DNA of 64,000 nucleotides from Nitrospiraceae bacterium (lineage in GTDB: Bacteria > Nitrospirota > Nitrospiria > Nitrospirales > Nitrospiraceae): positions 1 through 64,000 of the forward strand of contig JABFSG010000057.1 in the NCBI GenBank assembly GCA_013140715.1. The letters run 5' to 3'. The translations under genes and the position numbers were made by a program. Under the pieces are notes generated by a model. It was not told the DNA's origin and ran no database searches. It worked only from the letters and a program-made list of their open reading frames with translations. Within the stretch, counting starts at the first letter, position 1. The number at the start of each line of letters is the position of its first letter. This document shows positions 1-64,000 of this stretch, piece by piece.

Positions 1-1
1 C

Positions 2-157
2 TATGAGCTCGATGGAGCGCCGTTGACGGAATCGAAAGGCGGACCGTTTCGGCTCGTCACTCCAGGGTTGTGGGATTTGTGCGATAATGTGAAGGGGGTT
101 GGGCGAATCGAGGTGACCATCGGAACGGGAAGAGACACGAGGCCGACGAATTGCTGA
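2..157 (+). CDS. C-terminal fragment of a molybdopterin-dependent oxidoreductase-like protein
   Basis: The window opens inside a gene; the reading frame starting at base 2 runs 51 codons to a TGA at 155-157. The fragment contains a GGPFRLVTPG stretch, the type of segment that precedes the end of sulfite-oxidase-like molybdopterin-binding domains (GGP-x-RLV-x-PG). The active-site cysteine and cofactor-binding region lie outside the window, so the substrate cannot be judged. The protein ends in a lone Cys after a polar tail. The assignment rests on this short motif only; a different beta-rich enzyme remains possible. Confidence 0.5.
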   Translation, partial: YELDGAPLTESKGGPFRLVTPGLWDLCDNVKGVGRIEVTIGTGRDTRPTNC

Positions 158-462
158 CAAGCAATTCGGGTGAGACTCGCGAGACATGCGAGAAAAGCGG
201 GGCTGGTGGTATGAGCGAGACGCGGGGCCTCCGAAGTAGAGGAAGGGTAGCCTGGTCGTTCTCCTGCTCACGGAACGCGCACGATAGGAATGTGCTCGTT
301 CGACGCGCGCATTCGAGGATCGACGAGGCTACCCTTGAAAGACAACACGGGATAGAAAGGACGCGCGCAGTGGGGGACTCATCCGGGCCATCCGTAAGAT
401 AAACCGAGGTGGAGCAAATGTGGCAGCAACCATAAAATAGTAAAGACTTCGTTAAGCCTCAG
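158..462. other. Intergenic stretch without a credible gene
   Basis: About 300 bases with no reading frame that resembles a protein. The first part (160-215) is made of iterated GAGAC/CGAGAC-like words similar to those at 22530-22590 and 27280-27345. The middle holds the hairpin repeat described at 243-336. No convincing promoter or ribosome-binding site for the next gene could be picked out by eye. Confidence 0.5.
243..336. repeat. Dispersed hairpin repeat of about 95 bp, copy 1 (divergent)
   Basis: The ends are inverted (AAGGGTAGCC and GGCTACCCTT) and the inside carries the words AACGCGCACGAT and CTCGTTCGACGCGCGC. The same inner words recur at 31623-31717, 48413-48507 and 55218-55313, and more loosely near 59940. 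It codes for nothing recognisable. This copy has outer arms that differ from the others while keeping the inverted symmetry, as expected if pairing is what is conserved. Confidence 0.6.
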
Positions 463-1059
463 ATGGTCCTCTTTAATATCCTGTATCGTACATTCTTTAT
501 TCGGTCTGACCAGTATGGGACTGCGTTCACTCTTGACGTAGGACACAACGAATACCTCATAACTGCGGACCATCTTCTCCCTCCGAAGGTTTCAGAAGTG
601 GAACTTCAGATTTTTCACGACAAACGCTGGTTGCCCCAAAAAGCCCAAGTGATTGGCCGAGGACAGGGTGAAATTGATATTGCTGTCTTGCGGGTTAATG
701 CACATCTGACCCCGCCAGGTCTTCCAGTAACTCCATCAATTGGTGATCTTGCTCTTGGGCAAGACATGTTCTTTTTGGGTTTTCCCTTCAAGGCCTGGGG
801 AGACGTGGGGTCATTCCTTGCCGGCTTACCACTTCTCTTTGCCAAAAAGGGCACTCTTTCATCTATAAGTATCGGAACACCTCAGGCCTTGCATATCGAC
901 GCGATAAACAACCAAGGTTTTTCCGGCGGCCCACTATTCTTCTATCCACACACAAATCCCAATGAATTGCGAATTGCAGGTGTGGTTTCAAAATTTCGAA
1001 TAGAGTACGAAACGGTCCTCGACGAAGACGGCATGCCCACGAAGATGAGCGTCCCGTAA
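463..1059 (+). CDS. Trypsin-like serine peptidase, C-terminus displaced by a frameshift
   Basis: A 198-residue trypsin-like (S1/PA clan) protein. The likely catalytic triad is visible: His in ITADH (near residue 38), Asp in IDIAVL (near 69) and Ser in GFSGGP (near 154). No signal peptide is seen, which suggests an intracellular quality-control or signalling protease, although nothing nearby tells its substrate. The start at 463 is the first ATG after an in-frame stop and lacks a strong Shine-Dalgarno. The frame stops abruptly after MPTKMSVP; one base upstream of that stop the +1 frame continues as a family-like tail (see 1056-1130). Either the gene is damaged or one base is missing from the consensus. 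The protease core itself is intact. Confidence 0.75.
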   Translation: MVLFNILYRTFFIRSDQYGTAFTLDVGHNEYLITADHLLPPKVSEVELQIFHDKRWLPQKAQVIGRGQGEIDIAVLRVNAHLTPPGLPVTPSIGDLALGQDMFFLGFPFKAWGDVGSFLAGLPLLFAKKGTLSSISIGTPQALHIDAINNQGFSGGPLFFYPHTNPNELRIAGVVSKFRIEYETVLDEDGMPTKMSVP

Positions 1060-1130
1060 ACGCGGGGCTTATGGTTGCGTATGGCATCAAACATGTTCTA
1101 GAAATTATCCGGGAAACATCAGACGCCTAG
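1056..1130 (+). other. Out-of-frame C-terminal tail of the serine peptidase
   Basis: Read in the frame shifted by one base, this stretch gives VNAGLMVAYGIKHVLEII and then a short polar end and TAG at 1128-1130. The GLMVAYGIKH pattern is what trypsin-like proteins of this type usually have after their last strand, so it is most simply the lost end of the upstream gene. Adding one base near 1056 would give a protein of about 222 residues. Confidence 0.6.
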
Positions 1131-1399
1131 TGCCAAGAATGACGGGTCGGCAACGAAAATGAGAAGGAGCAAGAAGCAGGGTCAGGTTTTGAAGGGCCCA
1201 ATGGGGTCGTTGCTTGACTTGACACTTTTTTCTGGCTTACTTACGGATTTGGAGGCGTTCGCGGACTTGGGCAAGAGAGCGGGTTGGTTGCTTACGAAAG
1301 CTGAATAAGGTTCCAGGAACCGTTGATTGCTCGAAGACCTTTGATTTGTTACGAGACGGTATTCAAGTTATAGCGGATATGCTATAGTGTGATTGTGAT
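1131..1399. other. Intergenic stretch, no gene recognised
   Basis: About 270 bases between the protease remnant and the toxin pseudogene. The minus strand has a short open stretch ending near 1234 that could be the eroded end of another gene, but no family could be named. The promoter of the toxin-antitoxin pair should lie at 1330-1395, which is AT-richer than its surroundings. Confidence 0.3.
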
Positions 1400-1720
1400 T
1401 TGGGCCTCACCTTCTACAGCCAACGAGTAGAAGAAGGGGGCCTTGCTCTGCCGGCCGGTATTCTCGCGCGTTTTCTCCGGTATGCCGAGAGAATGGAGGC
1501 CTATGGTCCAGATCTTGGTATGCCCCACACTCGAGCCATGGGTTGAGGGATTTTTGAACTTCGGATCAAGGCTGCCGAGGGAATCGCGATGGTATTCTAT
1601 TGCACCGTGGTGGATCGCCGCGTGGTGTTTCTCCATCAGTTTGTGAAGAAAACGGACAAGACGTCGTCCAGAGAACTCAATGTCACGCGGCGGCGGATGA
1701 AGGAGGTCAAACATGACTAG
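1400..1720 (+). pseudogene. higB: HigB/RelE-family toxin gene with an internal stop codon
   Basis: Read from the TTG at 1400, this frame gives a RelE-superfamily (phage Gp49/HigB-like) protein: FYSQRVEE, LPAGILARFLRYAERME, YGPDLGMPHTRAMG, a TGA at 1544-1546, then GIFELRIKAAEGIAMVFY and RVVFLHQFVKKTDKT up to TAG at 1718. The TGA sits where family members normally have an acidic residue (MG-E-GLFELR), so a G-to-T change in GAA/GGA-type sequence explains it. The last bases overlap the higA start by 8 nt, the classic coupled arrangement. The N-terminus is also unclear because no ATG lies in frame. The toxin, an mRNA interferase if intact, is probably inactive. Confidence 0.75.
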
Positions 1721-2063
1721 CACTCTCAAGCAGTTCAGGTCGCGAGCGCTTGCGCGTTCGGAGGTGAAGAAGGCCTACGATAACCTGGCCGAGGAATTTG
1801 TATTTCTCGATGAGGTGCTGAAGGCAAGGGCAGGGTCCGGTCTGACGCAGGCGGAAGTCGCGGCGCGCATTGGCACGACTCAGTCGGCCATTGCGCGTCT
1901 GGAGTCAGCCGAACCGAAACACTCCCCCTCCATCGCCACGCTTCAAAAGTATGCGAAGGCCCTTGGCTACAAGGTGGAGGTTCGTCTTGTGAAGAACGCT
2001 CGACGGTGTACTACGGTCTCGACCGCACATCGTACAAAGGCAGCAGTGCGCCGTTCAGCCTAG
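1713..2063 (+). CDS. higA: HigA-type antitoxin, XRE-family helix-turn-helix
   Basis: A 116-residue XRE/Cro-type DNA-binding protein. Residues 40-95 hold the helix-turn-helix: SGLTQAEVAARIG, then TTQSAIARLES, then a third helix ending in YAKALGYKVEV. The N-terminal region (FRSRALARSEVKKAYDNL) is typical of antitoxins that follow a Gp49/HigB toxin. It starts inside the end of the toxin gene, with AAGGAGG at 1699-1705 as ribosome-binding site. It should bind the toxin and repress the shared promoter. The antitoxin frame is intact while the toxin is interrupted, so it may survive as a stand-alone regulator or as a defence against related toxins. The basic tail after residue 98 is variable. Confidence 0.8.
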   Translation: MTSTLKQFRSRALARSEVKKAYDNLAEEFVFLDEVLKARAGSGLTQAEVAARIGTTQSAIARLESAEPKHSPSIATLQKYAKALGYKVEVRLVKNARRCTTVSTAHRTKAAVRRSA

Positions 2064-2156
2064 TCGATGGGGGCAGCTCAGAATGCCCCGTTCCGTTTCC
2101 GCTGGTGCGCCGCTTGCGGCTGAGTCTCTACTGTTAGGTTTCTCAATGGTGGGTGC

Positions 2157-2534
2157 ATGAAGACATTCAATGTGTACCGGCACCCAATCCAAGGCCTCGA
2201 AGCTGTGAAGGTCGGATTCTCCTGGCCTGCAGCATCGGCCGGCCCCATCTGGATGCTTGGTAAGCAGCTATGGGGCTGGTCCGCTCTCTGGATTGCATTG
2301 TACGTTTCCTTATCACTGGTTGAGACCGATACCGACACATCCGAACTGGGTGGCGCCCAAGCTCTGGTCTATCTTCATCTTGTCGCTGGGTATGCTGCGC
2401 TCAGTCTCATACCTGGGCTCAAAGGAAATCAGTGGCGAGAAAAGAATCTTGTCCGGCGCGGATTCGAAATGCTCGGCACTGTTCAGGCTGAAACCTCCGA
2501 AGCCGCAATCTCACAGATGGCAATGCCACCCTAA
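2157..2534 (+). CDS. DUF2628 membrane protein
   Basis: 125 residues beginning MKTFNVYRHP, followed by GFSWPAASAGPIWML, the hallmark of DUF2628 proteins (a short cytosolic start, then Phe/Trp-rich membrane segments). Hydrophobic stretches lie at about residues 20-36, 40-56 and 70-88; the remaining 35 residues are polar. The biochemical role of the family is not established. The gene stands alone between higA and a convergent glutaredoxin gene, with a shared hairpin terminator at 2600-2621. Confidence 0.75.
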   Translation: MKTFNVYRHPIQGLEAVKVGFSWPAASAGPIWMLGKQLWGWSALWIALYVSLSLVETDTDTSELGGAQALVYLHLVAGYAALSLIPGLKGNQWREKNLVRRGFEMLGTVQAETSEAAISQMAMPP

Positions 2535-2599
2535 CTTCTCGCTCAGTACCAGGCGCTTGCGCACCGACCGTTGAGTGAAACCGTTGGGCATGAAAAAGA

Positions 2600-2621
2600 G
2601 GGCGTGCCGTGAGGCACGCCC
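2600..2621. terminator. Bidirectional hairpin terminator
   Basis: A perfect 9-bp stem (GGGCGTGCC / GGCACGCCC) with a GTGA loop lies between two convergent genes. On the minus strand the stem is followed by TCTTTTTC, so it is a standard rho-independent terminator for the glutaredoxin gene; on the plus strand the U-tract is missing. Confidence 0.8.
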
Positions 2622-2654
2622 CCTGAATTCTGAGCCGCCTCAATAGCAGACAGC

Positions 2655-2891
2655 CTACTTCAACGCGTCGATGCCGGCGCCGAAGTTGATGTGAAAGGCT
2701 GCACCATTCATCACCAGGGCCGGGACCGACTTGACTCCGGCTGCTTCCGCTTCCTTTACCCGCCCCTTGCTCGTGCCGAGATGGACACTTTCCACGGAAT
2801 ATTTCGCCGGATCCAGGGCATTGGCAACGCTCTGTTCGGCTGCGACACACACTGGGCAGCCTGCGTGGTAGAAAATGGCTTTCGTCTTCAT
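2655..2891 (-). CDS. Glutaredoxin/thioredoxin-fold protein
   Basis: A 78-residue single-domain redox protein with the active-site motif GCPVC (Cys12, Cys15) after the first strand, and a cis-proline region SVPALVMNG near residue 55. The length fits small glutaredoxin-like proteins. It most likely reduces disulfides or transfers thiols in the cytoplasm; there is no signal peptide. The minus-strand start is preceded by an AGGGAGACC ribosome-binding site. Its partner is unknown and the neighbours give no clue. Confidence 0.8.
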   Translation of the reverse strand: MKTKAIFYHAGCPVCVAAEQSVANALDPAKYSVESVHLGTSKGRVKEAEAAGVKSVPALVMNGAAFHINFGAGIDALK

Positions 2892-3071
2892 GATGGTCTC
2901 CCTTCGACTGTGATGGTTTTTGATACTGCAGCCGTAATCCAGACAGGATAGAAATCATGCCGAATTAGGCTAGTAGGCACTTGTGGTGCCTTCGTTGTCT
3001 TGAGGGATTAAGTTACTAATAATCGAATAATGAAAGCAATAGGAAAATCCCCGCCCCACAGTGTTGAAAGA

Positions 3072-3196
3072 TTGGAGGTGTGAATGTTAGAGGCTGGAGG
3101 TTCGAGGCTGAAGGCTGAGAGCGAATGAAAAGGGGAGATACTCCTGAACATTTCCCCCTGCCGTCAGCCTCGAACCTTCAACCTCTAACCCTCTGT
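3072..3196. repeat. Iterated-word hairpin (GAGGCTGGAGGTT family)
   Basis: The left arm repeats the words GAGGCTGGAGG, TTCGAGGCTGAAGG; the right arm has the complementary words CAGCCTCGAACC and TTCAACCTCTAACC. The two arms can pair over about 30 bases with mismatches. A sister element lies at 7388-7525. Each copy follows the 3' end or lies in the gap of a minus-strand gene; here it sits just downstream of the MATE gene. Confidence 0.6.
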
Positions 3197-4522
3197 TCAG
3201 CGAATCACCTGAATTTCTTTCCACCGTTCAGAACGGTAGCGCCAGAGGAGTAGTCCCATTCGGACCGTCCAGTCGGCGATCATGGCGCTCCATACGAAGA
3301 GTACATCGAGTGCGAGCCAGGGGCCTGCGATGACTGCCAGAGGTACACGGACTGCCCACATGCCGATCATCGTCGTCGACATGATGAACTTGGTATCGCC
3401 GGCTCCACGTAGCGATCCGGCCAGGACCATGGTGAGAGCGAGTGGGATCTGTAATATGGCAACGATGCGGAGGAACACGGTCCCAAGTTCGACAACCGCT
3501 TCATCATTGGTAAAGGCGCGCATGAGGAGGTAGGGGAAGAAAAAAAAGAGCACGCCCATTGCAGCCATGGCGATACTGGCAAGTCGATTGGCTTCCCAGT
3601 TTTCGAGTTTAGCCCGGACGTATTTCCCCGCGCCGATACTCTGTCCCACCATTGTGGCTGCCGCAATGGCGAAGCCATAGCCCGGCAGAAACGAAAGGGA
3701 TTCGATCGACAAGCCGACTTGATGTGCGGCGTAGGTCACAGTGCCGTACAGGAGGACGATCTTGGTATAGAGGATAATCCCTGCCTGTTGGAACATCCGC
3801 TCGCCTGAGACAGAGGCGCCGATCTGCCAGGTGGAGCGTAAGAGGTCGCGCCGTATAGTGAGGGATTTTCTGAAGAGATCCCGGCAGGCCCAGATGAGGT
3901 AGGCTATTCCTGCTCCCTCCGCGATGCCGGTTGCAACGGCCGCTCCTGTGATGCCCCAGGCGGGGAAGCCCCAGAGTCCATAGATCAAGGGGTAGGCGAT
4001 TGTCAGATAGAGGAGATTGATCCCAATCAAGGCGTACATCGGAGTCTTTGTGTCTCCTGTGCCTTGCATAATGGATGACAGGACTTGCAAGAAGATCGTG
4101 CAGGGAATGACCAGGAAAATGAAGTTGGAGTAGGGAAGGGCCAATGCAATGACGGCGCTCTCCGCACCCAACAGTTCCATGATGAGACGATTCAAAGACC
4201 ATCCGAGTAGCATGAGGGTGGAGGACACGATGGCAGCCAATCCGAGCAAATGGGTGGCAGCCTCCCCAACATCCTTAGTGCGGCGAGCGCCCCACAGTTG
4301 GGCGACGAGGACGTTTGCACCGACCGATAATCCGGAGACGAGTGTAGTGGCCATAAAGGCCAGTAACTGGCCAAGTCCGACGGCGGCGATGGAGGTGGCG
4401 CCAAGACCGCCGACAAGGAAGACGGCGGCGATGCCCTCGGTGCGTTGGAGCAGGCTGCTGACCGTGACTGGTAAGGCAAGGGTCAGGACGGATTTTCTGA
4501 TCTGTGCAATGCGGGACGCCAT
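3197..4522 (-). CDS. MATE-family efflux transporter
   Basis: 441 residues with about 12 hydrophobic segments in two homologous halves, the multidrug and toxin extrusion (MatE) fold. Characteristic stretches are LALPVTVSSLL near residue 16, SVGANVLVAQLWGA near 65-80, and the second-half equivalent ATMVGQSIGAG near 290. Such proteins expel cationic or organic compounds in exchange for H+ or Na+ across the inner membrane. The start at 4522 follows AGGA with a somewhat long spacer. The gene is divergent from the DUF2779 gene; a palindromic T-rich repeat lies between the two starts. Substrate cannot be inferred. Confidence 0.9.
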   Translation of the reverse strand: MASRIAQIRKSVLTLALPVTVSSLLQRTEGIAAVFLVGGLGATSIAAVGLGQLLAFMATTLVSGLSVGANVLVAQLWGARRTKDVGEAATHLLGLAAIVSSTLMLLGWSLNRLIMELLGAESAVIALALPYSNFIFLVIPCTIFLQVLSSIMQGTGDTKTPMYALIGINLLYLTIAYPLIYGLWGFPAWGITGAAVATGIAEGAGIAYLIWACRDLFRKSLTIRRDLLRSTWQIGASVSGERMFQQAGIILYTKIVLLYGTVTYAAHQVGLSIESLSFLPGYGFAIAAATMVGQSIGAGKYVRAKLENWEANRLASIAMAAMGVLFFFFPYLLMRAFTNDEAVVELGTVFLRIVAILQIPLALTMVLAGSLRGAGDTKFIMSTTMIGMWAVRVPLAVIAGPWLALDVLFVWSAMIADWTVRMGLLLWRYRSERWKEIQVIR

Positions 4523-4553
4523 GAGCGGGTCATCCTAGCAGGATAAAGCAGGC

Positions 4554-4635
4554 GGTTATTTGGTTTATTTTGTTTGTCTTGTTTGTTTGGTTATACAAGA
4601 CCAACCAAATAAACAAAACAAACCTGATCAACCAG
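4554..4635. repeat. T-rich palindrome with a C-poor and a G-poor arm, copy 1
   Basis: The left arm is built of GGTTTATTTTGTTTG-type words and the right arm of CCAACCAAATAAACAAAAC-type words; together they form a long imperfect hairpin around TTATACAAGA. Other copies are at 6230-6330, 28251-28345, 32710-32793 and 41327-41401, with a half copy at 31071-31125. This copy lies between two divergent starts, so it cannot be a simple terminator here. Confidence 0.7.
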
Positions 4636-4702
4636 CCGCGCCTGTCTCGGGGGGTTATCGGACTGGACAAATGCCTGTCTATCCGATTAGGGTCATCTCG
4701 CT

Positions 4703-6235
4703 ATGACTGAACCGAGCGATCTCTCCTCCATCCCTCTGCCGAAGGCCGCGCGTCTGTCGAAGTCGAAGTTCCTCTCAGGTCTTCAATGTCACAAACGTCT
4801 GTATCTCGAAGTCCATGAGCCCTCACTTGCGACCAAGCCGGACGCGGCGACTCAGGCAATGTTCGATATGGGGACAGAAGTCGGGGAGTTGGCCAGGAGC
4901 CGCTTTCCCGGTGGTGTCCTGGTGGCAGCAGGCTATCGCCAGTCGGAAGCCGCGCTTGATCAGACCGCCGCACTTATTCAGGATCTCACCGTGCCCGCCA
5001 TCTTCGAAGGAGCGTTTTTACACCGCGGGGTGCTGGTTCGCGCGGATGTGTTGGAGCGTGTGCAGACCGCAGAGGGACAGTTCTGTGGCTGGCGTCTGAT
5101 CGAGGTCAAGTCTTCTACCAGGGTCAAGGATGTGCATCTTGAAGATCTTGCCGTTCAAAGCGAAGTGATACTGGGCACAGGGTTAACGCTTGTTTCGATC
5201 GGTCTCATGCATATCAATACGGGGTATCTCTATCGCGGTGGAGCGATCGATCTGATGGAATTGTTTTCGATCCAGGATCTATCGGAGGCGGTGGCGCAAC
5301 GGCGGGCTGAGGTGCCGGCCCGATTGGCCGAGATGAGTCGGATGTTGCTTCAGGCGCAATCTCCTGCCATTGAACCGGATCAACATTGTCATACACCCTA
5401 CGATTGCCCCTTCTGGGAACATTGCACGAAAGACAAGCCGGCTCGGTGGATCCATTACTTGCCTGGATCGAAGCAGGTAGCCAGCCAGATGACCCAGCAG
5501 GGGGTGACGACAATCGACGAAATTCCAGCCGGTACGAAGCTCTCGCCGATTCAGCGCCGGGTAAAGGAGAATGTCGAGTGGGTGTCTGCGAAGCTTGGCC
5601 CAGTGCTGAAGGCCGTGCAGTATCCGGTGCATCACCTCGATTTTGAGACGGTCATGCTGGCGGTGCCGCGATTCTCGGAGACAAGGCCCTATCAAGCCCT
5701 GCCGGTTCAGTGGTCGAACCATATCGAGGCGGCAAACGGTGAGCTGCGCCACGAGGAGTTTCTGCACAAGAATGTGAGCGATCCCAGGAAGGTGCTTGCC
5801 GAATCCCTGCTGGAGTCTCTGGGGGATCGGGGGAGTATCTGCGTCTATTCGCCCTACGAACGGTCGATCTTGGAGCAGCTGGCTGTCGCGATTCCGTCAC
5901 TGAAACCGGCGCTGTCGCGTATTGTTAACCGGCTCTGGGACCTCTTCCCCATCATACGGGACCATTATTACCACCCAGCATTCAGCGGGTCCTATTCGAT
6001 CAAGTCGGTGCTGCCGGCTATGGTTCCCTCACTTGCCTATGGCGATTTGGCAATCCAAGAGGGAGGGCATGCAGCCAGTCAGTATTACCGTATGGTCTTT
6101 GTTGAAACGGACTGGATCGAGCGGGCGACGATTGAAGAAGCCCTGCTGCGATATTGTGAGCGAGATACCCTGGCGATGGTCGAGCTCAGACGAGCCTTGA
6201 TGGACAAATCGAAGATGACGGGCGAGACTGGTTGA
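4703..6235 (+). CDS. DUF2779 protein: Cas4/RecB-like nuclease fused to a DEDD-type exonuclease-like domain
   Basis: 510 residues. The N-terminal half has a PD-(D/E)xK nuclease pattern: RADV near 113, then LIEVKSST near 133, and a following helix with Q. Cysteines at residue 29 (LQC) and in CHTPYDCPFWEHC (about 229-241) are placed like the four Fe-S ligands of Cas4/AddB-type nucleases. The C-terminal half (DUF2779) starts with HHLDFET near 310, a DxE exonuclease-like motif, and ends with YCERDTLAMVEL near 488, like motif III of DEDD 3'-5' exonucleases. It probably cuts or trims DNA; no helicase partner is adjacent. The family function is not established, and no CRISPR locus is present. Confidence 0.75.
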   Translation: MTEPSDLSSIPLPKAARLSKSKFLSGLQCHKRLYLEVHEPSLATKPDAATQAMFDMGTEVGELARSRFPGGVLVAAGYRQSEAALDQTAALIQDLTVPAIFEGAFLHRGVLVRADVLERVQTAEGQFCGWRLIEVKSSTRVKDVHLEDLAVQSEVILGTGLTLVSIGLMHINTGYLYRGGAIDLMELFSIQDLSEAVAQRRAEVPARLAEMSRMLLQAQSPAIEPDQHCHTPYDCPFWEHCTKDKPARWIHYLPGSKQVASQMTQQGVTTIDEIPAGTKLSPIQRRVKENVEWVSAKLGPVLKAVQYPVHHLDFETVMLAVPRFSETRPYQALPVQWSNHIEAANGELRHEEFLHKNVSDPRKVLAESLLESLGDRGSICVYSPYERSILEQLAVAIPSLKPALSRIVNRLWDLFPIIRDHYYHPAFSGSYSIKSVLPAMVPSLAYGDLAIQEGGHAASQYYRMVFVETDWIERATIEEALLRYCERDTLAMVELRRALMDKSKMTGETG

Positions 6236-6330
6236 TCTGGTTTGTTTTGTTCATCTGGTTTGTCGGGTTTTCCCCGTCCTCTGAACCAAATAAACCAAAC
6301 AGGCCAGATAGACCAGACAAACCAAATAAC
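6230..6330. repeat. T-rich palindrome with a C-poor and a G-poor arm, copy 2
   Basis: The left arm (TGGTTGATCTGGTTTGTTTT and following words) overlaps the stop codon of the upstream nuclease gene; the right arm has CCAAATAAACCAAAC and ACCAGACAAACCAAATAAC. It lies between that gene and the convergent tRNA-Ser, so it may serve as a terminator for both. Confidence 0.7.
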
Positions 6331-6343
6331 AACGAATCTAATT

Positions 6344-6433
6344 TGGCGGAGAGGGTGGGGATCGAACCCACGGTCCCGTTGCCAGGACAGCAGTTTTCGA
6401 GACTGCCCGATTCGGCCACTCTCGCACCTCTCC
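6344..6433 (-). tRNA. tRNA-Ser (anticodon CGA)
   Basis: On the minus strand the gene begins GGAGAGG and ends CCTCTCC-G-CCA, giving a 7-bp acceptor stem, discriminator G and an encoded CCA. The anticodon loop CTCGAAA sits between GCAGT and ACTGC, so the anticodon is CGA and the codon read is UCG. A long variable arm follows, as in class II tRNAs, and the T arm GTGGG-TTCGATC-CCCAC is intact. Length is 90 nt. Confidence 0.93.
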
Positions 6434-6549
6434 GCTTGGTAGAACTTGCCTCACGCCAGGGTAGGGTTGTGGGCAGCTGTTGCGTCGTTGCGATCAGTTG
6501 AGGGAGCTTACCCTGAGGAGTCTGATTTTTCAATCGGTTTTCTTTCTCC

Positions 6550-7392
6550 TTGAAGCGACGGTTCGATAGGCCTCAGTTTTGGATGGATCAGTATAGGGAT
6601 TTTGTGAATCTTCACTCGCTTGGGCCTCTTGTCACCTTTCCGTCTCTTGAAGGACTTACGACGCTTGATAGCCTCGCACCGCTTGCGCTGGACGATCGAG
6701 CGGTTCATGTCTGGGGTTTCTCCCTCAATGGAAGTGCCGGGACTCTGTCATGTTGCCGCGCTTGGCTTAACGAGGAGGAGCGAGCGAGGGCTGCACGGTT
6801 CATTCGTCAGGAAGATCGGACTCGATACCTCCTCGCACATGGCGGTCTTCGGGCGCTGCTCGCGCGCTATACTGGATTCGATCCTGCGGCACTGAAGTTT
6901 CAAACAGGCTCAGCAGGCAAGCCAGCCTTGCTGGATCAACAGGGTAGGCCTCATACGCTCCGTTTCAATCTGTCTCATTCTCACGGACGCATGCTTATTG
7001 CGGTGGCGCAGGAACAGGAGGTGGGTGTCGACCTCGAAGAGATGCGAGACAGAGTCGACGCCGTCAAGCTTGCCAAGCGGTTTTATGCTTCCTCCGAATA
7101 TCGGGAGCTCTTGGCTCATTCCGGGTTCGACCAGGTGCAGCAGTTCTACCGCTATTGGGTGGCGAAGGAAGCGGTGTTAAAGGGCCAGGGGGTCGGCATC
7201 TTGTCGCTTCGTCGGTGCGAGATCCTGAATCCGGACAATGCAGGGAGTTCGCTGGTAGGTTTATCAGATAGCAGAGCTCTCCAGCCAGGGTGGAGGATTC
7301 GGTGGCTCGTCTGTGGCAGCGGGTGGCAAGGAGCGGTGGCCTTGCAGGGAATGGACTGGAGTGTGAGAGTGGAGACCGCTGAGGAGGTTTGA
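6550..7392 (+). CDS. 4'-phosphopantetheinyl transferase (Sfp/HetI type)
   Basis: 280 residues of the Sfp-type transferase superfamily, which moves phosphopantetheine from CoA to a carrier-protein serine. The signature parts are in order: SAGKPAL and NLSHSHG (about 120-145), GVDLEEM (159-165, with the metal-binding acidic residues) and YWVAKEAVLK (about 201-210, with Glu and Lys). No polyketide, peptide-synthetase or fatty-acid carrier gene is in the window, so the client is elsewhere; it may be the cell's general holo-ACP enzyme. The first 35 residues before VHVWGF are unlike the family, so a start further in is possible. Confidence 0.88.
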   Translation: MKRRFDRPQFWMDQYRDFVNLHSLGPLVTFPSLEGLTTLDSLAPLALDDRAVHVWGFSLNGSAGTLSCCRAWLNEEERARAARFIRQEDRTRYLLAHGGLRALLARYTGFDPAALKFQTGSAGKPALLDQQGRPHTLRFNLSHSHGRMLIAVAQEQEVGVDLEEMRDRVDAVKLAKRFYASSEYRELLAHSGFDQVQQFYRYWVAKEAVLKGQGVGILSLRRCEILNPDNAGSSLVGLSDSRALQPGWRIRWLVCGSGWQGAVALQGMDWSVRVETAEEV

Positions 7393-7525
7393 GGTTGGAG
7401 GAATGAGGCTTGAGGCGGGAATGTTGGAGGCTAGAGGTTTGAGGCTGGACTGGAGACCAGGAACCTCTTCCGTCATCATTCTTAGCCTTCGGCCTCCAAC
7501 CTCCAATATTCTTCATCCTCGAGCT
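7388..7525. repeat. Iterated-word hairpin (GAGGCTGGAGGTT family), second copy
   Basis: The left part iterates GAGGTTGGAGGAATGAGGC and GTTGGAGGCTAGAGG; the right part has the complements CCTTCGGCCTCCAACCTCC and CTTAGCC. It fills the gap between the transferase gene and the convergent tadA gene and could form a bidirectional terminator. Confidence 0.6.
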
Positions 7526-7549
7526 CAGCCTATCCCGTCTCGCCCCCTG

Positions 7550-8032
<483 letters not shown>

Positions 8033-8065
8033 TCAATACGTCTGAAACGACAGAAATATATCGCG

Positions 8066-8226
8066 TAGGATGCTCAAGAAGGCCAGATATCTCACCCGCC
8101 CAGCCCCGGCGCGCCGAGACGCGCTGTTCCGCGTGCAAGGCCGCAGTGAGCGAAGAGGCGTATGCTTCGGTATGTTGAGCCTCTGAGCGATGCGAGAACG
8201 AAGCTGGGAGATTTTTAAGCATCCTG
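8066..8226. repeat. MITE-like element with AGGATGCT...AGCATCCT ends, copy 1
   Basis: It begins AGGATGCTCAAGAAGGCC and ends TTTTTAAGCATCCTG, an inverted pair of about 15 bases. The inside carries the words CACCCGCCCAGCCCC, GGCGCGCCGAGACGCG and GAGAACGAAGCTGGGA, shared with the copy at 36791-37025. It abuts the stop codon of the anti-sigma gene and probably ends that transcript. Confidence 0.7.
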
Positions 8227-9249
8227 CTACGAACGACTCAAGAGATACATGGGCCCGGTGGGTTGCGGGCGGCCGCCTGAAGGTTCGAGGCTGACGGCAA
8301 ATGTTTTTGCATCGGTGAAGCCAGGGACCTTTTTGACCAGGAGGTGAGAGGTTTCTCCGGCATTCATGCGAAAGGTCCCGACGCTCATGGGTTTGTCGTA
8401 TACGGCCCACAGCTGGTAGGTCGTGCCGGCCGGGCATTCCGGCAGGTTCACGGAGTAGAGCCAGGCGTTTTGAGTTCGAGAATCGAACAGCAGGAATCCC
8501 ACACCCTGTTTCGCCATGTCCGACCCGGCGAGAGACACGGCTTTGACGTTGGGACTTCGAAGGAGCGTCGCCAGTTCGTCTTGCGGAGTTGCGACAGTAC
8601 GCCCACCATTGCGCTGGGCTAATTGTGCACGAGTCTCTTCCAGTTCAGCTTCACGCTGGGTCAGGTGTTCCTTGGTTTCTGCCGCTTCGTTCGTTCGTTT
8701 CTGCAATTCGTTGCGCAATTCTTCGAGGACCTTGGCCTGTTCGCTGGCCTCACGTTGAACAGCGGCCAGTGCCGTCGATTTCTCTTGGAGCGATGTCTCA
8801 AGCTGTTGAATGTTCGATGTGTCGGTGGACCGCTGTGTCGAAATATCCCATGCAAGGTATCCGCCGACCACCACGACCAGGACTGTGCCCAGGCTGAGAG
8901 CCCAGGGTAATGTTGAGGATTTGGCAGGGGCGACGGGCGGAAAGAGGTGGTCCATCCATTCCCCCGGTTCCAGACTCTGCCGAGAAGCCGGTTCAACTTT
9001 TGGTGGCGTCTCAACTGGAAGCGGTGCCGTGCCTCGTTCAGCCATGATCTTGGACTTGAGGGATGGCGGAGGTTTGACCGGGCTGAGGCTGAGCGGGAGA
9101 AGCGCGGCGACGGATTGATAGTCTTTCAGCGCAGCATGGCAAGCGCTGCAGCCGGAAAGTAGGTGGGCTTCCAGCGCTTGACGTTCGGCCCGGTCCAGGG
9201 CGCCTGCCGCATACAAGGGAACCGATGCTTCGAGTTCTTCATGTGTCAT
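8227..9249 (-). CDS. RskA-type anti-sigma factor
   Basis: 340 residues. The N-terminal cytoplasmic part has a zinc-finger-like anti-sigma motif (His29, Cys34, Cys37). A single membrane span lies near 114-134 (LPWALSLGTVLVVVVGGYLAW), followed by a Gln/Glu-rich coiled coil at about 145-215 and a C-terminal RskA-like domain (225-340) with SLAGSDMAKQG and YQLWAVYDK. The family holds an ECF sigma factor inactive until the extracytoplasmic domain is processed. It overlaps the sigma gene by 4 bases (ATGA), so the two are translated together. The extended coiled coil is a little longer than in typical RskA proteins. The signal it senses is unknown. Confidence 0.87.
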   Translation of the reverse strand: MTHEELEASVPLYAAGALDRAERQALEAHLLSGCSACHAALKDYQSVAALLPLSLSPVKPPPSLKSKIMAERGTAPLPVETPPKVEPASRQSLEPGEWMDHLFPPVAPAKSSTLPWALSLGTVLVVVVGGYLAWDISTQRSTDTSNIQQLETSLQEKSTALAAVQREASEQAKVLEELRNELQKRTNEAAETKEHLTQREAELEETRAQLAQRNGGRTVATPQDELATLLRSPNVKAVSLAGSDMAKQGVGFLLFDSRTQNAWLYSVNLPECPAGTTYQLWAVYDKPMSVGTFRMNAGETSHLLVKKVPGFTDAKTFAVSLEPSGGRPQPTGPMYLLSRS

Positions 9250-9848
9250 TGGAGATCACCAGCATTTCTCCACTGTTGGAGGCCGTCTCGGAGTTTCGAC
9301 ATCCCAAGTTTGATCCTGGTCTTGACAGTTCCGAGCGGCTGGTTCAAGCGCGCAGCGATCTCGGTATGGGAAAGTCCTTCGTAGTAGGCCAGTTCAATCG
9401 CTTGCTGCTGTGCCTGAGGCAATCCAGCCACAGCCGCTCCCACGGCAACTCGTAGTTCCTGATCCGCTTGCGCCTCAAACGGGCTCGGACCGGCATCGGT
9501 CACCTGCGCAGCGGTTCCTGCTTCCAACGAGTTTGTGGCCTGCTGCCCTCGTGCGGCCCTGGCTCGTAGCCGGTCGATGGCCCGACTTTTGGTAAGGGTG
9601 ACCAACCATGCAGCAGGGGTTCCACGTCCGACGTCATAGCGGGAGACCTTCCTCCAGACTTCCAAATACACATCTTGCAAGAGCTCCGCTGCTTCCTCAT
9701 GATTCCCCAAAATCCTGACTGCCAAGGTGAACAAGAGTGTGCTCGAGTGGTCGTAGAGCTGGCTGAAGGCTTGGTGATCGCCCTTAGCCACGCGGGCCAG
9801 TAAACTTGGATCGATCGTCGAAGCGGCGTGTTGTGCGGGTCTATCCAT
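9246..9848 (-). CDS. ECF RNA polymerase sigma factor (SigK-like)
   Basis: 200 residues with region 2 (LYDHSSTLLFTLAVRILGNHEEAAELLQDV split over about 38-68, and the AWLVTLTKSRAIDRLR segment at about 83-98) and region 4 (LAYYEGLSHTEIAARLNQP, about 148-166, a helix-turn-helix). It directs RNA polymerase to a stress regulon whose promoters I cannot deduce. The gene comes first in a two-gene operon with its anti-sigma factor. It follows the RiPP operon on the same strand after a 270-base gap containing a MITE-like element, so it could be linked to that operon but need not be. Confidence 0.9.
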   Translation of the reverse strand: MDRPAQHAASTIDPSLLARVAKGDHQAFSQLYDHSSTLLFTLAVRILGNHEEAAELLQDVYLEVWRKVSRYDVGRGTPAAWLVTLTKSRAIDRLRARAARGQQATNSLEAGTAAQVTDAGPSPFEAQADQELRVAVGAAVAGLPQAQQQAIELAYYEGLSHTEIAARLNQPLGTVKTRIKLGMSKLRDGLQQWRNAGDLQ

Positions 9849-9947
9849 AACGAGCGCGCGTCATACTAAAACGAACAGCCGGTGCATCATGTCCGCCACG
9901 ACTATAACATCCTACGGATGAAACGGGCAAAAGGATGTGTGTTTCAG

Positions 9948-10073
9948 CAGAATGCTGAAAAAGGGCGCCAGCAGCGTTCTCGCCTTGAACGCATCCTCAA
10001 CGTACCCCTGAGGGTACGCCTCCGGTGCGTTCGTCGGCTGCGGCCTTGCTGGCCGCTCTTTTTGAGCATCCTG
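9948..10073. repeat. MITE-like element, copy 2
   Basis: Ends CAGAATGCTGAAAAAGGGC and CTTTTTGAGCATCCTG are inverted. The interior has the perfect palindrome CGTACCCCTGAGGGTACG and the words TGCGGCCTTGCTGG, shared with copies at 30926-31050 and 40877-41001. It sits between the last RiPP gene and the sigma-factor gene and can act as the RiPP-operon terminator. Confidence 0.75.
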
Positions 10074-10121
10074 CGGGAGAGTTCTGGACTTGGAGAATTG
10101 GATGGCGCTCTGTTCGGTTGT

Positions 10122-10907
10122 TCAACGTGCAGCGAAGATTTGCCGAATGAACGGCTCCAGCCCAGCCTCTCGGAGCGATTGACGAAGCAGGAGGGACTCT
10201 GTAACCGGGTCGTATTGCGCCAATCGCCAGGGTCCCAGCCGAACAGAATACTGCGCCGGTTGCTGTTTATTGCAAGCAGCGAAGAGTTCGGTGATATGCG
10301 GAGACATTCGGAGTCTGAAGGAGGCAACTTTGGAGTGGGAGGGGAGGGACCGGAGAGGCGCTTCTGTGAGGACATCGACCGTAGCTGTCCACCGGAGCAG
10401 GATAACGAGCATATGTTGGAAGAAGGAGAATCTTGCCAAGACACGAATACTCTGGGTTACCGACCAGACGATCAGTGTTCGTATGCGGCTCTTCCGGCTG
10501 AACGGTTCTGATGGAGTGGATAGCATTGATGGACTTTGCCCGAGAGGCAGGTAAGTGTCTCCACGTGTCACTCCCGCAACCGTTCCGATCACAGCGCTTG
10601 GCTGAACGATTTCGCAGGGACCTTGCGTCGCGTCGCCTCTTGTCGAGAGGACGCCCTCTGGATCGATGGCAGTGATGCGGTGGCAGACCAGCAGGGTGTC
10701 GACCCGGAATACCACGATTGTTCCTATGGTGAAACAGGTAGGAGGGCTGAGTTCAAGTCTGTCGCCTGCTTGTATCGTCGGTGCCATGCTCGAGGATACG
10801 ATACGGGGCGCAACCATGCTGCCGAGAAGAGGCAGTTGCAATGAATCCGGTAAATCCTGCGCGACAAAACGGTCATCCAATGTAGAGGGAGGTAGGAGTT
10901 GAATCAC
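10122..10907 (-). CDS. SipW-like S26 peptidase of the RiPP operon
   Basis: 261 residues from the GTG at 10907, whose GTGA overlaps the stop of the upstream nucleotidyltransferase gene. The peptidase core occupies about 30-125: SSSMAPTIQAGDRLEL holds the catalytic Ser, GTIVVFR the following strand, and VCHRITAI has His where Lys stands in ordinary signal peptidase I, as in SipW/ER-type enzymes; STRGDA corresponds to the box that supplies Asp. No N-terminal membrane anchor is visible; a hydrophobic stretch lies near 155-185 instead. The C-terminal third is unlike known peptidases. Placed last in the operon, it is a candidate for leader removal, which is inference. A longer upstream start exists but lies within the neighbour gene. 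Confidence 0.72.
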   Translation of the reverse strand: MIQLLPPSTLDDRFVAQDLPDSLQLPLLGSMVAPRIVSSSMAPTIQAGDRLELSPPTCFTIGTIVVFRVDTLLVCHRITAIDPEGVLSTRGDATQGPCEIVQPSAVIGTVAGVTRGDTYLPLGQSPSMLSTPSEPFSRKSRIRTLIVWSVTQSIRVLARFSFFQHMLVILLRWTATVDVLTEAPLRSLPSHSKVASFRLRMSPHITELFAACNKQQPAQYSVRLGPWRLAQYDPVTESLLLRQSLREAGLEPFIRQIFAAR

Positions 10908-11869
10908 GGGGTTGTCCTTGCAGTTCGATCGGTGATAAGACGGATCAGCATGCGGACGATCAAGAGGTGGCCCGCTTTTGCCAGGCGCCACCATCTGGTG
11001 ATGGTCGTTTGCCGAGGCCGCTGAACGCTTTCACTTCCATATCGATAGGCCAGGAAAAGCGACGATGGGAACAGGGTGCGATGCAGCCAGGAAAGCCTGC
11101 GTCCTGGCGGTTGTGTGATCCACAATAAAAAGTGTCCGAGTTCGGGAATCGGTCGGGTCGTCACCAATCGGTGGAAAAGAAATGCCAGTGCCTGTTCAGT
11201 CGTGGTCGCCGGCGCAAGTTGTTGGATGACGGTTGAAGGAATTTCTGTCGTTGGATTCGACGATGCCAGTTGGCGCAGACCATGATACAGAGGAATCTTG
11301 AGGTGATGCCGGATCGATTCCTCGATAAGCCCGGGCCAGTGGAGCGGTTCCTTCTCGATGAGCAACCGGAGATCGGTAAAAAATGAAGGGGAAAGGTGCC
11401 CTCGGTGGACAACAGAGTAGGCGATTAAATGAAGCAACAGGTCGTTGGACGCCAGTTGCTTAACCGTCAGCTGGCCGAGCGGTCGGATCCGCGCCCGTTC
11501 CCACAGGGCTGCAAGTCCCGCTTTGTCCAGATACCAGAGTTCCGAGATCAGGTCCAGAGAGAGGCTGGATCGTGGCGAGAGATAGGCAGGGTTGCCGTCG
11601 ATCTGTTGAGTAAATTCCGCCTCCAGCAACAATCGATGAATAGCAGGAAGGTCCTGCTCATGTACCAAGAGATCCACATCGGAGAGGGGCCTGGTTCCAC
11701 GTATGCCGTAGAGGCGCGAGAGCAGATCTGCTCCTTTCAGGAGGATGCAGTCGATGCCCTGCCGTTGGAACACCCGGCCGACGATCTCATACTCATCGAG
11801 CAGCCGTTTGTTGATCAGGCTGACCTGTTGGTAGGCGTCAGCGAGGTCGTCGAGGGTCGAGGAGGGCAT
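10904..11869 (-). CDS. Nucleotidyltransferase-fold protein (NTP_transf_5 type)
   Basis: 321 residues. The nucleotidyltransferase core near 50-90 has ILLKGADLL, then RPLSDVDLLV with the metal-binding Asp-x-Asp and a following DLPAIHRLLLEA helix. The remaining two thirds are helical, as in uncharacterised nucleotidyltransferases of the NTP_transf_5 family. Such genes are recurrent in RiPP and exosortase-type loci, and one occurs in some lasso-peptide clusters, where a role in decorating the peptide has been proposed. It overlaps both neighbours (31 bases with the radical SAM gene, 4 with the peptidase), so it is certainly co-translated. The transferred group and acceptor are unknown. Confidence 0.75.
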   Translation of the reverse strand: MPSSTLDDLADAYQQVSLINKRLLDEYEIVGRVFQRQGIDCILLKGADLLSRLYGIRGTRPLSDVDLLVHEQDLPAIHRLLLEAEFTQQIDGNPAYLSPRSSLSLDLISELWYLDKAGLAALWERARIRPLGQLTVKQLASNDLLLHLIAYSVVHRGHLSPSFFTDLRLLIEKEPLHWPGLIEESIRHHLKIPLYHGLRQLASSNPTTEIPSTVIQQLAPATTTEQALAFLFHRLVTTRPIPELGHFLLWITQPPGRRLSWLHRTLFPSSLFLAYRYGSESVQRPRQTTITRWWRLAKAGHLLIVRMLIRLITDRTARTTP

Positions 11870-12896
11870 GGGTGCGATGCTCCGTTTGAGCCCACTCTTT
11901 GAAATGTGGGAGGCATGAACTCATATCCCCGGTTTCAAGCCAGGCGTCGCTGCGACCCTGGCGACAGTGAGGCCGCACTTCACAGGTCGGACATTCGTAT
12001 CGGTCGCTCGGCTGTGCCCGGTCGACGGTCTGCTTGAGAATCTCCCAGCCTTCTTTGACTGTGCCGCTACGGAGATCGTAGCGTGGAATAGGGAAGGCGG
12101 TGCAGAGATTCATCTCGCCGTAGGGAGTGATCGCAAATCGGCTTTGGCCGCAGGCGCATTCGATGAAGGACTGGTTGCCTGAACAGGACTCCTCCGGCTC
12201 GGATATCCAGCGGTGAGGGAGCAGTTCCTGATCGATCCTGACTTTCACATCGGTGGCAAGGCGATAGTGCAATGGTGTCCGGTCGCCGGTAACGCCGGTC
12301 ATGATCTCCAGGCAATATTGGAATTTCATTTCCAGGGATTCGATGAGCTGCCGACAGGCCTGGATTTCCTCATAATTGACGGTGGTCACAGGCATTCGGA
12401 CGACAACAGGCAGTGCGGCGGCAGCCAGATTGAGCAGGCCCTGTCGAAATTGCCGATAGGATCCAGGAACTCCGGTCATCCCTTCATAGACCGCTTCTGT
12501 TGCGCCATAAATGGAGACGTTGACCTGACTGACACCAGCCTCCTGGAGGAGGTCGGTGAACGATGGGGTGATACGGGTCGCGTTGGTCATGAGGTGACTC
12601 ATCAATCCCTGCCGGCGCGCATGCCGAAGGATGTCGCCGATGTCGGGGCGTACGCTCGGTTCGCCTCCGGTAAAGGTCACGGTGAGCGCGCCAAGATCGG
12701 CAATCTGGTTCAGAAGCGCGCAAATCTCGCCGGTCGTGAGTTCCTGTGGCAGTGCGCGATGGGTGGGGTTGTAGCAATGGACACATCGAAGGTTGCAGCC
12801 GTAGGTCAGTTCGAAGGTGACGCCTTCCGGCCGGCGGCTCTGTGCTGCCTTTGCGGAAAGAGCCTGTAAAAAATCATCCGGCGCGATTGTTTTCAT
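11838..12896 (-). CDS. Radical SAM/SPASM protein, third maturase of the RiPP operon
   Basis: 352 residues. The SAM-binding 4Fe-4S motif is CNLRCVHC (Cys34, Cys38, Cys41), followed by FTGGEPSVRPD. The C-terminal SPASM region is rich in Cys: CSGNQSFIECACGQSRF, MNLCTAF, CPTCEVRPHC and a last SSC, enough for two auxiliary 4Fe-4S clusters. In peptide maturation such enzymes install thioether or carbon-carbon crosslinks. ATG at 12896 overlaps the kinase stop (ATGA). It is only distantly like the two other radical SAM proteins of the operon, so it probably does a different step or acts on different positions. Confidence 0.85.
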   Translation of the reverse strand: MKTIAPDDFLQALSAKAAQSRRPEGVTFELTYGCNLRCVHCYNPTHRALPQELTTGEICALLNQIADLGALTVTFTGGEPSVRPDIGDILRHARRQGLMSHLMTNATRITPSFTDLLQEAGVSQVNVSIYGATEAVYEGMTGVPGSYRQFRQGLLNLAAAALPVVVRMPVTTVNYEEIQACRQLIESLEMKFQYCLEIMTGVTGDRTPLHYRLATDVKVRIDQELLPHRWISEPEESCSGNQSFIECACGQSRFAITPYGEMNLCTAFPIPRYDLRSGTVKEGWEILKQTVDRAQPSDRYECPTCEVRPHCRQGRSDAWLETGDMSSCLPHFKEWAQTEHRTHALLDPRRPR

Positions 12897-13798
12897 GATG
12901 GCCCGACCGGATGGAGTTGTCGTTGAGCCAGGATGTAGTCCACGATATCGGGAGATTTCAGCGGCGCAAGCGCCCGGCAGTCGATTTGCTCAACAAGATT
13001 CGCGATGGTCGCCATGGTTGTCTGCAGGGCCTCGCGATCCCAGAGAGGCAGAAAGCTCTGGCGCAGGAGCTCCTGTGCAACGGTGCGTGGGGACATGCGA
13101 GACATGGTATGGCTGCCGGTTCCGTGGCTGATGCAGTAGAGCTGAGTGAGGGGATGACGGTCATTGTTGGCATAGTTACCGGACCCCACCCAGGGGGTTC
13201 CGTAGATGATGAAGTGTCCGGCAATTTTGCGGATGACGATTCGCTCGTCGCTGAGGACTAGCGCCCCCCGTTCCGCGAAGAAGTCTGCAATCGTGGACTT
13301 GCCTGCCCCCGAAGCGCCGGTGAACAGATAGCCCTGATCGTGGCTGGACAGGCCTGCTGCATGGAGGAGGAGGGTTCCCTCACGAGCCATGCGCGAGAGG
13401 AAGCAAACTTCGATGAGTGGATTGAACAGATGCATCGGACACCATCCGACTTGGCCCATCTGCAGCTCCGGAAGAATCCAGGCAGATACGGTTCTGTAGT
13501 CTTCAGAGACCAGCGCACAAGACCGTGGTTGCTGTGTATTCGGACTCAGGCTTTCGATGACGAGTCCGTCGGCTGACTCAAATAGTTTCCACAGGCCGTG
13601 GGCTGCATCGAACCGGAGTGGCCCCTTGGACAGTGAGGGAAGGTGTGAAGCCACAGTCACAGTTACGGCTAGATCCGGTTGTGAAGCAGATTGGGCGAGG
13701 AACGAATCGAACGGCCGCATCGGCCAAGCGAGTTGAGGGTGATTCTCCGGTTCGTCCAGGCTGATCAGGTAGCCGCCGATCTGAAGATCAATCCGCAT
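12893..13798 (-). CDS. HPr-kinase-like peptide kinase of the RiPP operon
   Basis: 301 residues from ATG at 13798, placed 16 bases after the stop of precursor 1. A P-loop GASGAGKST lies at about 148-156, with a second motif SDERIVIRK and then GTPWVGSGNYAN, as in the catalytic domain of HPr serine kinase and related proteins in peptide clusters. HPr itself is not encoded nearby, so the substrate is probably the precursor peptide. HPr-kinase-like enzymes of lasso loci phosphorylate the terminal serine of the precursor; all three precursors here also end in Ser. A longer in-frame start at 13924 would overlap precursor 1 out of frame and is unlikely. Confidence 0.8.
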   Translation of the reverse strand: MRIDLQIGGYLISLDEPENHPQLAWPMRPFDSFLAQSASQPDLAVTVTVASHLPSLSKGPLRFDAAHGLWKLFESADGLVIESLSPNTQQPRSCALVSEDYRTVSAWILPELQMGQVGWCPMHLFNPLIEVCFLSRMAREGTLLLHAAGLSSHDQGYLFTGASGAGKSTIADFFAERGALVLSDERIVIRKIAGHFIIYGTPWVGSGNYANNDRHPLTQLYCISHGTGSHTMSRMSPRTVAQELLRQSFLPLWDREALQTTMATIANLVEQIDCRALAPLKSPDIVDYILAQRQLHPVGPS

Positions 13799-13814
13799 GA
13801 GTTCTTCGTCCTGG

Positions 13815-14045
13815 TTACGAGAGGCGTGGGCCGCTGTCACGGCAGGTTGCGCCTGCAACGTTCGATTTTTTGCAGCCTCCCGGCGAACCTGGCGGCTGGC
13901 ATTGCCCATTAGCTCGGCAGCCATTCACGAGTGAATTGGAGAGCGCACTCATGGTCGTCAGGCTACAAGCAGAGAGAATGGCCTGCTCTTGATTCAGTTC
14001 GACGCGGAACAGTTGCGGAGGGTCGTAGATTTTTTTATGATCCAT
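13815..14045 (-). CDS. RiPP precursor peptide 1 (four core cysteines)
   Basis: A 76-residue peptide starting MDHKK, with an excellent AAGGAG site 8 bases before the ATG. The leader has YDPPQLFRV (YxxPxL) and NQEQAILSACSLT, shared almost exactly with the two paralogues upstream. The core is longer than theirs: GCRANGQC, then a Gly/Pro spacer, GGCKKSNV, GATC, and the tail RDSGPRLS. It therefore carries four core Cys against two in the paralogues. The YxxPxL motif is what RRE-type proteins such as PqqD bind. The mature peptide is probably crosslinked by the radical SAM enzymes; the exact chemistry and cleavage site are unknown. Confidence 0.8.
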   Translation of the reverse strand: MDHKKIYDPPQLFRVELNQEQAILSACSLTTMSALSNSLVNGCRANGQCQPPGSPGGCKKSNVAGATCRDSGPRLS

Positions 14046-14059
14046 AAAAACGGCTCCTT

Positions 14060-14248
14060 TCAGGAAGGGCGAGCACCTGAATCTCTTCCAGCAGTACCGT
14101 TGCGTCTCTTGCAATTGTTCGGTCTGCATCCGCCATTACCACCCTGAGATGCGCTGGTCGTCGTGAGGCTGCAGGCAGAGAGAATGGCCTGTTCCTGGTT
14201 CAGCGCGACGCGGAACAGCTGCGGTGGGCTATACGATTTTTTTGTCAT
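14060..14248 (-). CDS. RiPP precursor peptide 2
   Basis: A 62-residue peptide, MTKKSY start, leader YSPPQLFRV plus NQEQAILSACSLT, then a Ser/Gly linker and core GCRPNNCKRRNG ending RDSGARPS. Two core Cys are separated by four residues. The identical leader block and the shared C-terminal DSGxRxS mark it as a recent duplicate of its neighbours. It lies 18 bases after precursor 3 and 14 before precursor 1, so all three are made from one message. A Shine-Dalgarno (AAAGGA) is present, with a long spacer. Confidence 0.8.
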   Translation of the reverse strand: MTKKSYSPPQLFRVALNQEQAILSACSLTTTSASQGGNGGCRPNNCKRRNGTAGRDSGARPS

Positions 14249-14266
14249 CTACCGGATCGTTTTCCT

Positions 14267-14455
14267 TTAGGAGGGGCGCATACCACTGTCGCCAATACCG
14301 GCGGCTTTCTTGCATGCTCCTGGCCTGCAGAGCACGTCGCCACCGCCTGCCATGGGGTTCGAGGCGGTTAAGCTGCAGGCGCTCAAGATGGCCTGCTCCT
14401 GGCTCAGCTCGACGCGGAACAGCTGCGGTTGGCTGTAAACTTTTTTCTCATCCAT
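14267..14455 (-). CDS. RiPP precursor peptide 3
   Basis: A 62-residue peptide, MDEKKVYSQ start, leader YSQPQLFRV plus SQEQAILSACSLT, linker ASNPMAGGGD and core LCRPGACKKAAG ending GDSGMRPS. Two core Cys are separated by four residues. Its ATG lies inside the last codons of the second radical SAM gene (8-base overlap), so translation is coupled to the enzyme. It is the first of three tandem precursors in the operon. Confidence 0.8.
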   Translation of the reverse strand: MDEKKVYSQPQLFRVELSQEQAILSACSLTASNPMAGGGDVLCRPGACKKAAGIGDSGMRPS

Positions 14456-15584
14456 GATGAGTTCCGATTTCTTTGTGCGCTCTACGCAAGGGATGGATCA
14501 GCGTCTCGTGCAGCGTCGCTTGGGCTCGCACAAGAGCGACGTCACAATCATAGGGAATTGGATCTTCGGCTGCGCCACATTCCCAGCGAGCATCGGAGGG
14601 CTTCTTATCGCAAAACGTATGGATATCGCAGGTACGGCAGGGCGAGTCCCCTTGGTACCGCAATCCTCGGATTTCTCGGAACAGCATCTCGATGGCGTCA
14701 GCAAGCGGATAAACTCGAAGTGACAGCCGCCGTTCATACTGCAGGGTGCAGGTTCCGAGCTCACCCCAGGCATTGATGTGGATTGTGTCGGTTCCACAGC
14801 CGCAACGATAGAGCCGGTCTGTAGTAGGAGCGAACACATCAGCGGACGTGTTGCAGCGCTCCTCGTTCGCATCGGCAGCTGCTCGATCTCCATTTAGGGC
14901 GATGATGGTGTCGGGAGCGATCCGATAGCTGAGCGAGGAGAGATCGCCGTTGAGTCGAGGCGAAAGCGAGGTGGTGAACCCGAACTCCTGGCCGAATGAC
15001 GCTACGAATTGTCTGATGGCCGGCATCTCGTCTGTATTCCAGTTCATGGCTTTCGTTTTTAGCGAAAACTGCAGGCTGCTCTCTTTCAACAGTTCAAGCC
15101 CACGGACGAAGGCACGGTACGATCCTGGGACCTGGGTGAACCAGTCGAACGATGCTTCCGTCACGGAATGACAGGAGATGTCGATGGTGAAGGGCGGCAT
15201 CTGTTGCAGCCGCTCAATGCTCGCTTTCGTGAAGAGTGTGCCGTTGGTGTAGAGCTGGAGCAGGAAACCTTTGCGATAAGCCGTTTCGTAGATCTCGAAA
15301 AACTGAGGATGCATGAAAATGTCGCCGCCGGTCAGGTTGAGCCACACGATCCCGATCTGTTGCATCTCGTCGAGCAGGCGATGGATTTCGTCGAGTGTCA
15401 GCTCGCGCGGAAAGAATTCCTTGCTGTTGTAGGGGTCGGTGTAGCAATGGCGGCAATGGAGATTGCAGCGATAGGTCAGTTCGAGTTGTGCCTTGATTAC
15501 GCGCTGGTGGGCAGCGGCCTGCTCGTGGATTCGTTGGCTGAAAACTCCGTACTGGATGGTCGGGATGGTTCGCTCGTTAGGCAT
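14448..15584 (-). CDS. Radical SAM/SPASM protein, second maturase of the RiPP operon
   Basis: 378 residues from ATG at 15584, which overlaps the end of the preceding radical SAM gene by 8 bases; a longer frame upstream is the shadow of that gene. The cluster motif is CNLHCRHC (Cys40, Cys44, Cys47), followed by NLTGGDIFMHP, where the usual GGEP has become GGDI. The SPASM part is complete: YRCGCGTDTIHI, GTCTLQY, CRTCDIHTFCDK and WEC. It directly precedes precursor 3 and is translationally coupled to it, so these peptides are its most likely substrate. The GGE-to-GGD change near residue 80 is unusual and may alter SAM binding. Confidence 0.85.
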   Translation of the reverse strand: MPNERTIPTIQYGVFSQRIHEQAAAHQRVIKAQLELTYRCNLHCRHCYTDPYNSKEFFPRELTLDEIHRLLDEMQQIGIVWLNLTGGDIFMHPQFFEIYETAYRKGFLLQLYTNGTLFTKASIERLQQMPPFTIDISCHSVTEASFDWFTQVPGSYRAFVRGLELLKESSLQFSLKTKAMNWNTDEMPAIRQFVASFGQEFGFTTSLSPRLNGDLSSLSYRIAPDTIIALNGDRAAADANEERCNTSADVFAPTTDRLYRCGCGTDTIHINAWGELGTCTLQYERRLSLRVYPLADAIEMLFREIRGLRYQGDSPCRTCDIHTFCDKKPSDARWECGAAEDPIPYDCDVALVRAQATLHETLIHPLRRAHKEIGTHHG

Positions 15585-16488
15585 GATGCATCGCCGGTTG
15601 GATAAGGACCGGTGCATTGGGCGTTTTCCAGTCGCACGCGAAGGCCGGCAGGGCTTCGAAGAATCCTGTGCGGAACGAGCCGGTTCGCAAATCGTAGCCC
15701 TGCCGGCGATTCCCTGAGCATAGCTGCAATTGCCCATAGGCATCGATGTGGAACCGCTGCATGCCGCTTCGGCAGGGAGGGGGCTCTATTGCATCGCGTC
15801 GGCACGATTCCCTCCAGAGATCCGAATCCTGCCGATTCAGGTCTATCAGATCCTGTTCAGGCAATGCATATTGGAATGGCCCTGCGCCACCATCAAGTTC
15901 CGGCCTCATTTCTTCGCCGAGCTTGAATCGCACTGTCCCCAGCGATTCGACATACTGCTTGATATCGAGGATTTCCTCTTGATTCAGCGTCATCGCCGTG
16001 CTCTTGAGCACCAGAGGAATCTGCCGTTCGAGGAGGAATCCGATCGCCTGTACACAACGGTCGTAGGAGCCTTGTCCTAGGGTAATACGCTCGAAGGTCT
16101 CGCGAGTTATCCCGTGCAGGCTGATTTCAATACGATGGGGCCGCAGCGCGGCAAAACGATCTGCATAAGCCTCCGTGATCAGGGTCCCGTTTGAAAAAAC
16201 TGTGACCAAAAAACCGGAACGGATGGCATGTTCGTAGAGCTGGAAAAAGTCCGGGCGGGCAAGGGGTTCGCCTCCGGTGAGGCAAAGTTCCAAGGTTCCT
16301 GCCTCTGCCAACTCATCCATGATGCGAAGAATTTCAGCGCTGCTGAGCTCCCGCCGGATCGCGTCGGGGCGATTGCAGCAATCCGTGTAGCACATGACAC
16401 AGTGCAGGTTGCAACGGCAGGTCACTTCCCATTGGCAGGAATAGGGGAAGCGTTCGGGAAGGTGCGTCAGTTTATCCTGTGTAATCAT
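15577..16488 (-). CDS. Radical SAM protein, first maturase of the RiPP operon, short SPASM region
   Basis: 303 residues with CNLHCVMC (Cys26, Cys30, Cys33), LTGGEPLARPDFF and the usual strands through SNGTLIT and EISLHGITRE. The C-terminal part keeps CRSGMQRFHIDAYGQLQLC but ends soon after AFACDWKTP, so it has fewer Cys than a full twin-cluster SPASM domain. It starts 3 bases after the pqqD-like gene, which suggests that the two proteins work as a pair, the recognition protein presenting the leader to the enzyme. Which crosslink it installs cannot be read from sequence. Confidence 0.83.
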   Translation of the reverse strand: MITQDKLTHLPERFPYSCQWEVTCRCNLHCVMCYTDCCNRPDAIRRELSSAEILRIMDELAEAGTLELCLTGGEPLARPDFFQLYEHAIRSGFLVTVFSNGTLITEAYADRFAALRPHRIEISLHGITRETFERITLGQGSYDRCVQAIGFLLERQIPLVLKSTAMTLNQEEILDIKQYVESLGTVRFKLGEEMRPELDGGAGPFQYALPEQDLIDLNRQDSDLWRESCRRDAIEPPPCRSGMQRFHIDAYGQLQLCSGNRRQGYDLRTGSFRTGFFEALPAFACDWKTPNAPVLIQPAMHHA

Positions 16489-16491
16489 GAG

Positions 16492-16785
16492 TCATCCGGT
16501 CACTTCCTCAACCGCCCGGATGGAGAGAAGGTCGTCGAGTAGCGACGTGAAGTCTTTCGCCAATTGATCGCTTGTCACTTCGTACTCGTTGCAGAAGTCG
16601 GTCACGATGTTCTGCACCGACCGTCGCCCATCGATTCGATTCCAGAGTGCAGCGCCGGTCTCGTTCAAGACATAGATGCTATTGGCTTCGGTTAACGTTC
16701 GTCGGATGGGGACCAGAATACATTCGCCGGCTACATCTCGTTGCACGTAGTCCGAGTGCTTGGCATAGATTGCAGTGGGAGTCAT
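16492..16785 (-). CDS. PqqD-like RiPP recognition element
   Basis: 97 residues, the winged-helix-like PqqD fold: VQRDVAGECILVPI (strands), LTEANSIYVLNETGAALWNRIDG, then SVQNIVTDFCNEYEV and the last helix TSLLDDLLSIRAVEEV. NETGAALW is the part best conserved in the family. PqqD proteins bind precursor leaders and bring them to radical SAM partners; here the shared YxxPxL leader motif is the obvious ligand. It lies 58 bases after the methyltransferase and 3 before the first radical SAM gene. Confidence 0.85.
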   Translation of the reverse strand: MTPTAIYAKHSDYVQRDVAGECILVPIRRTLTEANSIYVLNETGAALWNRIDGRRSVQNIVTDFCNEYEVTSDQLAKDFTSLLDDLLSIRAVEEVTG

Positions 16786-16843
16786 CGGTGAAAATAGAAT
16801 AGCAAATCCTTTACGGTCCTGCCAGCGCTATTTTCCGGAATAA

Positions 16844-17686
16844 TCAGGCCCCTGGCCGGTTCAGAGGGTTGGCGTCATTGCGAGACCATGAGAGTACGGC
16901 ATGGCCTTCCTGCCAAGATAAGTGGTCGACTACGGCGCCTGTATCGTGGAGCTCCGACCGGATTTCTTGTTCGTCGACGAAGGCATGGAGGAAATGATTC
17001 TGGGAACAGGTGTCCCCCAATTGATACGACTGATTGGCGCCGGGGAGCATGGTGAGCAGGCGGTTGAGTCGGTGAATGAGCCGTTGCGTGTTTGTCCCGA
17101 GTTCACGAGCGATCAGAAAGTTGAGCACGACCAACCCCTGTTCGTTCATGCATGGACGGAGGTTTTGGAGCCACGCTTGTCGTCGTTCGCGACCGGGGAT
17201 GGAGCTGTACATGATGCCGGACATGAACAGGTAGTCGACTTGCGCCGGGCCTACTGGGAGAGCGAGGAAGTCTGCCTGTGCGAAGCGAGGCTTCAGGCCT
17301 TTGGCCGTGGCTTGCTGAGAAGCGACGCACAAGCTTTCTCTATTGATATCGAGGCCCACGACGGCAAAGCCACGCTGCGCCAGTGCAATAGATTCGCGGC
17401 CCACACCGGCTCCAAGCACCAGAATGGTTCCCGACGTCATCTTGTAGCGCGCGAGCACGTCTTCTTCCCAGCTCTCCAATGTCCATTTGTACCAGGTTTC
17501 GGGCAGTCGCGTTGCTACATCTTTGTAGCTGCCGTCGTAATGGTTGCGGATCATTCCGGTCAATTCATGCGGCGGTAACAATGCCGGGAGAATTCCGGTC
17601 AGGAGCTGCTGAACGCGGAGCAGGAGCCCGGCCATTTTATCGCAGATACGGATGAGAATGATGATGAAGTCGGCGAGTAGACGCAC
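16844..17686 (-). CDS. SAM-dependent methyltransferase
   Basis: 280 residues. The first 30 residues are hydrophobic (LLADFIIILIRICDKM and onward), perhaps a membrane-associating helix. The Rossmann-type core begins near 90 with ILVLGAGVGRESIALAQRG, motif I of class I methyltransferases, followed by VVGLDINRESL and the motif II/III region VDYLFMSGIMYSSIPG. It lies between the glycosyltransferase (12 bases) and the PqqD-like gene (58 bases), so it belongs to the operon by position. A role in methylating the peptide or a glycan is possible; a general small-molecule methyltransferase cannot be excluded. Confidence 0.78.
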   Translation of the reverse strand: MRLLADFIIILIRICDKMAGLLLRVQQLLTGILPALLPPHELTGMIRNHYDGSYKDVATRLPETWYKWTLESWEEDVLARYKMTSGTILVLGAGVGRESIALAQRGFAVVGLDINRESLCVASQQATAKGLKPRFAQADFLALPVGPAQVDYLFMSGIMYSSIPGRERRQAWLQNLRPCMNEQGLVVLNFLIARELGTNTQRLIHRLNRLLTMLPGANQSYQLGDTCSQNHFLHAFVDEQEIRSELHDTGAVVDHLSWQEGHAVLSWSRNDANPLNRPGA

Positions 17687-17698
17687 TGTCCGAGTTCC

Positions 17699-18829
17699 CT
17701 ACGAATGCAGGCTGTCAGCGCGGTTGGTATTACATGTCCCAAATTTGCTGAATTGCTGCGCGATGAGGGTTGCCGCTTCGGCTGCACCGGTCGGAGAAGG
17801 CGTCTGCAAGAAAGGGACTGGTGTAGCCAAGGTTTGCTGTAAGGCCGGTTCCCACCTGCCGTTCATAAAGTCCTCGATCGATAATTCGACGGCGCGTCCA
17901 TAGCGATGCAGATAGTCGACCAGGGGCGGTTCATCGGCAAAATTGTATCGCCTGACGTATAGGATCGGTTGTTGAAGTTCGATCGCCTCGACGATGGTGC
18001 CGTAGCCTGGTTTGGTCATGATGACATCGACGGAGGCCATCAAGGTTTTGAATGAGAAAGGGAGGGAGTGAGTCGAGACGAATCTGGTGCTGTCCGGTAC
18101 GATGGGGCCATCGAATAAAAACCGATAGCCTGCGAGTTGTTCCAGATTGGCAAACGGGAGGGAGGTCAGTGGAATACCGCCGAATCCGACGAGCACAGTC
18201 CGCTCCCCCGGGGCCAGAGTCAGCGCAGTGGCAAGTTGGTCACAGGCTGAAGAGGCAGGCTCGGCGATGGGGCCAATGTCGTGGATGCGCTGAAACACAT
18301 CGATTTTTGGGGCAGGGGTTATGCGCAGGGCCACATCGGCGTGGGCATAACTCCGACGAATCGCAGAGAGGAGGGCCGATCTATCGATGGATGGCGGAGC
18401 CACGTAATCAGAGAGAACCAGATCCCAGGTAAAGCTCACCAAGGCGACAGTGGGAATCGCCGCGACCTTTCCAGCTTCGAGGGCCAGGTAGGGCGTATCG
18501 GCAAGAACCACATCGGGCCGGGCAGTCTTCATCGCCGCCACTTCATGCTGGACCCGATCGCTCCATGTTGCGTGAAACTGCTCGTGCTCGAACCAGGTCG
18601 CTTCCATATCGATTTTTAGAGGGCCGTTCTGGATACAGCCGATGTCCTGTTGGGCGGGGCTCCGTTCCCAGGGAATCAGGAGTCGATCTTTGAAGAACGA
18701 GGCGGGGACGGCGGTTCGCAAGATGACACGCAAATCAGGAACGAGCAGTCCAAGGGCATTGAGGACCGGCACGACCTGTGCGGCATGTCCGAACCCATGC
18801 GCAGAAATTGCAGCCCAGATTAGTGGCAA
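17699..18829 (-). CDS. Glycosyltransferase, GT-B fold (MurG/MGT-like)
   Basis: 376 residues with two Rossmann-like halves. The N-terminal AAISAHGFGHAAQ (6-18) matches the acceptor-side glycine loop of MurG- and MGT-type glycosyltransferases; the C-terminal half has VLVGFGGIPL near 215 and MTKPGYGTIVEAIELQQPIL near 285, the nucleotide-sugar binding region (KPGYGT-x-E). It would add a sugar to a small acceptor. It is the first gene of the compact operon leading to the radical SAM genes; whether the peptide is its acceptor is inference. Confidence 0.75.
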   Translation of the reverse strand: MPLIWAAISAHGFGHAAQVVPVLNALGLLVPDLRVILRTAVPASFFKDRLLIPWERSPAQQDIGCIQNGPLKIDMEATWFEHEQFHATWSDRVQHEVAAMKTARPDVVLADTPYLALEAGKVAAIPTVALVSFTWDLVLSDYVAPPSIDRSALLSAIRRSYAHADVALRITPAPKIDVFQRIHDIGPIAEPASSACDQLATALTLAPGERTVLVGFGGIPLTSLPFANLEQLAGYRFLFDGPIVPDSTRFVSTHSLPFSFKTLMASVDVIMTKPGYGTIVEAIELQQPILYVRRYNFADEPPLVDYLHRYGRAVELSIEDFMNGRWEPALQQTLATPVPFLQTPSPTGAAEAATLIAQQFSKFGTCNTNRADSLHS

Positions 18830-18849
18830 GGCGAGGTGACTCTCACGGG

Positions 18850-19050
18850 TTAGCTGCTCGAGTAGCCCGACTCCAGTGGGGCGATGCCGTACATGAGTTC
18901 CAAGTCGAATTCCTCGACCAATTCATTGAACGCGCCCGCGCCCATGTCGGATCGGACCTCGTTCATGACCAAATCGATCGCCGGGGCTGCATGTTCTCCA
19001 TATTGGGTCACGGCCGTTTCAAGGCGTTTCCTGGCGTCATCGAGATTCAT
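18850..19050 (-). CDS. Small acidic helical protein of unknown function
   Basis: 66 residues, predicted all-helical: DDARKRLETAVTQYG, AIDLVMNEVRSDMG and FNELVEEFDLELMYG. It has no Cys, no signal peptide and no membrane segment. It lies 20 bases before the glycosyltransferase start and 27 after the TPR gene, on the same strand, so it may be transcribed with them. I do not recognise a family. Confidence 0.55.
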   Translation of the reverse strand: MNLDDARKRLETAVTQYGEHAAPAIDLVMNEVRSDMGAGAFNELVEEFDLELMYGIAPLESGYSSS

Positions 19051-19077
19051 AACGAACTCCCTTGTCGTGAAACGTGA

Positions 19078-19395
19078 TTATTCAAGCGTGCGCAGCAATT
19101 GCTGCATATCCGGTACGAGGTCGCCACCACCGTTGGATCGTCCGGATAACGCAGCGTCGATGCCGGCAGTGAGAATCGGTTTGGCCTCATTGTTTCTGCC
19201 GAGTCCGATCAGCGCGCGGCCCAGAAACAGATGCGATGCCACGTGAGTCGGGTCAAGCTGTATCGCGACGGTCAGGTGTTCGACGATCTCTTCGGGACTC
19301 CCGCCCTCTTGAATGAGTTTATTCCCGAGTCCGAAGCGGCCGAGAAATCCTCGCGGGTTTTTGGCGACCATCTGTCTGAACGCTTCGAGATCCAT
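19078..19395 (-). CDS. TPR-repeat protein
   Basis: 105 residues with one clear tetratricopeptide repeat and flanking helices: PRGFLGRFGLGNKLI (15-29), EEIVEHLTVAIQLDPTHV (34-51) and ASHLFLGRALIGLGRNNEA (52-70). TPR proteins bind partner peptides. It has no signal sequence and stands upstream of the small helical protein in the same orientation. Partner unknown. Confidence 0.7.
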   Translation of the reverse strand: MDLEAFRQMVAKNPRGFLGRFGLGNKLIQEGGSPEEIVEHLTVAIQLDPTHVASHLFLGRALIGLGRNNEAKPILTAGIDAALSGRSNGGGDLVPDMQQLLRTLE

Positions 19396-19499
19396 GCAAA
19401 CTTCCTCGTGATCGTTGGGCGCATGATACCACTTCGTCGGTCGTTCGTGAAGCGCCTGCGATTCGAAGCGAGCTCCGGTGCTCAGGAGCGTCGTTCGTC

Positions 19500-19620
19500 T
19501 CTCGTTGCCGGGAGTTTCTGGTTGCGAGTTCCAGGTTTCAAGTTACCGAGTCGACCCGCAACGCGAACCTAGAAACTCGTAACTCCCATGCGAGATACGA
19601 CTCACGTTTCACGATCCTCG
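19500..19620. repeat. Iterated-word hairpin (GAGTTTCTGGTTGCGAG family)
   Basis: The left arm AGTTTCTGGTTGCGAGTTCC and the right arm GAACCTAGAAACTCG are near complements around GTTACCGAGTCGAC. It lies downstream of the lipoprotein gene. The closing GAGATACGACTCACG and TTTCACG words also occur at 29017-29055 and 32156-32282. Confidence 0.5.
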
Positions 19621-19626
19621 ATAGGG

Positions 19627-20376
19627 CTACTGAGAAGAAGGTTCTACGATCGGCTGGGATACGGGGATTGCACGTGAAGGCGGACGGCGGACTCCGACGG
19701 AGACGGTGCGGATAGGGCTGCCCAGGGGTTGTTCCTTGCTCGCAAGATAGAAGGTTGAATCCTGTATTACTTGATTGAGCAGGGAGGAGAGGCAGACCTC
19801 TGTGACTTGACCTTTCAATTGCTCGATAACTTCCGGGTTCGCGCCGAACAGATTGTAATGGGCCGATCCGTTGGATGCGGCGCTGTATCGCTTGATCTGT
19901 CCGTCCCACCGTTCCACTTCAAGCGACATGTCTGTGGCATAGTCGTAGTTAAGAGAGATGAAGGGCGCCAGTGTGAACATCGACGCGCTGATGACAAAGC
20001 CTCGCCAGGCAGCCTGGCCTGCATGGGGTTCCACAACATTGTCGATCGACAAGCGCATCGTGACATGAGCCTGACCGGCGTTCGGTTGCGTATGCCCGGA
20101 TTGATAGTGCTGAGAGAACAGGCGTGTCGCTTCGATTGCCCCGATCACCTGCCGTTCAAGAAGTGCGGGTGGCGCAATCGACGAGCCGTTGTGGGTGACC
20201 CGTAGGGTCTCAAGCAGCAGAGGCATTCGCGCGTCGGTAGCCACGGTGGCATTGGTAGGTGGTGCGGCTTCTGCCGGTGCGGCCAGTTCGATCCAATGGG
20301 AGCAGCCGGTTCCAAGACCGAGTGACGTGGCGAGAACGCAGCCGAGCAATGGTCGTGAAATATACTGCCCCATCAT
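19627..20376 (-). CDS. Probable outer-membrane lipoprotein of unknown function
   Basis: 249 residues from ATG at 20376, chosen because CAGGAGG lies 7 bases upstream; a longer frame to 20418 lacks one. The N-terminus is a short positive start, a hydrophobic segment (LLGCVLATSLGLG) and TGC, an imperfect lipobox. The rest is soluble with a second hydrophobic patch, WRGFVISASMFTLAPF, near 130. I do not recognise the family. It follows the PagL gene by 16 bases, so the two are co-transcribed and both act at the outer membrane. Confidence 0.7.
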   Translation of the reverse strand: MMGQYISRPLLGCVLATSLGLGTGCSHWIELAAPAEAAPPTNATVATDARMPLLLETLRVTHNGSSIAPPALLERQVIGAIEATRLFSQHYQSGHTQPNAGQAHVTMRLSIDNVVEPHAGQAAWRGFVISASMFTLAPFISLNYDYATDMSLEVERWDGQIKRYSAASNGSAHYNLFGANPEVIEQLKGQVTEVCLSSLLNQVIQDSTFYLASKEQPLGSPIRTVSVGVRRPPSRAIPVSQPIVEPSSQ

Positions 20377-20392
20377 CTTGTGTCCTCCTGAT

Positions 20393-21001
20393 TCAAAAAA
20401 AGAATGAGAAGCCGCCAAAGGGCAGGCTGGCGTTGAGCCCGAGGTTCGGGTAACGAGTGCCGGCGTTCGAAATATGATGAAAACGGTACCCGATGTTGAG
20501 CGCCGCTTGGTCGGTCAGGAAATAGGAGAGCCCAAACCCGGCCGTTAAGACGAAGTTGAAGCGGCTGGACTCTTCCGGAATCTTCCCTGCCAGGTCGGTC
20601 CAGAAGGGACCTCCGGCGAATTCCGCATAGGGCCGGATCCGGTCAAGTGCGATGAAACTGTATTTGATTTTCGGTGTGAAGCCTAACCCGTGCGTGAGAA
20701 TCGGCTCCTGGAACTGGATATAGACCATTTCAGCGCCGACCGAGACCTGTCCCCGATACCAGCTGCTGCCCACCGGATCGGTGATGGTCATCATCCAGGA
20801 AGGCATGAAGGCCGGACCCTCTTGCTTTGTTGTGTGGTACTGCGTGAGACGATGGGGCAGCATGTAACCGGCGGTGAGTCCGACCTCTTGCGTGCCGACC
20901 GTGATCATGGGAACTGGATCTGCAGCATACAGGCATGTAGCCGCTAGGAGGGACCAGAGGGCCAAGGCTGTGAAGACTCGAGTGAGAAATGGCATGTGCA
21001 T
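20393..21001 (-). CDS. PagL-type lipid A 3-O-deacylase (acyloxyacyl hydrolase family)
   Basis: 202 residues with a signal peptide (cleavage near AA-DP, about 27) and alternating beta strands ending in aromatic FFF, as in outer-membrane barrels. The C-terminal GYRFHHISNAGTRYPNLGLN (about 168-187) matches the PagL catalytic region, with His-x-Ser of the triad and the Asn-rich loop. The enzyme trims the 3-position acyl chain of lipid A in the outer membrane. It heads a two-gene unit with the lipoprotein. Confidence 0.82.
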   Translation of the reverse strand: MHMPFLTRVFTALALWSLLAATCLYAADPVPMITVGTQEVGLTAGYMLPHRLTQYHTTKQEGPAFMPSWMMTITDPVGSSWYRGQVSVGAEMVYIQFQEPILTHGLGFTPKIKYSFIALDRIRPYAEFAGGPFWTDLAGKIPEESSRFNFVLTAGFGLSYFLTDQAALNIGYRFHHISNAGTRYPNLGLNASLPFGGFSFFF

Positions 21002-21241
21002 CCACGTCCATACCTGTCGGTTCTTTCATGGTGAAGCTTAAGCAACAGGGTGGCTTTCCAAAGATAGCAGAGGGCTGGGTACTGTCCAGACATATATCGG
21101 AATCGGTTCGGTGAAAAATGCCAACTACTCAGGCGAATAGGTCGAAGGTGTTCCTTAAAGCCCTCAGCCTTCAGCCTGCATGCTTGAGCCGTTGCACCAA
21201 GAAAGGAAAAATAATATTCAGACGGAGCGATCTACAGTAGG

Positions 21242-21547
21242 ATGAACCGGGCTGTTTATTGCATCGTCGAGACAGCGGTCATGCCAAACCTACAAATTGT
21301 GCCGAAGGAAGCTCTTCCGGTCGAGGCGACATCTGCCGGCTGCTCTACGACTAGGCTTGTTGTGCAGTGGTTGCTCGGGACGATACTTGCGTTTCTCATC
21401 GGATCGTGGTTGGTGTGGTGGGGGCTGCATCTGCAACGCCAATTCACGGAAGACGAGATTCGAGGGGCCTGTCAGCGCGTGATGCCTGAGACCGCGGAGC
21501 GCTGTGTGGATACGGTGATCATTCAGCGTGGAGGAACGAGACGGTGA
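21242..21547 (+). CDS. Small single-span membrane protein
   Basis: 101 residues, or 88 if the start is ATG 21281; neither start has a good ribosome-binding site. One membrane span lies near 42-64 (LVVQWLLGTILAFLIGSWLVWWG), followed by a soluble tail with two Cys (GACQRV, RCVDTV). It overlaps the next gene by 4 bases, so the two are coupled. No family is recognised; it may assist the following outer-membrane protein. Confidence 0.55.
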   Translation: MNRAVYCIVETAVMPNLQIVPKEALPVEATSAGCSTTRLVVQWLLGTILAFLIGSWLVWWGLHLQRQFTEDEIRGACQRVMPETAERCVDTVIIQRGGTRR

Positions 21548-22527
21548 TTGGGTTAAGCCGGTGGACATTTGTGGTAGCGCTGTGTGGGGCGCTCACGATC
21601 GAAGGACTGGCAAGTGCGGTTCACGTCGCAGTTGCGCAAGACTCTGCCGCAGAATCGCGACCAAAATTCGATGTGGCGATTGGAACCTGGATCAGCACAG
21701 GAGATACACGCTGGGCGCACAATGCGTCGTCAGTACCGGGGTTTGGTAATCCAACATCCAAGCTGACGTACAAAGATGTCGGCACAAATGTAATCGAGCT
21801 GACCGCAAAAGCGTGGCTCACCCCTCGATGGTTTGGACGGTTGAACGGAGGCTTTGCGAATATCGGTGGTGGCCGGCTGACGGATGACGACTATGGGTCA
21901 GGGCAACGGTTGATATCGAGAACGACCAGCGATCTTCCCGACAACAGCATGTGGTACATCAATGCCGATCTGGGTGGCCGCGTAACAGAATTCGCGAATC
22001 ACCGAGGCTATCTGGACTTGTTCGGGGGATATCAGTACTGGCATACAGAGTATGGCGCAGTTGGGCTAGGGAATGTCGTATGCGATTCAACTGTAATATC
22101 CACATGTAACGACCCGCTTCCTCCTCCTGGACAGACGGTGATTACCAATAGGGTGAATTGGCACTCGATCCGTCTTGGTGGAAAGTCAGAGTATCGCCTG
22201 ACCAGACAACTGAGTATATTGGGGAGTGTGGCACTGCTTCCGATCAGTATTGTAGACAATAAGGATATACATCATCTGCGGAGCAATCTGCAGCAGGATC
22301 CCAGTATCTCCATGTTGGGTATCGGTATCGGAGCAGATGCCGATATTGGTGTCAGATTCATGTTTACGAAGAACGTGGGACTAAATCTTGGGTATCGTGT
22401 CTGGTGGAATCGGACATATGACGGCCATGTGACGTTTCACGGTTTGACCGGCTCTTCCGAGTTCCCTCTCACCCAGTTTGATTCTCTCCGGCATGGTCTC
22501 ACGGCCGGTCTCAATTTCACATTTTAG
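21544..22527 (+). CDS. Outer-membrane beta-barrel protein
   Basis: 327 residues with an N-terminal signal peptide (about 1-31, ending VAVAQD), then repeating amphipathic strands such as VGTNVIELTAKAWL, WYINADLGGRVTEF and GYLDLFGGYQYWHTEYG, and a final LTAGLNFTF with terminal Phe, the Bam recognition signal. A loop with two Cys (VVCDS, STCNDP) lies near 180. It resembles omptin- or Protochlamydia-type barrel proteins in outline, but no catalytic residues could be matched. GTG start, coupled to the small membrane protein. Confidence 0.72.
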   Translation: MIGLSRWTFVVALCGALTIEGLASAVHVAVAQDSAAESRPKFDVAIGTWISTGDTRWAHNASSVPGFGNPTSKLTYKDVGTNVIELTAKAWLTPRWFGRLNGGFANIGGGRLTDDDYGSGQRLISRTTSDLPDNSMWYINADLGGRVTEFANHRGYLDLFGGYQYWHTEYGAVGLGNVVCDSTVISTCNDPLPPPGQTVITNRVNWHSIRLGGKSEYRLTRQLSILGSVALLPISIVDNKDIHHLRSNLQQDPSISMLGIGIGADADIGVRFMFTKNVGLNLGYRVWWNRTYDGHVTFHGLTGSSEFPLTQFDSLRHGLTAGLNFTF

Positions 22528-22592
22528 CAGGAAGCGGATAGCGGCGCGCGACATGCGAGTCTCGCCCGTCTCGCCAGCACAGTGTTTGAGGA

Positions 22593-23657
22593 TTATCGGC
22601 GGCGTCCTGTCGGCAGAGTTTCGTCTTCGTATTGGGCGAAGAGCCGTTTGGTTTCCGGATGGAGATGACTTGGATGGCCGTGGGGAATGCCGATGGTCCG
22701 GAAGAGCGGCATGAGTTTGCCGTTCGGATGGAGATAGCCCGCTCGCAACGGAACGGTGCGCGTACTATGGCGGACTAAGTGGCAGGGAGTCGGTCTAATC
22801 GAGGTGAGCCACTCGGCAATATCGTGCGGGTTGCCGATCGAGGCGGAGAGCAAGAGCATCCGCGCTTGGCCCGGGCAGAAGATGATCGTTTCTTCCCAGA
22901 CGACGCCCCGTTCCGGATCTGCAATATATTGCGACTCATCCAAAATGACCAGACCTAACGTATCCAATCGTATGTCGATCTCGCCTCCGCCTGCGTCATA
23001 GAGCAGATTTCGAAGGATTTCCGTCGTCATGATCAGTAGCGGCGCCTGCCCGTTATCTCGCCGATCGCCGGTCAGGATGCCGACCTGGTCCGCGCCGAAT
23101 ATTTTTGAAAACTCCGTGTACTTGGTGTTCGAGAGCGCCTTCAGTGGCGACGTATAAATGACGGTTCGATTTTCCGCGATGGCGCGACGAGCGGCTTCGA
23201 CTGCGACATAGGTCTTCCCGCTTCCCGTCGGGACACTGACGACCACGTCGCCTTCTCTTAGTTTCGCGATGGCATCCTCTTGCCAGGCATCCGGGACAAA
23301 GGCCTTTGGCGGCGGCACTCCCAGTCCATCCAACCAACTTGAGAGCGTGATGGCCGGCTCGTGGGAATCTGGCTCGACCGGTCTGTGGGTAGTGCGATGC
23401 TGCGGTGCCGCGGGCTTCGGTTTCCGCACGGCAGGGGCTTGGGGTGCCGGCGGAATTGGGCGCGCCGGTCGCTCGCCGATCAAGATCATCAGGTCGGATT
23501 CAAAACCAGCGCGGTTCTCGGCAGAGTGGCGCAGTAAGATCTCGATCAAGCGGCGTTTGCCAGCGCGGAAATGCCGTTGCACACGCCCTCGCGCCAGACG
23601 GTGTAAGAGCGCGATCGGTTGTTGCGCCAGGAGCTGTTCGAGTTCTTGGGTAGTCAT
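22593..23657 (-). CDS. Ski2-like helicase, N-terminal half (ATP-binding domain) as a separate gene
   Basis: 354 residues. After about 100 residues of linker-rich sequence come the Q-motif region (VPDAWQEDAI), motif I VPTGSGKT near 141, motif Ia SPLKALSNTKY, motif Ib TGDRR, motif II LDESQYIADPERG (DExQ in place of DExH) and motif III LSASIGN near 280. It stops at about the point where the second RecA domain should begin, with LHPETKRLFAQYEDE. The second RecA domain is the neighbouring gene, 91 bases upstream on the same strand. The pair would form one Ski2/Mtr4-type RNA or DNA helicase by subunit assembly. Confidence 0.85.
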   Translation of the reverse strand: MTTQELEQLLAQQPIALLHRLARGRVQRHFRAGKRRLIEILLRHSAENRAGFESDLMILIGERPARPIPPAPQAPAVRKPKPAAPQHRTTHRPVEPDSHEPAITLSSWLDGLGVPPPKAFVPDAWQEDAIAKLREGDVVVSVPTGSGKTYVAVEAARRAIAENRTVIYTSPLKALSNTKYTEFSKIFGADQVGILTGDRRDNGQAPLLIMTTEILRNLLYDAGGGEIDIRLDTLGLVILDESQYIADPERGVVWEETIIFCPGQARMLLLSASIGNPHDIAEWLTSIRPTPCHLVRHSTRTVPLRAGYLHPNGKLMPLFRTIGIPHGHPSHLHPETKRLFAQYEDETLPTGRRR

Positions 23658-23748
23658 GGTTTGCAGGGGTAAAGAGGGGTAGCGGGGTAACGGTGTAACA
23701 AGAGAGCCGCCCGTATCGCGCTATCCCTATACCCCCATATCCCTTTCT

Positions 23749-25608
23749 TCATGGTAGTTCCTCCAACACGCCTCGGCGCAGGTTGGCGATGGCGCGTGAG
23801 GCTGTGTCTGCCAATCCCGGGTGGGTACCCTTGAGGGTATGGAGTTGTGACAGAAATTCCAAAGTTCGCGCCAAGAGGCGATAGATATCTCCTTCAGCCA
23901 TGGTAGTGCTTTTACAGAGACCGATCCAGGTGAGAGAGGGATCGCCGATCCATCGTTCTGTCACAGCGGCAATGTCGGCCCGCAAAAGCGGAGGATCTTC
24001 ATGCGGCGAGAGCGACAGAGCCAGTTTTCTGACTTGCCCGAGCAGTGAGCCCAATCCGGAACTGACACGGGGGAATGCGCCGGGGCGATCGTCGTCATGC
24101 GCAATGCTCGACATGACTGCTGCCAGCATCGCAGGATCGGCTCCGTTGAATGCGTCGGCCCGGATCAGTTCCGTGATGAGCAGCGAGTGGTCGATGCGAA
24201 TGAGCCTGGCCCATTCGCCGTCAGCGGTGAGGTGTGCCGTCGGCGTGAGGTACCCGAATTCTTGTAAGACGTCGATCTTCTCCTGGAAACGGTGCCAGAG
24301 GCTTGTGCGCAGAGCCTGGATCGATTTGAGGTGGCGCTGTTGCTCTTGCCGAAGCTTGGAGGCGTGGGGATAGTCCCTCTGGCAGGCTGAACGCGATGGA
24401 CAGGTCGGACAGGCAAAGTCGCCCAGCGTCTGTACGATCGCGTCAGGAATCGGCTCATCGTCCTTCGGAATCAAGATGGGGAGTTCCGGCAATCTGCCCG
24501 GCAACTCTTCCAGGTGACGAAGTAATTCTTCCACGCTTTCCGGCGTGCACCAGGGGTAGACCGGCGCGTCCACGCAGTCGAGGACACGGTCGGACACTTC
24601 GGTCACCGTGGAAGCCGGAGATTCGGTAATGCCGCCGCCTTGACGCAAGGCGGTGATCATCGGGCTCTTTTGTCCCTTGCTGCGATATTGCCGCAGGACG
24701 ACGCCACGGCTTCGGCCGATGCCCACCACGCGTCCGGGAGTCAGAAAGTGAAAGCGCGCGGTGATTTCAGGCGGTTCGTGTTTTCTGGCGGGAGCCCGGT
24801 GCGATTTCTGCCGGCGGACTTGGTCGAATGTTTGCCATTCTGTGATCCAGTCCGTGCAGACGCGCGGTCCGAACGGTTCCATTTGCTCGCGCAGGCCGTC
24901 CAGCTTCCGCTCCAGGACCTCGGCGCGCTGATTGAGCTGGAATTGCGCAAAGCTTTTGGCGAGAATCGGTTGGATTTGATCCAGGGGATGGGCTTTCAAG
25001 AGGTTCAGGACCATTGGATAGCTGATGAGAAATTGACTGTTGATCGCTTCCGGATGGCCGGTAAAGCCCTTGGTCAGCACGTTGAGATCGATGTACGGCG
25101 AGGGAGTGACGATGGCGAAGCCCACGAGATCTTTCCCGCGGCGTCCCGCGCGGCCGGCGATTTGCTGCACCTCGCCGATCGTCAGGTCCGTGAAGTCGCG
25201 CGACTTGCGGATGCTGGACTGTGTGATAATCACCGTTCGCGCGGGGAAATCGACTCCGGCGGCCAACGTGGTTGTGGCGAAGACGGCATCGAGACAGCCG
25301 TGCCGCATCAGTTCCTCAACAGCGATCTTCCACGAGGGGAGATGGCCTGCATGGTGTGCTGCCACGCCGATGCGCTGAACGGTCGGAATGAGCGGATGTT
25401 CTGCGATGCTGGGATATTGGGCGATCACCTTTTCCAGTACGTCGGCAATCGCCTGCTGGCGAATCGGCGGGAGGAGGATCTGGCTATGGTCGAAGGCCTG
25501 CATCGCTTCATCGCAGGCGCGGCGCGACGTGAGGAACACAATGGCAGGGGTCAAGTGCTTGTCGCGAAGAGCGAGAATCAGATCAACCGGATGAATCGAG
25601 GGAGGCAT
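23749..25608 (-). CDS. Ski2-like helicase, C-terminal half (second RecA and DSHCT-like domains) as a separate gene
   Basis: 619 residues. It begins directly in the second RecA domain: TPAIVFLTSRRACDEA, then GVAAHHAGHLP near 85 (motif IV/V region), FATTTLAAGVDFPA near 113 and QIAGRAGRRG near 150 (motif VI). The rest is helical with a Cys cluster CPTCPSRSAC near 400 and a DSHCT-like end. It is transcribed before its N-terminal partner gene, so gene order is the reverse of domain order. It overlaps the end of glgC by 26 bases. Ski2-type proteins remodel structured RNA; a DNA-repair role is also possible. Confidence 0.85.
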   Translation of the reverse strand: MPPSIHPVDLILALRDKHLTPAIVFLTSRRACDEAMQAFDHSQILLPPIRQQAIADVLEKVIAQYPSIAEHPLIPTVQRIGVAAHHAGHLPSWKIAVEELMRHGCLDAVFATTTLAAGVDFPARTVIITQSSIRKSRDFTDLTIGEVQQIAGRAGRRGKDLVGFAIVTPSPYIDLNVLTKGFTGHPEAINSQFLISYPMVLNLLKAHPLDQIQPILAKSFAQFQLNQRAEVLERKLDGLREQMEPFGPRVCTDWITEWQTFDQVRRQKSHRAPARKHEPPEITARFHFLTPGRVVGIGRSRGVVLRQYRSKGQKSPMITALRQGGGITESPASTVTEVSDRVLDCVDAPVYPWCTPESVEELLRHLEELPGRLPELPILIPKDDEPIPDAIVQTLGDFACPTCPSRSACQRDYPHASKLRQEQQRHLKSIQALRTSLWHRFQEKIDVLQEFGYLTPTAHLTADGEWARLIRIDHSLLITELIRADAFNGADPAMLAAVMSSIAHDDDRPGAFPRVSSGLGSLLGQVRKLALSLSPHEDPPLLRADIAAVTERWIGDPSLTWIGLCKSTTMAEGDIYRLLARTLEFLSQLHTLKGTHPGLADTASRAIANLRRGVLEELP

Positions 25609-26821
25609 GCAGTTTCATTCCCTTTGCAATCACGACTAAACCGGATTCGGTGACGGTAAATCGCTGCGCGTCGGCTTCACGGTTATATCCGATTTCCGAG
25701 TGAGGAGGGATGACGACGTCTTTGTCGATGATGGCCCGCCTGATCCGGCTGTGGGCGCCGATAACGACGTTTTCCATGAGGATCGATTCGCGCACGTCGG
25801 CGTTGTCCTGCACACGGACGTTCGGTGAGACGACAGAGTTTTGCACTCGGCCACCCGAGAAGATGCAGCCGCCGCAGACGATGGAATCCAGAGCCACGCC
25901 CATCCTGCCGCCTTGATAGTCTTGCGCGAACACGAATTTGGCCGGTGGAAATTGCCCTTGGTAGGTCCGAATCGGCCAGTGCTGGTCGTAGAGATTGAAC
26001 AGGGGGTCCACCGCCACGAGATCCATGTTCGCTTCCCAGTAGGCGTCCAATGTTCCGATGTCCCGCCAATACTTCACATCTTTGTTGTTCGCGTCGATAA
26101 ATTTGTAGGCGTAGACACGTTGTTCGTGAATCATTTGCGGAATGATGTTTTTCCCGAAGTCGTGACTTCCTTCCTCCTGGGCGTTGGCGATCAAGTGCTC
26201 GCGGAGGACCTTGGTGCGAAACAGATAGATGCCCATCGAGGCAAAGGCGTGGGTCGGATCGTTGGGAATCGACGGAGGCTGAGCCGGCTTCTCTTCAAAG
26301 TTCGTGATTCGGAAATCCCCATCGACACTCATGACGCCGAACCGGTGGGCCTCTTCGATCGGAATGTCGATCGCCCCGACGACCGCATCCGCGCCTTTTG
26401 CGAGGAGCCAATGGAACATCTCCATATAGTTCATCTTGTAGATATGGTCGCCGGCGAGGATCAGGACATAGTCCGGCTGTTCGCTGTCGAGGAGAAAGAG
26501 GTTTTGATAGACCGCGTCGGCAGTGCCTTGGTACCACTCTTCGCTGATGCGCTGCTGAGGTGGAATCGACGCGATGAATTCGCCGAGTTCGGCGTTGAAG
26601 ATGTTCCAGCCGGTGCGAATATGACGGTCGAGCGAGTGGGATTTGTACTGGATCAGGACGGCGACTTTTCGAAGTCCGGAGTTGACGCAATTGCTAAGCG
26701 TGAAATCGATAATCCGATATTTCCCGCCGAAGGGAACCGCCGGCTTGGCCCGATGTTCAGTGAGGGGCTGGAGACGTTCTCCCTTTCCACCCGCCAACAC
26801 CATGGTGAACATGTTCAGCAT
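25583..26821 (-). CDS. glgC: Glucose-1-phosphate adenylyltransferase
   Basis: 412 residues from ATG at 26821 ([17 protein letters not shown]). The nucleotidyltransferase signature [13 protein letters not shown] is followed by [24 protein letters not shown] and [13 protein letters not shown], all diagnostic of ADP-glucose pyrophosphorylase. The C-terminal third forms a left-handed beta helix. The enzyme makes ADP-glucose for glycogen and is normally allosterically controlled. A longer frame upstream to 27082 does not resemble the family. The start has no strong Shine-Dalgarno, and ATG 26812 is an alternative. No other glycogen gene is nearby. Confidence 0.9.
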
Positions 26822-26938
26822 TGCGGCGAATTGTAGCAGGACGCCGGGGAAATAGAAAGAAAGCGACTCGTTGACATCGCGCGGATCTGAGACGATACTA
26901 CGCGGAGGGTTAACGAGTATTCGAGCAAAGGAGTAAGT

Positions 26939-27226
26939 ATGAAGCGGGATGTACTGGTCACGTCGCTTGTGAAACAGAAGCTGGCTCAGAAGCCGGTCCC
27001 GGATCGCCAGACCGATGCGCTCCGGCGGGTGGAACATCTTGAGAGTCAAATGGCAAAGTTGTCCGACTTGGTCCGTGAGCATGCAGAAGATGTCGATCGA
27101 TTGGTGCGCATTGTGGCTGAAGATCGGGATGTCATCCGGCGCCAGCTGTTACGCAAGCACCACGAACAGGTCCGGGTCCGCAAGCATCTCCGCGACTCCA
27201 ATTCCAAGGTAGGACTCGACTCCTAA
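26939..27226 (+). CDS. Small coiled-coil protein
   Basis: 95 charged residues with a strong AAGGAG ribosome-binding site 5 bases before the ATG. After a basic start, residues 25-75 form a predicted coiled coil with heptads (LRRVEHLESQMAKLSDLV, DRLVRIVAEDRDVI). No membrane span and no Cys. It is divergent from glgC and stands alone. Function unknown; an SlyX-like structural role would fit the shape but not any specific motif. Confidence 0.65.
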   Translation: MKRDVLVTSLVKQKLAQKPVPDRQTDALRRVEHLESQMAKLSDLVREHAEDVDRLVRIVAEDRDVIRRQLLRKHHEQVRVRKHLRDSNSKVGLDS

Positions 27227-27444
27227 GCTATTTCTGGACAGGTCTCCCACAGTCGTAAATGTACTGTCGCGGCGGACTCTGTCCTACGTCGCGGGTGAGT
27301 TGTAGGCGAGACCGGCAAGACGTGCGCGACAGGCGCGACTCACGAAGATGACACTTCCAACTAGATCCGCTTTTCTGGCATGCTCATGAATCCCGCGTGA
27401 ATACTGAGATACGCTGCAGTACGAAATTTGAGGGAGAGAAGGGA

Positions 27445-28248
27445 ATGACCCTATCGCAACGACATGCTTATCGATGGATCTTGGCCCTTATCGGGCTGAT
27501 GTTGGGAATGGCTCAGACCCTGTGGGCCGAGCCTCCAGGAAGGGGATGGGTCATCCCGGTTCAGGTGCCCTACGAGGCGCCTCCGAAGGGACAGGATCTC
27601 CCGGCAGAATCCGTTCCGCAGAATACCAAGCCCTTGACCCCTCAAGAGGTTCAACGGGCGGAGGCTCTGCTGCCGTTGCTGGAGGGTGCGCAAGAGTTTT
27701 GGGCGATGGGAGAATTCGTGCATCTCGGCGAGCCGTCCGTGCCGGTCCTGGTCAAGGGCTTGACCATGGCGGGACCGCGCATTCGCTATAACGTCATTGA
27801 AACGATTGCTATGTTGAAGGCGGCGTCGGCGGCTCCGGCCCTTGTGGCAGCAGCCAAGGAATTGAACGAAATCCCACGGGTGCGCGAACATGCATTGCGG
27901 GTAGCCGTTCGTCTGGATGCGGCCAAAGCGGTGGATGCGATCGAGGTCATGGCCAAGGATCAGAATTCGTCGATTCGGAAGGCCGCTGCATTCGAGGCAC
28001 GGTATGTTAGGGAGAAGGCAGTGGTGCCGGTTTTGATCGGGATGATCGCCGATGAGGAACGTTTTGTCGGACTCTCAGCGGTGCAATCGCTTTGGATTCT
28101 CACCAGACACGAGTCGGAGTTTCGCGATTGGGAGACGTCATCCAAGCTGGACCGTCAAGAGTGGACGACCGAGTGGATCGAATGGTGGAACAGCCAGAAA
28201 GACAGTTTTGAGATGGTGGATCCGAAACGGCCGGCGCGATCTCGCTAG
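27445..28248 (+). CDS. Exported HEAT-repeat protein
   Basis: 267 residues from ATG at 27445, preceded by GAGAAGGGA; the longer frame to 27397 lacks a site. A signal peptide covers about 1-28 (ILALIGLMLGMAQTLWA). The rest is helical with HEAT/Armadillo-like pairs, for example GEPSVPVLVKGL (about 95-106), IRYNVIETIAMLKAASAAPALVAA and AVVPVLIGMIADEERFVGLSAV. HEAT proteins are scaffolds. It lies alone, followed by a T-rich palindrome. Confidence 0.75.
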   Translation: MTLSQRHAYRWILALIGLMLGMAQTLWAEPPGRGWVIPVQVPYEAPPKGQDLPAESVPQNTKPLTPQEVQRAEALLPLLEGAQEFWAMGEFVHLGEPSVPVLVKGLTMAGPRIRYNVIETIAMLKAASAAPALVAAAKELNEIPRVREHALRVAVRLDAAKAVDAIEVMAKDQNSSIRKAAAFEARYVREKAVVPVLIGMIADEERFVGLSAVQSLWILTRHESEFRDWETSSKLDRQEWTTEWIEWWNSQKDSFEMVDPKRPARSR

Positions 28249-28250
28249 CG

Positions 28251-28345
28251 GTTGGTTGCTCTTGTTTATTTAGTTTGTTTAGTTTGTTTGGTTGAGCGAG
28301 ACTAACCAGATAAACCAAATCAACCAAACAAACCAAATAAACCAG
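28251..28345. repeat. T-rich palindrome with a C-poor and a G-poor arm, copy 3
   Basis: The left arm TTTATTTAGTTTGTTTAG is matched by AAACCAAATAAACC and ACCAAATCAACC on the right around GAGCGAGAC. It starts 2 bases after the stop codon of the HEAT gene and ends about 100 bases before def, a position suited to a terminator. Confidence 0.7.
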
Positions 28346-28452
28346 TTTCCGTGCGCCTTGCGAGGGCGAAAAACCCTATGTTATATTTTCAGGGTTCGCA
28401 CGCTCAGCTCATTGCTGATTCGCTGTCGATACAAGGATGACAGGTAGGGTTC

Positions 28453-28983
28453 ATGTCTAGGCTTACGATTGCAAAGCTCGGTAATCCGATCTTACGCCAG
28501 GTTGCGGCCAAGGTCGATCCTCGTGAGATTCGTACGTACGACATTCAACAATTCATCGACGATTTGATTCAAACGATGCTGGATGAGCCGGGGATCGGCT
28601 TGGCTGCGCCCCAGGCGTCCCGTTCGATTCAACTGGTCGTGATGGGCTGTGAAGGGGAAGATGGATTTCCACAAACCGTGCTCATCAATCCCAAAATTAT
28701 CTTCTATGGGCCTGAACTCGTCGAAAATTGGGAGGGCTGTTTGAGTGTGGACGGGTTGCGGGGCAAGGTCACGAGGCCCTCGGTTGTGAGGGTCCAGGCA
28801 CTGGATCGTCAGGGTAAATCGATGGATTTTGAAGCAACCGGTCTCTATGCAGTCTGCATCCAACATGAAATGGATCATCTCATCGGCAAAGTATTTTTGG
28901 ATCGGATGACCGATATGTCTACCCTCGCCCAAATCCCCGAATTTAATAAGTACTGGCAACACGATCCCGTCCCTGTCATTTAA
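28453..28983 (+). CDS. def: Peptide deformylase
   Basis: 176 residues. The three family motifs are intact: GIGLAAPQ (about 50-57), WEGCLSVDG (about 95-103, with the metal-binding Cys) and QHEMDHLIG (about 137-145, with the two His ligands and catalytic Glu). It removes the formyl group from new N-terminal methionines in the cytoplasm. A -10-like TATATT lies at 28381-28387. Its stop codon touches the MITE-like element downstream. Confidence 0.95.
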   Translation: MSRLTIAKLGNPILRQVAAKVDPREIRTYDIQQFIDDLIQTMLDEPGIGLAAPQASRSIQLVVMGCEGEDGFPQTVLINPKIIFYGPELVENWEGCLSVDGLRGKVTRPSVVRVQALDRQGKSMDFEATGLYAVCIQHEMDHLIGKVFLDRMTDMSTLAQIPEFNKYWQHDPVPVI

Positions 28984-29149
28984 CAGGATGCTGAAAAAGT
29001 CCGCCAGCGGTGTTCCAAGAAGTGTGAAACGTTATGCGTGAAACGTGAAACGAGGGTCACCTCCCGAGCTGCGGCCTTGCTTGGGACCAGGCGCGTCTCA
29101 GCGCACCAGGGTTGGGCGGGTGAGAAGCCTGGCCATTTTGAGCATCCTG
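28984..29149. repeat. MITE-like element, composite copy 3
   Basis: Ends CAGGATGCTGAAAAAGTCC and GGCCATTTTGAGCATCCTG are inverted. The interior carries GTGAAACGTTATGCGTGAAAC, an iterated word of another family, in place of the usual central palindrome, and GCGCACCAGGGTTGGGCGGG as in copies at 8066 and 36791. A second worn pair, AACAGTTTTTCAGC...CCTGTTA, follows to 29173. It looks like one element inserted into or recombined with another. Confidence 0.65.
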
Positions 29150-29197
29150 TAACAGTTTTTCAGCAGCCTGTTAACTCCCCGTGAAGACTCTGCGCCT

Positions 29198-30922
29198 GTG
29201 AAAACCCTGCTTCGCGTGCTCCAGTACCTCAGTCCCCACCGCACTATGGTGGTCGGCACCTTTCTGTTCGCCGGGTTGGCGACCTCGTTCGAGTTGATCC
29301 CACCCTGGTTGATCAAAGTCATCATCGACGACGTGATTCAGGGGGGCCAGACCCAGCTCCTGGTGTGGGTCTTTCTTGGACTCTGCGCCGCCTATGTCTT
29401 GCGGAACCTCTGCGGGTCGATGCGGATTCGGTTGAATAACGGACTGGAACAGCAAGTTGTCCACGATCTGCACGTTCAGGTATTTTCCGCCCTGCAGCGA
29501 TTGTCGATCAGGTTTTTTGAAAATCGCCCGACAGGCGAAATCATGTCGCGGGTCTTGAACGATACCGAGCACATGCAGCGCATCTTCGTCGATGGGCTGG
29601 AAGAGATCATTACGGCGGGACTGACACTGACCGGCATTATGATCATGATGTTTATGCTGAACTGGAAACTGGCTCTGTTGGCGCTGGTACCCATTCCCCT
29701 GTTGGTCGTGGGCGCGGCATTTTTTACCAACCGCGTCCATGGATACTACCGCGCGATCAGAAAAGGATCGGCTGAACTGAATGCGCTGTTGCAAGACATG
29801 TTGGCGGGTATCAGGGAGACGATGGGTTTCAATCGTCAGCCCTATGAGCAGGAGCGATTCGACCGAAAGAGCGATCGTTGTCGGCAGGAAACGTTGAAGG
29901 CCATGTACCTCTGGTCCTACTACTCCCCTGGTATGATGCTGATCGGGAGTCTCGGCGGGGCCATGGTGCTCTGGTTCGGCACGGCCGAAGTCTTGGAGCA
30001 CCGTCTTTCTGTCGGCGAACTCGTGATGTTCATCTCATATCTTGCGCTCTTCTATGTACCGATCAATCAGATTCACTCGGTCAATCACATGCTGCAGCAT
30101 GCCTTGGCTGCAAGTGAAAGGGTGTTCGAAGTGCTCGATCTCGTACCGGAGGTTAAGGATCGACCTGGCGCGCTCGCACCGGTTACACGGTTACGAGGAG
30201 AAGTCGCGTTTCATCGTGTCGGGTTTCACTATCGAGCCGATGCGCCGATCTTGACCGACGTGACGATATCCGTACAGGCGGGAGAGCGCATCGCGTTGGT
30301 CGGTCCGAGCGGGGCTGGGAAAAGCACCACGCTCAAATTGCTGATGCGGTTTTACGATCCGACGGAGGGGATTGTGACCATCGACGGGCACGATATCCGG
30401 GATCTCCCCCTAGCCTTTCTGCGAAGCCAAATCGGATTGGTCCAGCAAGAGCCATTCTTATTTAATGGCACGGTGAGAGAGAATATTTTGTATGGGGATC
30501 TCACAGCTGGGCAGGACGAGGTGGAAGCGGCTGCAAAGGTGGCGCGAGCTCATGATTTCATCATGGCTCTGCCGGAGGGATACGAGACCTGGATCGGAGA
30601 GCGCGGGGTCAAGCTTTCCGTCGGGCAGCGGCAGAGGGTCTCGATCGCCCGTGTGATTCTGAAAGACCCTCCGATCGTCATGTTCGACGAGGCCACGTCC
30701 AATATCGACACGGAGACCGAAGTCAAGATTCGAGAGGCGCTGGACGATCTCACGAAGGGGCGGACGACGATCATCATCGCCCATCGCCTCTCCACCATCC
30801 ACGGCGTCGATCGCATCATTGTCGTGGACCACGGACGTGTCGTCGAAGATGGGACGCACGAGACATTGATCGGGCATGAAGGGGTGTATGCGCGGTTATA
30901 TGACGCCCAGTTCCAAGTCTAG
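29198..30922 (+). CDS. MsbA-type ABC transporter (fused membrane and ATPase domains)
   Basis: 574 residues from GTG. Six membrane spans fill residues 15-300, followed by the ATPase: Walker A GPSGAGKST (about 368-376), Q-loop near 415, signature LSVGQRQRVSIAR (about 470-482), Walker B IVMFDEATS and the H-loop IIAHRLS. Half-transporters of this type work as homodimers in the inner membrane and export lipids, lipid A or drugs. The sequence alone does not select the cargo; the closest outline is the MsbA/LmrA group. It stands alone between two MITE-like copies. Confidence 0.88.
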   Translation: MKTLLRVLQYLSPHRTMVVGTFLFAGLATSFELIPPWLIKVIIDDVIQGGQTQLLVWVFLGLCAAYVLRNLCGSMRIRLNNGLEQQVVHDLHVQVFSALQRLSIRFFENRPTGEIMSRVLNDTEHMQRIFVDGLEEIITAGLTLTGIMIMMFMLNWKLALLALVPIPLLVVGAAFFTNRVHGYYRAIRKGSAELNALLQDMLAGIRETMGFNRQPYEQERFDRKSDRCRQETLKAMYLWSYYSPGMMLIGSLGGAMVLWFGTAEVLEHRLSVGELVMFISYLALFYVPINQIHSVNHMLQHALAASERVFEVLDLVPEVKDRPGALAPVTRLRGEVAFHRVGFHYRADAPILTDVTISVQAGERIALVGPSGAGKSTTLKLLMRFYDPTEGIVTIDGHDIRDLPLAFLRSQIGLVQQEPFLFNGTVRENILYGDLTAGQDEVEAAAKVARAHDFIMALPEGYETWIGERGVKLSVGQRQRVSIARVILKDPPIVMFDEATSNIDTETEVKIREALDDLTKGRTTIIIAHRLSTIHGVDRIIVVDHGRVVEDGTHETLIGHEGVYARLYDAQFQV

Positions 30923-30925
30923 CTG

Positions 30926-31050
30926 CCGGATGCTGAAAAAGCCCGCCAGCTTCGTTCTCGCTTCGTTCAGATCCTCAACGTACCGCAAGGGTACGCCTCG
31001 GGCCTTCACTCGCTGCGGCCTTGCTGGACAGGCTTTTTGAGCATCCTGCC
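30926..31050. repeat. MITE-like element, copy 4
   Basis: Ends CCGGATGCTGAAAAAGCCC and AGGCTTTTTGAGCATCCTG are inverted, with CAACGTACCGCAAGGGTACG in the middle and TGCGGCCTTGCTGGACAGG before the right end. The first bases follow the ABC transporter stop, so it can end that transcript. Confidence 0.75.
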
Positions 31051-31070
31051 AATGTTGTGGTCTGATTGAT

Positions 31071-31125
31071 CGGGTTTCCGTCGTTCTTCGCACCAAACAA
31101 ACAAGACAAACCAAACGAGCCAGTT
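31071..31125. repeat. Half copy of the T-rich palindrome
   Basis: Only the G-poor arm is well preserved (ACCAAACAAACAAGACAAACC and following); the partner arm is reduced to TTGATCGGGTTT. It lies directly after the MITE-like element and before the start of the small protein at 31196. Confidence 0.5.
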
Positions 31126-31195
31126 AACGGATGCGGGCCGTTGCGGATAGAACTGGTCCATCAGTATACTAGCGTACCTTTGAGGAGAGTTGCCG

Positions 31196-31390
31196 ATGGT
31201 GCTGATCTATGAAAGCGATCCGCTGGATGATGAGGATGCGCGCGGGCGGTTTTATCATGTCTGCCGTGGGAGGATCGACCGGAAGGAGATCCAGCTTCCT
31301 GCGGGTGAGCAAATCTATGAGTGTACCGTCTGCGGAATCGATCTCGAAGCAGAAGACTTTTGGCTGGCAAGGCAGAAGGGGTCGGTGTAG
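31196..31390 (+). CDS. Small three-cysteine protein, possible zinc-binding
   Basis: 64 residues from ATG 31196, with TTGAGGAGAG 8 bases upstream. Cys residues occur as YHVC and YECTVCG, which could bind a metal with an outside ligand. The rest is acidic and aromatic (MVLIYESDPLDDEDARG). It lies 3 bases before the next small Cys-pair protein, so the two form an operon. No family recognised. Confidence 0.6.
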   Translation: MVLIYESDPLDDEDARGRFYHVCRGRIDRKEIQLPAGEQIYECTVCGIDLEAEDFWLARQKGSV

Positions 31391-31393
31391 GTC

Positions 31394-31603
31394 ATGGCTG
31401 GAAGTACAGGACGAAAAACCGTAGGTGTTTCCCGGGGGCTCATGATGCTCTGCGAGACCTGTTACGCGCAGGTCATAGCCGACAAACTCACCGATGAGAA
31501 GAACTTTGTCGCGAATGCAGACCTCCTCTTCGATACCATCTGTTTCGGATGCACTGACATCAATAGGCCGCTCATTGACGATATGGCGGGCAGCGGGGAA
31601 TGA
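31394..31603 (+). CDS. Small protein with two CxxC pairs (zinc-ribbon-like)
   Basis: 69 residues with MLCETCYAQV near 18-27 and DTICFGCTDI near 47-56, spaced as two zinc knuckles. There is no signal peptide. The stop codon overlaps the first bases of a MITE-like element. The pairing with the preceding small Cys protein suggests a shared role, perhaps RNA or protein binding, but no domain is recognised. Confidence 0.6.
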   Translation: MAGSTGRKTVGVSRGLMMLCETCYAQVIADKLTDEKNFVANADLLFDTICFGCTDINRPLIDDMAGSGE

Positions 31604-31796
31604 GGATGTTGAAAAAAAGAGTGGGGAGCGTCCAGGTGCCCTTCTTGCTCGCAGAGCCCCCACGATAAACAGTGGTCGCTCGATGCGCGCAGTAAAAGGC
31701 AGCCTCGGCCACTCCCCTTATGCGAGGTATGAGGAGTCGGAAGATTCTCACTGTGGCTTTGCGGACAGACTTTTTGAACATCCTCTGATTTCAACT
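31602..31796. repeat. MITE-like element carrying a complete 95-bp repeat inside, copy 5
   Basis: Outer ends GAGGATGTTGAAAAAAAG and CTTTTTGAACATCCTC are an inverted pair of the MITE-like family. The middle, 31623-31717, is a copy of the other dispersed hairpin (GGGGAGCGTCCAGG...TCGGCCACTCCCC with CTCGATGCGCGCAGT inside). Nesting of one family in another shows that both have been mobile or recombining. Confidence 0.7.
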
Positions 31797-31855
31797 CTTA
31801 CCCATTATCCTTTGCCTGGTTTTTGGTTAGTAGAGCAGCAGGAAGAAACGAAAAA

Positions 31856-32185
31856 ATGAGCCAGATCAGAGCTTTTAGAATGACGGGTTTAGCCGAAGGC
31901 GTGTCGTTTCTCACCCTGTTATGTATTGCCATGCCGATGAAGTACTTCATGGGGATGCCGGAGGTTGTGAGAGTCGTGGGTGCAATCCACGGAGGCCTGT
32001 TCCTGCTCTATGTTGGCCTGTTAGCCATGCTGCATGTGAAACAACGATGGCCTGTGATGTTTTCACTCTACGCACTGGTTGCGTCTGTCATTCCGTTCGG
32101 GACATTCGTGTTAGATAAATATCTACGTGAGAAAGAAGTAGTGGTAAATGGCCGTGAAACATCATTTGTGAAGCGTGAAGCGTGA
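31856..32185 (+). CDS. DUF3817 membrane protein
   Basis: 109 residues from ATG 31856 (site AGGAAG). Three membrane spans: AEGVSFLTLLCIAMPMKYF (about 9-27), VGAIHGGLFLLYVGLLAML (about 37-55) and LYALVASVIPFGTFVLD. GxxEGxSFLxLL and VxxxGxxHGxLF are the DUF3817 marks. The role of the family is unknown. Its end (from the last nine codons) runs into an iterated GTGAA(G/A)C-type repeat. Confidence 0.78.
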   Translation: MSQIRAFRMTGLAEGVSFLTLLCIAMPMKYFMGMPEVVRVVGAIHGGLFLLYVGLLAMLHVKQRWPVMFSLYALVASVIPFGTFVLDKYLREKEVVVNGRETSFVKREA

Positions 32186-32282
32186 GTCGTATGTAGTCAA
32201 CAACGATCCGTTAGCTCTCAGCTCCGGAAGCGCCTAACCCTTTACCCCTCACCCCTAACGCCTGTAGTTGCTTCACGTCTCA
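32156..32282. repeat. Iterated-word hairpin (GTGAAGCGTGAAGCG and CCCCTAACC words)
   Basis: The left part, GTGAAGCGTGAAGCGTGAG, forms the end of the DUF3817 gene; the right end CTTCACGTCTCAC is its complement. Between them lie CTCAGCTCC and CCCTTTACCCCTCACCCC words. It separates two convergent genes. Confidence 0.5.
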
Positions 32283-32285
32283 CTG

Positions 32286-32624
32286 CTATCGGCAGGTCTT
32301 GCCATCGAAGTAGGTACAGCTTGTCTCCCCCGATTTCACTTTCCAGGTCTTGAGCAGAGGCGCTTGCCCCTCGCCTTTCATCTCGACGACGAAATCTGCG
32401 AGGCCTGATATCGGAAGCTTCTCGATGTGCGGCTTGGCTGCATCGGGAACGTCGATCCAGAATACGGAGCCGAAGGTAGAGATCATGATGCGGGAGCTTT
32501 CCTTGTCGATATTAATGACGGGACTGTAGAAGCTTTTCTCTTCGGCAGAGCTGGAAGACACGGTTAGGCTGAGGAGGAAGAGGCTAGAGAAAATGGTGCA
32601 GAGAATTGTACGCATGTGTGACAT
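32286..32624 (-). CDS. Exported protein of unknown function
   Basis: 112 residues with an AGGAG site upstream and a signal peptide (about 1-27, LFLLSLTVSSSSA). The mature part has about 85 residues with beta-rich stretches (INIDKESSRIMISTFGSVFW) and a C-terminal Cys pair (TSCTYFDGKTC) that may form a disulfide. Periplasmic. No family recognised. Confidence 0.65.
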   Translation of the reverse strand: MSHMRTILCTIFSSLFLLSLTVSSSSAEEKSFYSPVINIDKESSRIMISTFGSVFWIDVPDAAKPHIEKLPISGLADFVVEMKGEGQAPLLKTWKVKSGETSCTYFDGKTCR

Positions 32625-32709
32625 ACCAAGCGCTCCTGCGTATGGGGTCGATCAGGAAAGTATTATCGCACTCGGGCAAAGTGGAAACAAACTGGAAAAT
32701 CTAGAGCGG

Positions 32710-32793
32710 GGTTTGTCTGGTTGATCTGGTTTGTTTAGTTCATTTTGTATCTCTGCTTCAATCAAAGAAATGAGACACACCAAATAAACCGTT
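32710..32793. repeat. T-rich palindrome with a C-poor and a G-poor arm, copy 4
   Basis: The left arm GTTTGTCTGGTTGATCTGG and TTTGTTTAGTTC is matched only in part by ACACACCAAATAAACCG on the right. It lies between the JAMM peptidase stop and the next minus-strand gene start. Confidence 0.6.
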
Positions 32794-32803
32794 TCAACAT
32801 CCC

Positions 32804-33313
32804 CTAACTTGCGATGTGGGCGGCAGTAACTGCTCCGCTCTTAATCCAGTAGAGGCGAATGTCCGGTTTCGATTTTTCCATGAGGGAGATGAGCAGATAG
32901 GCAGGGATGGGCAGATTGATCTTGGGCCAGATCTCTTCGTAGTCGGTGGCAATCTTGATGTCGGTAGTGGAGGGGCGCGCAGGGTCGTGAGGATGGGAGT
33001 GATAGACTACTTGCAAATCGAGCCCTTTGTTTCGGATGTCTTTCTTCGCAGCGGAAAAGTCCTGCATATCCATAACGAAGGCGATCTCGGCCCGTTCGGA
33101 CGGCGATAACCGTTCCAAATGTGCGGCCTTTGCCGGGTCGAAGGAAGACAGTTTCTCGGCCCCCTCTAGCGCGACGATGTTGGTGATTCGATAAACATGG
33201 GTGACAGTTCTGTTGGTCCCAGCCAGGAGTCCACAACATTCGTAGGGATCGAGTTCCCTGGCGTGAGCCACTATGTCATCGAGAATTGCTTGGGGAATAA
33301 TGAGATCTGACAC
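32804..33313 (-). CDS. JAMM/M67-family metallopeptidase acting on sulfur-carrier proteins
   Basis: 169 residues of the Mov34/MPN fold. The zinc site is complete: Glu25 in ECCGLL, His105-x-His107, Ser115 and Asp118 in the HSHPHDPARPSTTD segment. Bacterial proteins of this type (Mec, QbsD, HcyD) remove residues after the Gly-Gly of ThiS/MoaD-like sulfur carriers or release the product from them. Here it lies 2 bases after a ThiF/MoeB-type gene and close to a carrier that carries five extra residues beyond Gly-Gly, which fits that role well. Confidence 0.87.
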   Translation of the reverse strand: MSDLIIPQAILDDIVAHARELDPYECCGLLAGTNRTVTHVYRITNIVALEGAEKLSSFDPAKAAHLERLSPSERAEIAFVMDMQDFSAAKKDIRNKGLDLQVVYHSHPHDPARPSTTDIKIATDYEEIWPKINLPIPAYLLISLMEKSKPDIRLYWIKSGAVTAAHIAS

Positions 33314-33315
33314 GG

Positions 33316-34119
33316 CTAAATAGCGCAGGTGACAGTGTAATCACTATTCAAGTTGGTGATCGTCGGCGTCGGTCCACAGAGGCGGCAGGCCGGGTCTTTG
33401 GGGCGCCGGACTTTTCTGAATTTCATTTCCAGGGCATCGTAAATGAGCAGGCGATCGGCCATGGTCTCGCCGATCCCGAGTATTTCTTTGATCGCTTCCG
33501 ATGCTTGAAGAATGCCCATGGTTCCTGCCAGGGCTCCCAAGACGCCGGCTTCTTGGCAATTGGGAACGAGTCCAGCCGGTGGTGGCTCAGGGTAGAGGCA
33601 ACGGTAGCAGGGATAGCCTGCATGGGGCTTGATCGTCGTGAGCTGACCCTCGAAGCGGAACATGCTGGCGGAAATGAGCGTCTTCTTGGCAAAGAAGCAG
33701 GCGTCGTTCACGAGAAAACGCGTCGAAAAGTTATCCGATCCGTCCAGCACCATGTCGTATTCTTTAAAGAGCGGAAGGATATTGCCTGCATCTACGAGCT
33801 GATGATAGGCATTGACCGTGATCTCCGGATTGATCGCCGTGAGGGTCTTCTTTCCAGACTCCACTTTCGGCATGCCGACCGTAGCGGTAGAGTGCATAAT
33901 TTGCCGCTGTAAATTCGAGAGATCGACGACATCGCCATCGACCAGGCCGATGGTGCCGACACCGGCTGCGGCGAGATAGAGCCCGGCAGGCGAGCCGAGT
34001 CCTCCTGCGCCGATGAGCAAGACCCTCGCCTTGCTCAGCTTCATCTGGCCCTTGCCGCCTACCTCGCTCAGAATAATCTGGCGGCTGTATCGTTGAATCT
34101 GCGGTTCAGTGAGTTCCAT
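33316..34119 (-). CDS. ThiF/MoeB/HesA-type adenylyltransferase, copy 1
   Basis: 267 residues. The nucleotide loop GAGGLGSPAGLYLAAAG lies near 38-54, the Asp/Arg region DGDVVDLSNLQRQ near 60-72, and the zinc ligands are CYRCLYPE and CRLCG. The enzyme adenylates the C-terminal Gly of a ThiS/MoaD-like carrier before sulfur transfer. It follows the NIL-domain gene and precedes the JAMM peptidase. Its closest partner by position is the carrier at 34395-34682. A second copy is at 35956-36768. Confidence 0.88.
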   Translation of the reverse strand: MELTEPQIQRYSRQIILSEVGGKGQMKLSKARVLLIGAGGLGSPAGLYLAAAGVGTIGLVDGDVVDLSNLQRQIMHSTATVGMPKVESGKKTLTAINPEITVNAYHQLVDAGNILPLFKEYDMVLDGSDNFSTRFLVNDACFFAKKTLISASMFRFEGQLTTIKPHAGYPCYRCLYPEPPPAGLVPNCQEAGVLGALAGTMGILQASEAIKEILGIGETMADRLLIYDALEMKFRKVRRPKDPACRLCGPTPTITNLNSDYTVTCAI

Positions 34120-34120
34120 C

Positions 34121-34166
34121 TTCTATACCCCTACCCCTTACGCCTCACCCCTTCCCCCTTACGGTA
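34121..34166. repeat. CCCCTTACC-type tandem words
   Basis: A short run of variants of CCCCTTACGCCTCACCCC lies between two genes of the sulfur operon. Related words occur at 23665-23750 and 32230-32262. No hairpin partner is visible here. Confidence 0.4.
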
Positions 34167-34167
34167 T

Positions 34168-34407
34168 TTACTCCACCACATTCAATTCGATCGGGTCGAC
34201 AATGACGCCTTTCTTGCGAAGGCCAGCGACGGCCCGTTCGATTTCCGTGCTGTCCCCGGTCAGCTCTAGATCCATCCATCCAGTGGTTTCACGCACATCG
34301 GCGCGCCGGACATTCGTGACGACTTTGAATTCGTGGCCGATCTGGTAAATGATCGGCTCTTTGATCTTGTCTTCCGGGAATCGAATGTGAAATTTCATAT
34401 TCGGCAT
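34168..34407 (-). CDS. NIL-domain protein
   Basis: 79 residues forming one ferredoxin-like NIL domain: FHIRFPEDKIKEPIIYQIG, NVRRADVRETTGWMDLEL and AVAGLRKKGVIV. The domain is known from the ABC transporter MetN and from archaeal homocysteine-synthesis proteins, where it handles methionine or sulfur intermediates. Its ATG lies inside the last codons of the preceding carrier gene, whose Gly-Gly codons provide GGGAGG as ribosome-binding site. The position suggests a role in sulfur-amino-acid synthesis. Confidence 0.82.
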   Translation of the reverse strand: MPNMKFHIRFPEDKIKEPIIYQIGHEFKVVTNVRRADVRETTGWMDLELTGDSTEIERAVAGLRKKGVIVDPIELNVVE

Positions 34408-34682
34408 GATGAGCCTCCCGCAATGGCCGGCACGATTGAGACTTCGTCTCCGTCTTTGAGCGACGTCTCTTTGCCCTTGAGGAATCGAATATCTTCCTCA
34501 TTGACGTACATATTCACAAACCGTCGAAGCTCTCCTGTGTCGTCGCAGAGGCGATCCTTGATCCCAGGATAGGAGCCATTCAAGGTCTCGATCATTTCGG
34601 CGATACTCTTGGCCTGTGCCTCGACCTCTCCCTGTCCCTTCGTCAGGGGACGGAGCGGGGTTGGAATGCGAACCTTAATCAT
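34395..34682 (-). CDS. MoaD/ThiS-type sulfur carrier with a C-terminal extension
   Basis: 95 residues of the ubiquitin-like fold: VRIPTPLRPLTKGQGEV, the helix SIAEMIETLNGSYPG, and VSIVPAIAGG at the end. Gly89-Gly90 is followed by SSCRI, so the carrier must be cut before it can be adenylated; the JAMM peptidase three genes downstream is the candidate. The extension arises because the reading frame continues into the start of the NIL gene. The carrier's start overlaps the end of threonine synthase (ATGA). Confidence 0.85.
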   Translation of the reverse strand: MIKVRIPTPLRPLTKGQGEVEAQAKSIAEMIETLNGSYPGIKDRLCDDTGELRRFVNMYVNEEDIRFLKGKETSLKDGDEVSIVPAIAGGSSCRI

Positions 34683-35929
34683 GCGTCACCACCCCCATGT
34701 TTCCCTACCTTAAAGGTCTGTTCAAAACTGACGAGGCTCGGCTGAATGCGGTGGGGCCGGCCGACCGCATCAATCACGGCTTCCTGCGTCTTGAGCCCAT
34801 TGCCGGTGATGTAGGCGACTGTTACATCGCTTTTCTTGATCGTGCCTTGTTTCACCAGCTTCTGTAGCACGCCGATCGTCACGCCGCCGGCGGTCTCTGC
34901 GAAGATCCCTTCGGTCTGTGCCAACAGTTTGATTCCTTCTACGACTTCGTCGTCCGAAACCATGTCCATGGAGCCCTTGCTCTCGGCGGTCGCTTTGAGG
35001 GCATAGTACCCGTCAGCTGGATTGCCGATGGCCAGTGACTTGGCAATGGTCTTGGGCTTTACCGGCTTGAAGAAGTCACGCCCCGACTTGAAGGCCGTGG
35101 AAATAGGAGAACAGCCTTCGGCCTGTGCGCCATTGATCTTCGTTTTCACATCATCGATGAGGCCCACGGTTTTCATTTCGTGGAGCCCCTTCCAGATCTT
35201 GGTCAGGAGGGAGCCCGACGCCATCGGGATAACCACTTGATCGGGAGTGCGCCAGCCGAGCTGCTCAACCGTTTCGTATGCGAGGGTCTTCGAGCCTTCT
35301 GCATAGTAGGGACGAATGTTGATATTCACGAAGGCCCAGCCATGTTCACCGGCTATCTCGCTGCAGAGGCGATTGACGTCATCGTAATTGCCTTCAACCT
35401 CGACCACGTTCGGCTTATAGATCAAATTCCCGAGGACCTTGGCTGCTTCCAAATCTCCGGGAATGAAGACATAGGCGCGCATTCCGGCGGCGGCAGCATG
35501 GGCCGCGACGGAATTGGCCAGATTGCCGGTTGAGGCGCAGGCGATGGTCTCAAATCCCAATTCGCGGGCTCTGGTGATGGCAACTGCTACGACCCGATCT
35601 TTGAACGAGAGCGTCGGATGGTTGACCGTATCGTTTTTAATATAGAGTTCGTCCAATCCCAGGAAAGCGCCGAGATTCTTGGCGCGCACCAGCGGCGTCA
35701 TTCCGGCATGGGGGCCGAGATACGTCGGGCCTTGCACCGGCAGGAGATCGGCATAGCGCCAGATACTGTCCGGTCCGTCCTGGATCTTTTTGCGGGAAAT
35801 GCTTCTCTTGATCTCCTCGTAGTTGTACTTGACCTCGAGGGGGCCGAAGCACATCTCGCAGACGTGGATCGCCTTCGTCGGATATTCTTTCCCGCATTCG
35901 CGGCAGACTAGCGCTTTCATCGTCGCCAT
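34679..35929 (-). CDS. thrC: Threonine synthase
   Basis: 416 residues. An N-terminal zinc-ribbon-like part has CRECG and CEMCF; the PLP lysine lies in LSFKDRV near 110, and the phosphate loop is ASTGNLANS near 134. The length and CxxC start fit the class of threonine synthases with an extra N-terminal domain, which convert O-phosphohomoserine to threonine. Its neighbours handle protein-bound sulfide, so a relative that makes homocysteine from O-phosphohomoserine cannot be ruled out, but no sequence feature proves that. Confidence 0.86.
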   Translation of the reverse strand: MATMKALVCRECGKEYPTKAIHVCEMCFGPLEVKYNYEEIKRSISRKKIQDGPDSIWRYADLLPVQGPTYLGPHAGMTPLVRAKNLGAFLGLDELYIKNDTVNHPTLSFKDRVVAVAITRARELGFETIACASTGNLANSVAAHAAAAGMRAYVFIPGDLEAAKVLGNLIYKPNVVEVEGNYDDVNRLCSEIAGEHGWAFVNINIRPYYAEGSKTLAYETVEQLGWRTPDQVVIPMASGSLLTKIWKGLHEMKTVGLIDDVKTKINGAQAEGCSPISTAFKSGRDFFKPVKPKTIAKSLAIGNPADGYYALKATAESKGSMDMVSDDEVVEGIKLLAQTEGIFAETAGGVTIGVLQKLVKQGTIKKSDVTVAYITGNGLKTQEAVIDAVGRPHRIQPSLVSFEQTFKVGKHGGGDA

Positions 35930-35955
35930 GGTGATATCACCTCGTTCGTCAATAG

Positions 35956-36768
35956 TTACGGCCGGACGGCACAGCCGGCAAAGGGGTCGCCGTCATCGAA
36001 CAGTTCGGTAATCGTCGGGTGCGCTCCGCAGAGCGCGCAGTCGGGATTGCGTTTCACTTTGATCTCTCTGAACTGCGTTTTGCGCGCATCGAAATCCAAG
36101 AACCGGTTTGTGAGAGGATGACCGATACCTAGAATGAGTTTCAAGGCCTCCGTCGCTTGGATCGTTCCAATGATGCCGGCTAACACGCCGATCACGCCCG
36201 CCTCTTGGCAGGAGGCGACCAGTCCGGCTGGCGGTGGAGTCTTGAAGATGCAACGATAACAGGCGGATTGTTTCGGCACAATGGTAGTCACACGCCCGTC
36301 GAAGCGGAGAATGCCGCCGTGGACTAACGGTTTCCCGGCAAAGAAACAGGCATCGTTGATCAAAAACTTGGCCGTGAAGTTATCGACCCCGTCGATGACG
36401 ACATCGTACTCGCCGATGATCTTCAGGGCATTGCCGGCTGTCAACCGCTCTTCGTACATCGTGACTTCCACGTCGGGATTCAACGATTGAATCTTTTCTT
36501 TGCCCGACAGAACCTTGGGGCGGCCGACATCCGACGTATGGTGAAGAACCTGCCGATGAAGATTGGTCAGATCCACCACATCGCTATCGATGAGGCCGAT
36601 CCTGCCGATGCCGGCTGCGGCCAGATAGAGCGCCGCCGGCGAACCGAGGCCACCAGCCCCGACCAACAGAATCTTGGCCTTGGCAATCTTCTTTTGTCCC
36701 TTGCCCCCGACCTCAGGCAAAAGAATATGCCGGCTGTAACGACTAATTTGGTCTTCAGTAAATTCCAT
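35956..36768 (-). CDS. ThiF/MoeB/HesA-type adenylyltransferase, copy 2
   Basis: 270 residues with GAGGLGSPAALYLAAAGIG near 37-55, DSDVVDLTNLHRQ near 60-72, and zinc ligands ACYRCIF and CALCG. It has about the same length and the same motifs as the copy at 33316-34119 but only moderate overall identity, so the duplication is old. It is separated from cysK by a MITE-like element and lies upstream of thrC. By position it probably serves the carrier at 37951-38151. Confidence 0.88.
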   Translation of the reverse strand: MEFTEDQISRYSRHILLPEVGGKGQKKIAKAKILLVGAGGLGSPAALYLAAAGIGRIGLIDSDVVDLTNLHRQVLHHTSDVGRPKVLSGKEKIQSLNPDVEVTMYEERLTAGNALKIIGEYDVVIDGVDNFTAKFLINDACFFAGKPLVHGGILRFDGRVTTIVPKQSACYRCIFKTPPPAGLVASCQEAGVIGVLAGIIGTIQATEALKLILGIGHPLTNRFLDFDARKTQFREIKVKRNPDCALCGAHPTITELFDDGDPFAGCAVRP

Positions 36769-36790
36769 GACAATCAGTTAGCGAATTGCA

Positions 36791-37025
36791 AAGGATGCTC
36801 AAAATGATCGATGTTCTCACCCGCCCAACCCCGGCGCGCCGAGACGCGTCCTTCACCGAGCGAGGCCGCAGGCGAGAGAAAACCGGAGGCGTACCCTCTG
36901 GGGCGCACGGTGCGACGAGTAAGGAGCACCACGTCTGTGCGCGCCGCCGAGTGGTGAGGCGGCCGGGTCCCCGTTGAGGATTTTCCCGAGCTGAGAACGA
37001 AGTTGGAAGCCATTTTCAGCATCCT
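36791..37025. repeat. MITE-like element, long copy 6
   Basis: Ends AAGGATGCTCAAAATGATCG and GCCATTTTCAGCATCCTT are inverted. The interior has CACCCGCCCAACCCC, GGCGCGCCGAGACGCG and GAACGAAGTTGGAAG, shared with copy 1, plus about 90 bases of extra GC-rich sequence. It overlaps the first base of the cysK stop codon and separates that gene from thiF copy 2. Confidence 0.65.
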
Positions 37026-37954
37026 TAGATATTGAAGTACTTCTCGATGCTGATATACCGTTCTCCTGTGTCGCAGAGAATGGTCACCACGTTGTTGCCT
37101 GGGCCAAGTTCTTGGGCCACTTTTTGCGCGGCGAACACGTTGGCTCCGGCAGAAATCCCCACCAGGAGGCCTTCCTTCTTCGAGAGTTGTTTGGCCGTTT
37201 GATAGGCCTCGTCGTCGGTCACGGTCAGGACACGATCGAGAATAGACCGGTTCAATACCCTCGGAATGAATCCCGCGCCGATTCCTTGAATCTTGTGGGG
37301 TCCTGGGTCTCCACCTGATAGGACCGGCGAGCCGGCTGGTTCCACCGCAATCACTTTCACGTCAGGGTTTTTCTCTTTAAACAATTCTCCGCATCCGGTA
37401 ATGGTTCCGCCCGTGCCGACAGCTGCCACAAAAGCATCGATTTTTCCGTCGAGTGCTTCGAGGATCTCACGCGCCGTGGTTTGTTTGTGCATGGCCGGGT
37501 TAGCCGGGTTTGAAAACTGATCCGGCATAAAGTACGACGGATTTTGCGCGATGAGGCTTTCCGCCTCGCGAATCGAACCCTTCATCCCTTCCCAGGCCGG
37601 TGTCAGGACAAGTTGTGCCCCATAAGATGACAAAAGACTGGCCCGCTCCATGCTCATACTCTCCGGCATGACAAGGATCAGCTTATAGCCACGAACTGCA
37701 GCTACTAATGCCAGTCCGATTCCGGTGTTTCCACTGGTCGGTTCGACAATCGTGCCGCCTGGTTTTAACATCCCCAATCGTTCCGCCTCGTTGATCATAT
37801 TGAGACAGATTCGATCCTTGACGCTTCCGCCAGGATTGAAGAACTCAACTTTTCCGTAGATTGTCGCGCCGCCGACAGGGGACAGCCGGTTCAGGCGGAC
37901 GAGAGGGGTCCGTCCGATGAGTTCTGTGATGTCGTTGTGCCGGGTCATTGTCAC
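37025..37954 (-). CDS. cysK: PLP-dependent cysteine synthase
   Basis: 309 residues, fold type II. The PLP lysine lies in NPGGSVKDRI near 41-50, the substrate loop is PTSGNTGIG near 70, and the phosphate loop VGTGGTITG near 175. The family joins sulfide with O-acetylserine; relatives called CysM use a protein thiocarboxylate with O-phosphoserine. A ThiS-like carrier directly upstream (overlap of 4 bases) supports the second use. GTG 37954 or ATG 37948 may be the start, both served by GGGAGGTGG in the end of the carrier gene. Confidence 0.88.
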   Translation of the reverse strand: MTMTRHNDITELIGRTPLVRLNRLSPVGGATIYGKVEFFNPGGSVKDRICLNMINEAERLGMLKPGGTIVEPTSGNTGIGLALVAAVRGYKLILVMPESMSMERASLLSSYGAQLVLTPAWEGMKGSIREAESLIAQNPSYFMPDQFSNPANPAMHKQTTAREILEALDGKIDAFVAAVGTGGTITGCGELFKEKNPDVKVIAVEPAGSPVLSGGDPGPHKIQGIGAGFIPRVLNRSILDRVLTVTDDEAYQTAKQLSKKEGLLVGISAGANVFAAQKVAQELGPGNNVVTILCDTGERYISIEKYFNI

Positions 37955-38151
37955 CGACCACCTCCCATATAAAACAGGAACTCGACTCGGTCGCCGTCGT
38001 TCAGGTGGGTCGTGGCGAGATGATCCCGGTCTACTATGGTATCGTTGACCTCAACCGCGACCATTTGCGGTTCAATCTTTTTGGCTTGGAGCAGATCGAG
38101 GACCGTTCCTCCTGAAATCTCTTCTGCCTTGCCATTGATTTTAACCTGCAT
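37951..38151 (-). CDS. ThiS/MoaD-type sulfur carrier ending GGGR
   Basis: 66 residues from ATG 38151 (site AGGA), ubiquitin-like ThiS fold: MQVKINGKAEEI, TVLDLLQAKKI, VAVEVNDTIV and RVEFLFYMGGGR. The run of Gly at the end is the sulfur-accepting tail but carries one extra Arg, which would have to be removed if a free Gly-Gly is needed. Its GGA-GGT-GGT codons form the ribosome-binding site of cysK. It is the first gene of the sulfur locus. Confidence 0.85.
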   Translation of the reverse strand: MQVKINGKAEEISGGTVLDLLQAKKIEPQMVAVEVNDTIVDRDHLATTHLNDGDRVEFLFYMGGGR

Positions 38152-38342
38152 GACGGTTCCTAAGATGGCCAAGAGATTAAACAATTTCAACACGTTATCA
38201 AAGCAACTTCTCCATTGTCAAGGTAACGGAAACGACAACCTCCTGGCTCGCGTTTGTAAATAGGCGCTAGAAGAAATTGAAGATTTCGGGTATGCTGCCC
38301 CGCGCTGGGCATGTCATGCCTGCGTAGAATGAAAGGACGGAC

Positions 38343-38747
38343 ATGGAACGACGGGCTGCATCCCATACAGAAGAAGAAGAGATGAACCATCGCCGCCGGC
38401 TGTTGAATGCTGCGAAAAAAGGCGATCAAAAAGCCATTGGCAAGCTCTTGGAGCTCTATCAAGTGCGGATCTATAGCGGCGATATGGTGACGAAGATGAA
38501 TAAAACATCCGCGACGCACAAGCTTCAGGCTCAGCTCGCGGAAGGGAAGCCAGTGAAGGGCGGATCGGGGAGTCACGGCAAGAAGTCTGCACCTTCGAAG
38601 GCCACTCCAGCGAAACATGCACCAGCGAAAGCCGCAGCACGTCCCGCCGTTTCGAAAGAGAAAGCTAAGCCGGTGTCGAAAGCAAAGCCAAAAGCACGAC
38701 CAGCGAAAGAAGCAGCAAAAAAGCCCAAGAAGAAGCACAAGAAGTAG
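38343..38747 (+). CDS. Histone-H1-like Lys/Ala-rich protein
   Basis: 134 residues. The first 75 are a helical acidic/basic region (RRRLLNAAKKGDQKAIGKLLELY); the last 60 are a Lys-Ala-Pro tail of repeating AKPVSKAKPKARPAKEAAKK type, like eukaryotic H1 and bacterial HctB/AlgP proteins. Such tails bind DNA without sequence choice and compact it. AAAGGA lies upstream of the ATG. It is divergent from the sulfur locus and convergent with the ClpS-like gene. Confidence 0.72.
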   Translation: MERRAASHTEEEEMNHRRRLLNAAKKGDQKAIGKLLELYQVRIYSGDMVTKMNKTSATHKLQAQLAEGKPVKGGSGSHGKKSAPSKATPAKHAPAKAAARPAVSKEKAKPVSKAKPKARPAKEAAKKPKKKHKK

Positions 38748-38757
38748 CAATCGGCGA

Positions 38758-39054
38758 TTACTGCACGGCGACTCGCAGTCCCCCTCCCGCCAATTTTTCA
38801 GCGATCTCTTCTGCGTGTGCCAATGCCCCCGCAAACACGATGGCTTCTCCATCATGGTCGATCTTCCAGGCAAGCTCAAAGGCCTTCGTGGTGTTCATGC
38901 CCGGAATGAACTGGCAAAAGAGCGCAATGACCTGGTCATAAGTGTGGCACTCGCAGTTGAACACGAGCACCCGTGCGTCGAGATTAGCACCTGTGTCGGT
39001 GCTGGTGGTCTCTGTCGTGACGGGGGGTGCGAAGGGAGTGCTTGTGCCAGCCAT
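38758..39054 (-). CDS. ClpS-like protease adaptor
   Basis: 98 residues from ATG 39054; TTG 39084 is a longer choice. After a 28-residue Thr/Pro-rich arm comes the ClpS fold: RVLVFNCECHTYDQVI matches the region where ClpS binds N-degron residues (N-D/E-x-x-T), and AWKIDHDGEAIVFAG matches the second half. ClpS delivers N-end-rule substrates to ClpAP in the cytoplasm. The usual Asp pair is replaced by Cys-Glu here. No clpA lies in the window. Confidence 0.7.
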   Translation of the reverse strand: MAGTSTPFAPPVTTETTSTDTGANLDARVLVFNCECHTYDQVIALFCQFIPGMNTTKAFELAWKIDHDGEAIVFAGALAHAEEIAEKLAGGGLRVAVQ

Positions 39055-39087
39055 GGGGGCGAATTCTAGCAGACTTGTCCTCAATTT

Positions 39088-39774
39088 TTAATAGCCCGTT
39101 CGGGTGAGCAGACGGTTGATTCTTGGCCAATTTTCACGGAGGCAAGATTGTGTATAGAGCGCAAAATGAGCGGGAGAGTCTGTGGCCGGTTGGATCTGGT
39201 ATGTCTGAGCCAGAGCCTGTGTATAGACGAGTGCAGCGGATGTCTTCACGAGGGCAAGCCCATACTCAAAGCGATATCCTTCGTCAAGGGTGAGGCCGCT
39301 TTTCGATAGAAATCTCACCAGGCTGAGGTCGTAGGCCTGCTGTCTGAATGAGTCGTCCATGAGGCGCAAGAGTGCGGCAGGGCCTGGTATAAGACTGCCG
39401 CCGACACGAAGACTGTGAGAGGGTTCGAAGAGCCCACGTTGGAAACGACGGTCCTGGCGAAGCGCCGTGTGGAAAAGCGAGCGCCAAAGGGGATCCAGAA
39501 GATCGCAATCGATGGCGGCTGCCACCGTAGCCGGAATAGCACCACTCACATTATAGCCTTGTACGAGGCGTCCCGACTCAATAAGGTCCGGGAAGTTCAT
39601 ACCCATTCGGTCCTGGAACGCCGTCATTCCGGACATTGGAGTCAATTGCAGCGCCATGAAGTCGCGAAAATGGACGGAGGCAAAGCGAGTCAGGAGCCGC
39701 ATCAGGGTATCCGGATGGCAGAGATGAAAGGGGTAGAAGAGCGCGTGGGGTGGTCTGGGTCGATTCATCGACAA
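39088..39774 (-). CDS. Conserved-looking protein of unknown function
   Basis: 228 residues, soluble and mixed helical: LFYPFHLCHPDTLMRLL, FRDFMALQLTPMSGMTAFQDR, LIESGRLVQGYNVSG, and a helical C-terminal half. No catalytic motif is recognised and there is no signal peptide. ATG 39768 is an alternative start. The Gly/Pro-rich GGSLIPGPAALLRL near 127 may be a loop. It ends 33 bases before the ClpS-like gene start on the same strand and could be coexpressed with it. Confidence 0.6.
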   Translation of the reverse strand: MSMNRPRPPHALFYPFHLCHPDTLMRLLTRFASVHFRDFMALQLTPMSGMTAFQDRMGMNFPDLIESGRLVQGYNVSGAIPATVAAAIDCDLLDPLWRSLFHTALRQDRRFQRGLFEPSHSLRVGGSLIPGPAALLRLMDDSFRQQAYDLSLVRFLSKSGLTLDEGYRFEYGLALVKTSAALVYTQALAQTYQIQPATDSPAHFALYTQSCLRENWPRINRLLTRTGY

Positions 39775-39796
39775 AGTTTTACGCTCATGTTAGGGT

Positions 39797-40876
39797 TTGC
39801 GCGTGCGATATCTTTTCACGTCCTGGCTCGATTTCCTGCTCATCTTTGTCCCGGTGACGATCGCGCTTGAAGTTCTGCGAGCCGATCCATTACTGGTCTT
39901 TGTGTCGGCCGGCCTTGCCATTATTCCGCTGGCGGGCCTGTTGGGACGGGCCACCGAACATTTGACCACCCATGTCGGCGCCGGCATCGGTGCGCTGCTC
40001 AATGCCTCGCTCGGTAATGCCGCGGAATTGATTATCGCACTCGTGGCTCTGCACGAGGGGCTTCACGATGTCGTAAAAGCGTCGCTTACAGGCTCGATCC
40101 TCGGCAACATCTTGCTCGTGCTTGGGGTCTCCATGTTTGCCGGCGGGATTAAGTACGAGCGGCAGAGATTTAATCAGACCGCAGCCGGAATGGGCGCTAG
40201 TCTCCTACTTCTCGCCGCCGTGGGACTCATCATTCCCGCGCTGTTTCACTTTACCGCCTCTGATCGTGGCATCGCGATAGAGCGCAATCTTAGTCTTGTA
40301 ATTTCTTTCATTTTATTCAGTATTTATGCAGCAAGTCTCTTGTTTACTTTGAAGACGCATCGACATCTGTTTGCCGGAGAAGCCCATAATGCCTCTGACC
40401 TTGGAGAGCAACCCTGGGCTCGCCGCACCTCCATTATCGTGCTCACCGTAGTGACCTGTCTCGTGGCCCTGATGAGCGAAATGTTAATCGGCGCGCTGGA
40501 GCCTGCTGCGCAGCAACTTGGGCTCACACAGGTCTTTGTCGGGGTCATTCTCGTTGCCCTTATCGGTAATGCGGCGGAACATTCCACGGCTGTGATGGTG
40601 GCAGTCAAGAACAAGATGGACCTCGCCTATGGTATTGCCGTCGGGTCCAGTCTGCAGATTGCTCTGCTCGTTGCACCGTTACTGGTCTTTGCCAGTTATC
40701 TGTTCGGGGCGCCATTGGATCTGATCTTTACACCGTTCGAGGTGGCCGCTGTGACGATGTCGGTCTTGGTTGTAGGATTCGTGGCAGTGGACGGAGAATC
40801 GAACTGGATGGAAGGTGTCATGTTGGTAGGGGTCTACTTGATGCTGGCGATAGCCTTTTTCTTCCTACCAGCCTGA
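39797..40876 (+). CDS. Ca2+/H+ antiporter (CaCA/Cax family)
   Basis: 359 residues with about 11 membrane spans in two repeated halves. Each half has the acidic family motif: LLNASLGNAAELIIALVAL near 72-90 and LIGNAAEHSTAVMVA near 253-267, where the Glu residues carry the exchanged ion. The antiporter exports calcium against protons across the inner membrane. The start is TTG 39797 or GTG 39803; neither has a good ribosome-binding site. A MITE-like element follows the stop directly. Confidence 0.9.
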   Translation: MRVRYLFTSWLDFLLIFVPVTIALEVLRADPLLVFVSAGLAIIPLAGLLGRATEHLTTHVGAGIGALLNASLGNAAELIIALVALHEGLHDVVKASLTGSILGNILLVLGVSMFAGGIKYERQRFNQTAAGMGASLLLLAAVGLIIPALFHFTASDRGIAIERNLSLVISFILFSIYAASLLFTLKTHRHLFAGEAHNASDLGEQPWARRTSIIVLTVVTCLVALMSEMLIGALEPAAQQLGLTQVFVGVILVALIGNAAEHSTAVMVAVKNKMDLAYGIAVGSSLQIALLVAPLLVFASYLFGAPLDLIFTPFEVAAVTMSVLVVGFVAVDGESNWMEGVMLVGVYLMLAIAFFFLPA

Positions 40877-41001
40877 CAGGATGCTGAAAAAGGCCGCCAG
40901 CTGCGTTCTCAGCTCGACGAAATCCTCAACGTACCCCTGAGGGTACGCCTCCGGTTTCGACTCACCTGCGGCCTTGCTGGACGGCCTTTTTGAGCATCCT
41001 G
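40877..41001. repeat. MITE-like element, copy 7 (best-preserved)
   Basis: The ends CAGGATGCTGAAAAAGGCCG and CGGCCTTTTTGAGCATCCTG match as inverted repeats with one mismatch over 20 bases. In the middle lies the perfect palindrome CGTACCCCTGAGGGTACG. Inner words CCAGCTGCG and TGCGGCCTTGCTGG pair further. It begins on the base after the antiporter stop codon, so it also works as a strong hairpin terminator. Confidence 0.8.
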
Positions 41002-41033
41002 CATGTCGCGCCTTTCTCGCGTGGCTATTGGCC

Positions 41034-41246
41034 CTAGAACTTATCCATGTCGATGACTTCTGTGGCCTCCCACAGATTCTTCGACTCCGCATCCGCAAGT
41101 TCCTTCACCCGATCCTCTTCCGTCTCTTCGTCAAAATGAATCGGTTGCTTCGGCAGCGTTTGTTCTATCTCGGAAGCAGGTGGGTTTGCCTCCGGCGGCG
41201 ATGGCCGTATTCTTCGCTTATTGGCAGGGTCCATATTAACCGGCAT
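41034..41246 (-). CDS. Small acidic/proline-rich protein
   Basis: 70 residues from ATG 41246, with GGAG 5 bases upstream. The sequence is Pro- and Glu-rich (SPPEANPPASEIEQTLPK, EETEEDRVKEL) and probably disordered, ending in a short amphipathic stretch NLWEATEVIDMDKF. No family recognised. It stands alone on the minus strand beside a MITE-like element. Confidence 0.5.
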   Translation of the reverse strand: MPVNMDPANKRRIRPSPPEANPPASEIEQTLPKQPIHFDEETEEDRVKELADAESKNLWEATEVIDMDKF

Positions 41247-41326
41247 GGCAACTCCGCTGTGAGGTGTGCTCAGTTTCAACCCGGCCCAAGGAGAAAGTCA
41301 ATGCGCGTGGTGGTTAGTGTGAGGGC

Positions 41327-41401
41327 GGGTTTGTTTGGTTTATCTTGTTTATTTGGTTGAACCAGACCAACCAGATAAACCGGACAGACCAAACAAACCA
41401 G
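41327..41401. repeat. T-rich palindrome with a C-poor and a G-poor arm, copy 5
   Basis: The left arm GGTTTGTTTGGTTTATCTTG is matched by CAGATAAACCGGACAGACC and ACCAAACAAACC on the right, around TTGAACCAGAC. It ends 7 bases before the hemW stop and thus lies downstream of that gene, as a terminator would. Confidence 0.7.
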
Positions 41402-41408
41402 AATCCTG

Positions 41409-42545
41409 CTAGTACAGTTGCTCGGCGATGGTGTCCGCTTGCAGAAGGCCCCGTGCCGATAGTCTGCTGTACTCACCATCTTCTTCGATCAACTGTTTCC
41501 TGAGTAATTGTGCGGTGACGGATGCATGCCCATAGTTTGCGGTATGTTGATGAAGGTAGCCTGTGGGAATTCCTCGAATGAGCCGCAAGCCGAAAATCAC
41601 GGCGTCGCGAAGTTGCTCCTCTTCGGAGAGTCTGGTGCGATCTTCGATAGGGAGACGGTGCTCCGCGAGCGAGGTATTGTAAGCCTCCAGGTCGGCGACG
41701 TTCCCGAATCTTGTTCCGCCCAGATAGGACTGTGCACTCGGGCCGAACCCAAGGTATTCGCCGTTGGTCCAGTAGAGCAGATTGTGTCGGCAGGCATATC
41801 CCGGTTTGGCATAGTTGGAGATCTCATACCGCTCGTAGCCGGCGTTGCCGAGTATTTGTTGCGCTGCTTTGTCCATGTCGATCTGAAGCCCCTCATCCGG
41901 GGCTGGACTTCGTCCTCGTTGGATGTTGGAGGCGAGTGTCGTACCTTCCTCGACCGTGAGGGCATAGCAGGACAGATGCGTCGGCGCCAGCGCGAGACAG
42001 TGGGCCAGTGACTGTCGCCAGCTCTCCAGGCTTTGGCCTGGGAGCCCATACATTAAATCGAGGTTGATATTGGTAAACCCTGCCGCTCTGGCCTGATCGA
42101 CCGCTATCATGGTCTGGTGAACGGCGCCGGGCCGTCCGATCCGAGTCAGGTCGTTACTATCCATCGATTCTGCGCCGAAACTCATCCGAGTGACGCCGGC
42201 CTGAAGCAGTTGTCCAAGATCCTGTTCGGAGACTGTGGAAGGATGCCCTTCAACGGTGATTTCACAGTCCGAGGCAAGGGTGAAATACCTGTAAATCTCC
42301 GACAGGATTGCGAGAAGCTGAGTTGCGGCCAGCGCAGTTGGTGTGCCGCCTCCAAAATAGATGGACTGGATAGGACGGCCTGCAGACACGTGTTGTGGAC
42401 TGGACAGTTGGATCTCGCGAATGAGAGATTTCACAAAAGTTTCTGCGCGACCCTCGCGATGGATCTCAAGGTAGAAGGCGCAGAAGTCACACCGCTGCCG
42501 GCAGAAGGGGATGTGGAGGTACAGACCAAGGGGAGGGGGTATCAT
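41409..42545 (-). CDS. hemW: Radical SAM haem chaperone HemW
   Basis: 378 residues. The cluster motif lies at YLHIPFCRQRCDFCAF (about 10-25) with Cys-x3-Cys-x2-Cys, followed by YFGGGTPTAL near 70 and the HemW C-terminal domain with CRHNLLYWTNGEYLGFGPSA near 250. HemW binds haem and inserts it into respiratory proteins; older annotations call it oxygen-independent coproporphyrinogen oxidase. Haem delivery suits an organism with many cytochromes. It overlaps the 90-residue gene upstream by 4 bases. Confidence 0.9.
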   Translation of the reverse strand: MIPPPLGLYLHIPFCRQRCDFCAFYLEIHREGRAETFVKSLIREIQLSSPQHVSAGRPIQSIYFGGGTPTALAATQLLAILSEIYRYFTLASDCEITVEGHPSTVSEQDLGQLLQAGVTRMSFGAESMDSNDLTRIGRPGAVHQTMIAVDQARAAGFTNINLDLMYGLPGQSLESWRQSLAHCLALAPTHLSCYALTVEEGTTLASNIQRGRSPAPDEGLQIDMDKAAQQILGNAGYERYEISNYAKPGYACRHNLLYWTNGEYLGFGPSAQSYLGGTRFGNVADLEAYNTSLAEHRLPIEDRTRLSEEEQLRDAVIFGLRLIRGIPTGYLHQHTANYGHASVTAQLLRKQLIEEDGEYSRLSARGLLQADTIAEQLY

Positions 42546-42814
42546 GATAACAGGCTGAATCCTGGGGGTTTTGAAAAGTCTCGAGCGAGAACGATTTCAA
42601 TTTCATCGGCAGGGGATTTCCCGCGATTGCGCACGTGCGCTTGCCAGGACCGGTGTTGGCGCAACGATTCGAAGAGCACCTTGAGCAGATCCGGTTTGAT
42701 CAGGGCTTCCCACTCGCGCAGCCAGGACTGGTTTTCCTCATCGCCGTCATACTCGTCAGGAAACGAGGCCTCCAGGCTGAATCGAAAGGTAAAGGTTTTT
42801 TCTTCTTGGTACAT
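42542..42814 (-). CDS. Small acidic protein cotranslated with HemW
   Basis: 90 residues from ATG 42814, with AGGAG 5 bases upstream. It begins MYQEEKTFTFRFSLEASFP and is acidic and aromatic through DEENQSWLREWEALIKPDLL, ending in a short strand EIEIVLARDF. There is no Cys and no membrane span. The 4-base overlap with hemW suggests a common function; no family is recognised. Confidence 0.6.
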   Translation of the reverse strand: MYQEEKTFTFRFSLEASFPDEYDGDEENQSWLREWEALIKPDLLKVLFESLRQHRSWQAHVRNRGKSPADEIEIVLARDFSKPPGFSLLS

Positions 42815-42884
42815 AGAGCTCCTGGCAGATTGCGAAGTGGCAAGCCCGACCTTATAATACCGGTCAGAATAAGGAGTACAATCC

Positions 42885-43112
42885 ATGCCTATCTTCGAAT
42901 ATGTCTGCGGGGAATGCAATCATCGGTTCGAGCTGTTGGTCTATGGCTCAACGAACGCGGCCTGTCCAAAGTGCAACACGACGAAATTGGAGAAACAGAT
43001 CTCTTCGTTCGGGGTCGGCGGGACAGATGGCTGGGTGCTTCCGGGTAACGGTGGCGGCGCGTGCGGAAGCTGCGGCGATCCGCGCGGCCCCGGTTCTTGC
43101 GCAACCAATTGA
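42885..43112 (+). CDS. FmdB-type zinc-ribbon protein
   Basis: 75 residues. MPIFEYVCGECNHRFEL and ACPKCNTTKLEKQIS give two CxxC knuckles that bind one zinc, the FmdB regulatory-protein pattern. A Gly-rich, Cys-containing tail (GGACGSCGDPRGPGSC) follows and may bind another metal. The family is widespread and its role is poorly known. It starts a three-gene run with the next two genes, 2 bases apart. Confidence 0.82.
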   Translation: MPIFEYVCGECNHRFELLVYGSTNAACPKCNTTKLEKQISSFGVGGTDGWVLPGNGGGACGSCGDPRGPGSCATN

Positions 43113-43114
43113 CC

Positions 43115-43438
43115 ATGGAGTCCGACGAAGAGGCGTTGCGGCGTGCAATTGTCACGATCTCCCAGTCCGACCCCCTCACCAAATTATTGGAGCAGGTAAA
43201 GCTTGGACGAATGAAACCCACCGATGCCGGGCTGCGTGCCGTGACCGATTCGTGGGTCGGCACCTATCGAAAAGTCATCGAGTCAGGTGGATTTACCAGC
43301 CAAGCCTTGCGACGTATCGATCCCACTCCTCGTGTGGCCATCATGATTGAATGTGGAGTGTTGACGGCTGAACAGCAAGCGGTCACCGATCTCCGCGCAA
43401 GTTTTGAGCGGGCGGCTGCAGCCGCCGCAACGGAGTGA
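43115..43438 (+). CDS. Small helical protein, function unknown
   Basis: 107 residues from ATG 43115; a longer frame to 43061 overlaps the FmdB gene and is not likely. Mostly helical (EEALRRAIVTISQSDPLTKLL, LTAEQQAVTDLRASFERA) with an Ala-rich end. No motif, signal or Cys pair. Placed 2 bases after the FmdB gene and 10 before the next exported protein. Confidence 0.55.
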   Translation: MESDEEALRRAIVTISQSDPLTKLLEQVKLGRMKPTDAGLRAVTDSWVGTYRKVIESGGFTSQALRRIDPTPRVAIMIECGVLTAEQQAVTDLRASFERAAAAAATE

Positions 43439-43448
43439 CCGCCATCCC

Positions 43449-44114
43449 ATGTCGGTTTTCTGGTGTATGGCCGTTCTGCTCCTGACCATCGGATCAGTTG
43501 GGGAGGGATTGGCTGAAGACACGCTCGGCGAGAGACGGCTTTGGACTATTGCGCCAACGGATCTCCATACCATCCTGCCGTCCGACTCCCATGTTTTGAT
43601 CGACCCTCGCGCAATTGAAAGGTTTCTTGACGCACTCGATGTAGCCCCGCCGGACTGGGGCCTGGTCTACGGGCGTGGCCATCATGACTCGGCACGTGAT
43701 GAGCGCCTCTTCACATTGAATCGGGAGCGGGATGCGAAGCGTGTCGGGAATCCTGTCTTGGCGCAGCGCATCACCTTTGTCTGGGATGGCGAATTGTCTC
43801 GGTACGATGCGGAAATTGGTGGATTTCGCGTCGTGCTTGGGCCGAAGTTCACTCCGACGAGATGGGGCGTCGTGCGTTTCAAATATGAGGACTTCTCGGG
43901 CAATCTTGTGGCGAAAGTGTCGGGAGTACTGCGAGAGCAGCTTGAACGACGAATCGCGCGAGGCCAGCTGGTCGATGTTACGGTGGCCATGACTGGGCGG
44001 CTTATTCCTGAGGAATCGGTGCTATACGATTTCTCGCATGACCAAGAGGGCCTCGGCGTGATTATGCCGATCGTAAAAGTCGAACAGCTTGATTATCTAC
44101 TGACAGATAAATAA
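43449..44114 (+). CDS. Exported protein of unknown function
   Basis: 221 residues from ATG 43449 with a signal peptide (FWCMAVLLLTIGSVGEGLA, about 4-22). The mature part is mixed alpha/beta: WTIAPTDLHTILPSDSHVLID, DWGLVYGRGHHDSARDERLF, and late strands TRWGVVRFKYEDF and VDVTVAMTGRLIP. It has no clear catalytic motif. Probably periplasmic; it is the last gene of the run that starts with the FmdB protein. Confidence 0.6.
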   Translation: MSVFWCMAVLLLTIGSVGEGLAEDTLGERRLWTIAPTDLHTILPSDSHVLIDPRAIERFLDALDVAPPDWGLVYGRGHHDSARDERLFTLNRERDAKRVGNPVLAQRITFVWDGELSRYDAEIGGFRVVLGPKFTPTRWGVVRFKYEDFSGNLVAKVSGVLREQLERRIARGQLVDVTVAMTGRLIPEESVLYDFSHDQEGLGVIMPIVKVEQLDYLLTDK

Positions 44115-44387
44115 CCCTGGTGCCTTTCATCGATTCTCTCGTTTGACCCATCCGGCCCCGATCTTCCCTCTACGTATCACGCTCCTTCTCGGCAGCTCCT
44201 CGGCTCTTTTCCCGTCAGCGATGCGACTGTCATTTCGATTAAACTTAGTCGAGGTAGACAGAAAAATACTTTTACTGTCAAGCTCTTATGCAGGTCTTAG
44301 GCGGCTGCTAGACTTAGCCATGCATCCGACTAGTCCGGGGAGGGTATTTGCCTCCCAATGCTCATCCAATCAGGAGGAATCTGTGCA
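44115..44387. other. Intergenic region, probable promoter of the lipoprotein gene
   Basis: About 270 bases without a credible gene. It becomes AT-rich around 44230-44290, where a promoter for the next gene probably lies. An AGGAGGAAT site is present before the ATG at 44388. No hairpin repeat was seen here, unlike most gaps of this length in the window. Confidence 0.4.
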
Positions 44388-45137
44388 ATGTCTATGACAT
44401 CGAATCGACCAAAATACGTGCTGATCCCCGGTTCTATAGTCATGGCCTGCCTCGCATTAACCGCCTGTACAGGGGGTCCCTATAGCTCGAAGGTTCAGGG
44501 AGATAAGAAAGTCTACCGAGCGGATGAGCAAAGTAACAGGGCTTTCGCGAATGAGACCGACCAGGATGGACAATCGACGAATCAAAGCGCACAAGACTCG
44601 AAGGTAAAACGCCAACTGTCGGCTCAGGAGATGGCAGAGCAGCTGAAGGCTAAAAAGGCGGAGCAATTTGACATTTCTAGTCGGGCTCCGAAACGGCAAG
44701 CGAACGCTCCAATTTATGTGAACCTTGCCCCACTGGTTCTGGACGACAAGATGCGGCAAGCGGAGAAATCGAAAGGCGCGGTTGAACAGCAGATTCGGAG
44801 CGAGTTCAATGCCGACCCCATCATCAAACTCATCGAGGAAAATCGTGGTTCGGCTGATAAAGGGGACCTCCGCGCCGGATTCTCCATTGCCGACGTCGAA
44901 GTCGTTCCCAAGGTCTCGATCAAGGATGTGTATGTTCTGCAGCCCAAGACTGGCAAGCCTGGCAAGATGGCTGCCGTCGTATTCGAAGCGACGATCACTT
45001 CACAAGTCCCACCTGTTACCTCCACCGTGTCTGAAACCGGCCATATCTTGCAAAAGGCGGAAGTCTCCAAGCGATTTGTCACGCAGATCAAAGAGGTCAT
45101 TCTCGAGAAGATCGGCCCTGGTATTCCTGCCCATTGA
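44388..45137 (+). CDS. Lipoprotein of unknown function
   Basis: 249 residues. A short signal segment ends in the lipobox LTAC (near residue 28), so the protein is lipid-anchored. A Gln/Ser/Asp-rich linker follows (about 40-80), with a helical part (LSAQEMAEQLKAKKAEQFD) and a C-terminal domain with strands KVSIKDVYVLQPKTG and AAVVFEATITS. It has no known family. GGAGGAAT precedes the ATG by 10 bases. Convergent with the frameshifted membrane gene. Confidence 0.7.
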   Translation: MSMTSNRPKYVLIPGSIVMACLALTACTGGPYSSKVQGDKKVYRADEQSNRAFANETDQDGQSTNQSAQDSKVKRQLSAQEMAEQLKAKKAEQFDISSRAPKRQANAPIYVNLAPLVLDDKMRQAEKSKGAVEQQIRSEFNADPIIKLIEENRGSADKGDLRAGFSIADVEVVPKVSIKDVYVLQPKTGKPGKMAAVVFEATITSQVPPVTSTVSETGHILQKAEVSKRFVTQIKEVILEKIGPGIPAH

Positions 45138-45325
45138 TGAAATGGATCAACGGCCGCTCGGAACGCCTGGGCTCAAGGATGGCTTGGTTGGACCTTTCGG
45201 CCATCCACCGTCAGCTCGAGGTCTTCAGCCTCCCGATTCCTGAATTCATCCCAGTAATTCAGCTAGGTGGGAACGATGTACAGCATGACTTCGTACTGAT
45301 AGGTGCGAAGGGAGTTGCCGTAGGA

Positions 45326-45957
45326 TCAGAATGTTTTCGTCAGTGGGCGGAAGAGCAATCCTGTGGTGGAGACACGGAGTTCGAGCACTGCACGCTCGCG
45401 TGTCGGGTAAAACGCCGCCGATCCATAGTCTGCATCGACCACCGGCTCCAACCAGGCGTATTGATGTCGAAGTGTGAACAGGTCGATCAATCGATCGGTG
45501 GTCAGGGGGTAGCCGTACGAGGTTTCGAGCGCTCATCCTCGATCCGGTGGTAACGTCCCGCAATACGATCCAACTCAAAAGCCGTGTGCAAACCGAGCAG
45601 ATTTGCCCAGGGCTTCCACTTCAGAATGTGTGCATCGATGTAGACTTCATCGCCTGCCAACCGGTAGGTCTCCGTTCGCCCGTCCGCCAGATGAACTGTG
45701 ACCTGAAACTGCGACGGCCCAACCGGTTCCGTATGAATGGTTGCAGCAACATCCTCACGCGTAAGAGCTCGGTAGCCTTGCAAGGAGAGCTGAAGCGTGA
45801 GAAACAAGGCGCCGGATGCCAGGCAGGCCAGGCCCATGGCCGTGTGTAGGGACAGGCGAGCGAACCGTCTCCGACGCACCGATGCCAGGGCGGCCAACGT
45901 AAAAAGTAGACCGAGCAGACCGAATACTATGGACGTAGCCGCCAGCCAATCGACCAT
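45326..45957 (-). pseudogene. Membrane protein of unknown function, disrupted by a single-base frameshift
   Basis: The 5' part (45957-45528) codes for two membrane spans (IVFGLLGLLFTLAALASV; GLACLASGALFLTLQ) and a soluble part with YRAL, TYRLAGDEVYIDAHILKWKP and AGRYHRIEDERS. The frame then ends early after KPRTATP. In the frame offset by one base the family-like continuation is intact: SYGYPLTTDRLIDLF, DYGSAAFYPTRERA, LELRVSTTGLLFRPL, TGA at 45326-45328. One base appears missing in 45523-45533. The same frame stays open for 20 codons past that stop, meaning unknown. Confidence 0.7.
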
Positions 45958-46094
45958 GATGCCACCTCACGATTGTGTGAAAAGAGGCTCATCCGTAAGA
46001 TGCTACTGGGACATTGTTAAGTCTAGCAGACGGTGGGAGGCCCGATTGAGGTGCAACAGTTGCTATGAGGTGAGGTGAGTCGTTCGCGGCGTTC

Positions 46095-46331
46095 CTACAG
46101 TTCCTTCCAAACTCCATATCCGATTCCGAGAAGGACGCCGATGGGCGCGGTAAAGAGAAACAGCGACCGACCGTTCATACCGGATGTGCCGGTGATGAAT
46201 TCATAGGCTGTACCACCGACTGCGCCAACAAGCGCACCGATCAAAGTGCCGGCCACGGCGCCCCACAGTCCAAACGCAGCAGCGCTTTTAAAAATCGTCA
46301 CGGTTCGTGGAGACTTATCTTCTTGTGCCAT
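46095..46331 (-). CDS. Small glycine-zipper membrane protein
   Basis: 78 residues from ATG 46331, preceded by GAAGGGA. Two hydrophobic segments: AAAFGLWGAVAGTLIGALVG, with Gly spaced as in a glycine zipper, and LFLFTAPIGVLLGIGYGVW. The N-terminal 15 residues are polar. No family recognised. Probably an inner- or outer-membrane stress protein; it is convergent with nothing obvious. Confidence 0.6.
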   Translation of the reverse strand: MAQEDKSPRTVTIFKSAAAFGLWGAVAGTLIGALVGAVGGTAYEFITGTSGMNGRSLFLFTAPIGVLLGIGYGVWKEL

Positions 46332-46418
46332 CGGATTTCCCTTCAATGAAAGCTCTGAATGGAAAGCCGCCCGCTGAGAAACGGGGACTCGTGCGGCTAC
46401 TTCTTCGCTATGCCGCTT

Positions 46419-46811
46419 TTAGAATGGCCTCGCGAAGAGATGCCGAACAGTAATCGGCAAGAAGAGGCTTTTCGGGTAGAGATAGTCTTCCCAAAATTCA
46501 TCAGTGACGCGGATCTGGCCGTGCTTGAGGGCAGTGGTATCGGAAAGAGCAAGATAGACCTTCCGCTTATGCCGCCGACCATGACCATACAACTTCCGAA
46601 GACGCGCAATCTCACGGATCTGAGGCTCAACCACCAACGCCTCAATCTGCGTGAGTGAGCCGAGCCACTCGAAATGCACCGCGCCATGTTCCCAAAGCCA
46701 TGAGGCGCCAGTCAACGGGAAAGATAACTGACAAGATCGGAGCTGCCCCGCGCCACGAAACGGAAACGGGTCCTGCGTTCTTATCCGTAGTGCTTTAAAA
46801 AAGACTCCCAC
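46419..46811 (-). CDS. Hypothetical protein
   Basis: 130 residues. The central part HFEWLGSLTQIEALVVEPQ and IREIARLRKLYGHG then KRKVYLALSDTTAL looks protein-like and ends DEFWEDYLYPKSLFLPI, while the overlapping plus-strand frame at 46359-46658 does not. The first 45 residues are less convincing, so the true start may be further in. No family recognised; codon use is like the neighbours. Confidence 0.5.
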   Translation of the reverse strand: MGVFFKALRIRTQDPFPFRGAGQLRSCQLSFPLTGASWLWEHGAVHFEWLGSLTQIEALVVEPQIREIARLRKLYGHGRRHKRKVYLALSDTTALKHGQIRVTDEFWEDYLYPKSLFLPITVRHLFARPF

Positions 46812-46875
46812 CCCAGTTGTTTGACGTCGGCGCGTCTAGGACACCAGAGCAACGACTTGGATTTCAAAGAAGGGA

Positions 46876-46905
46876 AGAGGGCAACCAATGCCGGTTGGCA
46901 CCTCT
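46876..46905. terminator. Probable terminator of the chlorite dismutase gene
   Basis: GAGGGCAACC and GGTTGGCACCTC can pair with one bulge around AATGCC, about 30-60 bases downstream of the minus-strand stop codon. The minus-strand sequence after the stem is CCTCTTCCCTTCTTTG, weakly T-rich. Confidence 0.4.
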
Positions 46906-46934
46906 CCCCACGGGATGGAGGTCGCATCATGCGA

Positions 46935-47732
46935 CTAGCGGCTTAGGATCTCCAGGATCTCATCAAGTGGACGGATGGTGCCGAGGAGCGTTGGGCTGCC
47001 AAACTGCGCATTGTGTCGGTTTTCCTCGACCCGTTCCAGGGCGATGACCAGGTTGTTGAAGTCGTCCAGCTTGGCTGTCTCAAAATACGTGATGAAGTCA
47101 AGATCGTCCAAGCCGCTGGAGTGATAGAGCTTACGCTTCACAGTCTTGAGGTAGGCGGTTGTGGCTGCCGCGTGCTCCGTCATCATCGCGTTGCGGCCAT
47201 CCTGGCCTGTGATCCACCACGCTGCATCTTTGCGGATCGGTACGACGATCGCGTAGGGCTTTGGACCGGCATCGGTCGGTGTCTTCATGGCTGTCTTCAA
47301 GTCATCCGGCAGCGCCGGCACATAGTTGGCCTGCTTGCTGAGGCCATTAAATGTGTAGGTATTCACAAGATGCTTGCCTAAGGTCGTGCCCATCAGATCG
47401 ATGAGGAAGTTTTGGTTGGACAGTATCTCTGGAGAATGTACTCGGACAAAGAAGTCCGCTTTCTCTACGAGCCCACGAAGCAAGTAGGTATCGGTGATCA
47501 CGCTGTCGCTGTGCTTCTGGAACGCGGCTTTGACCTCTGCTGCCGCCGAGACCCGTGCCGTCTTATCTAGTTTCCACCAGTCCTCGTCCATCTTAAACAC
47601 GACGAATGTAGCGTAGACTCCTGGGTCTTTTAACAATTTCTCTCGGTCCGCTGCAGCATGGCTGGGCAATGCCATAAGCGAACCCAGCCAACAAAGAAGG
47701 CCGATAAGCGCCAGACGATTGATCATCTTCAT
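46935..47732 (-). CDS. cld: Chlorite dismutase, periplasmic
   Basis: 265 residues with a signal peptide (about 1-27, LALIGLLCWLGSLMALPSHA). The haem protein turns chlorite into chloride and O2. The proximal haem ligand is His187 in TEHAAAT and the distal Arg is Arg200 in KTVKRKLYH, 13 residues later, as in the N. defluvii enzyme (His160/Arg173). Other conserved parts are DWWKLDK, TYLLRGL, YAIVVPIRKDA, GLDDLDFITYFET and SPTLLGTIRPLDEILE. Full length matches the long pentameric type. Canonical RBS (AAGGAGA) precedes the ATG. It is not part of a chlorate operon here; such genes occur across Nitrospira. Confidence 0.95.
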   Translation of the reverse strand: MKMINRLALIGLLCWLGSLMALPSHAAADREKLLKDPGVYATFVVFKMDEDWWKLDKTARVSAAAEVKAAFQKHSDSVITDTYLLRGLVEKADFFVRVHSPEILSNQNFLIDLMGTTLGKHLVNTYTFNGLSKQANYVPALPDDLKTAMKTPTDAGPKPYAIVVPIRKDAAWWITGQDGRNAMMTEHAAATTAYLKTVKRKLYHSSGLDDLDFITYFETAKLDDFNNLVIALERVEENRHNAQFGSPTLLGTIRPLDEILEILSR

Positions 47733-47819
47733 AGCTGGTTCTCCTTCTCAAGGGGTAAGGGGCTATTCAGGCAAGCGTCTATGCGATCTACCAGGTTCCC
47801 CTCCATTGAATGAATAACC

Positions 47820-48122
47820 TCAGTGTGAAATTTTTGCAGCAAGCACGTCGACATGCTCGATCTGTGGCGCTTCGGCAAGCAACTCGGGCGCCTTGGCCAT
47901 CAACGCTGCCGCAATCTGGCCGGCCAGGTGTGCCTTGCGGCCGGCATCATCAGCAAATGCATCGAAGATACCAAATGTCGCCGGTCCCAACCGTAACGCG
48001 AACCAGATCGGCGTCGTGGCTTCCTGATTCGCTAGGGCAAGTCCGCTTTCGAGAAAGCGAGCGACATCCGCTTCTTTCCCCGGCTTGGCGTGCAATCGTA
48101 CCAATAAGCCAACTCGTACCAT
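47820..48122 (-). CDS. ABM-fold monooxygenase-like protein
   Basis: 100 residues from ATG 48122, a single antibiotic-biosynthesis-monooxygenase (YgiN-like) domain: VGLLVRLHAKPGKEADVARF, TTPIWFALRLGP, TFGIFDAFADDAGRKAHLAG. These ferredoxin-like dimers oxidise quinols or bind haem. It lies 87 bases upstream of chlorite dismutase on the same strand, so the two may be cotranscribed; a role against chlorite or reactive by-products would be speculative. Confidence 0.78.
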   Translation of the reverse strand: MVRVGLLVRLHAKPGKEADVARFLESGLALANQEATTPIWFALRLGPATFGIFDAFADDAGRKAHLAGQIAAALMAKAPELLAEAPQIEHVDVLAAKISH

Positions 48123-48412
48123 GGTCGTCCATCCTTTCGGAGGTTGAGCACTAGGAGACAGATTATAGCGAGGGCGTCCATTCTGTGCTAGTGGCAAGAA
48201 TGACAATTTTGTTAGATCTCTGCCATGCGGATTTACGTGCGTACGCTCAATGAAGTCCTCGCGGACGAAGAAACAGCGACATCGTACTTATTGAAAGGCA
48301 GTCCAGTCGATCCCCAACGACACGCGACATTTTCACCTGCCCAGCCACTGGCGCGCTGAGACGTGTCATGAGCCTGTGCGAAGGCCTTCCGGCCCGCTTC
48401 ACCTCTCTTTGG

Positions 48413-48507
48413 AGGGAGTGGTCGAGGCTGCCCTCGACTGCGCGCATCGAACGAGCACAGTTTTATCGTGCGCGTTCTGCGAGCAAGAAGGGCGCCTGGC
48501 CGCTCCC
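48413..48507. repeat. Dispersed hairpin repeat of about 95 bp, copy 2 (inverted)
   Basis: Ends AGGGAGTGGTCGAGG and CTGGCCGCTCCC are inverted; inner words ACTGCGCGCATCGAACGAG and TCGTGCGCGTTCTGCGAGC are the reverse complement of those at 55218-55313. To its left, at about 48310-48360, lies a remnant of the MITE-like interior (CACCTGCCCAGCCACTGGCGCGC). The whole gap 48123-48570 holds no gene. Confidence 0.65.
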
Positions 48508-48570
48508 GATCTTTTATGGAACGTGGCGATTATTGCGAATGGATGGAAGCGGTTTGTGAAACTGGGCACA

Positions 48571-48598
48571 CCAGGGCCTCTTGTGCAAGAGACCCTGG
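48571..48598. terminator. Hairpin terminator downstream of the gene at 48626
   Basis: CCAGGGCCTCTTG and CAAGAGACCCTGG form a 13-bp stem with one mismatch and a two-base TG centre, 28 bases after the minus-strand stop codon. No U-tract is visible. Confidence 0.65.
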
Positions 48599-48625
48599 CG
48601 GCATTGATGATGGCTGGTTGTAGCG

Positions 48626-48979
48626 CTACTGCACGTCGATCGTGATGGTCTGACTGGCCGCGACCAGTGCATGGTCCTTTGTGGCGCCGGTCACAGTAAT
48701 CTGGTGCATCCCTTTGGCCAGACCTTTAAACGATCCTGTAAAACCCTTCTGATACTGATTGTCTACGAACACGTGGGCATGGGCTGCCTGGGAGCCCTTG
48801 GTCAGCTCATACTTCAGGTCGAAGCTGTCGTTGACCTTGTCCCCATTCTTGGGAGACGTGATCATAATTTTCGACCCATCCTCGACCGGGCTATCTGCTG
48901 CGAAGACCGGTATTCCGCTGAGCCCGCCCACCAATGCGATACCTAACCCCATAAACCCGATTCGTTTCATCATTTGCAT
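48626..48979 (-). CDS. Exported DUF4399-like protein
   Basis: 117 residues with a signal peptide (about 1-27, GIALVGGLSGIPVFA). The mature part is an Ig-like beta domain: IMITSPKNGDKVNDSFDLKY, AHAHVFVDNQYQ, GLAKGMHQITVTGATKDH, IDVQ. The pattern fits DUF4399-type proteins, which bind unknown ligands in the periplasm. AGGAGG precedes the ATG. A second ATG four codons in is possible. Confidence 0.7.
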   Translation of the reverse strand: MQMMKRIGFMGLGIALVGGLSGIPVFAADSPVEDGSKIMITSPKNGDKVNDSFDLKYELTKGSQAAHAHVFVDNQYQKGFTGSFKGLAKGMHQITVTGATKDHALVAASQTITIDVQ

Positions 48980-49076
48980 AGCGACCTCCTTCTTGTTTGA
49001 ACCGGTTGAATGAACACTGACCCCAGCACACCCTACGAACGATCTTCCTATTTGGATTCACGTTCTTTCCCAGGTC

Positions 49077-49114
49077 CGATCGAAGAGGGTGTCGGTTCAC
49101 ACCCTCTTCGATCG
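49077..49114. terminator. Perfect hairpin terminator of the PKD-protein gene
   Basis: CGATCGAAGAGGGTGT and ACACCCTCTTCGATCG are perfect inverted repeats of 16 bases around CGGTTC, 27 bases after the stop codon of the PKD-repeat gene. Confidence 0.8.
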
Positions 49115-49140
49115 TCTTGGCCTGTCTTGCAGGCGACGAC

Positions 49141-51216
49141 TTATCGATTCTGCCTGTTCTGCTTCAAGAGTGAGCCTCCGCTACGCTCTTGGCTTTGTTT
49201 GGAGAGTGACTTGCTGTCGTCCTCCTTCTCATCGTCCTTGTCATCGCCTCGTGGTGGCCTGACGTTGCCGCAGGAGGCTGGGGCGCCGGCCACCGGGGTT
49301 CGGACGCTCGTCACTCCATTCGCTTTGGCGACAAGCGCACAGGGTGCGACCTGGACGGTCACATGCAGTTTAAATCTGCCATGGCGCCCGGTTTCACCGG
49401 TCGCAATCTGCGCGCCTGTATCGGCATCGAGAATCTCGACGGTGGCTCCGTTAGGCGCCCGGCCAGTCACCTTGAGTTTCCCTGTCTCAGCATTCCACCG
49501 TGCTCTGCCGATATAGATGCCGCGTGCCGGCGGCATGACCTGTGTCTTGATCATGACCGTCGCGGGAGGACTATCGAGCTTCCCGTCATTGACGATCAGC
49601 TGAGCCACGTATTCTCCAGCCGTATCCACGATGAAGGAGGGTCTGGCCACCGTGGGATCGGACAGTGCTGCGGCGCTTCCGGTCGGTTTAGCCGTCAAGG
49701 CCCATTTCCAGACCAAGGCGTTTCCATCGGCATCGCGTGAGGCAGTGCCGTCCAGAACGACGGTCGTGCCGATGGCAACGATCTGCGCTGCTCCGGCATT
49801 CGCCACCGGCGCAGTATTGCCGGTGCCCGCCGTAACGATCACGGTATCCGGTGCACTGTTCACCGTGCCGTCATTGACGATCAGTTGGCCGATATATTGG
49901 CCTGCCACATCGGCGGTAAACTTGGGCATGGCCGTGTTGGGATTGGCCAGAGTTGCCGCGCTGCCGGCCGGTTTGCTGGTCAGCGACCACTGATAGGTCA
50001 AGGCATTCCGATCGACATCAGTTGAGGCGTTGCCGTCCAGGATCACCGATGCATTCAGCGCGACAGCCTGATCGGGCCCTGCGTTAGCGACCGGAGCCGT
50101 GTTGCCAGTCGCTGCCGCAATGGCGACGGTATCCGGCGTACTGTTTGCCGTCCCATCGTTGACGATGAGTTGGGCCACATAGGTACCCGCCTGGTCAGCC
50201 ACAAAGGATGGCGCAGCGGCAGTCGGGTTCGATAATGTCGCAGTACTGCCGGAGGGGATCGAAACCCATGACCAATCGTAGGTTAAGGGGTTCCTGTCTG
50301 CATCGGTTGAATCGGCAGCGTTCAGCGTCACTGTCGCGTTCACCTGCACCGACTGGTCCGGTCCCGCATTGGCGACCGGTGCCGTGTTGCCGCCTATCGT
50401 CGTAATGGTCACCGTATCTTGAGCACTAGTCACCTTGCCGTCGTTGACGAGCAGTTTGACTACATACTGGCCTGCGACGTTTGCGACAAAGGTCGGCATG
50501 ACGGTGGTTGGGTTGAACAGTTGGGCGGTGCTGCCGGTCGGCACGGCCATGAACGTCCACTGGTAGGTAAGAAGGTTGCCGTCTACATCGTTCGATTTGC
50601 TGCCGTCCAACGTAATGGTGATTCCCACTTGTACGCTCTGATCGGGCCCTGCGTTTGCCACCGGCGCTGTATTGCCGGGAGTGGTGGTAATCGTCACCTT
50701 GGCGGCAGTGCTGCTCACCACTCCGTCGTTGACAATCAGTTGGACGACATACTGACCGGCTTTGTCTGCCAGAAACGTCGGCTTCACTGTGGTGGGGCCG
50801 GTTAAGGTCGAGCTGCTGCCGGCTGGAACCGACATGAAGGACCAGAGGTAGGTCAACGGATTGCCGTCCGCATCGTTGGAGCCGCTTCCGTCGAGTGTGA
50901 CAGTCGTTCCGGTTGTCACGCTCTGATTGGGCCCGGCATTGGAGATAGGCGCGACATTGTTCACCGGGCAGATGGCAGTCAGGTTGTTGCCTTTGTAGAA
51001 TTGGCCGTTTTGGTTTAGATCTGTGGTGGAAGGATTGTTCGACGTGTGACAGAGCGCGCAACTTTTATCGGCAAAGGGCGTGGTTCCGTTAAAGGCCTGA
51101 CAGGCTGTGTCGGTCTGTCTGCCAAAACTCGATAGGGCATGGCTCGACTCCACCGACGTGACCATCGGCAGTCCCACGGCCAGCAACATCCACATGACTT
51201 TCATGGTGCATCTCAT
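49141..51216 (-). CDS. Secreted PKD-repeat protein with one haem-like CxxCH site
   Basis: 691 residues from ATG 51216, with AAGGAGA upstream. A signal peptide covers about 1-28. The N-terminal part has one CALCH motif within TPFADKSCALCHTS, a possible c-type haem site. Five PKD (Ig-like) repeats of about 93 residues follow, each starting NAGP or NAGA, with DGSxSxDADGNPLTYxW and ending VNDG-x-V (about 95-560). The last part has a non-PKD beta domain (ATVEILDADTGAQIATGETG) and a charged Lys/Asp tail. PKD chains bind surfaces or other proteins. It may be an adhesin or redox-linked surface protein. Confidence 0.75.
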   Translation of the reverse strand: MRCTMKVMWMLLAVGLPMVTSVESSHALSSFGRQTDTACQAFNGTTPFADKSCALCHTSNNPSTTDLNQNGQFYKGNNLTAICPVNNVAPISNAGPNQSVTTGTTVTLDGSGSNDADGNPLTYLWSFMSVPAGSSSTLTGPTTVKPTFLADKAGQYVVQLIVNDGVVSSTAAKVTITTTPGNTAPVANAGPDQSVQVGITITLDGSKSNDVDGNLLTYQWTFMAVPTGSTAQLFNPTTVMPTFVANVAGQYVVKLLVNDGKVTSAQDTVTITTIGGNTAPVANAGPDQSVQVNATVTLNAADSTDADRNPLTYDWSWVSIPSGSTATLSNPTAAAPSFVADQAGTYVAQLIVNDGTANSTPDTVAIAAATGNTAPVANAGPDQAVALNASVILDGNASTDVDRNALTYQWSLTSKPAGSAATLANPNTAMPKFTADVAGQYIGQLIVNDGTVNSAPDTVIVTAGTGNTAPVANAGAAQIVAIGTTVVLDGTASRDADGNALVWKWALTAKPTGSAAALSDPTVARPSFIVDTAGEYVAQLIVNDGKLDSPPATVMIKTQVMPPARGIYIGRARWNAETGKLKVTGRAPNGATVEILDADTGAQIATGETGRHGRFKLHVTVQVAPCALVAKANGVTSVRTPVAGAPASCGNVRPPRGDDKDDEKEDDSKSLSKQSQERSGGSLLKQNRQNR

Positions 51217-51757
51217 GGTTTTCTCCTTGGTGTAACTAAAGTTTTCCCATCGTAGGCCCCAGGCTTGAAACCATGATGCATCGCTTACAAGCACAGGAGT
51301 GCATGTCACGCGCGATCATCGAGACGAGCTGAACAGAGCCGACAGGTGAGGGCCAGTGAGCAAGCGGAGTGCCAGTTGAATTTTGTCTATGTTTTCAAAA
51401 GAAAGATGTTGGGGCTCTCATCTGTCTAATCTGAAAATTGTAAATTTCGTCGGCAGGCTCCTACGAAGGCTGAATCCTACACCGCAATAAAAAGGTCTCA
51501 ATAGCGCGAACTGCGCTGTCTCCTTCTCATCTCATTTATCTGGGAGCAAAGGTCTCAGATGAAATCGAATTAATAAGTTTCTCACTCTTATCTCGTCTGC
51601 CTGGTCTTTCTTCTTCTGAATAGTCCTTCCACGCTCGGTCGTAGTCTCCTCAAGGATGGTGCCTAGTTGATTTTGACTGCGCGCGTCCAAAGAGGGTCTT
51701 CACCCTGTAAGACATGGTTGCGTCATGCGACCCATGCTCAAGAATGTGAGGTGATCG
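51217..51757. other. Intergenic region with no recognised gene
   Basis: About 540 bases between the start of the PKD gene and the small gene at 51758, divergent. It should hold promoters in both directions. AT-rich parts lie at 51360-51610. At 51660-51700 the words GACTGCGCGCGTCCAAAGAGG resemble part of the 95-bp repeat. An overlapping minus-strand frame (51650-52063) has no supporting features. Confidence 0.35.
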
Positions 51758-51964
51758 ATGAAAACGACGATCTACTGGGCAGTTCAACATAGCAGCCGCG
51801 CCATGCGCGAGTTCCGCTTCCGTGCCACCTGCTGGTGGCTCAGTCAGCAAGTGGAGTTCTTGGAATGGCAGATGCGGTTGGAAACCCTGATGCCTGTCGC
51901 GCAATCGGACTCGATGCCGTCGCCGGTCGAGCGAGGAGATCGGTATGCCGTGCAGCCTCTGTAA
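51758..51964 (+). CDS. Small Trp/Arg-rich protein
   Basis: 68 residues starting MKTTIYWAVQHSSRAM, with GAGGTG before the ATG. Helical and rich in Trp and Arg (FRFRATCWWLSQQVEFLEWQMRL). It could be a membrane-surface peptide or a small cytosolic protein; the sequence has no signal peptide. Unknown family. Confidence 0.45.
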   Translation: MKTTIYWAVQHSSRAMREFRFRATCWWLSQQVEFLEWQMRLETLMPVAQSDSMPSPVERGDRYAVQPL

Positions 51965-52042
51965 GGGGACGGGTCTGGACGAACCGTAAACTTCTGTGCT
52001 CGAGCATGCACCAAGGAGTTGATACCCACGAAGGAGGATCCT

Positions 52043-52189
52043 ATGCATTGTCCGGCCTGTCATCGTGCGAGGGCCAGACCCTACGAGAATCAGCTATGCG
52101 AGTCGCCTCGCGGCCGGCCCCCCCACGTCACGGCACCGGTATCCGTCGGTGTGAGGAGAGGAACGTATTCGTATGCGGGCGTCATCTGA
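52043..52189 (+). CDS. Short CxxC peptide gene upstream of aquaporin
   Basis: A 48-codon frame with a strong GAAGGAGG site 5 bases before ATG 52043, ending TGA at 52187. It begins MHCPACHRARARPYEN, with CPAC as a possible metal-binding pair and another Cys at 19. Its end overlaps the aquaporin start by 17 bases, so it may act as a leader that couples translation. Its amino-acid sequence is not otherwise familiar. Confidence 0.5.
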   Translation: MHCPACHRARARPYENQLCESPRGRPPHVTAPVSVGVRRGTYSYAGVI

Positions 52190-52964
52190 AGTCGTGCGAG
52201 AACATTGGCCTGAGTATCTGATGGAGGCGGCCGGTCTCGGCCTCTTCATGATCTCCGCGGCAGTCGTGACCGCACTGTTGGAATATCCCCATTCACCCTT
52301 GAATCGACTTCTGCCTGACCCGGTTGTCCGCCGGGTTTTGATCGGAATTGCCATGGGTCTGACGGCGGTTGGGATTATCTATTCTCCGTGGGGAAAGCGA
52401 TCCGGAGCCCATCTTAATCCTGCCGTCACTGTGACGTTCTTCCGGCTAGGAAAGATTCAAGGCCTGGACGCCCTCTTCTACGTACTTGCGCAGTTCGCCG
52501 GGGGGCTGGTTGGGCTGCTGGTTGCCTCGATGGCTCTTGGAATGGCGATCGAACATCCAACCGTCAATTACGTCGTCACAGTGCCGGGGCTTGATGGAAC
52601 CGGCATCGCATTCGCCGCAGAAGCCGGCATTTCGTTTTGTCTCATGCTCGTCGTACTGATCGTATTGAACCGGACGAAGCTGAATGCCTGGACCGGTGTC
52701 TTCGCCGGCGTACTCGTGGCGGCCTACATTGTCATTGAAGCTCCGCTCTCCGGCATGAGCATGAATCCCGCTCGCAGTTTTGCCTCCGCGCTTCCTGCGC
52801 ATCTCTGGACCGATTTCTGGATATACCTCACCGCGCCGCTTCTCGGGATGTTGCTTGCCGCAGAATGTTACGTTCGATTTCCAGGCGCCCGCCAAGTCCT
52901 CTGTGCGAAGCTCCACCACCAGAACGACTCACGTTGCATCTTCTGTTGCAACTACATGCATTGA
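52173..52964 (+). CDS. Aquaporin-family channel (MIP)
   Basis: 263 residues with six membrane spans and two half helices. The two NPA boxes are SGAHLNPAVTVTF (near 75-87) and MSMNPARSFASA (near 195-206), which form the pore. The family transports water, glycerol, ammonia or hydrogen peroxide; selectivity residues cannot be assigned by eye. The C-terminal tail has several Cys (CIFCCNYMH), which is unusual for aquaporins. It follows the short CxxC peptide gene. Confidence 0.88.
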   Translation: MRASSEVVREHWPEYLMEAAGLGLFMISAAVVTALLEYPHSPLNRLLPDPVVRRVLIGIAMGLTAVGIIYSPWGKRSGAHLNPAVTVTFFRLGKIQGLDALFYVLAQFAGGLVGLLVASMALGMAIEHPTVNYVVTVPGLDGTGIAFAAEAGISFCLMLVVLIVLNRTKLNAWTGVFAGVLVAAYIVIEAPLSGMSMNPARSFASALPAHLWTDFWIYLTAPLLGMLLAAECYVRFPGARQVLCAKLHHQNDSRCIFCCNYMH

Positions 52965-53163
52965 GACCTCTGTGCGTCCACACCTCCGTCCACGCATCTG
53001 TTCATTCGCCATTCCGCATTGCGTCTGCATTCCGTATCTCACGTCGATCGACGATGCGGTGTAAGCAATCGCTCGCTTGTACGACAAAGTGGCAGAGCGG
53101 AATATCCCGCAACGCTGAGTGAAATCAGCAGAGGGTTTTAACCACATCACAAGGAGGGTCGTC

Positions 53164-53613
53164 ATGAGTGCGAAAGGTTCTCTCAAGTTGGGACTGTTAT
53201 CGATGGTCGTTGCGGCGGGGCTGTTCACTGCAGCGAATGGGTTTGCAGCCGATGCCCACACCACGACGAAGTTCGAGGGGGTGAAGGCGAACGTCGGTAC
53301 GGCATCCCATTCTCGTCAAGGCAACACCGACATATTGACTGTGTCGGACGATTACAAGATTCCGGAGACTCCTGCGCCCCATTGGCAGGTGGTGGATTCC
53401 AAAGGGAATGTCTATCTCCTCAACCAGCAGAGGATTAAAGACGGCAAGACGAATCGAAAGATCGCATTGCCGCCCTATATTCACGATGTCGCCAAGGTTC
53501 AGACCTGGTGCTCGTTCGCCGAAGCATTATTGGGCGAAGCTTCCTTTGCGAGCCCGATCGTGACTGCGTCCGGTGAGTTGACGAACACCGGCAACATGGC
53601 GATGAGCCGGTAA
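53164..53613 (+). CDS. Exported protein of unknown function
   Basis: 149 residues from ATG 53164, chosen because AAGGAGGG lies 6 bases upstream. A signal peptide (about 1-28, LSMVVAAGLFTAANGFA) precedes a soluble domain with HWQVVDSKGNVYLLNQQRI, LPPYIHDVAKVQTWCSFAEALLG. It has one Cys. No family recognised. The gene opens the accessory block that continues with the HbpS genes. Confidence 0.65.
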   Translation: MSAKGSLKLGLLSMVVAAGLFTAANGFAADAHTTTKFEGVKANVGTASHSRQGNTDILTVSDDYKIPETPAPHWQVVDSKGNVYLLNQQRIKDGKTNRKIALPPYIHDVAKVQTWCSFAEALLGEASFASPIVTASGELTNTGNMAMSR

Positions 53614-53631
53614 ATGTCTAGCAATCGGCGG

Positions 53632-53700
53632 TCAGCAGTCAGTCCTCAGCTTCTTCGGAAGTGAAAGGCTGGCAGCTGACGGCTGAAAGCTTAACCTGGT
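53632..53700. repeat. Iterated-word hairpin (CAGCTGACGGCTGA family)
   Basis: CGGTCAGCAGTCAGTCC and CAGC on the left, GGCTGGCAGCTGACGGCTG on the right. At the centre lies CTTC-TTCG-GAAG, a stem with the very stable UUCG loop. A second copy is at 54196-54275. Both lie between signal-peptide genes of the same block. Confidence 0.6.
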
Positions 53701-53713
53701 AGAGGGAAATCGG

Positions 53714-54187
53714 ATGCGCATAATACTGACGATTGCGGTTCTGATGGCGATGGCTGGAAGCGCGCAGGCCCAATTGATCGAGAAGACTGCTCTCACATTG
53801 GAGGGGGCAAAGAAGATCGCGGCAGTCGCTGAAACCAAGGCGAGGGCTGAAGGTGCGCGAGTGGTCATTGCCGTCGTCGATGAAGGTGGATCGCTGTTGC
53901 TGTTGGAACGGTTGGACGATACGCAAGTCGCCAGCGTGAACGTCGGCATCGACAAGGCGAGGACTGCAGCGATCTATCGTCGGCCCAGCAAGGTCTTCGA
54001 GGATCAAGTGAAGAACGGGCGAGTGTCTGCCTTGGCCTTAAATGGAGCAGTAGCCCTGCAGGGGGGTGTGCCGATCGTCGTCGAGGGGAAAGTGATTGGC
54101 GCCATCGGGATCAGCGGAGAGACTCCAGGACAGGATGAAGACATTGCAATAGCCGGAGCCGCAGTCGCGGCTTCGTTCACGAAATAA
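53714..54187 (+). CDS. GlcG/HbpS-family haem-binding protein, exported
   Basis: 157 residues with a short signal peptide (about 1-19, LTIAVLMAMAGSAQA) and one GlcG/HbpS domain: LTLEGAKKIAAVAETKARA, VVIAVVDEGGSLLLLERLD, AASVNVGIDKARTAAIYRRP in part, and ALQGGVPIVVEGKVIGAIG. Family members bind haem or sense redox stress; GlcG lies in glycolate operons. The mature protein is periplasmic. It is the first of two HbpS genes. Confidence 0.85.
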   Translation: MRIILTIAVLMAMAGSAQAQLIEKTALTLEGAKKIAAVAETKARAEGARVVIAVVDEGGSLLLLERLDDTQVASVNVGIDKARTAAIYRRPSKVFEDQVKNGRVSALALNGAVALQGGVPIVVEGKVIGAIGISGETPGQDEDIAIAGAAVAASFTK

Positions 54188-54195
54188 TAGCGGTA

Positions 54196-54275
54196 GAGCT
54201 TTCAGCTATCAGCCCTCAGCTTCGAAAGGACCGCCGAGAAGCTGATAGCTGACGGCTGAACGTTGATAGCCCAGG
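54196..54275. repeat. Iterated-word hairpin (CAGCTATCAGC family)
   Basis: TCAGCTATCAGC with CAGCTTC on the left pairs with GAAGCTGATAGCTGA on the right; the loop is AAGGACCGCC. It lies between the two HbpS genes. Confidence 0.6.
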
Positions 54276-54296
54276 TTCAGGAAAAGGAGACACACG

Positions 54297-55211
54297 ATGA
54301 GGAATGTCGCAGCGATTGCAGCAGGGGTCGTCATCGCACTGCTGGCTTCAACCGGTTATGCCGAATCGGTCTCGGATAAGCGAGGGCTCACGCTGGAGGG
54401 AGCGAAAAGGGTGCTGGCCGCGACCGTAGCGGAAGCCAAGCGCGTCAATGCTCCTGGTGGCTCCATTGCCGTTGTGGACGACGGAGGGAATCTCTTGGCA
54501 CTTGAGCGGCTCGATCAAACCTTTGCAGCCAGCGCAAATATCTCAATTGGGAAGGCCCGCACGGCAGCCCTCTTCAAAAAGCCGACGAAATTGTTCGAGG
54601 ACGCGATCAAGGGTGGCCGTACACCGATGATCGCGCTCAGCGGCGATCTTCAGAACTTCACCCCGCTACAAGGCGGCATTCCTCTCGAATGGGAAGGAAA
54701 GGTTGTCGGTGCGATCGGCGTCAGCGGGGCAGCGAGCGCCCAGCAAGATGAAGAGCTTGCCATTGTCGGCGCCAAGTTGCTCGACAACATGGCGCTGGCC
54801 GGCATGACGAACGGGCATGTCTCTCTGCCTGTGACCTACATCGAAAGCCAGAAAGTTGCTGCCTCCTTCACCAAGGGAGCGGTGCTGGTGGGCGAAGATG
54901 AGAACATGATGCATGCGGCTCGGAATTATATGGTGCACGCCAGCCATCGCGACAAGCCGGGGGTGGTGGAGGTGCATGAACTCGATACGGACATCGTCTA
55001 TGTTCTCAAAGGCTCTGCTCAATTGATCACCGGCGGTACGCCGGTCGGCACGAAAACGATTGCGCCCCATGAGTTCCGTGCACCGACCGTCAATGGCGGT
55101 GAGACGCGCAACTTGGTGCCGGGCGACGTGGTGATTATTCCGAACGGGGTGCCCCATTGGTTCAAAGAGGTGGAGGCGCCGTTTGATTATTACGTGGTCA
55201 AAGTACGTTGA
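54297..55211 (+). CDS. GlcG/HbpS domain fused to a cupin, exported
   Basis: 304 residues. A signal peptide covers about 1-22 (VVIALLASTGYA). A GlcG/HbpS domain (about 30-165) has LTLEGAKRVLAATVAEAKR, IAVVDDGGNLLALERLD and PLQGGIPLEWEGKVVGAIG. The C-terminal cupin (about 200-304) has VVEVHELDTDIVYVLKGSA and LVPGDVVIIPNGVPHWF, with several His that can hold a metal. Fusion of the two domains is not common in general annotations. AAGGAGA precedes the ATG. It could sense haem or bind a sugar acid. Confidence 0.85.
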   Translation: MRNVAAIAAGVVIALLASTGYAESVSDKRGLTLEGAKRVLAATVAEAKRVNAPGGSIAVVDDGGNLLALERLDQTFAASANISIGKARTAALFKKPTKLFEDAIKGGRTPMIALSGDLQNFTPLQGGIPLEWEGKVVGAIGVSGAASAQQDEELAIVGAKLLDNMALAGMTNGHVSLPVTYIESQKVAASFTKGAVLVGEDENMMHAARNYMVHASHRDKPGVVEVHELDTDIVYVLKGSAQLITGGTPVGTKTIAPHEFRAPTVNGGETRNLVPGDVVIIPNGVPHWFKEVEAPFDYYVVKVR

Positions 55212-55217
55212 GTGTCG

Positions 55218-55313
55218 AGGGAGCGGCCAGGTGCTCTTCTTGCTCGCAGAACGCGCACGATGAAGCAGTGCTCGTTCGATGCGCGCAGTGAAGGGCAGCA
55301 TTGGCCACTCCCT
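55218..55313. repeat. Dispersed hairpin repeat of about 95 bp, copy 3
   Basis: AGGGAGCGGCCAGG and TTGGCCACTCCCT at the ends are inverted with one mismatch; inside are CAGAACGCGCACGATG and GTTCGATGCGCGCAGTG. It follows the cupin-fusion gene directly. Confidence 0.7.
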
Positions 55314-55375
55314 CCCCAGACCTCACGGAATAGGTGGAAAAATAATCAACCGGCTGAGGGAAAAGAGGGAAGAAG

Positions 55376-57001
55376 ATGAAGGGCAGGATGATCCCCGTTA
55401 TCGCGGCGGTTCTCACCGTAATTAGTCAAGTGTCCTACGCGCAAGTGACGGGGGATGCGCCGGGGGTAAGACCGGATGCAATTGTGGATCTCAAGAGCGA
55501 TGAAGGAATTGCATTGGTCAAGGGGCAATGGCGTTACAGCAACACGAAAGTTATCGATGCCGATCATCATAGCCCTGGGGCAGACCTCGCTCCGACCGGT
55601 CCATCCAATCGAACACAGGATATCGATCTACATGCCGGTGCTGCGGAGTTCGATGATTCCAAATGGGAATTGCTGAAACCAGCACAGTTGGAAGAGCGGC
55701 GATCCACCGGGCGCCTTTGTTTTAATTGGTATCGGACAAGCGTCACGATTCCTGACAAGGTCGGATTCTTCGACCCAACCGGCTCAACCGTCGTCTTTGA
55801 AGTCGCCGTCGATGACTATGCGGAAATCTGGGTCGATGGGAAGTTGCCGTTAGTACTGGGCCAGCCCGGCGGGCAGTTGATCAAGGGATTCAATGCGCCG
55901 AACCGTGTGTTGCTTACCAGGAATGCGCGGCCCGGTCAGAAGATTCAGTTGGCTGTGTTCGGCATCAACGGACCCCTTTCGAATCCACCTGGCAATTTCA
56001 TCTGGGTGCGCTCTGCGACACTCGACTTCTACAAGACGAACCAGATCGGTCCGACGCAGTTTGTGCGCACCGAAATTGTCAGAGTCGATCCGGCGCTGGA
56101 TGCGATTGTTGCGTCAGATGCCAAACTTGAAAAACTTGCTGGCGGCTTTCTCTTCACCGAGGGACCAGTGTGGGTCCCGGCCACAGCTAACACAACTGGG
56201 TATCTCCTCTTCAGCGATCCCAACGCCAATACGATCTATCGTTGGTCAGTCGAGGGGCAGGTATCCGTTTTTCGTACGAAGAGCGGTTATGCGGGCTTTA
56301 ATGTCGGTGAATACCATCAGCCTGGCTCGAACGGGCTTGCAATCGACAAACAAGGCCGGCTCACGATCAATCAGCATGGCAACCGGCGCGTGGTCCGAGT
56401 CGAGCCACGCGGCAACATCACCGTGGTGGCCGATCAATTTGACGGTAAACGATTGAACAGCCCCAATGATTTGGTCTATCGATCCGACGGGACGCTCTAT
56501 TTTACCGATCCACCGTTCGGCCTCCCTAAAGTATTCGACGATCCCCAGAAAGAACTGTCCTACAGCGGCGTCTATTGCGTGAAGGACGGGCAGGTAAAGC
56601 TTGTGAGCATGGATCTCGATGCGCCGAACGGACTTGCGCTCTCACCGGACGAGAAGTTTCTCTATGTGAACAATTGGGACGACAGGCAGAAGGTGATCCT
56701 CCGTTACGAGGTGAAGAAAGACTGTACACTTGCGAGCAGCATATTGTTCTTCAACATGACCAACTCGCCGGGGAACGATGCGTTGGATGGATTGAAAGTC
56801 GATCAACAGGGCAACGTCTATTCAACCGGACCGGGGGGGCTCTGGATTATCTCGCCGGAAGGCAAGCAGCTCGGGCTCATCAAGGGGCCGGAAGATCCCC
56901 ACAACATGGCCTGGGGCGATGATGACGGCAAGACGCTCTACATCACGGCATTGACCGGGATCTATCGGATCAGGATGAACATTGCGGGAGTACGTCCGTA
57001 A
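55376..57001 (+). CDS. SMP-30/gluconolactonase-type protein with an N-terminal beta-sandwich domain, exported
   Basis: 541 residues with a signal peptide (about 1-22). Residues 30-230 form a sugar-binding-like beta domain (FNWYRTSVTIPDKVGFF, FEVAVDDYAEIWVDGKLPL, similar to galactose-binding modules). Residues 240-541 are a six-bladed SMP-30 domain: GFLFTEGPVWVPA, GSNGLAIDKQGRLTINQHG, LNSPNDLVYRSDGTLYFTD, DAPNGLALSPDEKFLYVNNWD and DGLKVDQQGNVYSTGPGGLW. Glu of EGP, Asn of NSPNDLV and Asp of PDE are the usual metal ligands. It may hydrolyse sugar lactones in the periplasm. Confidence 0.85.
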   Translation: MKGRMIPVIAAVLTVISQVSYAQVTGDAPGVRPDAIVDLKSDEGIALVKGQWRYSNTKVIDADHHSPGADLAPTGPSNRTQDIDLHAGAAEFDDSKWELLKPAQLEERRSTGRLCFNWYRTSVTIPDKVGFFDPTGSTVVFEVAVDDYAEIWVDGKLPLVLGQPGGQLIKGFNAPNRVLLTRNARPGQKIQLAVFGINGPLSNPPGNFIWVRSATLDFYKTNQIGPTQFVRTEIVRVDPALDAIVASDAKLEKLAGGFLFTEGPVWVPATANTTGYLLFSDPNANTIYRWSVEGQVSVFRTKSGYAGFNVGEYHQPGSNGLAIDKQGRLTINQHGNRRVVRVEPRGNITVVADQFDGKRLNSPNDLVYRSDGTLYFTDPPFGLPKVFDDPQKELSYSGVYCVKDGQVKLVSMDLDAPNGLALSPDEKFLYVNNWDDRQKVILRYEVKKDCTLASSILFFNMTNSPGNDALDGLKVDQQGNVYSTGPGGLWIISPEGKQLGLIKGPEDPHNMAWGDDDGKTLYITALTGIYRIRMNIAGVRP

Positions 57002-57005
57002 CGCG

Positions 57006-57926
57006 TCATGCCGGTTCCTGTTCGGCGAGCATCCTCAACTCTGGAATCTTCAGCGACTGGACCGACTTCCTAATCGCATCGATCACCTGAGGCCTCGTAT
57101 AGGCTCGCCGCCATGCCAGGCCAATGCGTCGCCCTGGCACTGGTTTCATCATCGTGAGCGTGACCAACCGCTTATTGTCAAATTTCTTCGTGAGGGCGCT
57201 GCAGGGTAATACGGTGATGCCTAGCCCAGAGGCGACCATCTGGCGAATGGTTTCCAGCGAGTTCCCCTGTATCCCCCCCGCATCAGATCGGCTCAGTTCC
57301 GGACAAGAATCCAGAATCTGCTGACGGAAACAGTGACCGGCGTGGAGCAGCAGCACCTTTTCGCTTTCGAGCTGCTGTGCGTCGATCTGCTTTTTGTGTT
57401 CCCATCGGTGCCCGAGCGGTACCACCACTTTGAACGGTTCGTCGTAGAGCGCTTGAGTTAGAATGCCGGGTTCGTCAAACGGCAAGGCAACCATGATTAC
57501 ATCCAACTTGCCGTTTTTCAGCATCGCGGCCAGATTAGCCGTCAGGCTTTCTTCGATGTCGATCGGCATGGCCGGCGCGCGCTTGTGCAGAGTCGGGATC
57601 AGATCCGGGAGGATATAGGGGCCGACTGTGGCGATGACACCGAATCGCAACGGTCCGACGAGATGATCTTTGCCCTGAGCGGCAAGAACCTTGATCTGAT
57701 CCGCTTCCTCCAGCACGCGCTGGGCCTGATGAACGATCCGTTCCCCCAACGGGGTCAGAGAGATCTGGTTCCGGCGCCGCTCAAAAATTGTCGTGCCTAG
57801 CTCATCTTCTAGTTTCTTGATGGCCAGACTCAAAGCCGGTTGAGTCACGAAGACCCGTTCGGCGGCACGCCCGAAATGGCGCAGCTGCGCCACGGTGACG
57901 ATGTACTGGAGTTCTGTCAGCGTCAT
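57006..57926 (-). CDS. oxyR: OxyR, peroxide-sensing LysR-type regulator
   Basis: 306 residues. The helix-turn-helix (about 18-37: HFGRAAERVFVTQPALSLAI) is typical of the LysR family. The redox pair of OxyR sits in GHCFRQQILDSC with Cys199 and Cys208, the same numbers as in E. coli. Oxidation by hydrogen peroxide forms a disulfide and turns on the peroxide regulon. The gene is divergent from the small exported repeat protein; a LysR-type inverted repeat lies between. It is convergent with the SMP-30 gene, 4 bases away. Confidence 0.92.
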   Translation of the reverse strand: MTLTELQYIVTVAQLRHFGRAAERVFVTQPALSLAIKKLEDELGTTIFERRRNQISLTPLGERIVHQAQRVLEEADQIKVLAAQGKDHLVGPLRFGVIATVGPYILPDLIPTLHKRAPAMPIDIEESLTANLAAMLKNGKLDVIMVALPFDEPGILTQALYDEPFKVVVPLGHRWEHKKQIDAQQLESEKVLLLHAGHCFRQQILDSCPELSRSDAGGIQGNSLETIRQMVASGLGITVLPCSALTKKFDNKRLVTLTMMKPVPGRRIGLAWRRAYTRPQVIDAIRKSVQSLKIPELRMLAEQEPA

Positions 57927-57938
57927 TCGGTTTCTCTG

Positions 57939-57976
57939 ATAGATAAGTAATAGTTATCGATATGCAATATATTATC
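57939..57976. promoter_or_regulatory. Probable OxyR/LysR operator between divergent genes
   Basis: GATAA-N7-TTATC at 57942-57958 is a perfect inverted repeat fitting the T-N11-A rule of LysR regulators, and GATA-N10-TATC follows at 57959-57976. Tetramers ATAG, ATAG, TATG, TTAT lie at 11-base steps from 57939, resembling the OxyR consensus ATAG/CTAT in spacing more than in sequence. It lies 13 bases before oxyR and about 90 before the divergent gene. Confidence 0.55.
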
Positions 57977-58063
57977 AATTAGACTTACTGTCAACGGCTG
58001 GCTATCCTCTTTTCAAGCACGCGGGATCATCCGCGGCAGATATCAAACCATAAGGAGGAAGTC

Positions 58064-58438
58064 ATGAGAGTGAAGAGCATGTTGGCAGTGGGATTCTTGT
58101 CGATGATGGTTGCAACCGGTGTCGTAACCACGTCGAATAGCGTTGCGTCCGATGTACAGCGAGTCGAGGTCATTGAGCGTATCGGACATGGAGGGTCTAT
58201 CTATGCCTCCAGCCAGTCCGACGGGGCGGATACTTGTCATGAGACGGGAGTGAGTGCGATCGAGCGCATGGGGCATGGAGGGTCTACCTATTCCTCCAGT
58301 CAGTCGAAGTCCGCCCAGGTGGGTGATTGCCATGTGATGGGAGAGGAAGGGAGAAAGGTAGGTGCTACAGAACGCATCGGGGCAGGAGGATCGACCTATT
58401 CTCACAGCCGATCGGATATTCAGACAGCCAACCGGTGA
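58064..58438 (+). CDS. Exported protein with three GGSxYxxSxS repeats
   Basis: 124 residues with AAGGAGG before the ATG and a signal peptide (about 1-29). The mature part contains three copies of a 16-residue repeat: IERIGHGGSIYASSQS, IERMGHGGSTYSSSQS and TERIGAGGSTYSHSRS, linked by stretches with two Cys-His pairs (DTCHETG, GDCHVMG). No family was recognised. Transcribed away from oxyR, it may belong to the OxyR regulon. The repeats with His, Ser and Tyr suggest metal or surface binding. Confidence 0.65.
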   Translation: MRVKSMLAVGFLSMMVATGVVTTSNSVASDVQRVEVIERIGHGGSIYASSQSDGADTCHETGVSAIERMGHGGSTYSSSQSKSAQVGDCHVMGEEGRKVGATERIGAGGSTYSHSRSDIQTANR

Positions 58439-58462
58439 GTCATTGATTGCCGGCTGGGTGCC

Positions 58463-58497
58463 GGACTGAGGAGGGTGCGCCATTCCCTCCTCAGTCC
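58463..58497. terminator. Perfect hairpin terminator of the repeat-protein gene
   Basis: GGACTGAGGAGGG and CCCTCCTCAGTCC form a 13-bp perfect stem around TGCGCCATT, 25 bases after the stop codon. Confidence 0.8.
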
Positions 58498-58736
58498 TCC
58501 CTCAGGCGGTGCCTCAACATCCCTGGGTTATAAGTCGGTCAACGAAACCTTTGCGTAGTACGCTGCCAGGTCTGGGTGCTCTGAATACCTCTTTCCTTCT
58601 TCACCTAGCGGTGGTTGCGATGCTTGCGTATAATAGGAGCCATCCAAAACGCTGCTCTATCCAGATAAAGAGCTTTACGCTTCTTGTGTAAGGCCAGAGT
58701 CACTCATGTGACAGAGAGATAGCCGGAGGTCTCCGT

Positions 58737-59768
58737 ATGAGTCGTATCGCTGTCTTCCTGATTGCCTTCTTCGCCCTGGCCCTTTCGGGCCGGGCTGTTT
58801 CGATCGTTGAAGCGCATAAGAAGCATGATCCGACTCCAGTGGCGGCGACGATTACCAGCCTCGATCCTCGATTCGATCAACTTGTCCCGCGCGGTGCCAA
58901 GCTGGAACGGATTGCCGAGGGCTTCTCGTGGGTGGAAGGGCCGGTTTGGCACAAGCAGGGGGGGTATCTCCTCTTCTCAGATATCCCCAGCAACTCGGTC
59001 TATAAATGGAAGACAGGCGAGCATGTCAGTCTGTTCGTGAAGAACAGCGGCTATAGCGGTAAGGGACCGTTTGCAGGGAAGGAGCCAGGCTCCAACGGCC
59101 TCACGTTCGATGACCAAGGGCGGCTTATCCTCTGCCGCCACGGCGATCGGCAAATCGGACGGTTGGAATCGAATGGAACGATTGTTCCGCTCGCTGACCG
59201 CTATGATGGGCGTCAGATCAACAGTCCGAACGATCTCGTGTTCAAATCGAACGGAGACCTGTACTTTACGGATCCACCGTTCGGGCTCCCGAACGCCTTC
59301 GACGATTCGAGCAAGGCTCCGGTGCAGGGGGTCTATCGCCTGTCCAAGGACGGCACAGTGACCCTGCTCATTCATGACATCAAGGCTCCGAACGGCATTG
59401 CCTTTTCCCCGGATGAAAAGACGCTCTATGTCTCCGATGTCGATCCGAATCGGACGGCCTGGCTGGCCTATGATGTGAAGCCGGACGGCACAGTCGCAAA
59501 CGGCCGCGTCTTCTTCGATGCGACACGCTGGCGAAAAGATCCCTTCTTCGGGCCGGACGGATTCAAGGTCGATCGCCAGGGCAACATCTTTGGCGCACGA
59601 CCGGGTGGACTGAGTGTCATCGCACCGGACGGCACACTTCTAGGCACGATCGAGACCGGTCAGCCGACCTCCAACGTTGCGTGGGGAGAGGATGGACAGA
59701 CTCTATTCATTACTGGTAGCTCTTCCGTCTATCGCCTTCGCGTCACGACCGGCGCAGCTCGGTACTAA
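58737..59768 (+). CDS. SMP-30/gluconolactonase-type protein, exported
   Basis: 343 residues with a signal peptide (about 1-24, FLIAFFALALSGRAVS) and GGAGG before the ATG. One six-bladed SMP-30 domain: GFSWVEGPVWHKQGGYLLF, GSNGLTFDDQGRLILCRHG, INSPNDLVFKSNGDLYFTD, KAPNGIAFSPDEKTLYVSD and DGFKVDRQGNIFGARPGG. It is similar in blade motifs to the second half of the gene at 55376 but lacks the extra N-terminal domain. The family cleaves sugar lactones and related esters using a divalent metal. Periplasmic. Confidence 0.88.
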   Translation: MSRIAVFLIAFFALALSGRAVSIVEAHKKHDPTPVAATITSLDPRFDQLVPRGAKLERIAEGFSWVEGPVWHKQGGYLLFSDIPSNSVYKWKTGEHVSLFVKNSGYSGKGPFAGKEPGSNGLTFDDQGRLILCRHGDRQIGRLESNGTIVPLADRYDGRQINSPNDLVFKSNGDLYFTDPPFGLPNAFDDSSKAPVQGVYRLSKDGTVTLLIHDIKAPNGIAFSPDEKTLYVSDVDPNRTAWLAYDVKPDGTVANGRVFFDATRWRKDPFFGPDGFKVDRQGNIFGARPGGLSVIAPDGTLLGTIETGQPTSNVAWGEDGQTLFITGSSSVYRLRVTTGAARY

Positions 59769-60085
59769 CGGAAGTATCCACTCGCTTGGACAGGCTTCCT
59801 CCCAGTTCGCTTCTTCACAAAGCATATGTATGAGAATCTTCGACTGTAGCCGTCTGGTGAAGTTCCGGATGCTCCCTCCAAGCTTGCGCATTATCACTCT
59901 AGGGATGGGGCCTGATTGATCTTCCACTGCGCGCGTTCAACGAGGGCCTGCGGGAGGCCGCGCGTTGCGCGAGCTCAGAAGATCATCAGGTTCCATCCCC
60001 TTCGGATTCTGCGAGCACGAAGGGCACCTGACCGCTTCCGCTCTTCCTCCTTGTAAGACTGTGCCACTTCCTTCGACTAGTACCC
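59769..60085. other. Intergenic region with a worn copy of the 95-bp hairpin repeat
   Basis: No credible gene. Between about 59920 and 60045 the words CACTGCGCGCGTTCAACGAGG and ATTCTGCGAGCACGAAGGGC, CTGACCGCTTCC recall the 95-bp repeat, but its inner part is interrupted by GCGGGAGGCCGCGCG. The promoter of the GMC gene may lie at the right end, which lacks a strong ribosome-binding site. Confidence 0.45.
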
Positions 60086-61630
<1,545 letters not shown>

Positions 61631-61645
61631 TGGGGGAGGACGCTC

Positions 61646-62992
61646 ATGGCTGATAGGAAGCCACGCATTTTGATTTTAGGCGGTGGATTCGGCGGGATGT
61701 ACGTTGCGCTGGAATTCGAACGAGCGCTTGCGCAGGGAGCCGATCTGGATGTCACCCTCGTGAACCGCGATAATTTTTTCCTCTTCACTCCGATGCTGCA
61801 CGAAGTGGCGGCGAGCGATCTCGACATCACCAATATCGTCAGTCCGGTCCGCAAACTATTGCGCCGCGTGACCTTCTTTCATGGAGCAGTCGAATCCATC
61901 GATCTTATAAATAAACGTGTCGGCCTGTCGCATGGTCATGAGGAACATTGCCATTCGCTAACCTACGACCACTTGGTGCTGGCTCTCGGTTCGACCACGA
62001 ACTTCTTCAACCTGCCTGGCTTGGCAGAGCGTGCGATCACGATGAAGTCGTTGGATGACGCAATCTTTCTGCGTAACCGCCTGATCGCGAATCTGGAAGA
62101 GGCGGACTTTGAATGTTCTCCGAGTACGCGCGCTCCATTACTCAATTTCGTCGTTGCCGGTGGAGGGTTCGCCGGTGTGGAGACAATTGCTGGAATCAAT
62201 GACTTTCTTCGTGAAGCGGTGCGGTTCTATCCGCATCTTCGAGAGGACATGTTGCGGGTCATTCTTGTCCATCCGGGAAAGGCGATTTTGCCGGAACTCG
62301 GAGAGAAGCTCGGCGCCTACGCACAGCGAAAACTGGTGGATCGACATGTGGAAATCCATTCTAACTGCAAAGTGACAGCGGTGACGGACCGCGACCTTAC
62401 ACTGAGCGACGGTACCAAGGTGGAGACCAATACGTTAGTGTGGACGGCTGGGACTCGACCGAACTCCCTCTTGGATACATTGCCCTGCCGGAAAGAACGG
62501 GGTCGGGTCCTCGTCAACGAGTACCTGGAAGTTCCTGAGTGGCCTGGCGTCTGGTCCCTTGGCGACTGCGCGGTCGTGCCGGATCGTAAGACCGGGAAAT
62601 CCCATCCTCCAACTGCACAGCATGCGCTTCGAGAGGGAAAGGTCGCAGCTCGGAATATTCTGGCGACTATTCGAGGGGAGCAGAAGAAGCCGTTTTTATT
62701 CTCGACACTCGGGCTCCTGGCTCCCATCGGCAAACGAAGCGGCGTGGCCAACATTCTAGGAGTGAACTTTTCCGGGTTCATCGCCTGGTGGCTGTGGAGG
62801 ACGATATACCTGACGAAATTGCCTCGGTTTGAAAAGAAGCTCCGTGTCGTCTTGGACTGGACACTCGACCTGCTCTTTTCGAAGGATCTTGTTCAGTTCA
62901 CGACCGTTCGCCCGTCTATCGTGCCGCCGGTGGAAGAAGAGCCGGTCAGGCAAGCCAGTCCTGTTTTGGTCGGCGCCGGCATATCCAAGTGA
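61646..62992 (+). CDS. Type II NADH dehydrogenase (NDH-2)
   Basis: 448 residues with GGGAGG before the ATG. The FAD motif is ILILGGGFGGMYVALEFE (about 6-23); the NADH motif VVAGGGFAGVETIAGI lies near 168-183; WSLGDCAVVPD near 300 and the quinone-site end with TAQHALREGKVAARNI follow. The C-terminal segment near 370-410 is hydrophobic or amphipathic and anchors the enzyme to the inner membrane. NDH-2 passes electrons from NADH to quinone without pumping protons. It is 15 bases after the GMC gene, so the two are one unit. Confidence 0.9.
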   Translation: MADRKPRILILGGGFGGMYVALEFERALAQGADLDVTLVNRDNFFLFTPMLHEVAASDLDITNIVSPVRKLLRRVTFFHGAVESIDLINKRVGLSHGHEEHCHSLTYDHLVLALGSTTNFFNLPGLAERAITMKSLDDAIFLRNRLIANLEEADFECSPSTRAPLLNFVVAGGGFAGVETIAGINDFLREAVRFYPHLREDMLRVILVHPGKAILPELGEKLGAYAQRKLVDRHVEIHSNCKVTAVTDRDLTLSDGTKVETNTLVWTAGTRPNSLLDTLPCRKERGRVLVNEYLEVPEWPGVWSLGDCAVVPDRKTGKSHPPTAQHALREGKVAARNILATIRGEQKKPFLFSTLGLLAPIGKRSGVANILGVNFSGFIAWWLWRTIYLTKLPRFEKKLRVVLDWTLDLLFSKDLVQFTTVRPSIVPPVEEEPVRQASPVLVGAGISK

Positions 62993-63001
62993 GATAAGCG
63001 A

Positions 63002-64000
63002 ATGGGCATGAGGAAAGTATTCGTCGGTCTCTGGCTGACCGTCATACTGGTTTGCTGGGTTGTTGTTCCGCTCACCTTTGCCGGCGAGAGGGGCTCATCC
63101 ATCGCAGTAGAGTCGATCGGGATGACGGTCTCGGACATGGACCGGTCCATTGCGTTCTATTCGGATGTGTTGGCCTTCAAGCCAATCAGCGATGTGGAAG
63201 TCGATGGGCCGGAATACGACCAACTCTGGGGGATCTTTGGCGTGCGAGCGCGAATGGTTCGGATGCAGCTTGGAGCGCAAGAGCTCGAATTGACCCAGTT
63301 TCTGGCGCCGCCTGATGTACGTCCGATTCCCGTCCCGTCCTACAGTAACGATCTGTGGTTCCAGCATATTGCGATTGTCGTTCGAGACATGGAGGCCGCC
63401 TGGGCGCAACTGAGGAAACATCACGTTCGGCAGATTTCGCCTCGTCCGCAGACCATTCCCATTTCGAATCCCGCAGCCGCCGGCATCAAAGCGCTCAAAT
63501 TCCGCGATCCGGACGGACACAATCTGGAGCTGCTCTGGTTCCCGGAAGGGAAGGGTAATCCTATCTGGAAGAAGACCGGCACAAATCTTTTCATGGGCAT
63601 CGATCACACGGCCATGACAGTGCGTAGTACAGAGGATAGTATCAAGTTCTATCGCGACCTCCTGAGTTTCACGGTGGCGGGTGGCACGCTGAACATGGGG
63701 GTTGAGCAAGAATATCTCGATAGTCTTCCCGGCGCGAGGGTGCGAGTGACAGGAATGACAACGCAGACCGGGACACCAGGCGTGGAATTTTTGGAGTATG
63801 AGTTGCCGGCAGCCGGTCGCCTGATGCCGCAGGACAGCGCGGTCACCGATCTCTGGCACTGGCACGTCACCGTCAAGGTTCGCGATGTCGACGCTGTTAC
63901 CGCAAGCTTGTGTTCCCAGGCTATGTGCGTCTCGAAAACAGGTGTGGCGTTGCGTGATCATGCCATGGGGTATGCCAAATCCTTGTTTGTTCACGATCCG
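63002..64000 (+). CDS. VOC-superfamily protein with two domains (partial, runs off the window)
   Basis: 333 codons without stop to the window end. A signal-like segment VFVGLWLTVILVCWVVVPLTFA precedes two vicinal-oxygen-chelate units: IGMTVSDMDRSIAFYSDVLAF (about 40-60), then HIAIVVRDMEAAWAQL and FRDPDGHNLELLWFPEG; the second begins IDHTAMTVRSTEDSIKFYRDLL near 200 and reaches WHWHVTVKVRDVD. His and Glu at the ends of the strands are the metal ligands of glyoxalases and dioxygenases. It starts 9 bases after the NDH-2 stop. Substrate unknown. Confidence 0.85.
   Translation, partial: MGMRKVFVGLWLTVILVCWVVVPLTFAGERGSSIAVESIGMTVSDMDRSIAFYSDVLAFKPISDVEVDGPEYDQLWGIFGVRARMVRMQLGAQELELTQFLAPPDVRPIPVPSYSNDLWFQHIAIVVRDMEAAWAQLRKHHVRQISPRPQTIPISNPAAAGIKALKFRDPDGHNLELLWFPEGKGNPIWKKTGTNLFMGIDHTAMTVRSTEDSIKFYRDLLSFTVAGGTLNMGVEQEYLDSLPGARVRVTGMTTQTGTPGVEFLEYELPAAGRLMPQDSAVTDLWHWHVTVKVRDVDAVTASLCSQAMCVSKTGVALRDHAMGYAKSLFVHDP

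Follow-up and report, generated by a model that had tools for sequence, protein, structure and literature searches.

The cassette at positions 10122-17686 on the minus strand of the window (the whole stretch of 64,000 nucleotides that was analysed) probably encodes a RiPP pathway which, judged from sequence, joins a tailoring set of the linear polyphosphorylated peptide (LPP) and paeninodin type to three radical SAM enzymes. In Nitrospira, it appears to make heavily modified products out of small gene-encoded peptides. A preliminary description of the region 10122-18829 had reported a single run of twelve minus-strand genes, with which ORF positions and domain matches agree: all twelve ORFs were confirmed at their coordinates, most of them overlapping or separated by a few bases, with start positions corrected to 15584 for radical SAM enzyme B and to 13798 for the kinase. 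The cassette with its flanks reads as follows:

17699..18829, minus strand: GT-B-like protein, flank outside the system, retained in cassette-less genomes
16844..17686, minus strand: SAM-dependent methyltransferase (PF13649, E=1e-11)
16492..16785, minus strand: PqqD-type RiPP recognition element, RRE (PF05402, E=1e-16)
15577..16488, minus strand: radical SAM enzyme A (PF04055, E=1e-22)
14448..15584, minus strand: radical SAM/SPASM enzyme B (PF04055, E=2e-19)
14267..14455, minus strand: precursor peptide 1, 62 aa
14060..14248, minus strand: precursor peptide 2, 62 aa
13815..14045, minus strand: precursor peptide 3, 76 aa, four core cysteines (dN/dS about 0.1)
12893..13798, minus strand: HprK-like peptide kinase (HPr_kinase_C, E=2e-4, and AlphaFold model)
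11838..12896, minus strand: radical SAM/SPASM enzyme C (PF04055, E=5e-26)
10904..11869, minus strand: nucleotidyltransferase NTP_transf_5 (PF14907, E=2e-27, 97 bits)
10122..10994, minus strand: archaeal-type signal peptidase I, putative leader peptidase (TIGR02228, E=1.3e-9)
9246-9848, minus strand: ECF sigma factor, flank (Pfam)
8227-9249, minus strand: RskA-type anti-sigma factor, flank (Pfam)

The limits of the cassette are set by empty sites. The GT-B-like protein, for which no Pfam match at E<=0.01 was found, had been counted into the operon as a glycosyltransferase. Its adjacency on the same strand stands, but it lies outside the system because cassette-less genomes retain the gene, directly adjoining the downstream sigma-factor gene. 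The ECF/anti-sigma pair is conserved next to filled and empty sites alike and was ruled out as a cassette member on the same grounds. Between these two flanks the cassette is present or missing as one block. The methyltransferase gene is present in most cassettes, being absent from several otherwise complete ones as well as from the empty sites. No dedicated exporter was found within the cassette, nor any ORF for an MsbA-like transporter in 10122-18829.

The cassette occurs in 39 of 147 Nitrospiraceae genomes with constant gene order, content and order being kept in about 30 loci. Strong precursor matches were obtained in 29 genomes, 28 of which carry radical SAM enzyme A, so that the peptides keep company with these enzymes. 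The converse expectation, leaders without homologues beside radical SAM genes, fails since precursor and enzyme A co-occur and the exceptions are decayed: the one genome with a precursor and no enzyme A (G383) has an interrupted precursor, and one with enzyme A and no precursor (G371) has a truncated cassette. An orphan precursor lies away from the cassette in a further genome (G085). Compact relatives with a single radical SAM enzyme, found in other Nitrospirota and in one deltaproteobacterial (Myxococcota) genome, still hold RRE, radical SAM enzyme, precursor, kinase and peptidase together. The source genome of the window encodes an ammonia-monooxygenase-type gene, consistent with a comammox Nitrospira as the source organism; comammox Nitrospira hold a central place in ecology.

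The precursors match no named family in NCBIfam or PHROGs scans. They are real genes: they are under purifying selection (mean dN/dS about 0.08 in the leader and 0.11 in the core), some 50 different homologues exist, and their place between radical SAM enzyme B and the kinase does not change. The 50 distinct intact precursors share the motif K-x-Y-x-x-P...EQAILxxC or a close variant, and the C-terminal residue is Ser in 49 and Thr in the remaining one. Copy number varies from 1 to 3, and the cores differ in length and in how many cysteines they carry. The cysteine count of the core is even in 49/50 precursors; this parity is only a tendency, as locus L123 with three core cysteines breaks it. 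A conserved leader, a variable core and constant linkage to an RRE and modifying enzymes are the general hallmarks of a RiPP. Together, the RRE-type leader, the purifying selection and the fixed place in the cassette support the earlier proposal that the three peptides act as RiPP substrates.

Within the RRE, Asn41 and Asp78 are invariant in 36/36 aligned sequences. The two residues are 37 positions apart, the same spacing as Asn33/Asp70 in LppB and Gly42/Gln79 in PbaB1, and correspond to the YxxP-binding pair Asn33/Asp70 of LppB. A search of the RRE against the PDB gave only two matches at E<=0.1, the lasso PqqD chaperone 9x90 and the PqqD protein 9x8z.

Three radical SAM proteins had been predicted, and PF04055 is found in all three. 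Enzyme A carries the CxxxCxxC motif at Cys26, Cys30 and Cys33 and C-terminal cysteines short of a full SPASM set, while enzymes B and C have the full set; the SPASM cysteines of B (Cys261, Cys263, Cys279, Cys316, Cys319, Cys325 and Cys347) are kept in 16/16 sequences, and those of C are likewise conserved. Every complete cassette has all three genes with intact catalytic cysteines. Enzyme A sequences form a monophyletic group in the radical SAM tree, and by sequence comparison A, B and C are paralogues whose divergence predates the split of the sampled Nitrospiraceae genera.

The HPr_kinase_C match of the kinase is weak (E=2e-4, under the gathering score). The AlphaFold model, with a pLDDT of 92.6, resembles PEPCK and HprK/P structures and confirms a predicted HprK/PEPCK fold, which bears out the earlier designation as HPr-kinase-like. 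His146, Gly161, Gly164, Gly166, Lys167, Ser168 and Asp184 are invariant in 25 sequences; the His, the P-loop GxxGxGKS and the acidic residue agree with the catalytic residues of BsfK. In contrast to the lasso kinases, which have a second catalytic Asp, the Nitrospira kinases have a Glu at that place, right after Asp184.

In the nucleotidyltransferase, Asp64, Asp66 and Asp106 are invariant, and a fold search with its model matches the nucleotidyltransferases MenT1, LnuA and ANT(2''). With the sequence, a search of the PDB returned antibody chains only, nothing relevant; with the profile, it returned no match. The signal peptidase scores 38 bits against TIGR02228 (cut-off 52), its SxSMxP, CHR and GDA motifs (Ser, His, Asp) are conserved, and its true start probably lies inside the ORF 10122..10994. 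Fusions of peptidase and NTP_transf_5 are found in loci L124 and L064, with opposite domain order.

The nearest known systems are the LPP family of Bacillota and paeninodin-type lasso tailoring, both described without radical SAM enzymes and both missing from the set with which the preliminary description had compared the locus. Like LPP loci (Popov et al. 2026, Nat Commun, PMC13381572), the cassette holds an RRE, an HprK-like kinase, an NTP transferase, an SpI signal peptidase and 1-3 precursors, and no macrolactam cyclase. LPP have been reported from Bacillota only, with an MsbA-like transporter and with radical SAM enzymes unmentioned; their leader reads YxxPxVLxHQxIxFETxxS, their C-termini are variable and Ser3 is phosphorylated (PMC13381572). 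In contrast, the window has three radical SAM enzymes, conserved core cysteines, a C-terminal Ser, often a methyltransferase, and no transporter. In the window-type precursors YxxPx[LVI] was found, HQ and FET were not. Paeninodin and pseudomycoidin share with the cassette a YxxP or WxxP leader recognised by a PqqD-type B1 protein, an HprK-like kinase (PadeK, PsmK), which there phosphorylates the C-terminal Ser, and in PsmN an NTP_transf-type enzyme, which there acts on the phosphorylated peptide (PMC9266682). They differ in that the cassette has radical SAM enzymes instead of B2 protease and cyclase C.

We infer all chemical steps of the pathway as follows. The PqqD-type RRE would, as a strong inference, bind the leader at its YxxPxL motif and present the precursor, and enzymes A, B and C would very likely modify its C-terminal half. 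Cross-links formed from the invariant cysteine pair are a tentative best guess for this chemistry. The kinase is likely to phosphorylate the peptide, and the C-terminal Ser, as in paeninodin, is the favoured site with some reserve, the Ser of the leader-core CS motif being a less likely one; in BsfA and LPP the phosphorylated residue is core Ser3, not the C-terminus. The nucleotidyltransferase might then add a nucleotide or sugar to the phosphate, as proposed for PsmN, a step given slightly less than an even chance; it leans mainly on PsmN, since no effect of LppN could be detected in its host (PMC13381572). The signal peptidase likely cuts off the leader with the assistance of the RRE, by analogy with LppS, an archaeal-type signal peptidase cleaving RiPP leaders (PMC13381572). 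The methyltransferase would act in most species.

Since the RRE, kinase, nucleotidyltransferase and signal peptidase make up the LPP set, the product could be a plain LPP or lasso-type peptide with the radical SAM genes incidental, all the more as a lasso-peptide cluster fills the same chromosomal slot in one Nitrospira genome (G214). This is improbable: the B2 leader peptidase and the Asn-synthetase-like cyclase were sought in the cassette and neither was found (the lasso control, locus L150, gave Transglut_core3 and Asn_synthase domains), the FETxxS end of the LPP leader is missing, and three radical SAM genes with their catalytic cysteines stand in every complete cassette, even the compact relatives retaining one.

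Somewhat less probable still is that the peptides become a small redox cofactor for the cell's own use, like PQQ or mycofactocin, whose plan is likewise PqqD plus a radical SAM/SPASM enzyme. Purifying selection on the core and a chromosomal site stable across the family would suit a cofactor; 1-3 copies with cores variable in length and cysteine number, and an orphan copy elsewhere in G085, would not, and those pathways have no use for a kinase, nucleotidyltransferase or signal peptidase. The PqqE and MftC models give the window <=97.6 bits against cut-offs of 381 and 265. No model for PQQ, mycofactocin, GeoRSP, sactipeptides or ranthipeptides reaches its cut-off; the last three share radical SAM/SPASM enzymes and Cys-containing precursors with the window, but score far under cut-off, and the window adds kinase, nucleotidyltransferase and signal peptidase.

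Equally improbable are two functions side by side, with kinase, nucleotidyltransferase and peptidase directed not at the peptide but, for example, at decoration of a surface polymer. LPP and paeninodin loci do sit among polysaccharide genes, and one locus (L048) adjoins a gene of polysaccharide-chain-length type, as read by eye. However, the cassette comes and goes as a block, its genes are interleaved with the kinase between enzymes B and C, the C-terminal Ser is nearly invariant, and compact relatives retain kinase and peptidase.

Least probable is a SynChlorMet cassette (TIGR04248-TIGR04251) or a direct variant of it: the outline noted before is shared (PqqD, HprK-like protein, two or more radical SAM/SPASM enzymes), but membership, which the preliminary description had not claimed either, is contradicted by the best window scores for ScmC, ScmD, ScmE and ScmF of 16.7, 24.9, 88.7 and 75.8 bits (curated cut-offs 125, 100, 400 and 400), by precursors that match no NCBIfam model and are unrelated in sequence, and by a radical SAM tree, to be read with caution for its long branches, in which none of A, B and C falls within the Scm pair. 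The positive control, a genuine SynChlorMet cassette of the same phylum (L090), passes all four models (567, 313, 602 and 135 bits; range 134.7-602); an archaeal-type signal peptidase and a 48-aa candidate peptide with YxxPxL occur there as well, and no NTP_transf_5 was seen in this locus.

For the combination of LPP-type tailoring and radical SAM chemistry, the chances are even that it represents a separate RiPP class, a 'radical SAM LPP' in which radical SAM cross-linking would be joined by phosphorylation of the C-terminal Ser and its capping with a nucleotidyl or glycosyl group, in a compact one-enzyme form and an elaborate three-enzyme form in Nitrospiraceae. No earlier description combines a peptide kinase and a nucleotidyltransferase with three related radical enzymes, and no RiPP system with radical SAM enzyme, HprK and nucleotidyltransferase was found in the open-access literature. 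Should the radical-SAM-modified peptide prove to be the substrate of the kinase, the pathway would be the first known RiPP route uniting radical SAM chemistry, (poly)phosphorylation and capping, and the LPP logic would reach beyond Bacillota. As three anciently diverged paralogues meet one precursor family, how they divide the work between them can be tested directly. The slot common to the cassette and a lasso cluster offers a natural experiment on RiPP cassette replacement at a fixed site.

All twelve minus-strand genes of the preliminary description were found as described. Pfam and NCBIfam scans covering ten of the ORFs detected a PqqD protein, three Radical_SAM proteins, an NTP_transf_5 nucleotidyltransferase and a methyltransferase, together with weak matches to the HPr-kinase C-terminal domain and to an archaeal-type signal peptidase; no scanned protein scored above the cut-off of any NCBIfam equivalog. 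The cassette is genuine and is left unexplained by routine annotation. The glycosyltransferase (GT), which had been counted as an operon member, does not belong to it: in eleven cassette-less genomes the flanks are kept and the ECF sigma gene comes straight after GT. Since these empty sites retain the GT-ECF sigma adjacency, the unit that is gained or lost and its backbone are delimited as follows.

8227-9249: RskA-type anti-sigma gene, backbone
9246-9848: ECF sigma gene, backbone
10122-17686, minus strand: variable unit, methyltransferase to signal peptidase
17699-18829, minus strand: GT, backbone

The backbone also includes orf66 and a TPR gene. The first radical SAM gene, rSAM A, is present in 39 of 147 Nitrospiraceae genomes. 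Two further genomes without it differ from the eleven: in G216 the cassette is present but interrupted by a contig end, and in G214 the same GT-ECF sigma slot holds a complete lasso-type cluster.

8603-16070 of locus L150 (G214:C9): PqqD (B1), transglutaminase-like B2, Asn-synthetase-like C, precursor, methyltransferase, HprK-like kinase and NTP_transf_5

The precursor of this cluster carries KKPYTTPTLVEYGDIAKLTQGG. Because its kinase shares only distant kinship with that of the radical SAM cassette (35% over 51 residues), the slot reflects replacement of one cassette by another rather than simple decay. In a further cassette-less Nitrospira (G091), a PqqD protein, an HprK-like kinase, NTP_transf_5, a B2-like protein and an MsbA-like transporter lie together (L095, 5602-11398); no cyclase was seen near this group, apparently another system resembling those of linear polyphosphorylated peptides (LPP) or lasso peptides.

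The three window precursors are paralogues of 62, 62 and 76 residues. Their N-terminal halves are nearly the same (KKxYxxPQLFRVxLxQEQAILSACSLT), and their tails, rich in cysteine and glycine, terminate in DSGxRxS. A profile of the three peptides found homologues in Nitrospirota, with strong matches almost all within the family of the window, and in the complete cassettes examined the precursor lies between rSAM B and the kinase. The proposed association of this leader with radical SAM enzymes is borne out, as 28 of the 29 genomes with a strong precursor match possess rSAM A; the remaining one (G383) has a precursor with an in-frame stop. Conversely, G371 has rSAM A and lacks a precursor, its cassette being cut within rSAM B. 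An additional orphan precursor in G085 (L050, 9853-10152), with the same leader and a DSGPRQS tail, lies far from the enzymes and near a histidine kinase/response regulator pair, with no cassette genes around it.

Among 46 intact distinct precursors the C-terminal residue is Ser in 45 and Thr in one, and the leader cysteine is followed by two, four or six further cysteines in all 46. Four additional precursors (L064, L122, L123 and L124) all end in Ser, that of L123 having three core cysteines. From these counts, the constant elements are YxxPx[LIV], the boundary motif [QED]A[IV][LI]xxC, a core cysteine pair and a terminal hydroxyl residue. The mostly even number of core cysteines hints at pairwise bridges, which might be either thioether or disulfide.

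Each of rSAM A, B and C contains CxxxCxxC, with full sets of SPASM-type cysteines in B and C and a reduced set in A. They resemble one another, and the single enzyme of compact, one-rSAM clusters, much more closely than they resemble the remaining radical SAM proteins encoded in the genome. In a maximum-likelihood tree (short search, some long outgroup branches) A, B and C each form one clade (SH-aLRT 99), A and B are sisters (support 88), and the compact-cluster enzymes form a clade of their own. As the deep-branching genus of L065 is placed at the base of each of the three clades, the triplication predates the sampled genera. In L065 the signal peptidase looks, by eye, fused to a GNAT-type acetyltransferase domain (14441-15433).

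Compact clusters occur in other Nitrospirota families (loci L064, L068, L078, L082 and L083) and in a deltaproteobacterial genome placed in Myxococcota (L048). They comprise PqqD, one rSAM/SPASM protein, a precursor of 51-55 residues mostly ending in GS and an HprK-like kinase, and most also encode a signal peptidase; a precursor was identified in neither L082 nor L083. Adjoining the L082 cluster is an ORF (6380-7012) built from almost identical repeats of about 26-28 residues arranged head to tail (MFPGSSVGRVPKDFGINHWVGDYREGVN). Two deep-branching cassettes are more elaborate: L122 (2217-14827) contains a second PqqD protein and additional methyltransferase-like genes, and L123 (212-11597) several tandem methyltransferases.

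The remaining enzymes retain their active sites. For the kinase, a model with pLDDT 92.6 has its structural counterparts in PEPCK and HprK/P, and the invariant residues coincide with those whose mutation impairs the lasso-type peptide kinase BsfK. The structural counterparts of the modelled nucleotidyltransferase are MenT1, LnuA and ANT(2''); this enzyme retains three Asp residues, and the signal peptidase preserves its SxSMxP, CHR and GDA motifs. These two proteins are fused in opposite order in L124 (NTP5-SpI) and L064 (SpI-NTP5), independent links between the peptidase and nucleotidyltransferase steps.

A sequence search (E<=0.1) with the window PqqD protein returned only 9x90 (lasso PqqD chaperone) and 9x8z (PqqD family protein) from the PDB. 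Agreement of the aligned positions identifies them, in this reading, with the RiPP recognition elements (RREs) of the paeninodin type and of LPP in PMC13381572. Gly and Gln of 9x90 align with N41 and D78 of the window protein, 37 positions apart like G42/Q79 of PbaB1 and N33/D70 of LppB, and both window residues are invariant in 36 of 36 aligned sequences. Since N33 and D70 of LppB hydrogen-bond Pro and Tyr of YxxP (PMC13381572), the window RRE would be expected to recognise YxxP in its own precursors.

Assignment to SynChlorMet was rejected by comparison with a real SynChlorMet locus. In that locus (L090, 2973-8419, G042:C41) a signal peptidase of archaeal type and a 48-residue candidate precursor (2794-2940, minus strand) containing YSIPKL are likewise present, which suggests that SynChlorMet lies within the same wider RRE/kinase/signal-peptidase logic. 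The closest likeness is to LPP, described in 2026 from Bacillota (PMC13381572), which share the tailoring set of RRE, HprK-like kinase, NTP transferase and archaeal-type signal peptidase and have no cyclase; however, the main text of that report mentions neither radical SAM enzymes nor Nitrospirota, whereas the cassette encodes three such enzymes. The LPP kinase attaches up to four phosphates, and the leader is removed by the signal peptidase with help of the RRE (PMC13381572). In paeninodin and pseudomycoidin the C-terminal Ser is the kinase target, and PsmN puts a hexose on the phosphopeptide (PMC9266682). Computation establishes the gene content and linkage, the conservation of active sites, the leader motif and the terminal Ser/Thr. 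By analogy with these homologues, the pathway would proceed from leader recognition through core modification, phosphorylation, probably of the terminal residue, and capping to leader cleavage.

A survey of activated-sludge Nitrospira reports several RiPP clusters in every genome, and the portion consulted describes no cassette of the window type (PMC9765116). The cassette is an RRE-guided RiPP system of Nitrospiraceae that adds radical SAM enzymes to the LPP/paeninodin tailoring logic. An AMO-family gene in the genome of the window (G000:C70:7679-8380, PF02461, 313 bits) is consistent with comammox Nitrospira. Comparison of closely related species gives dN/dS values of about 0.08 for the leader half of the precursors and about 0.11 for the core half, so that both halves are constrained. 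Purifying selection this strong on the core speaks against a rapidly evolving toxin and favours a role that is conserved in the producing cell, which might, speculatively, be that of a signal or of a surface or biofilm peptide.
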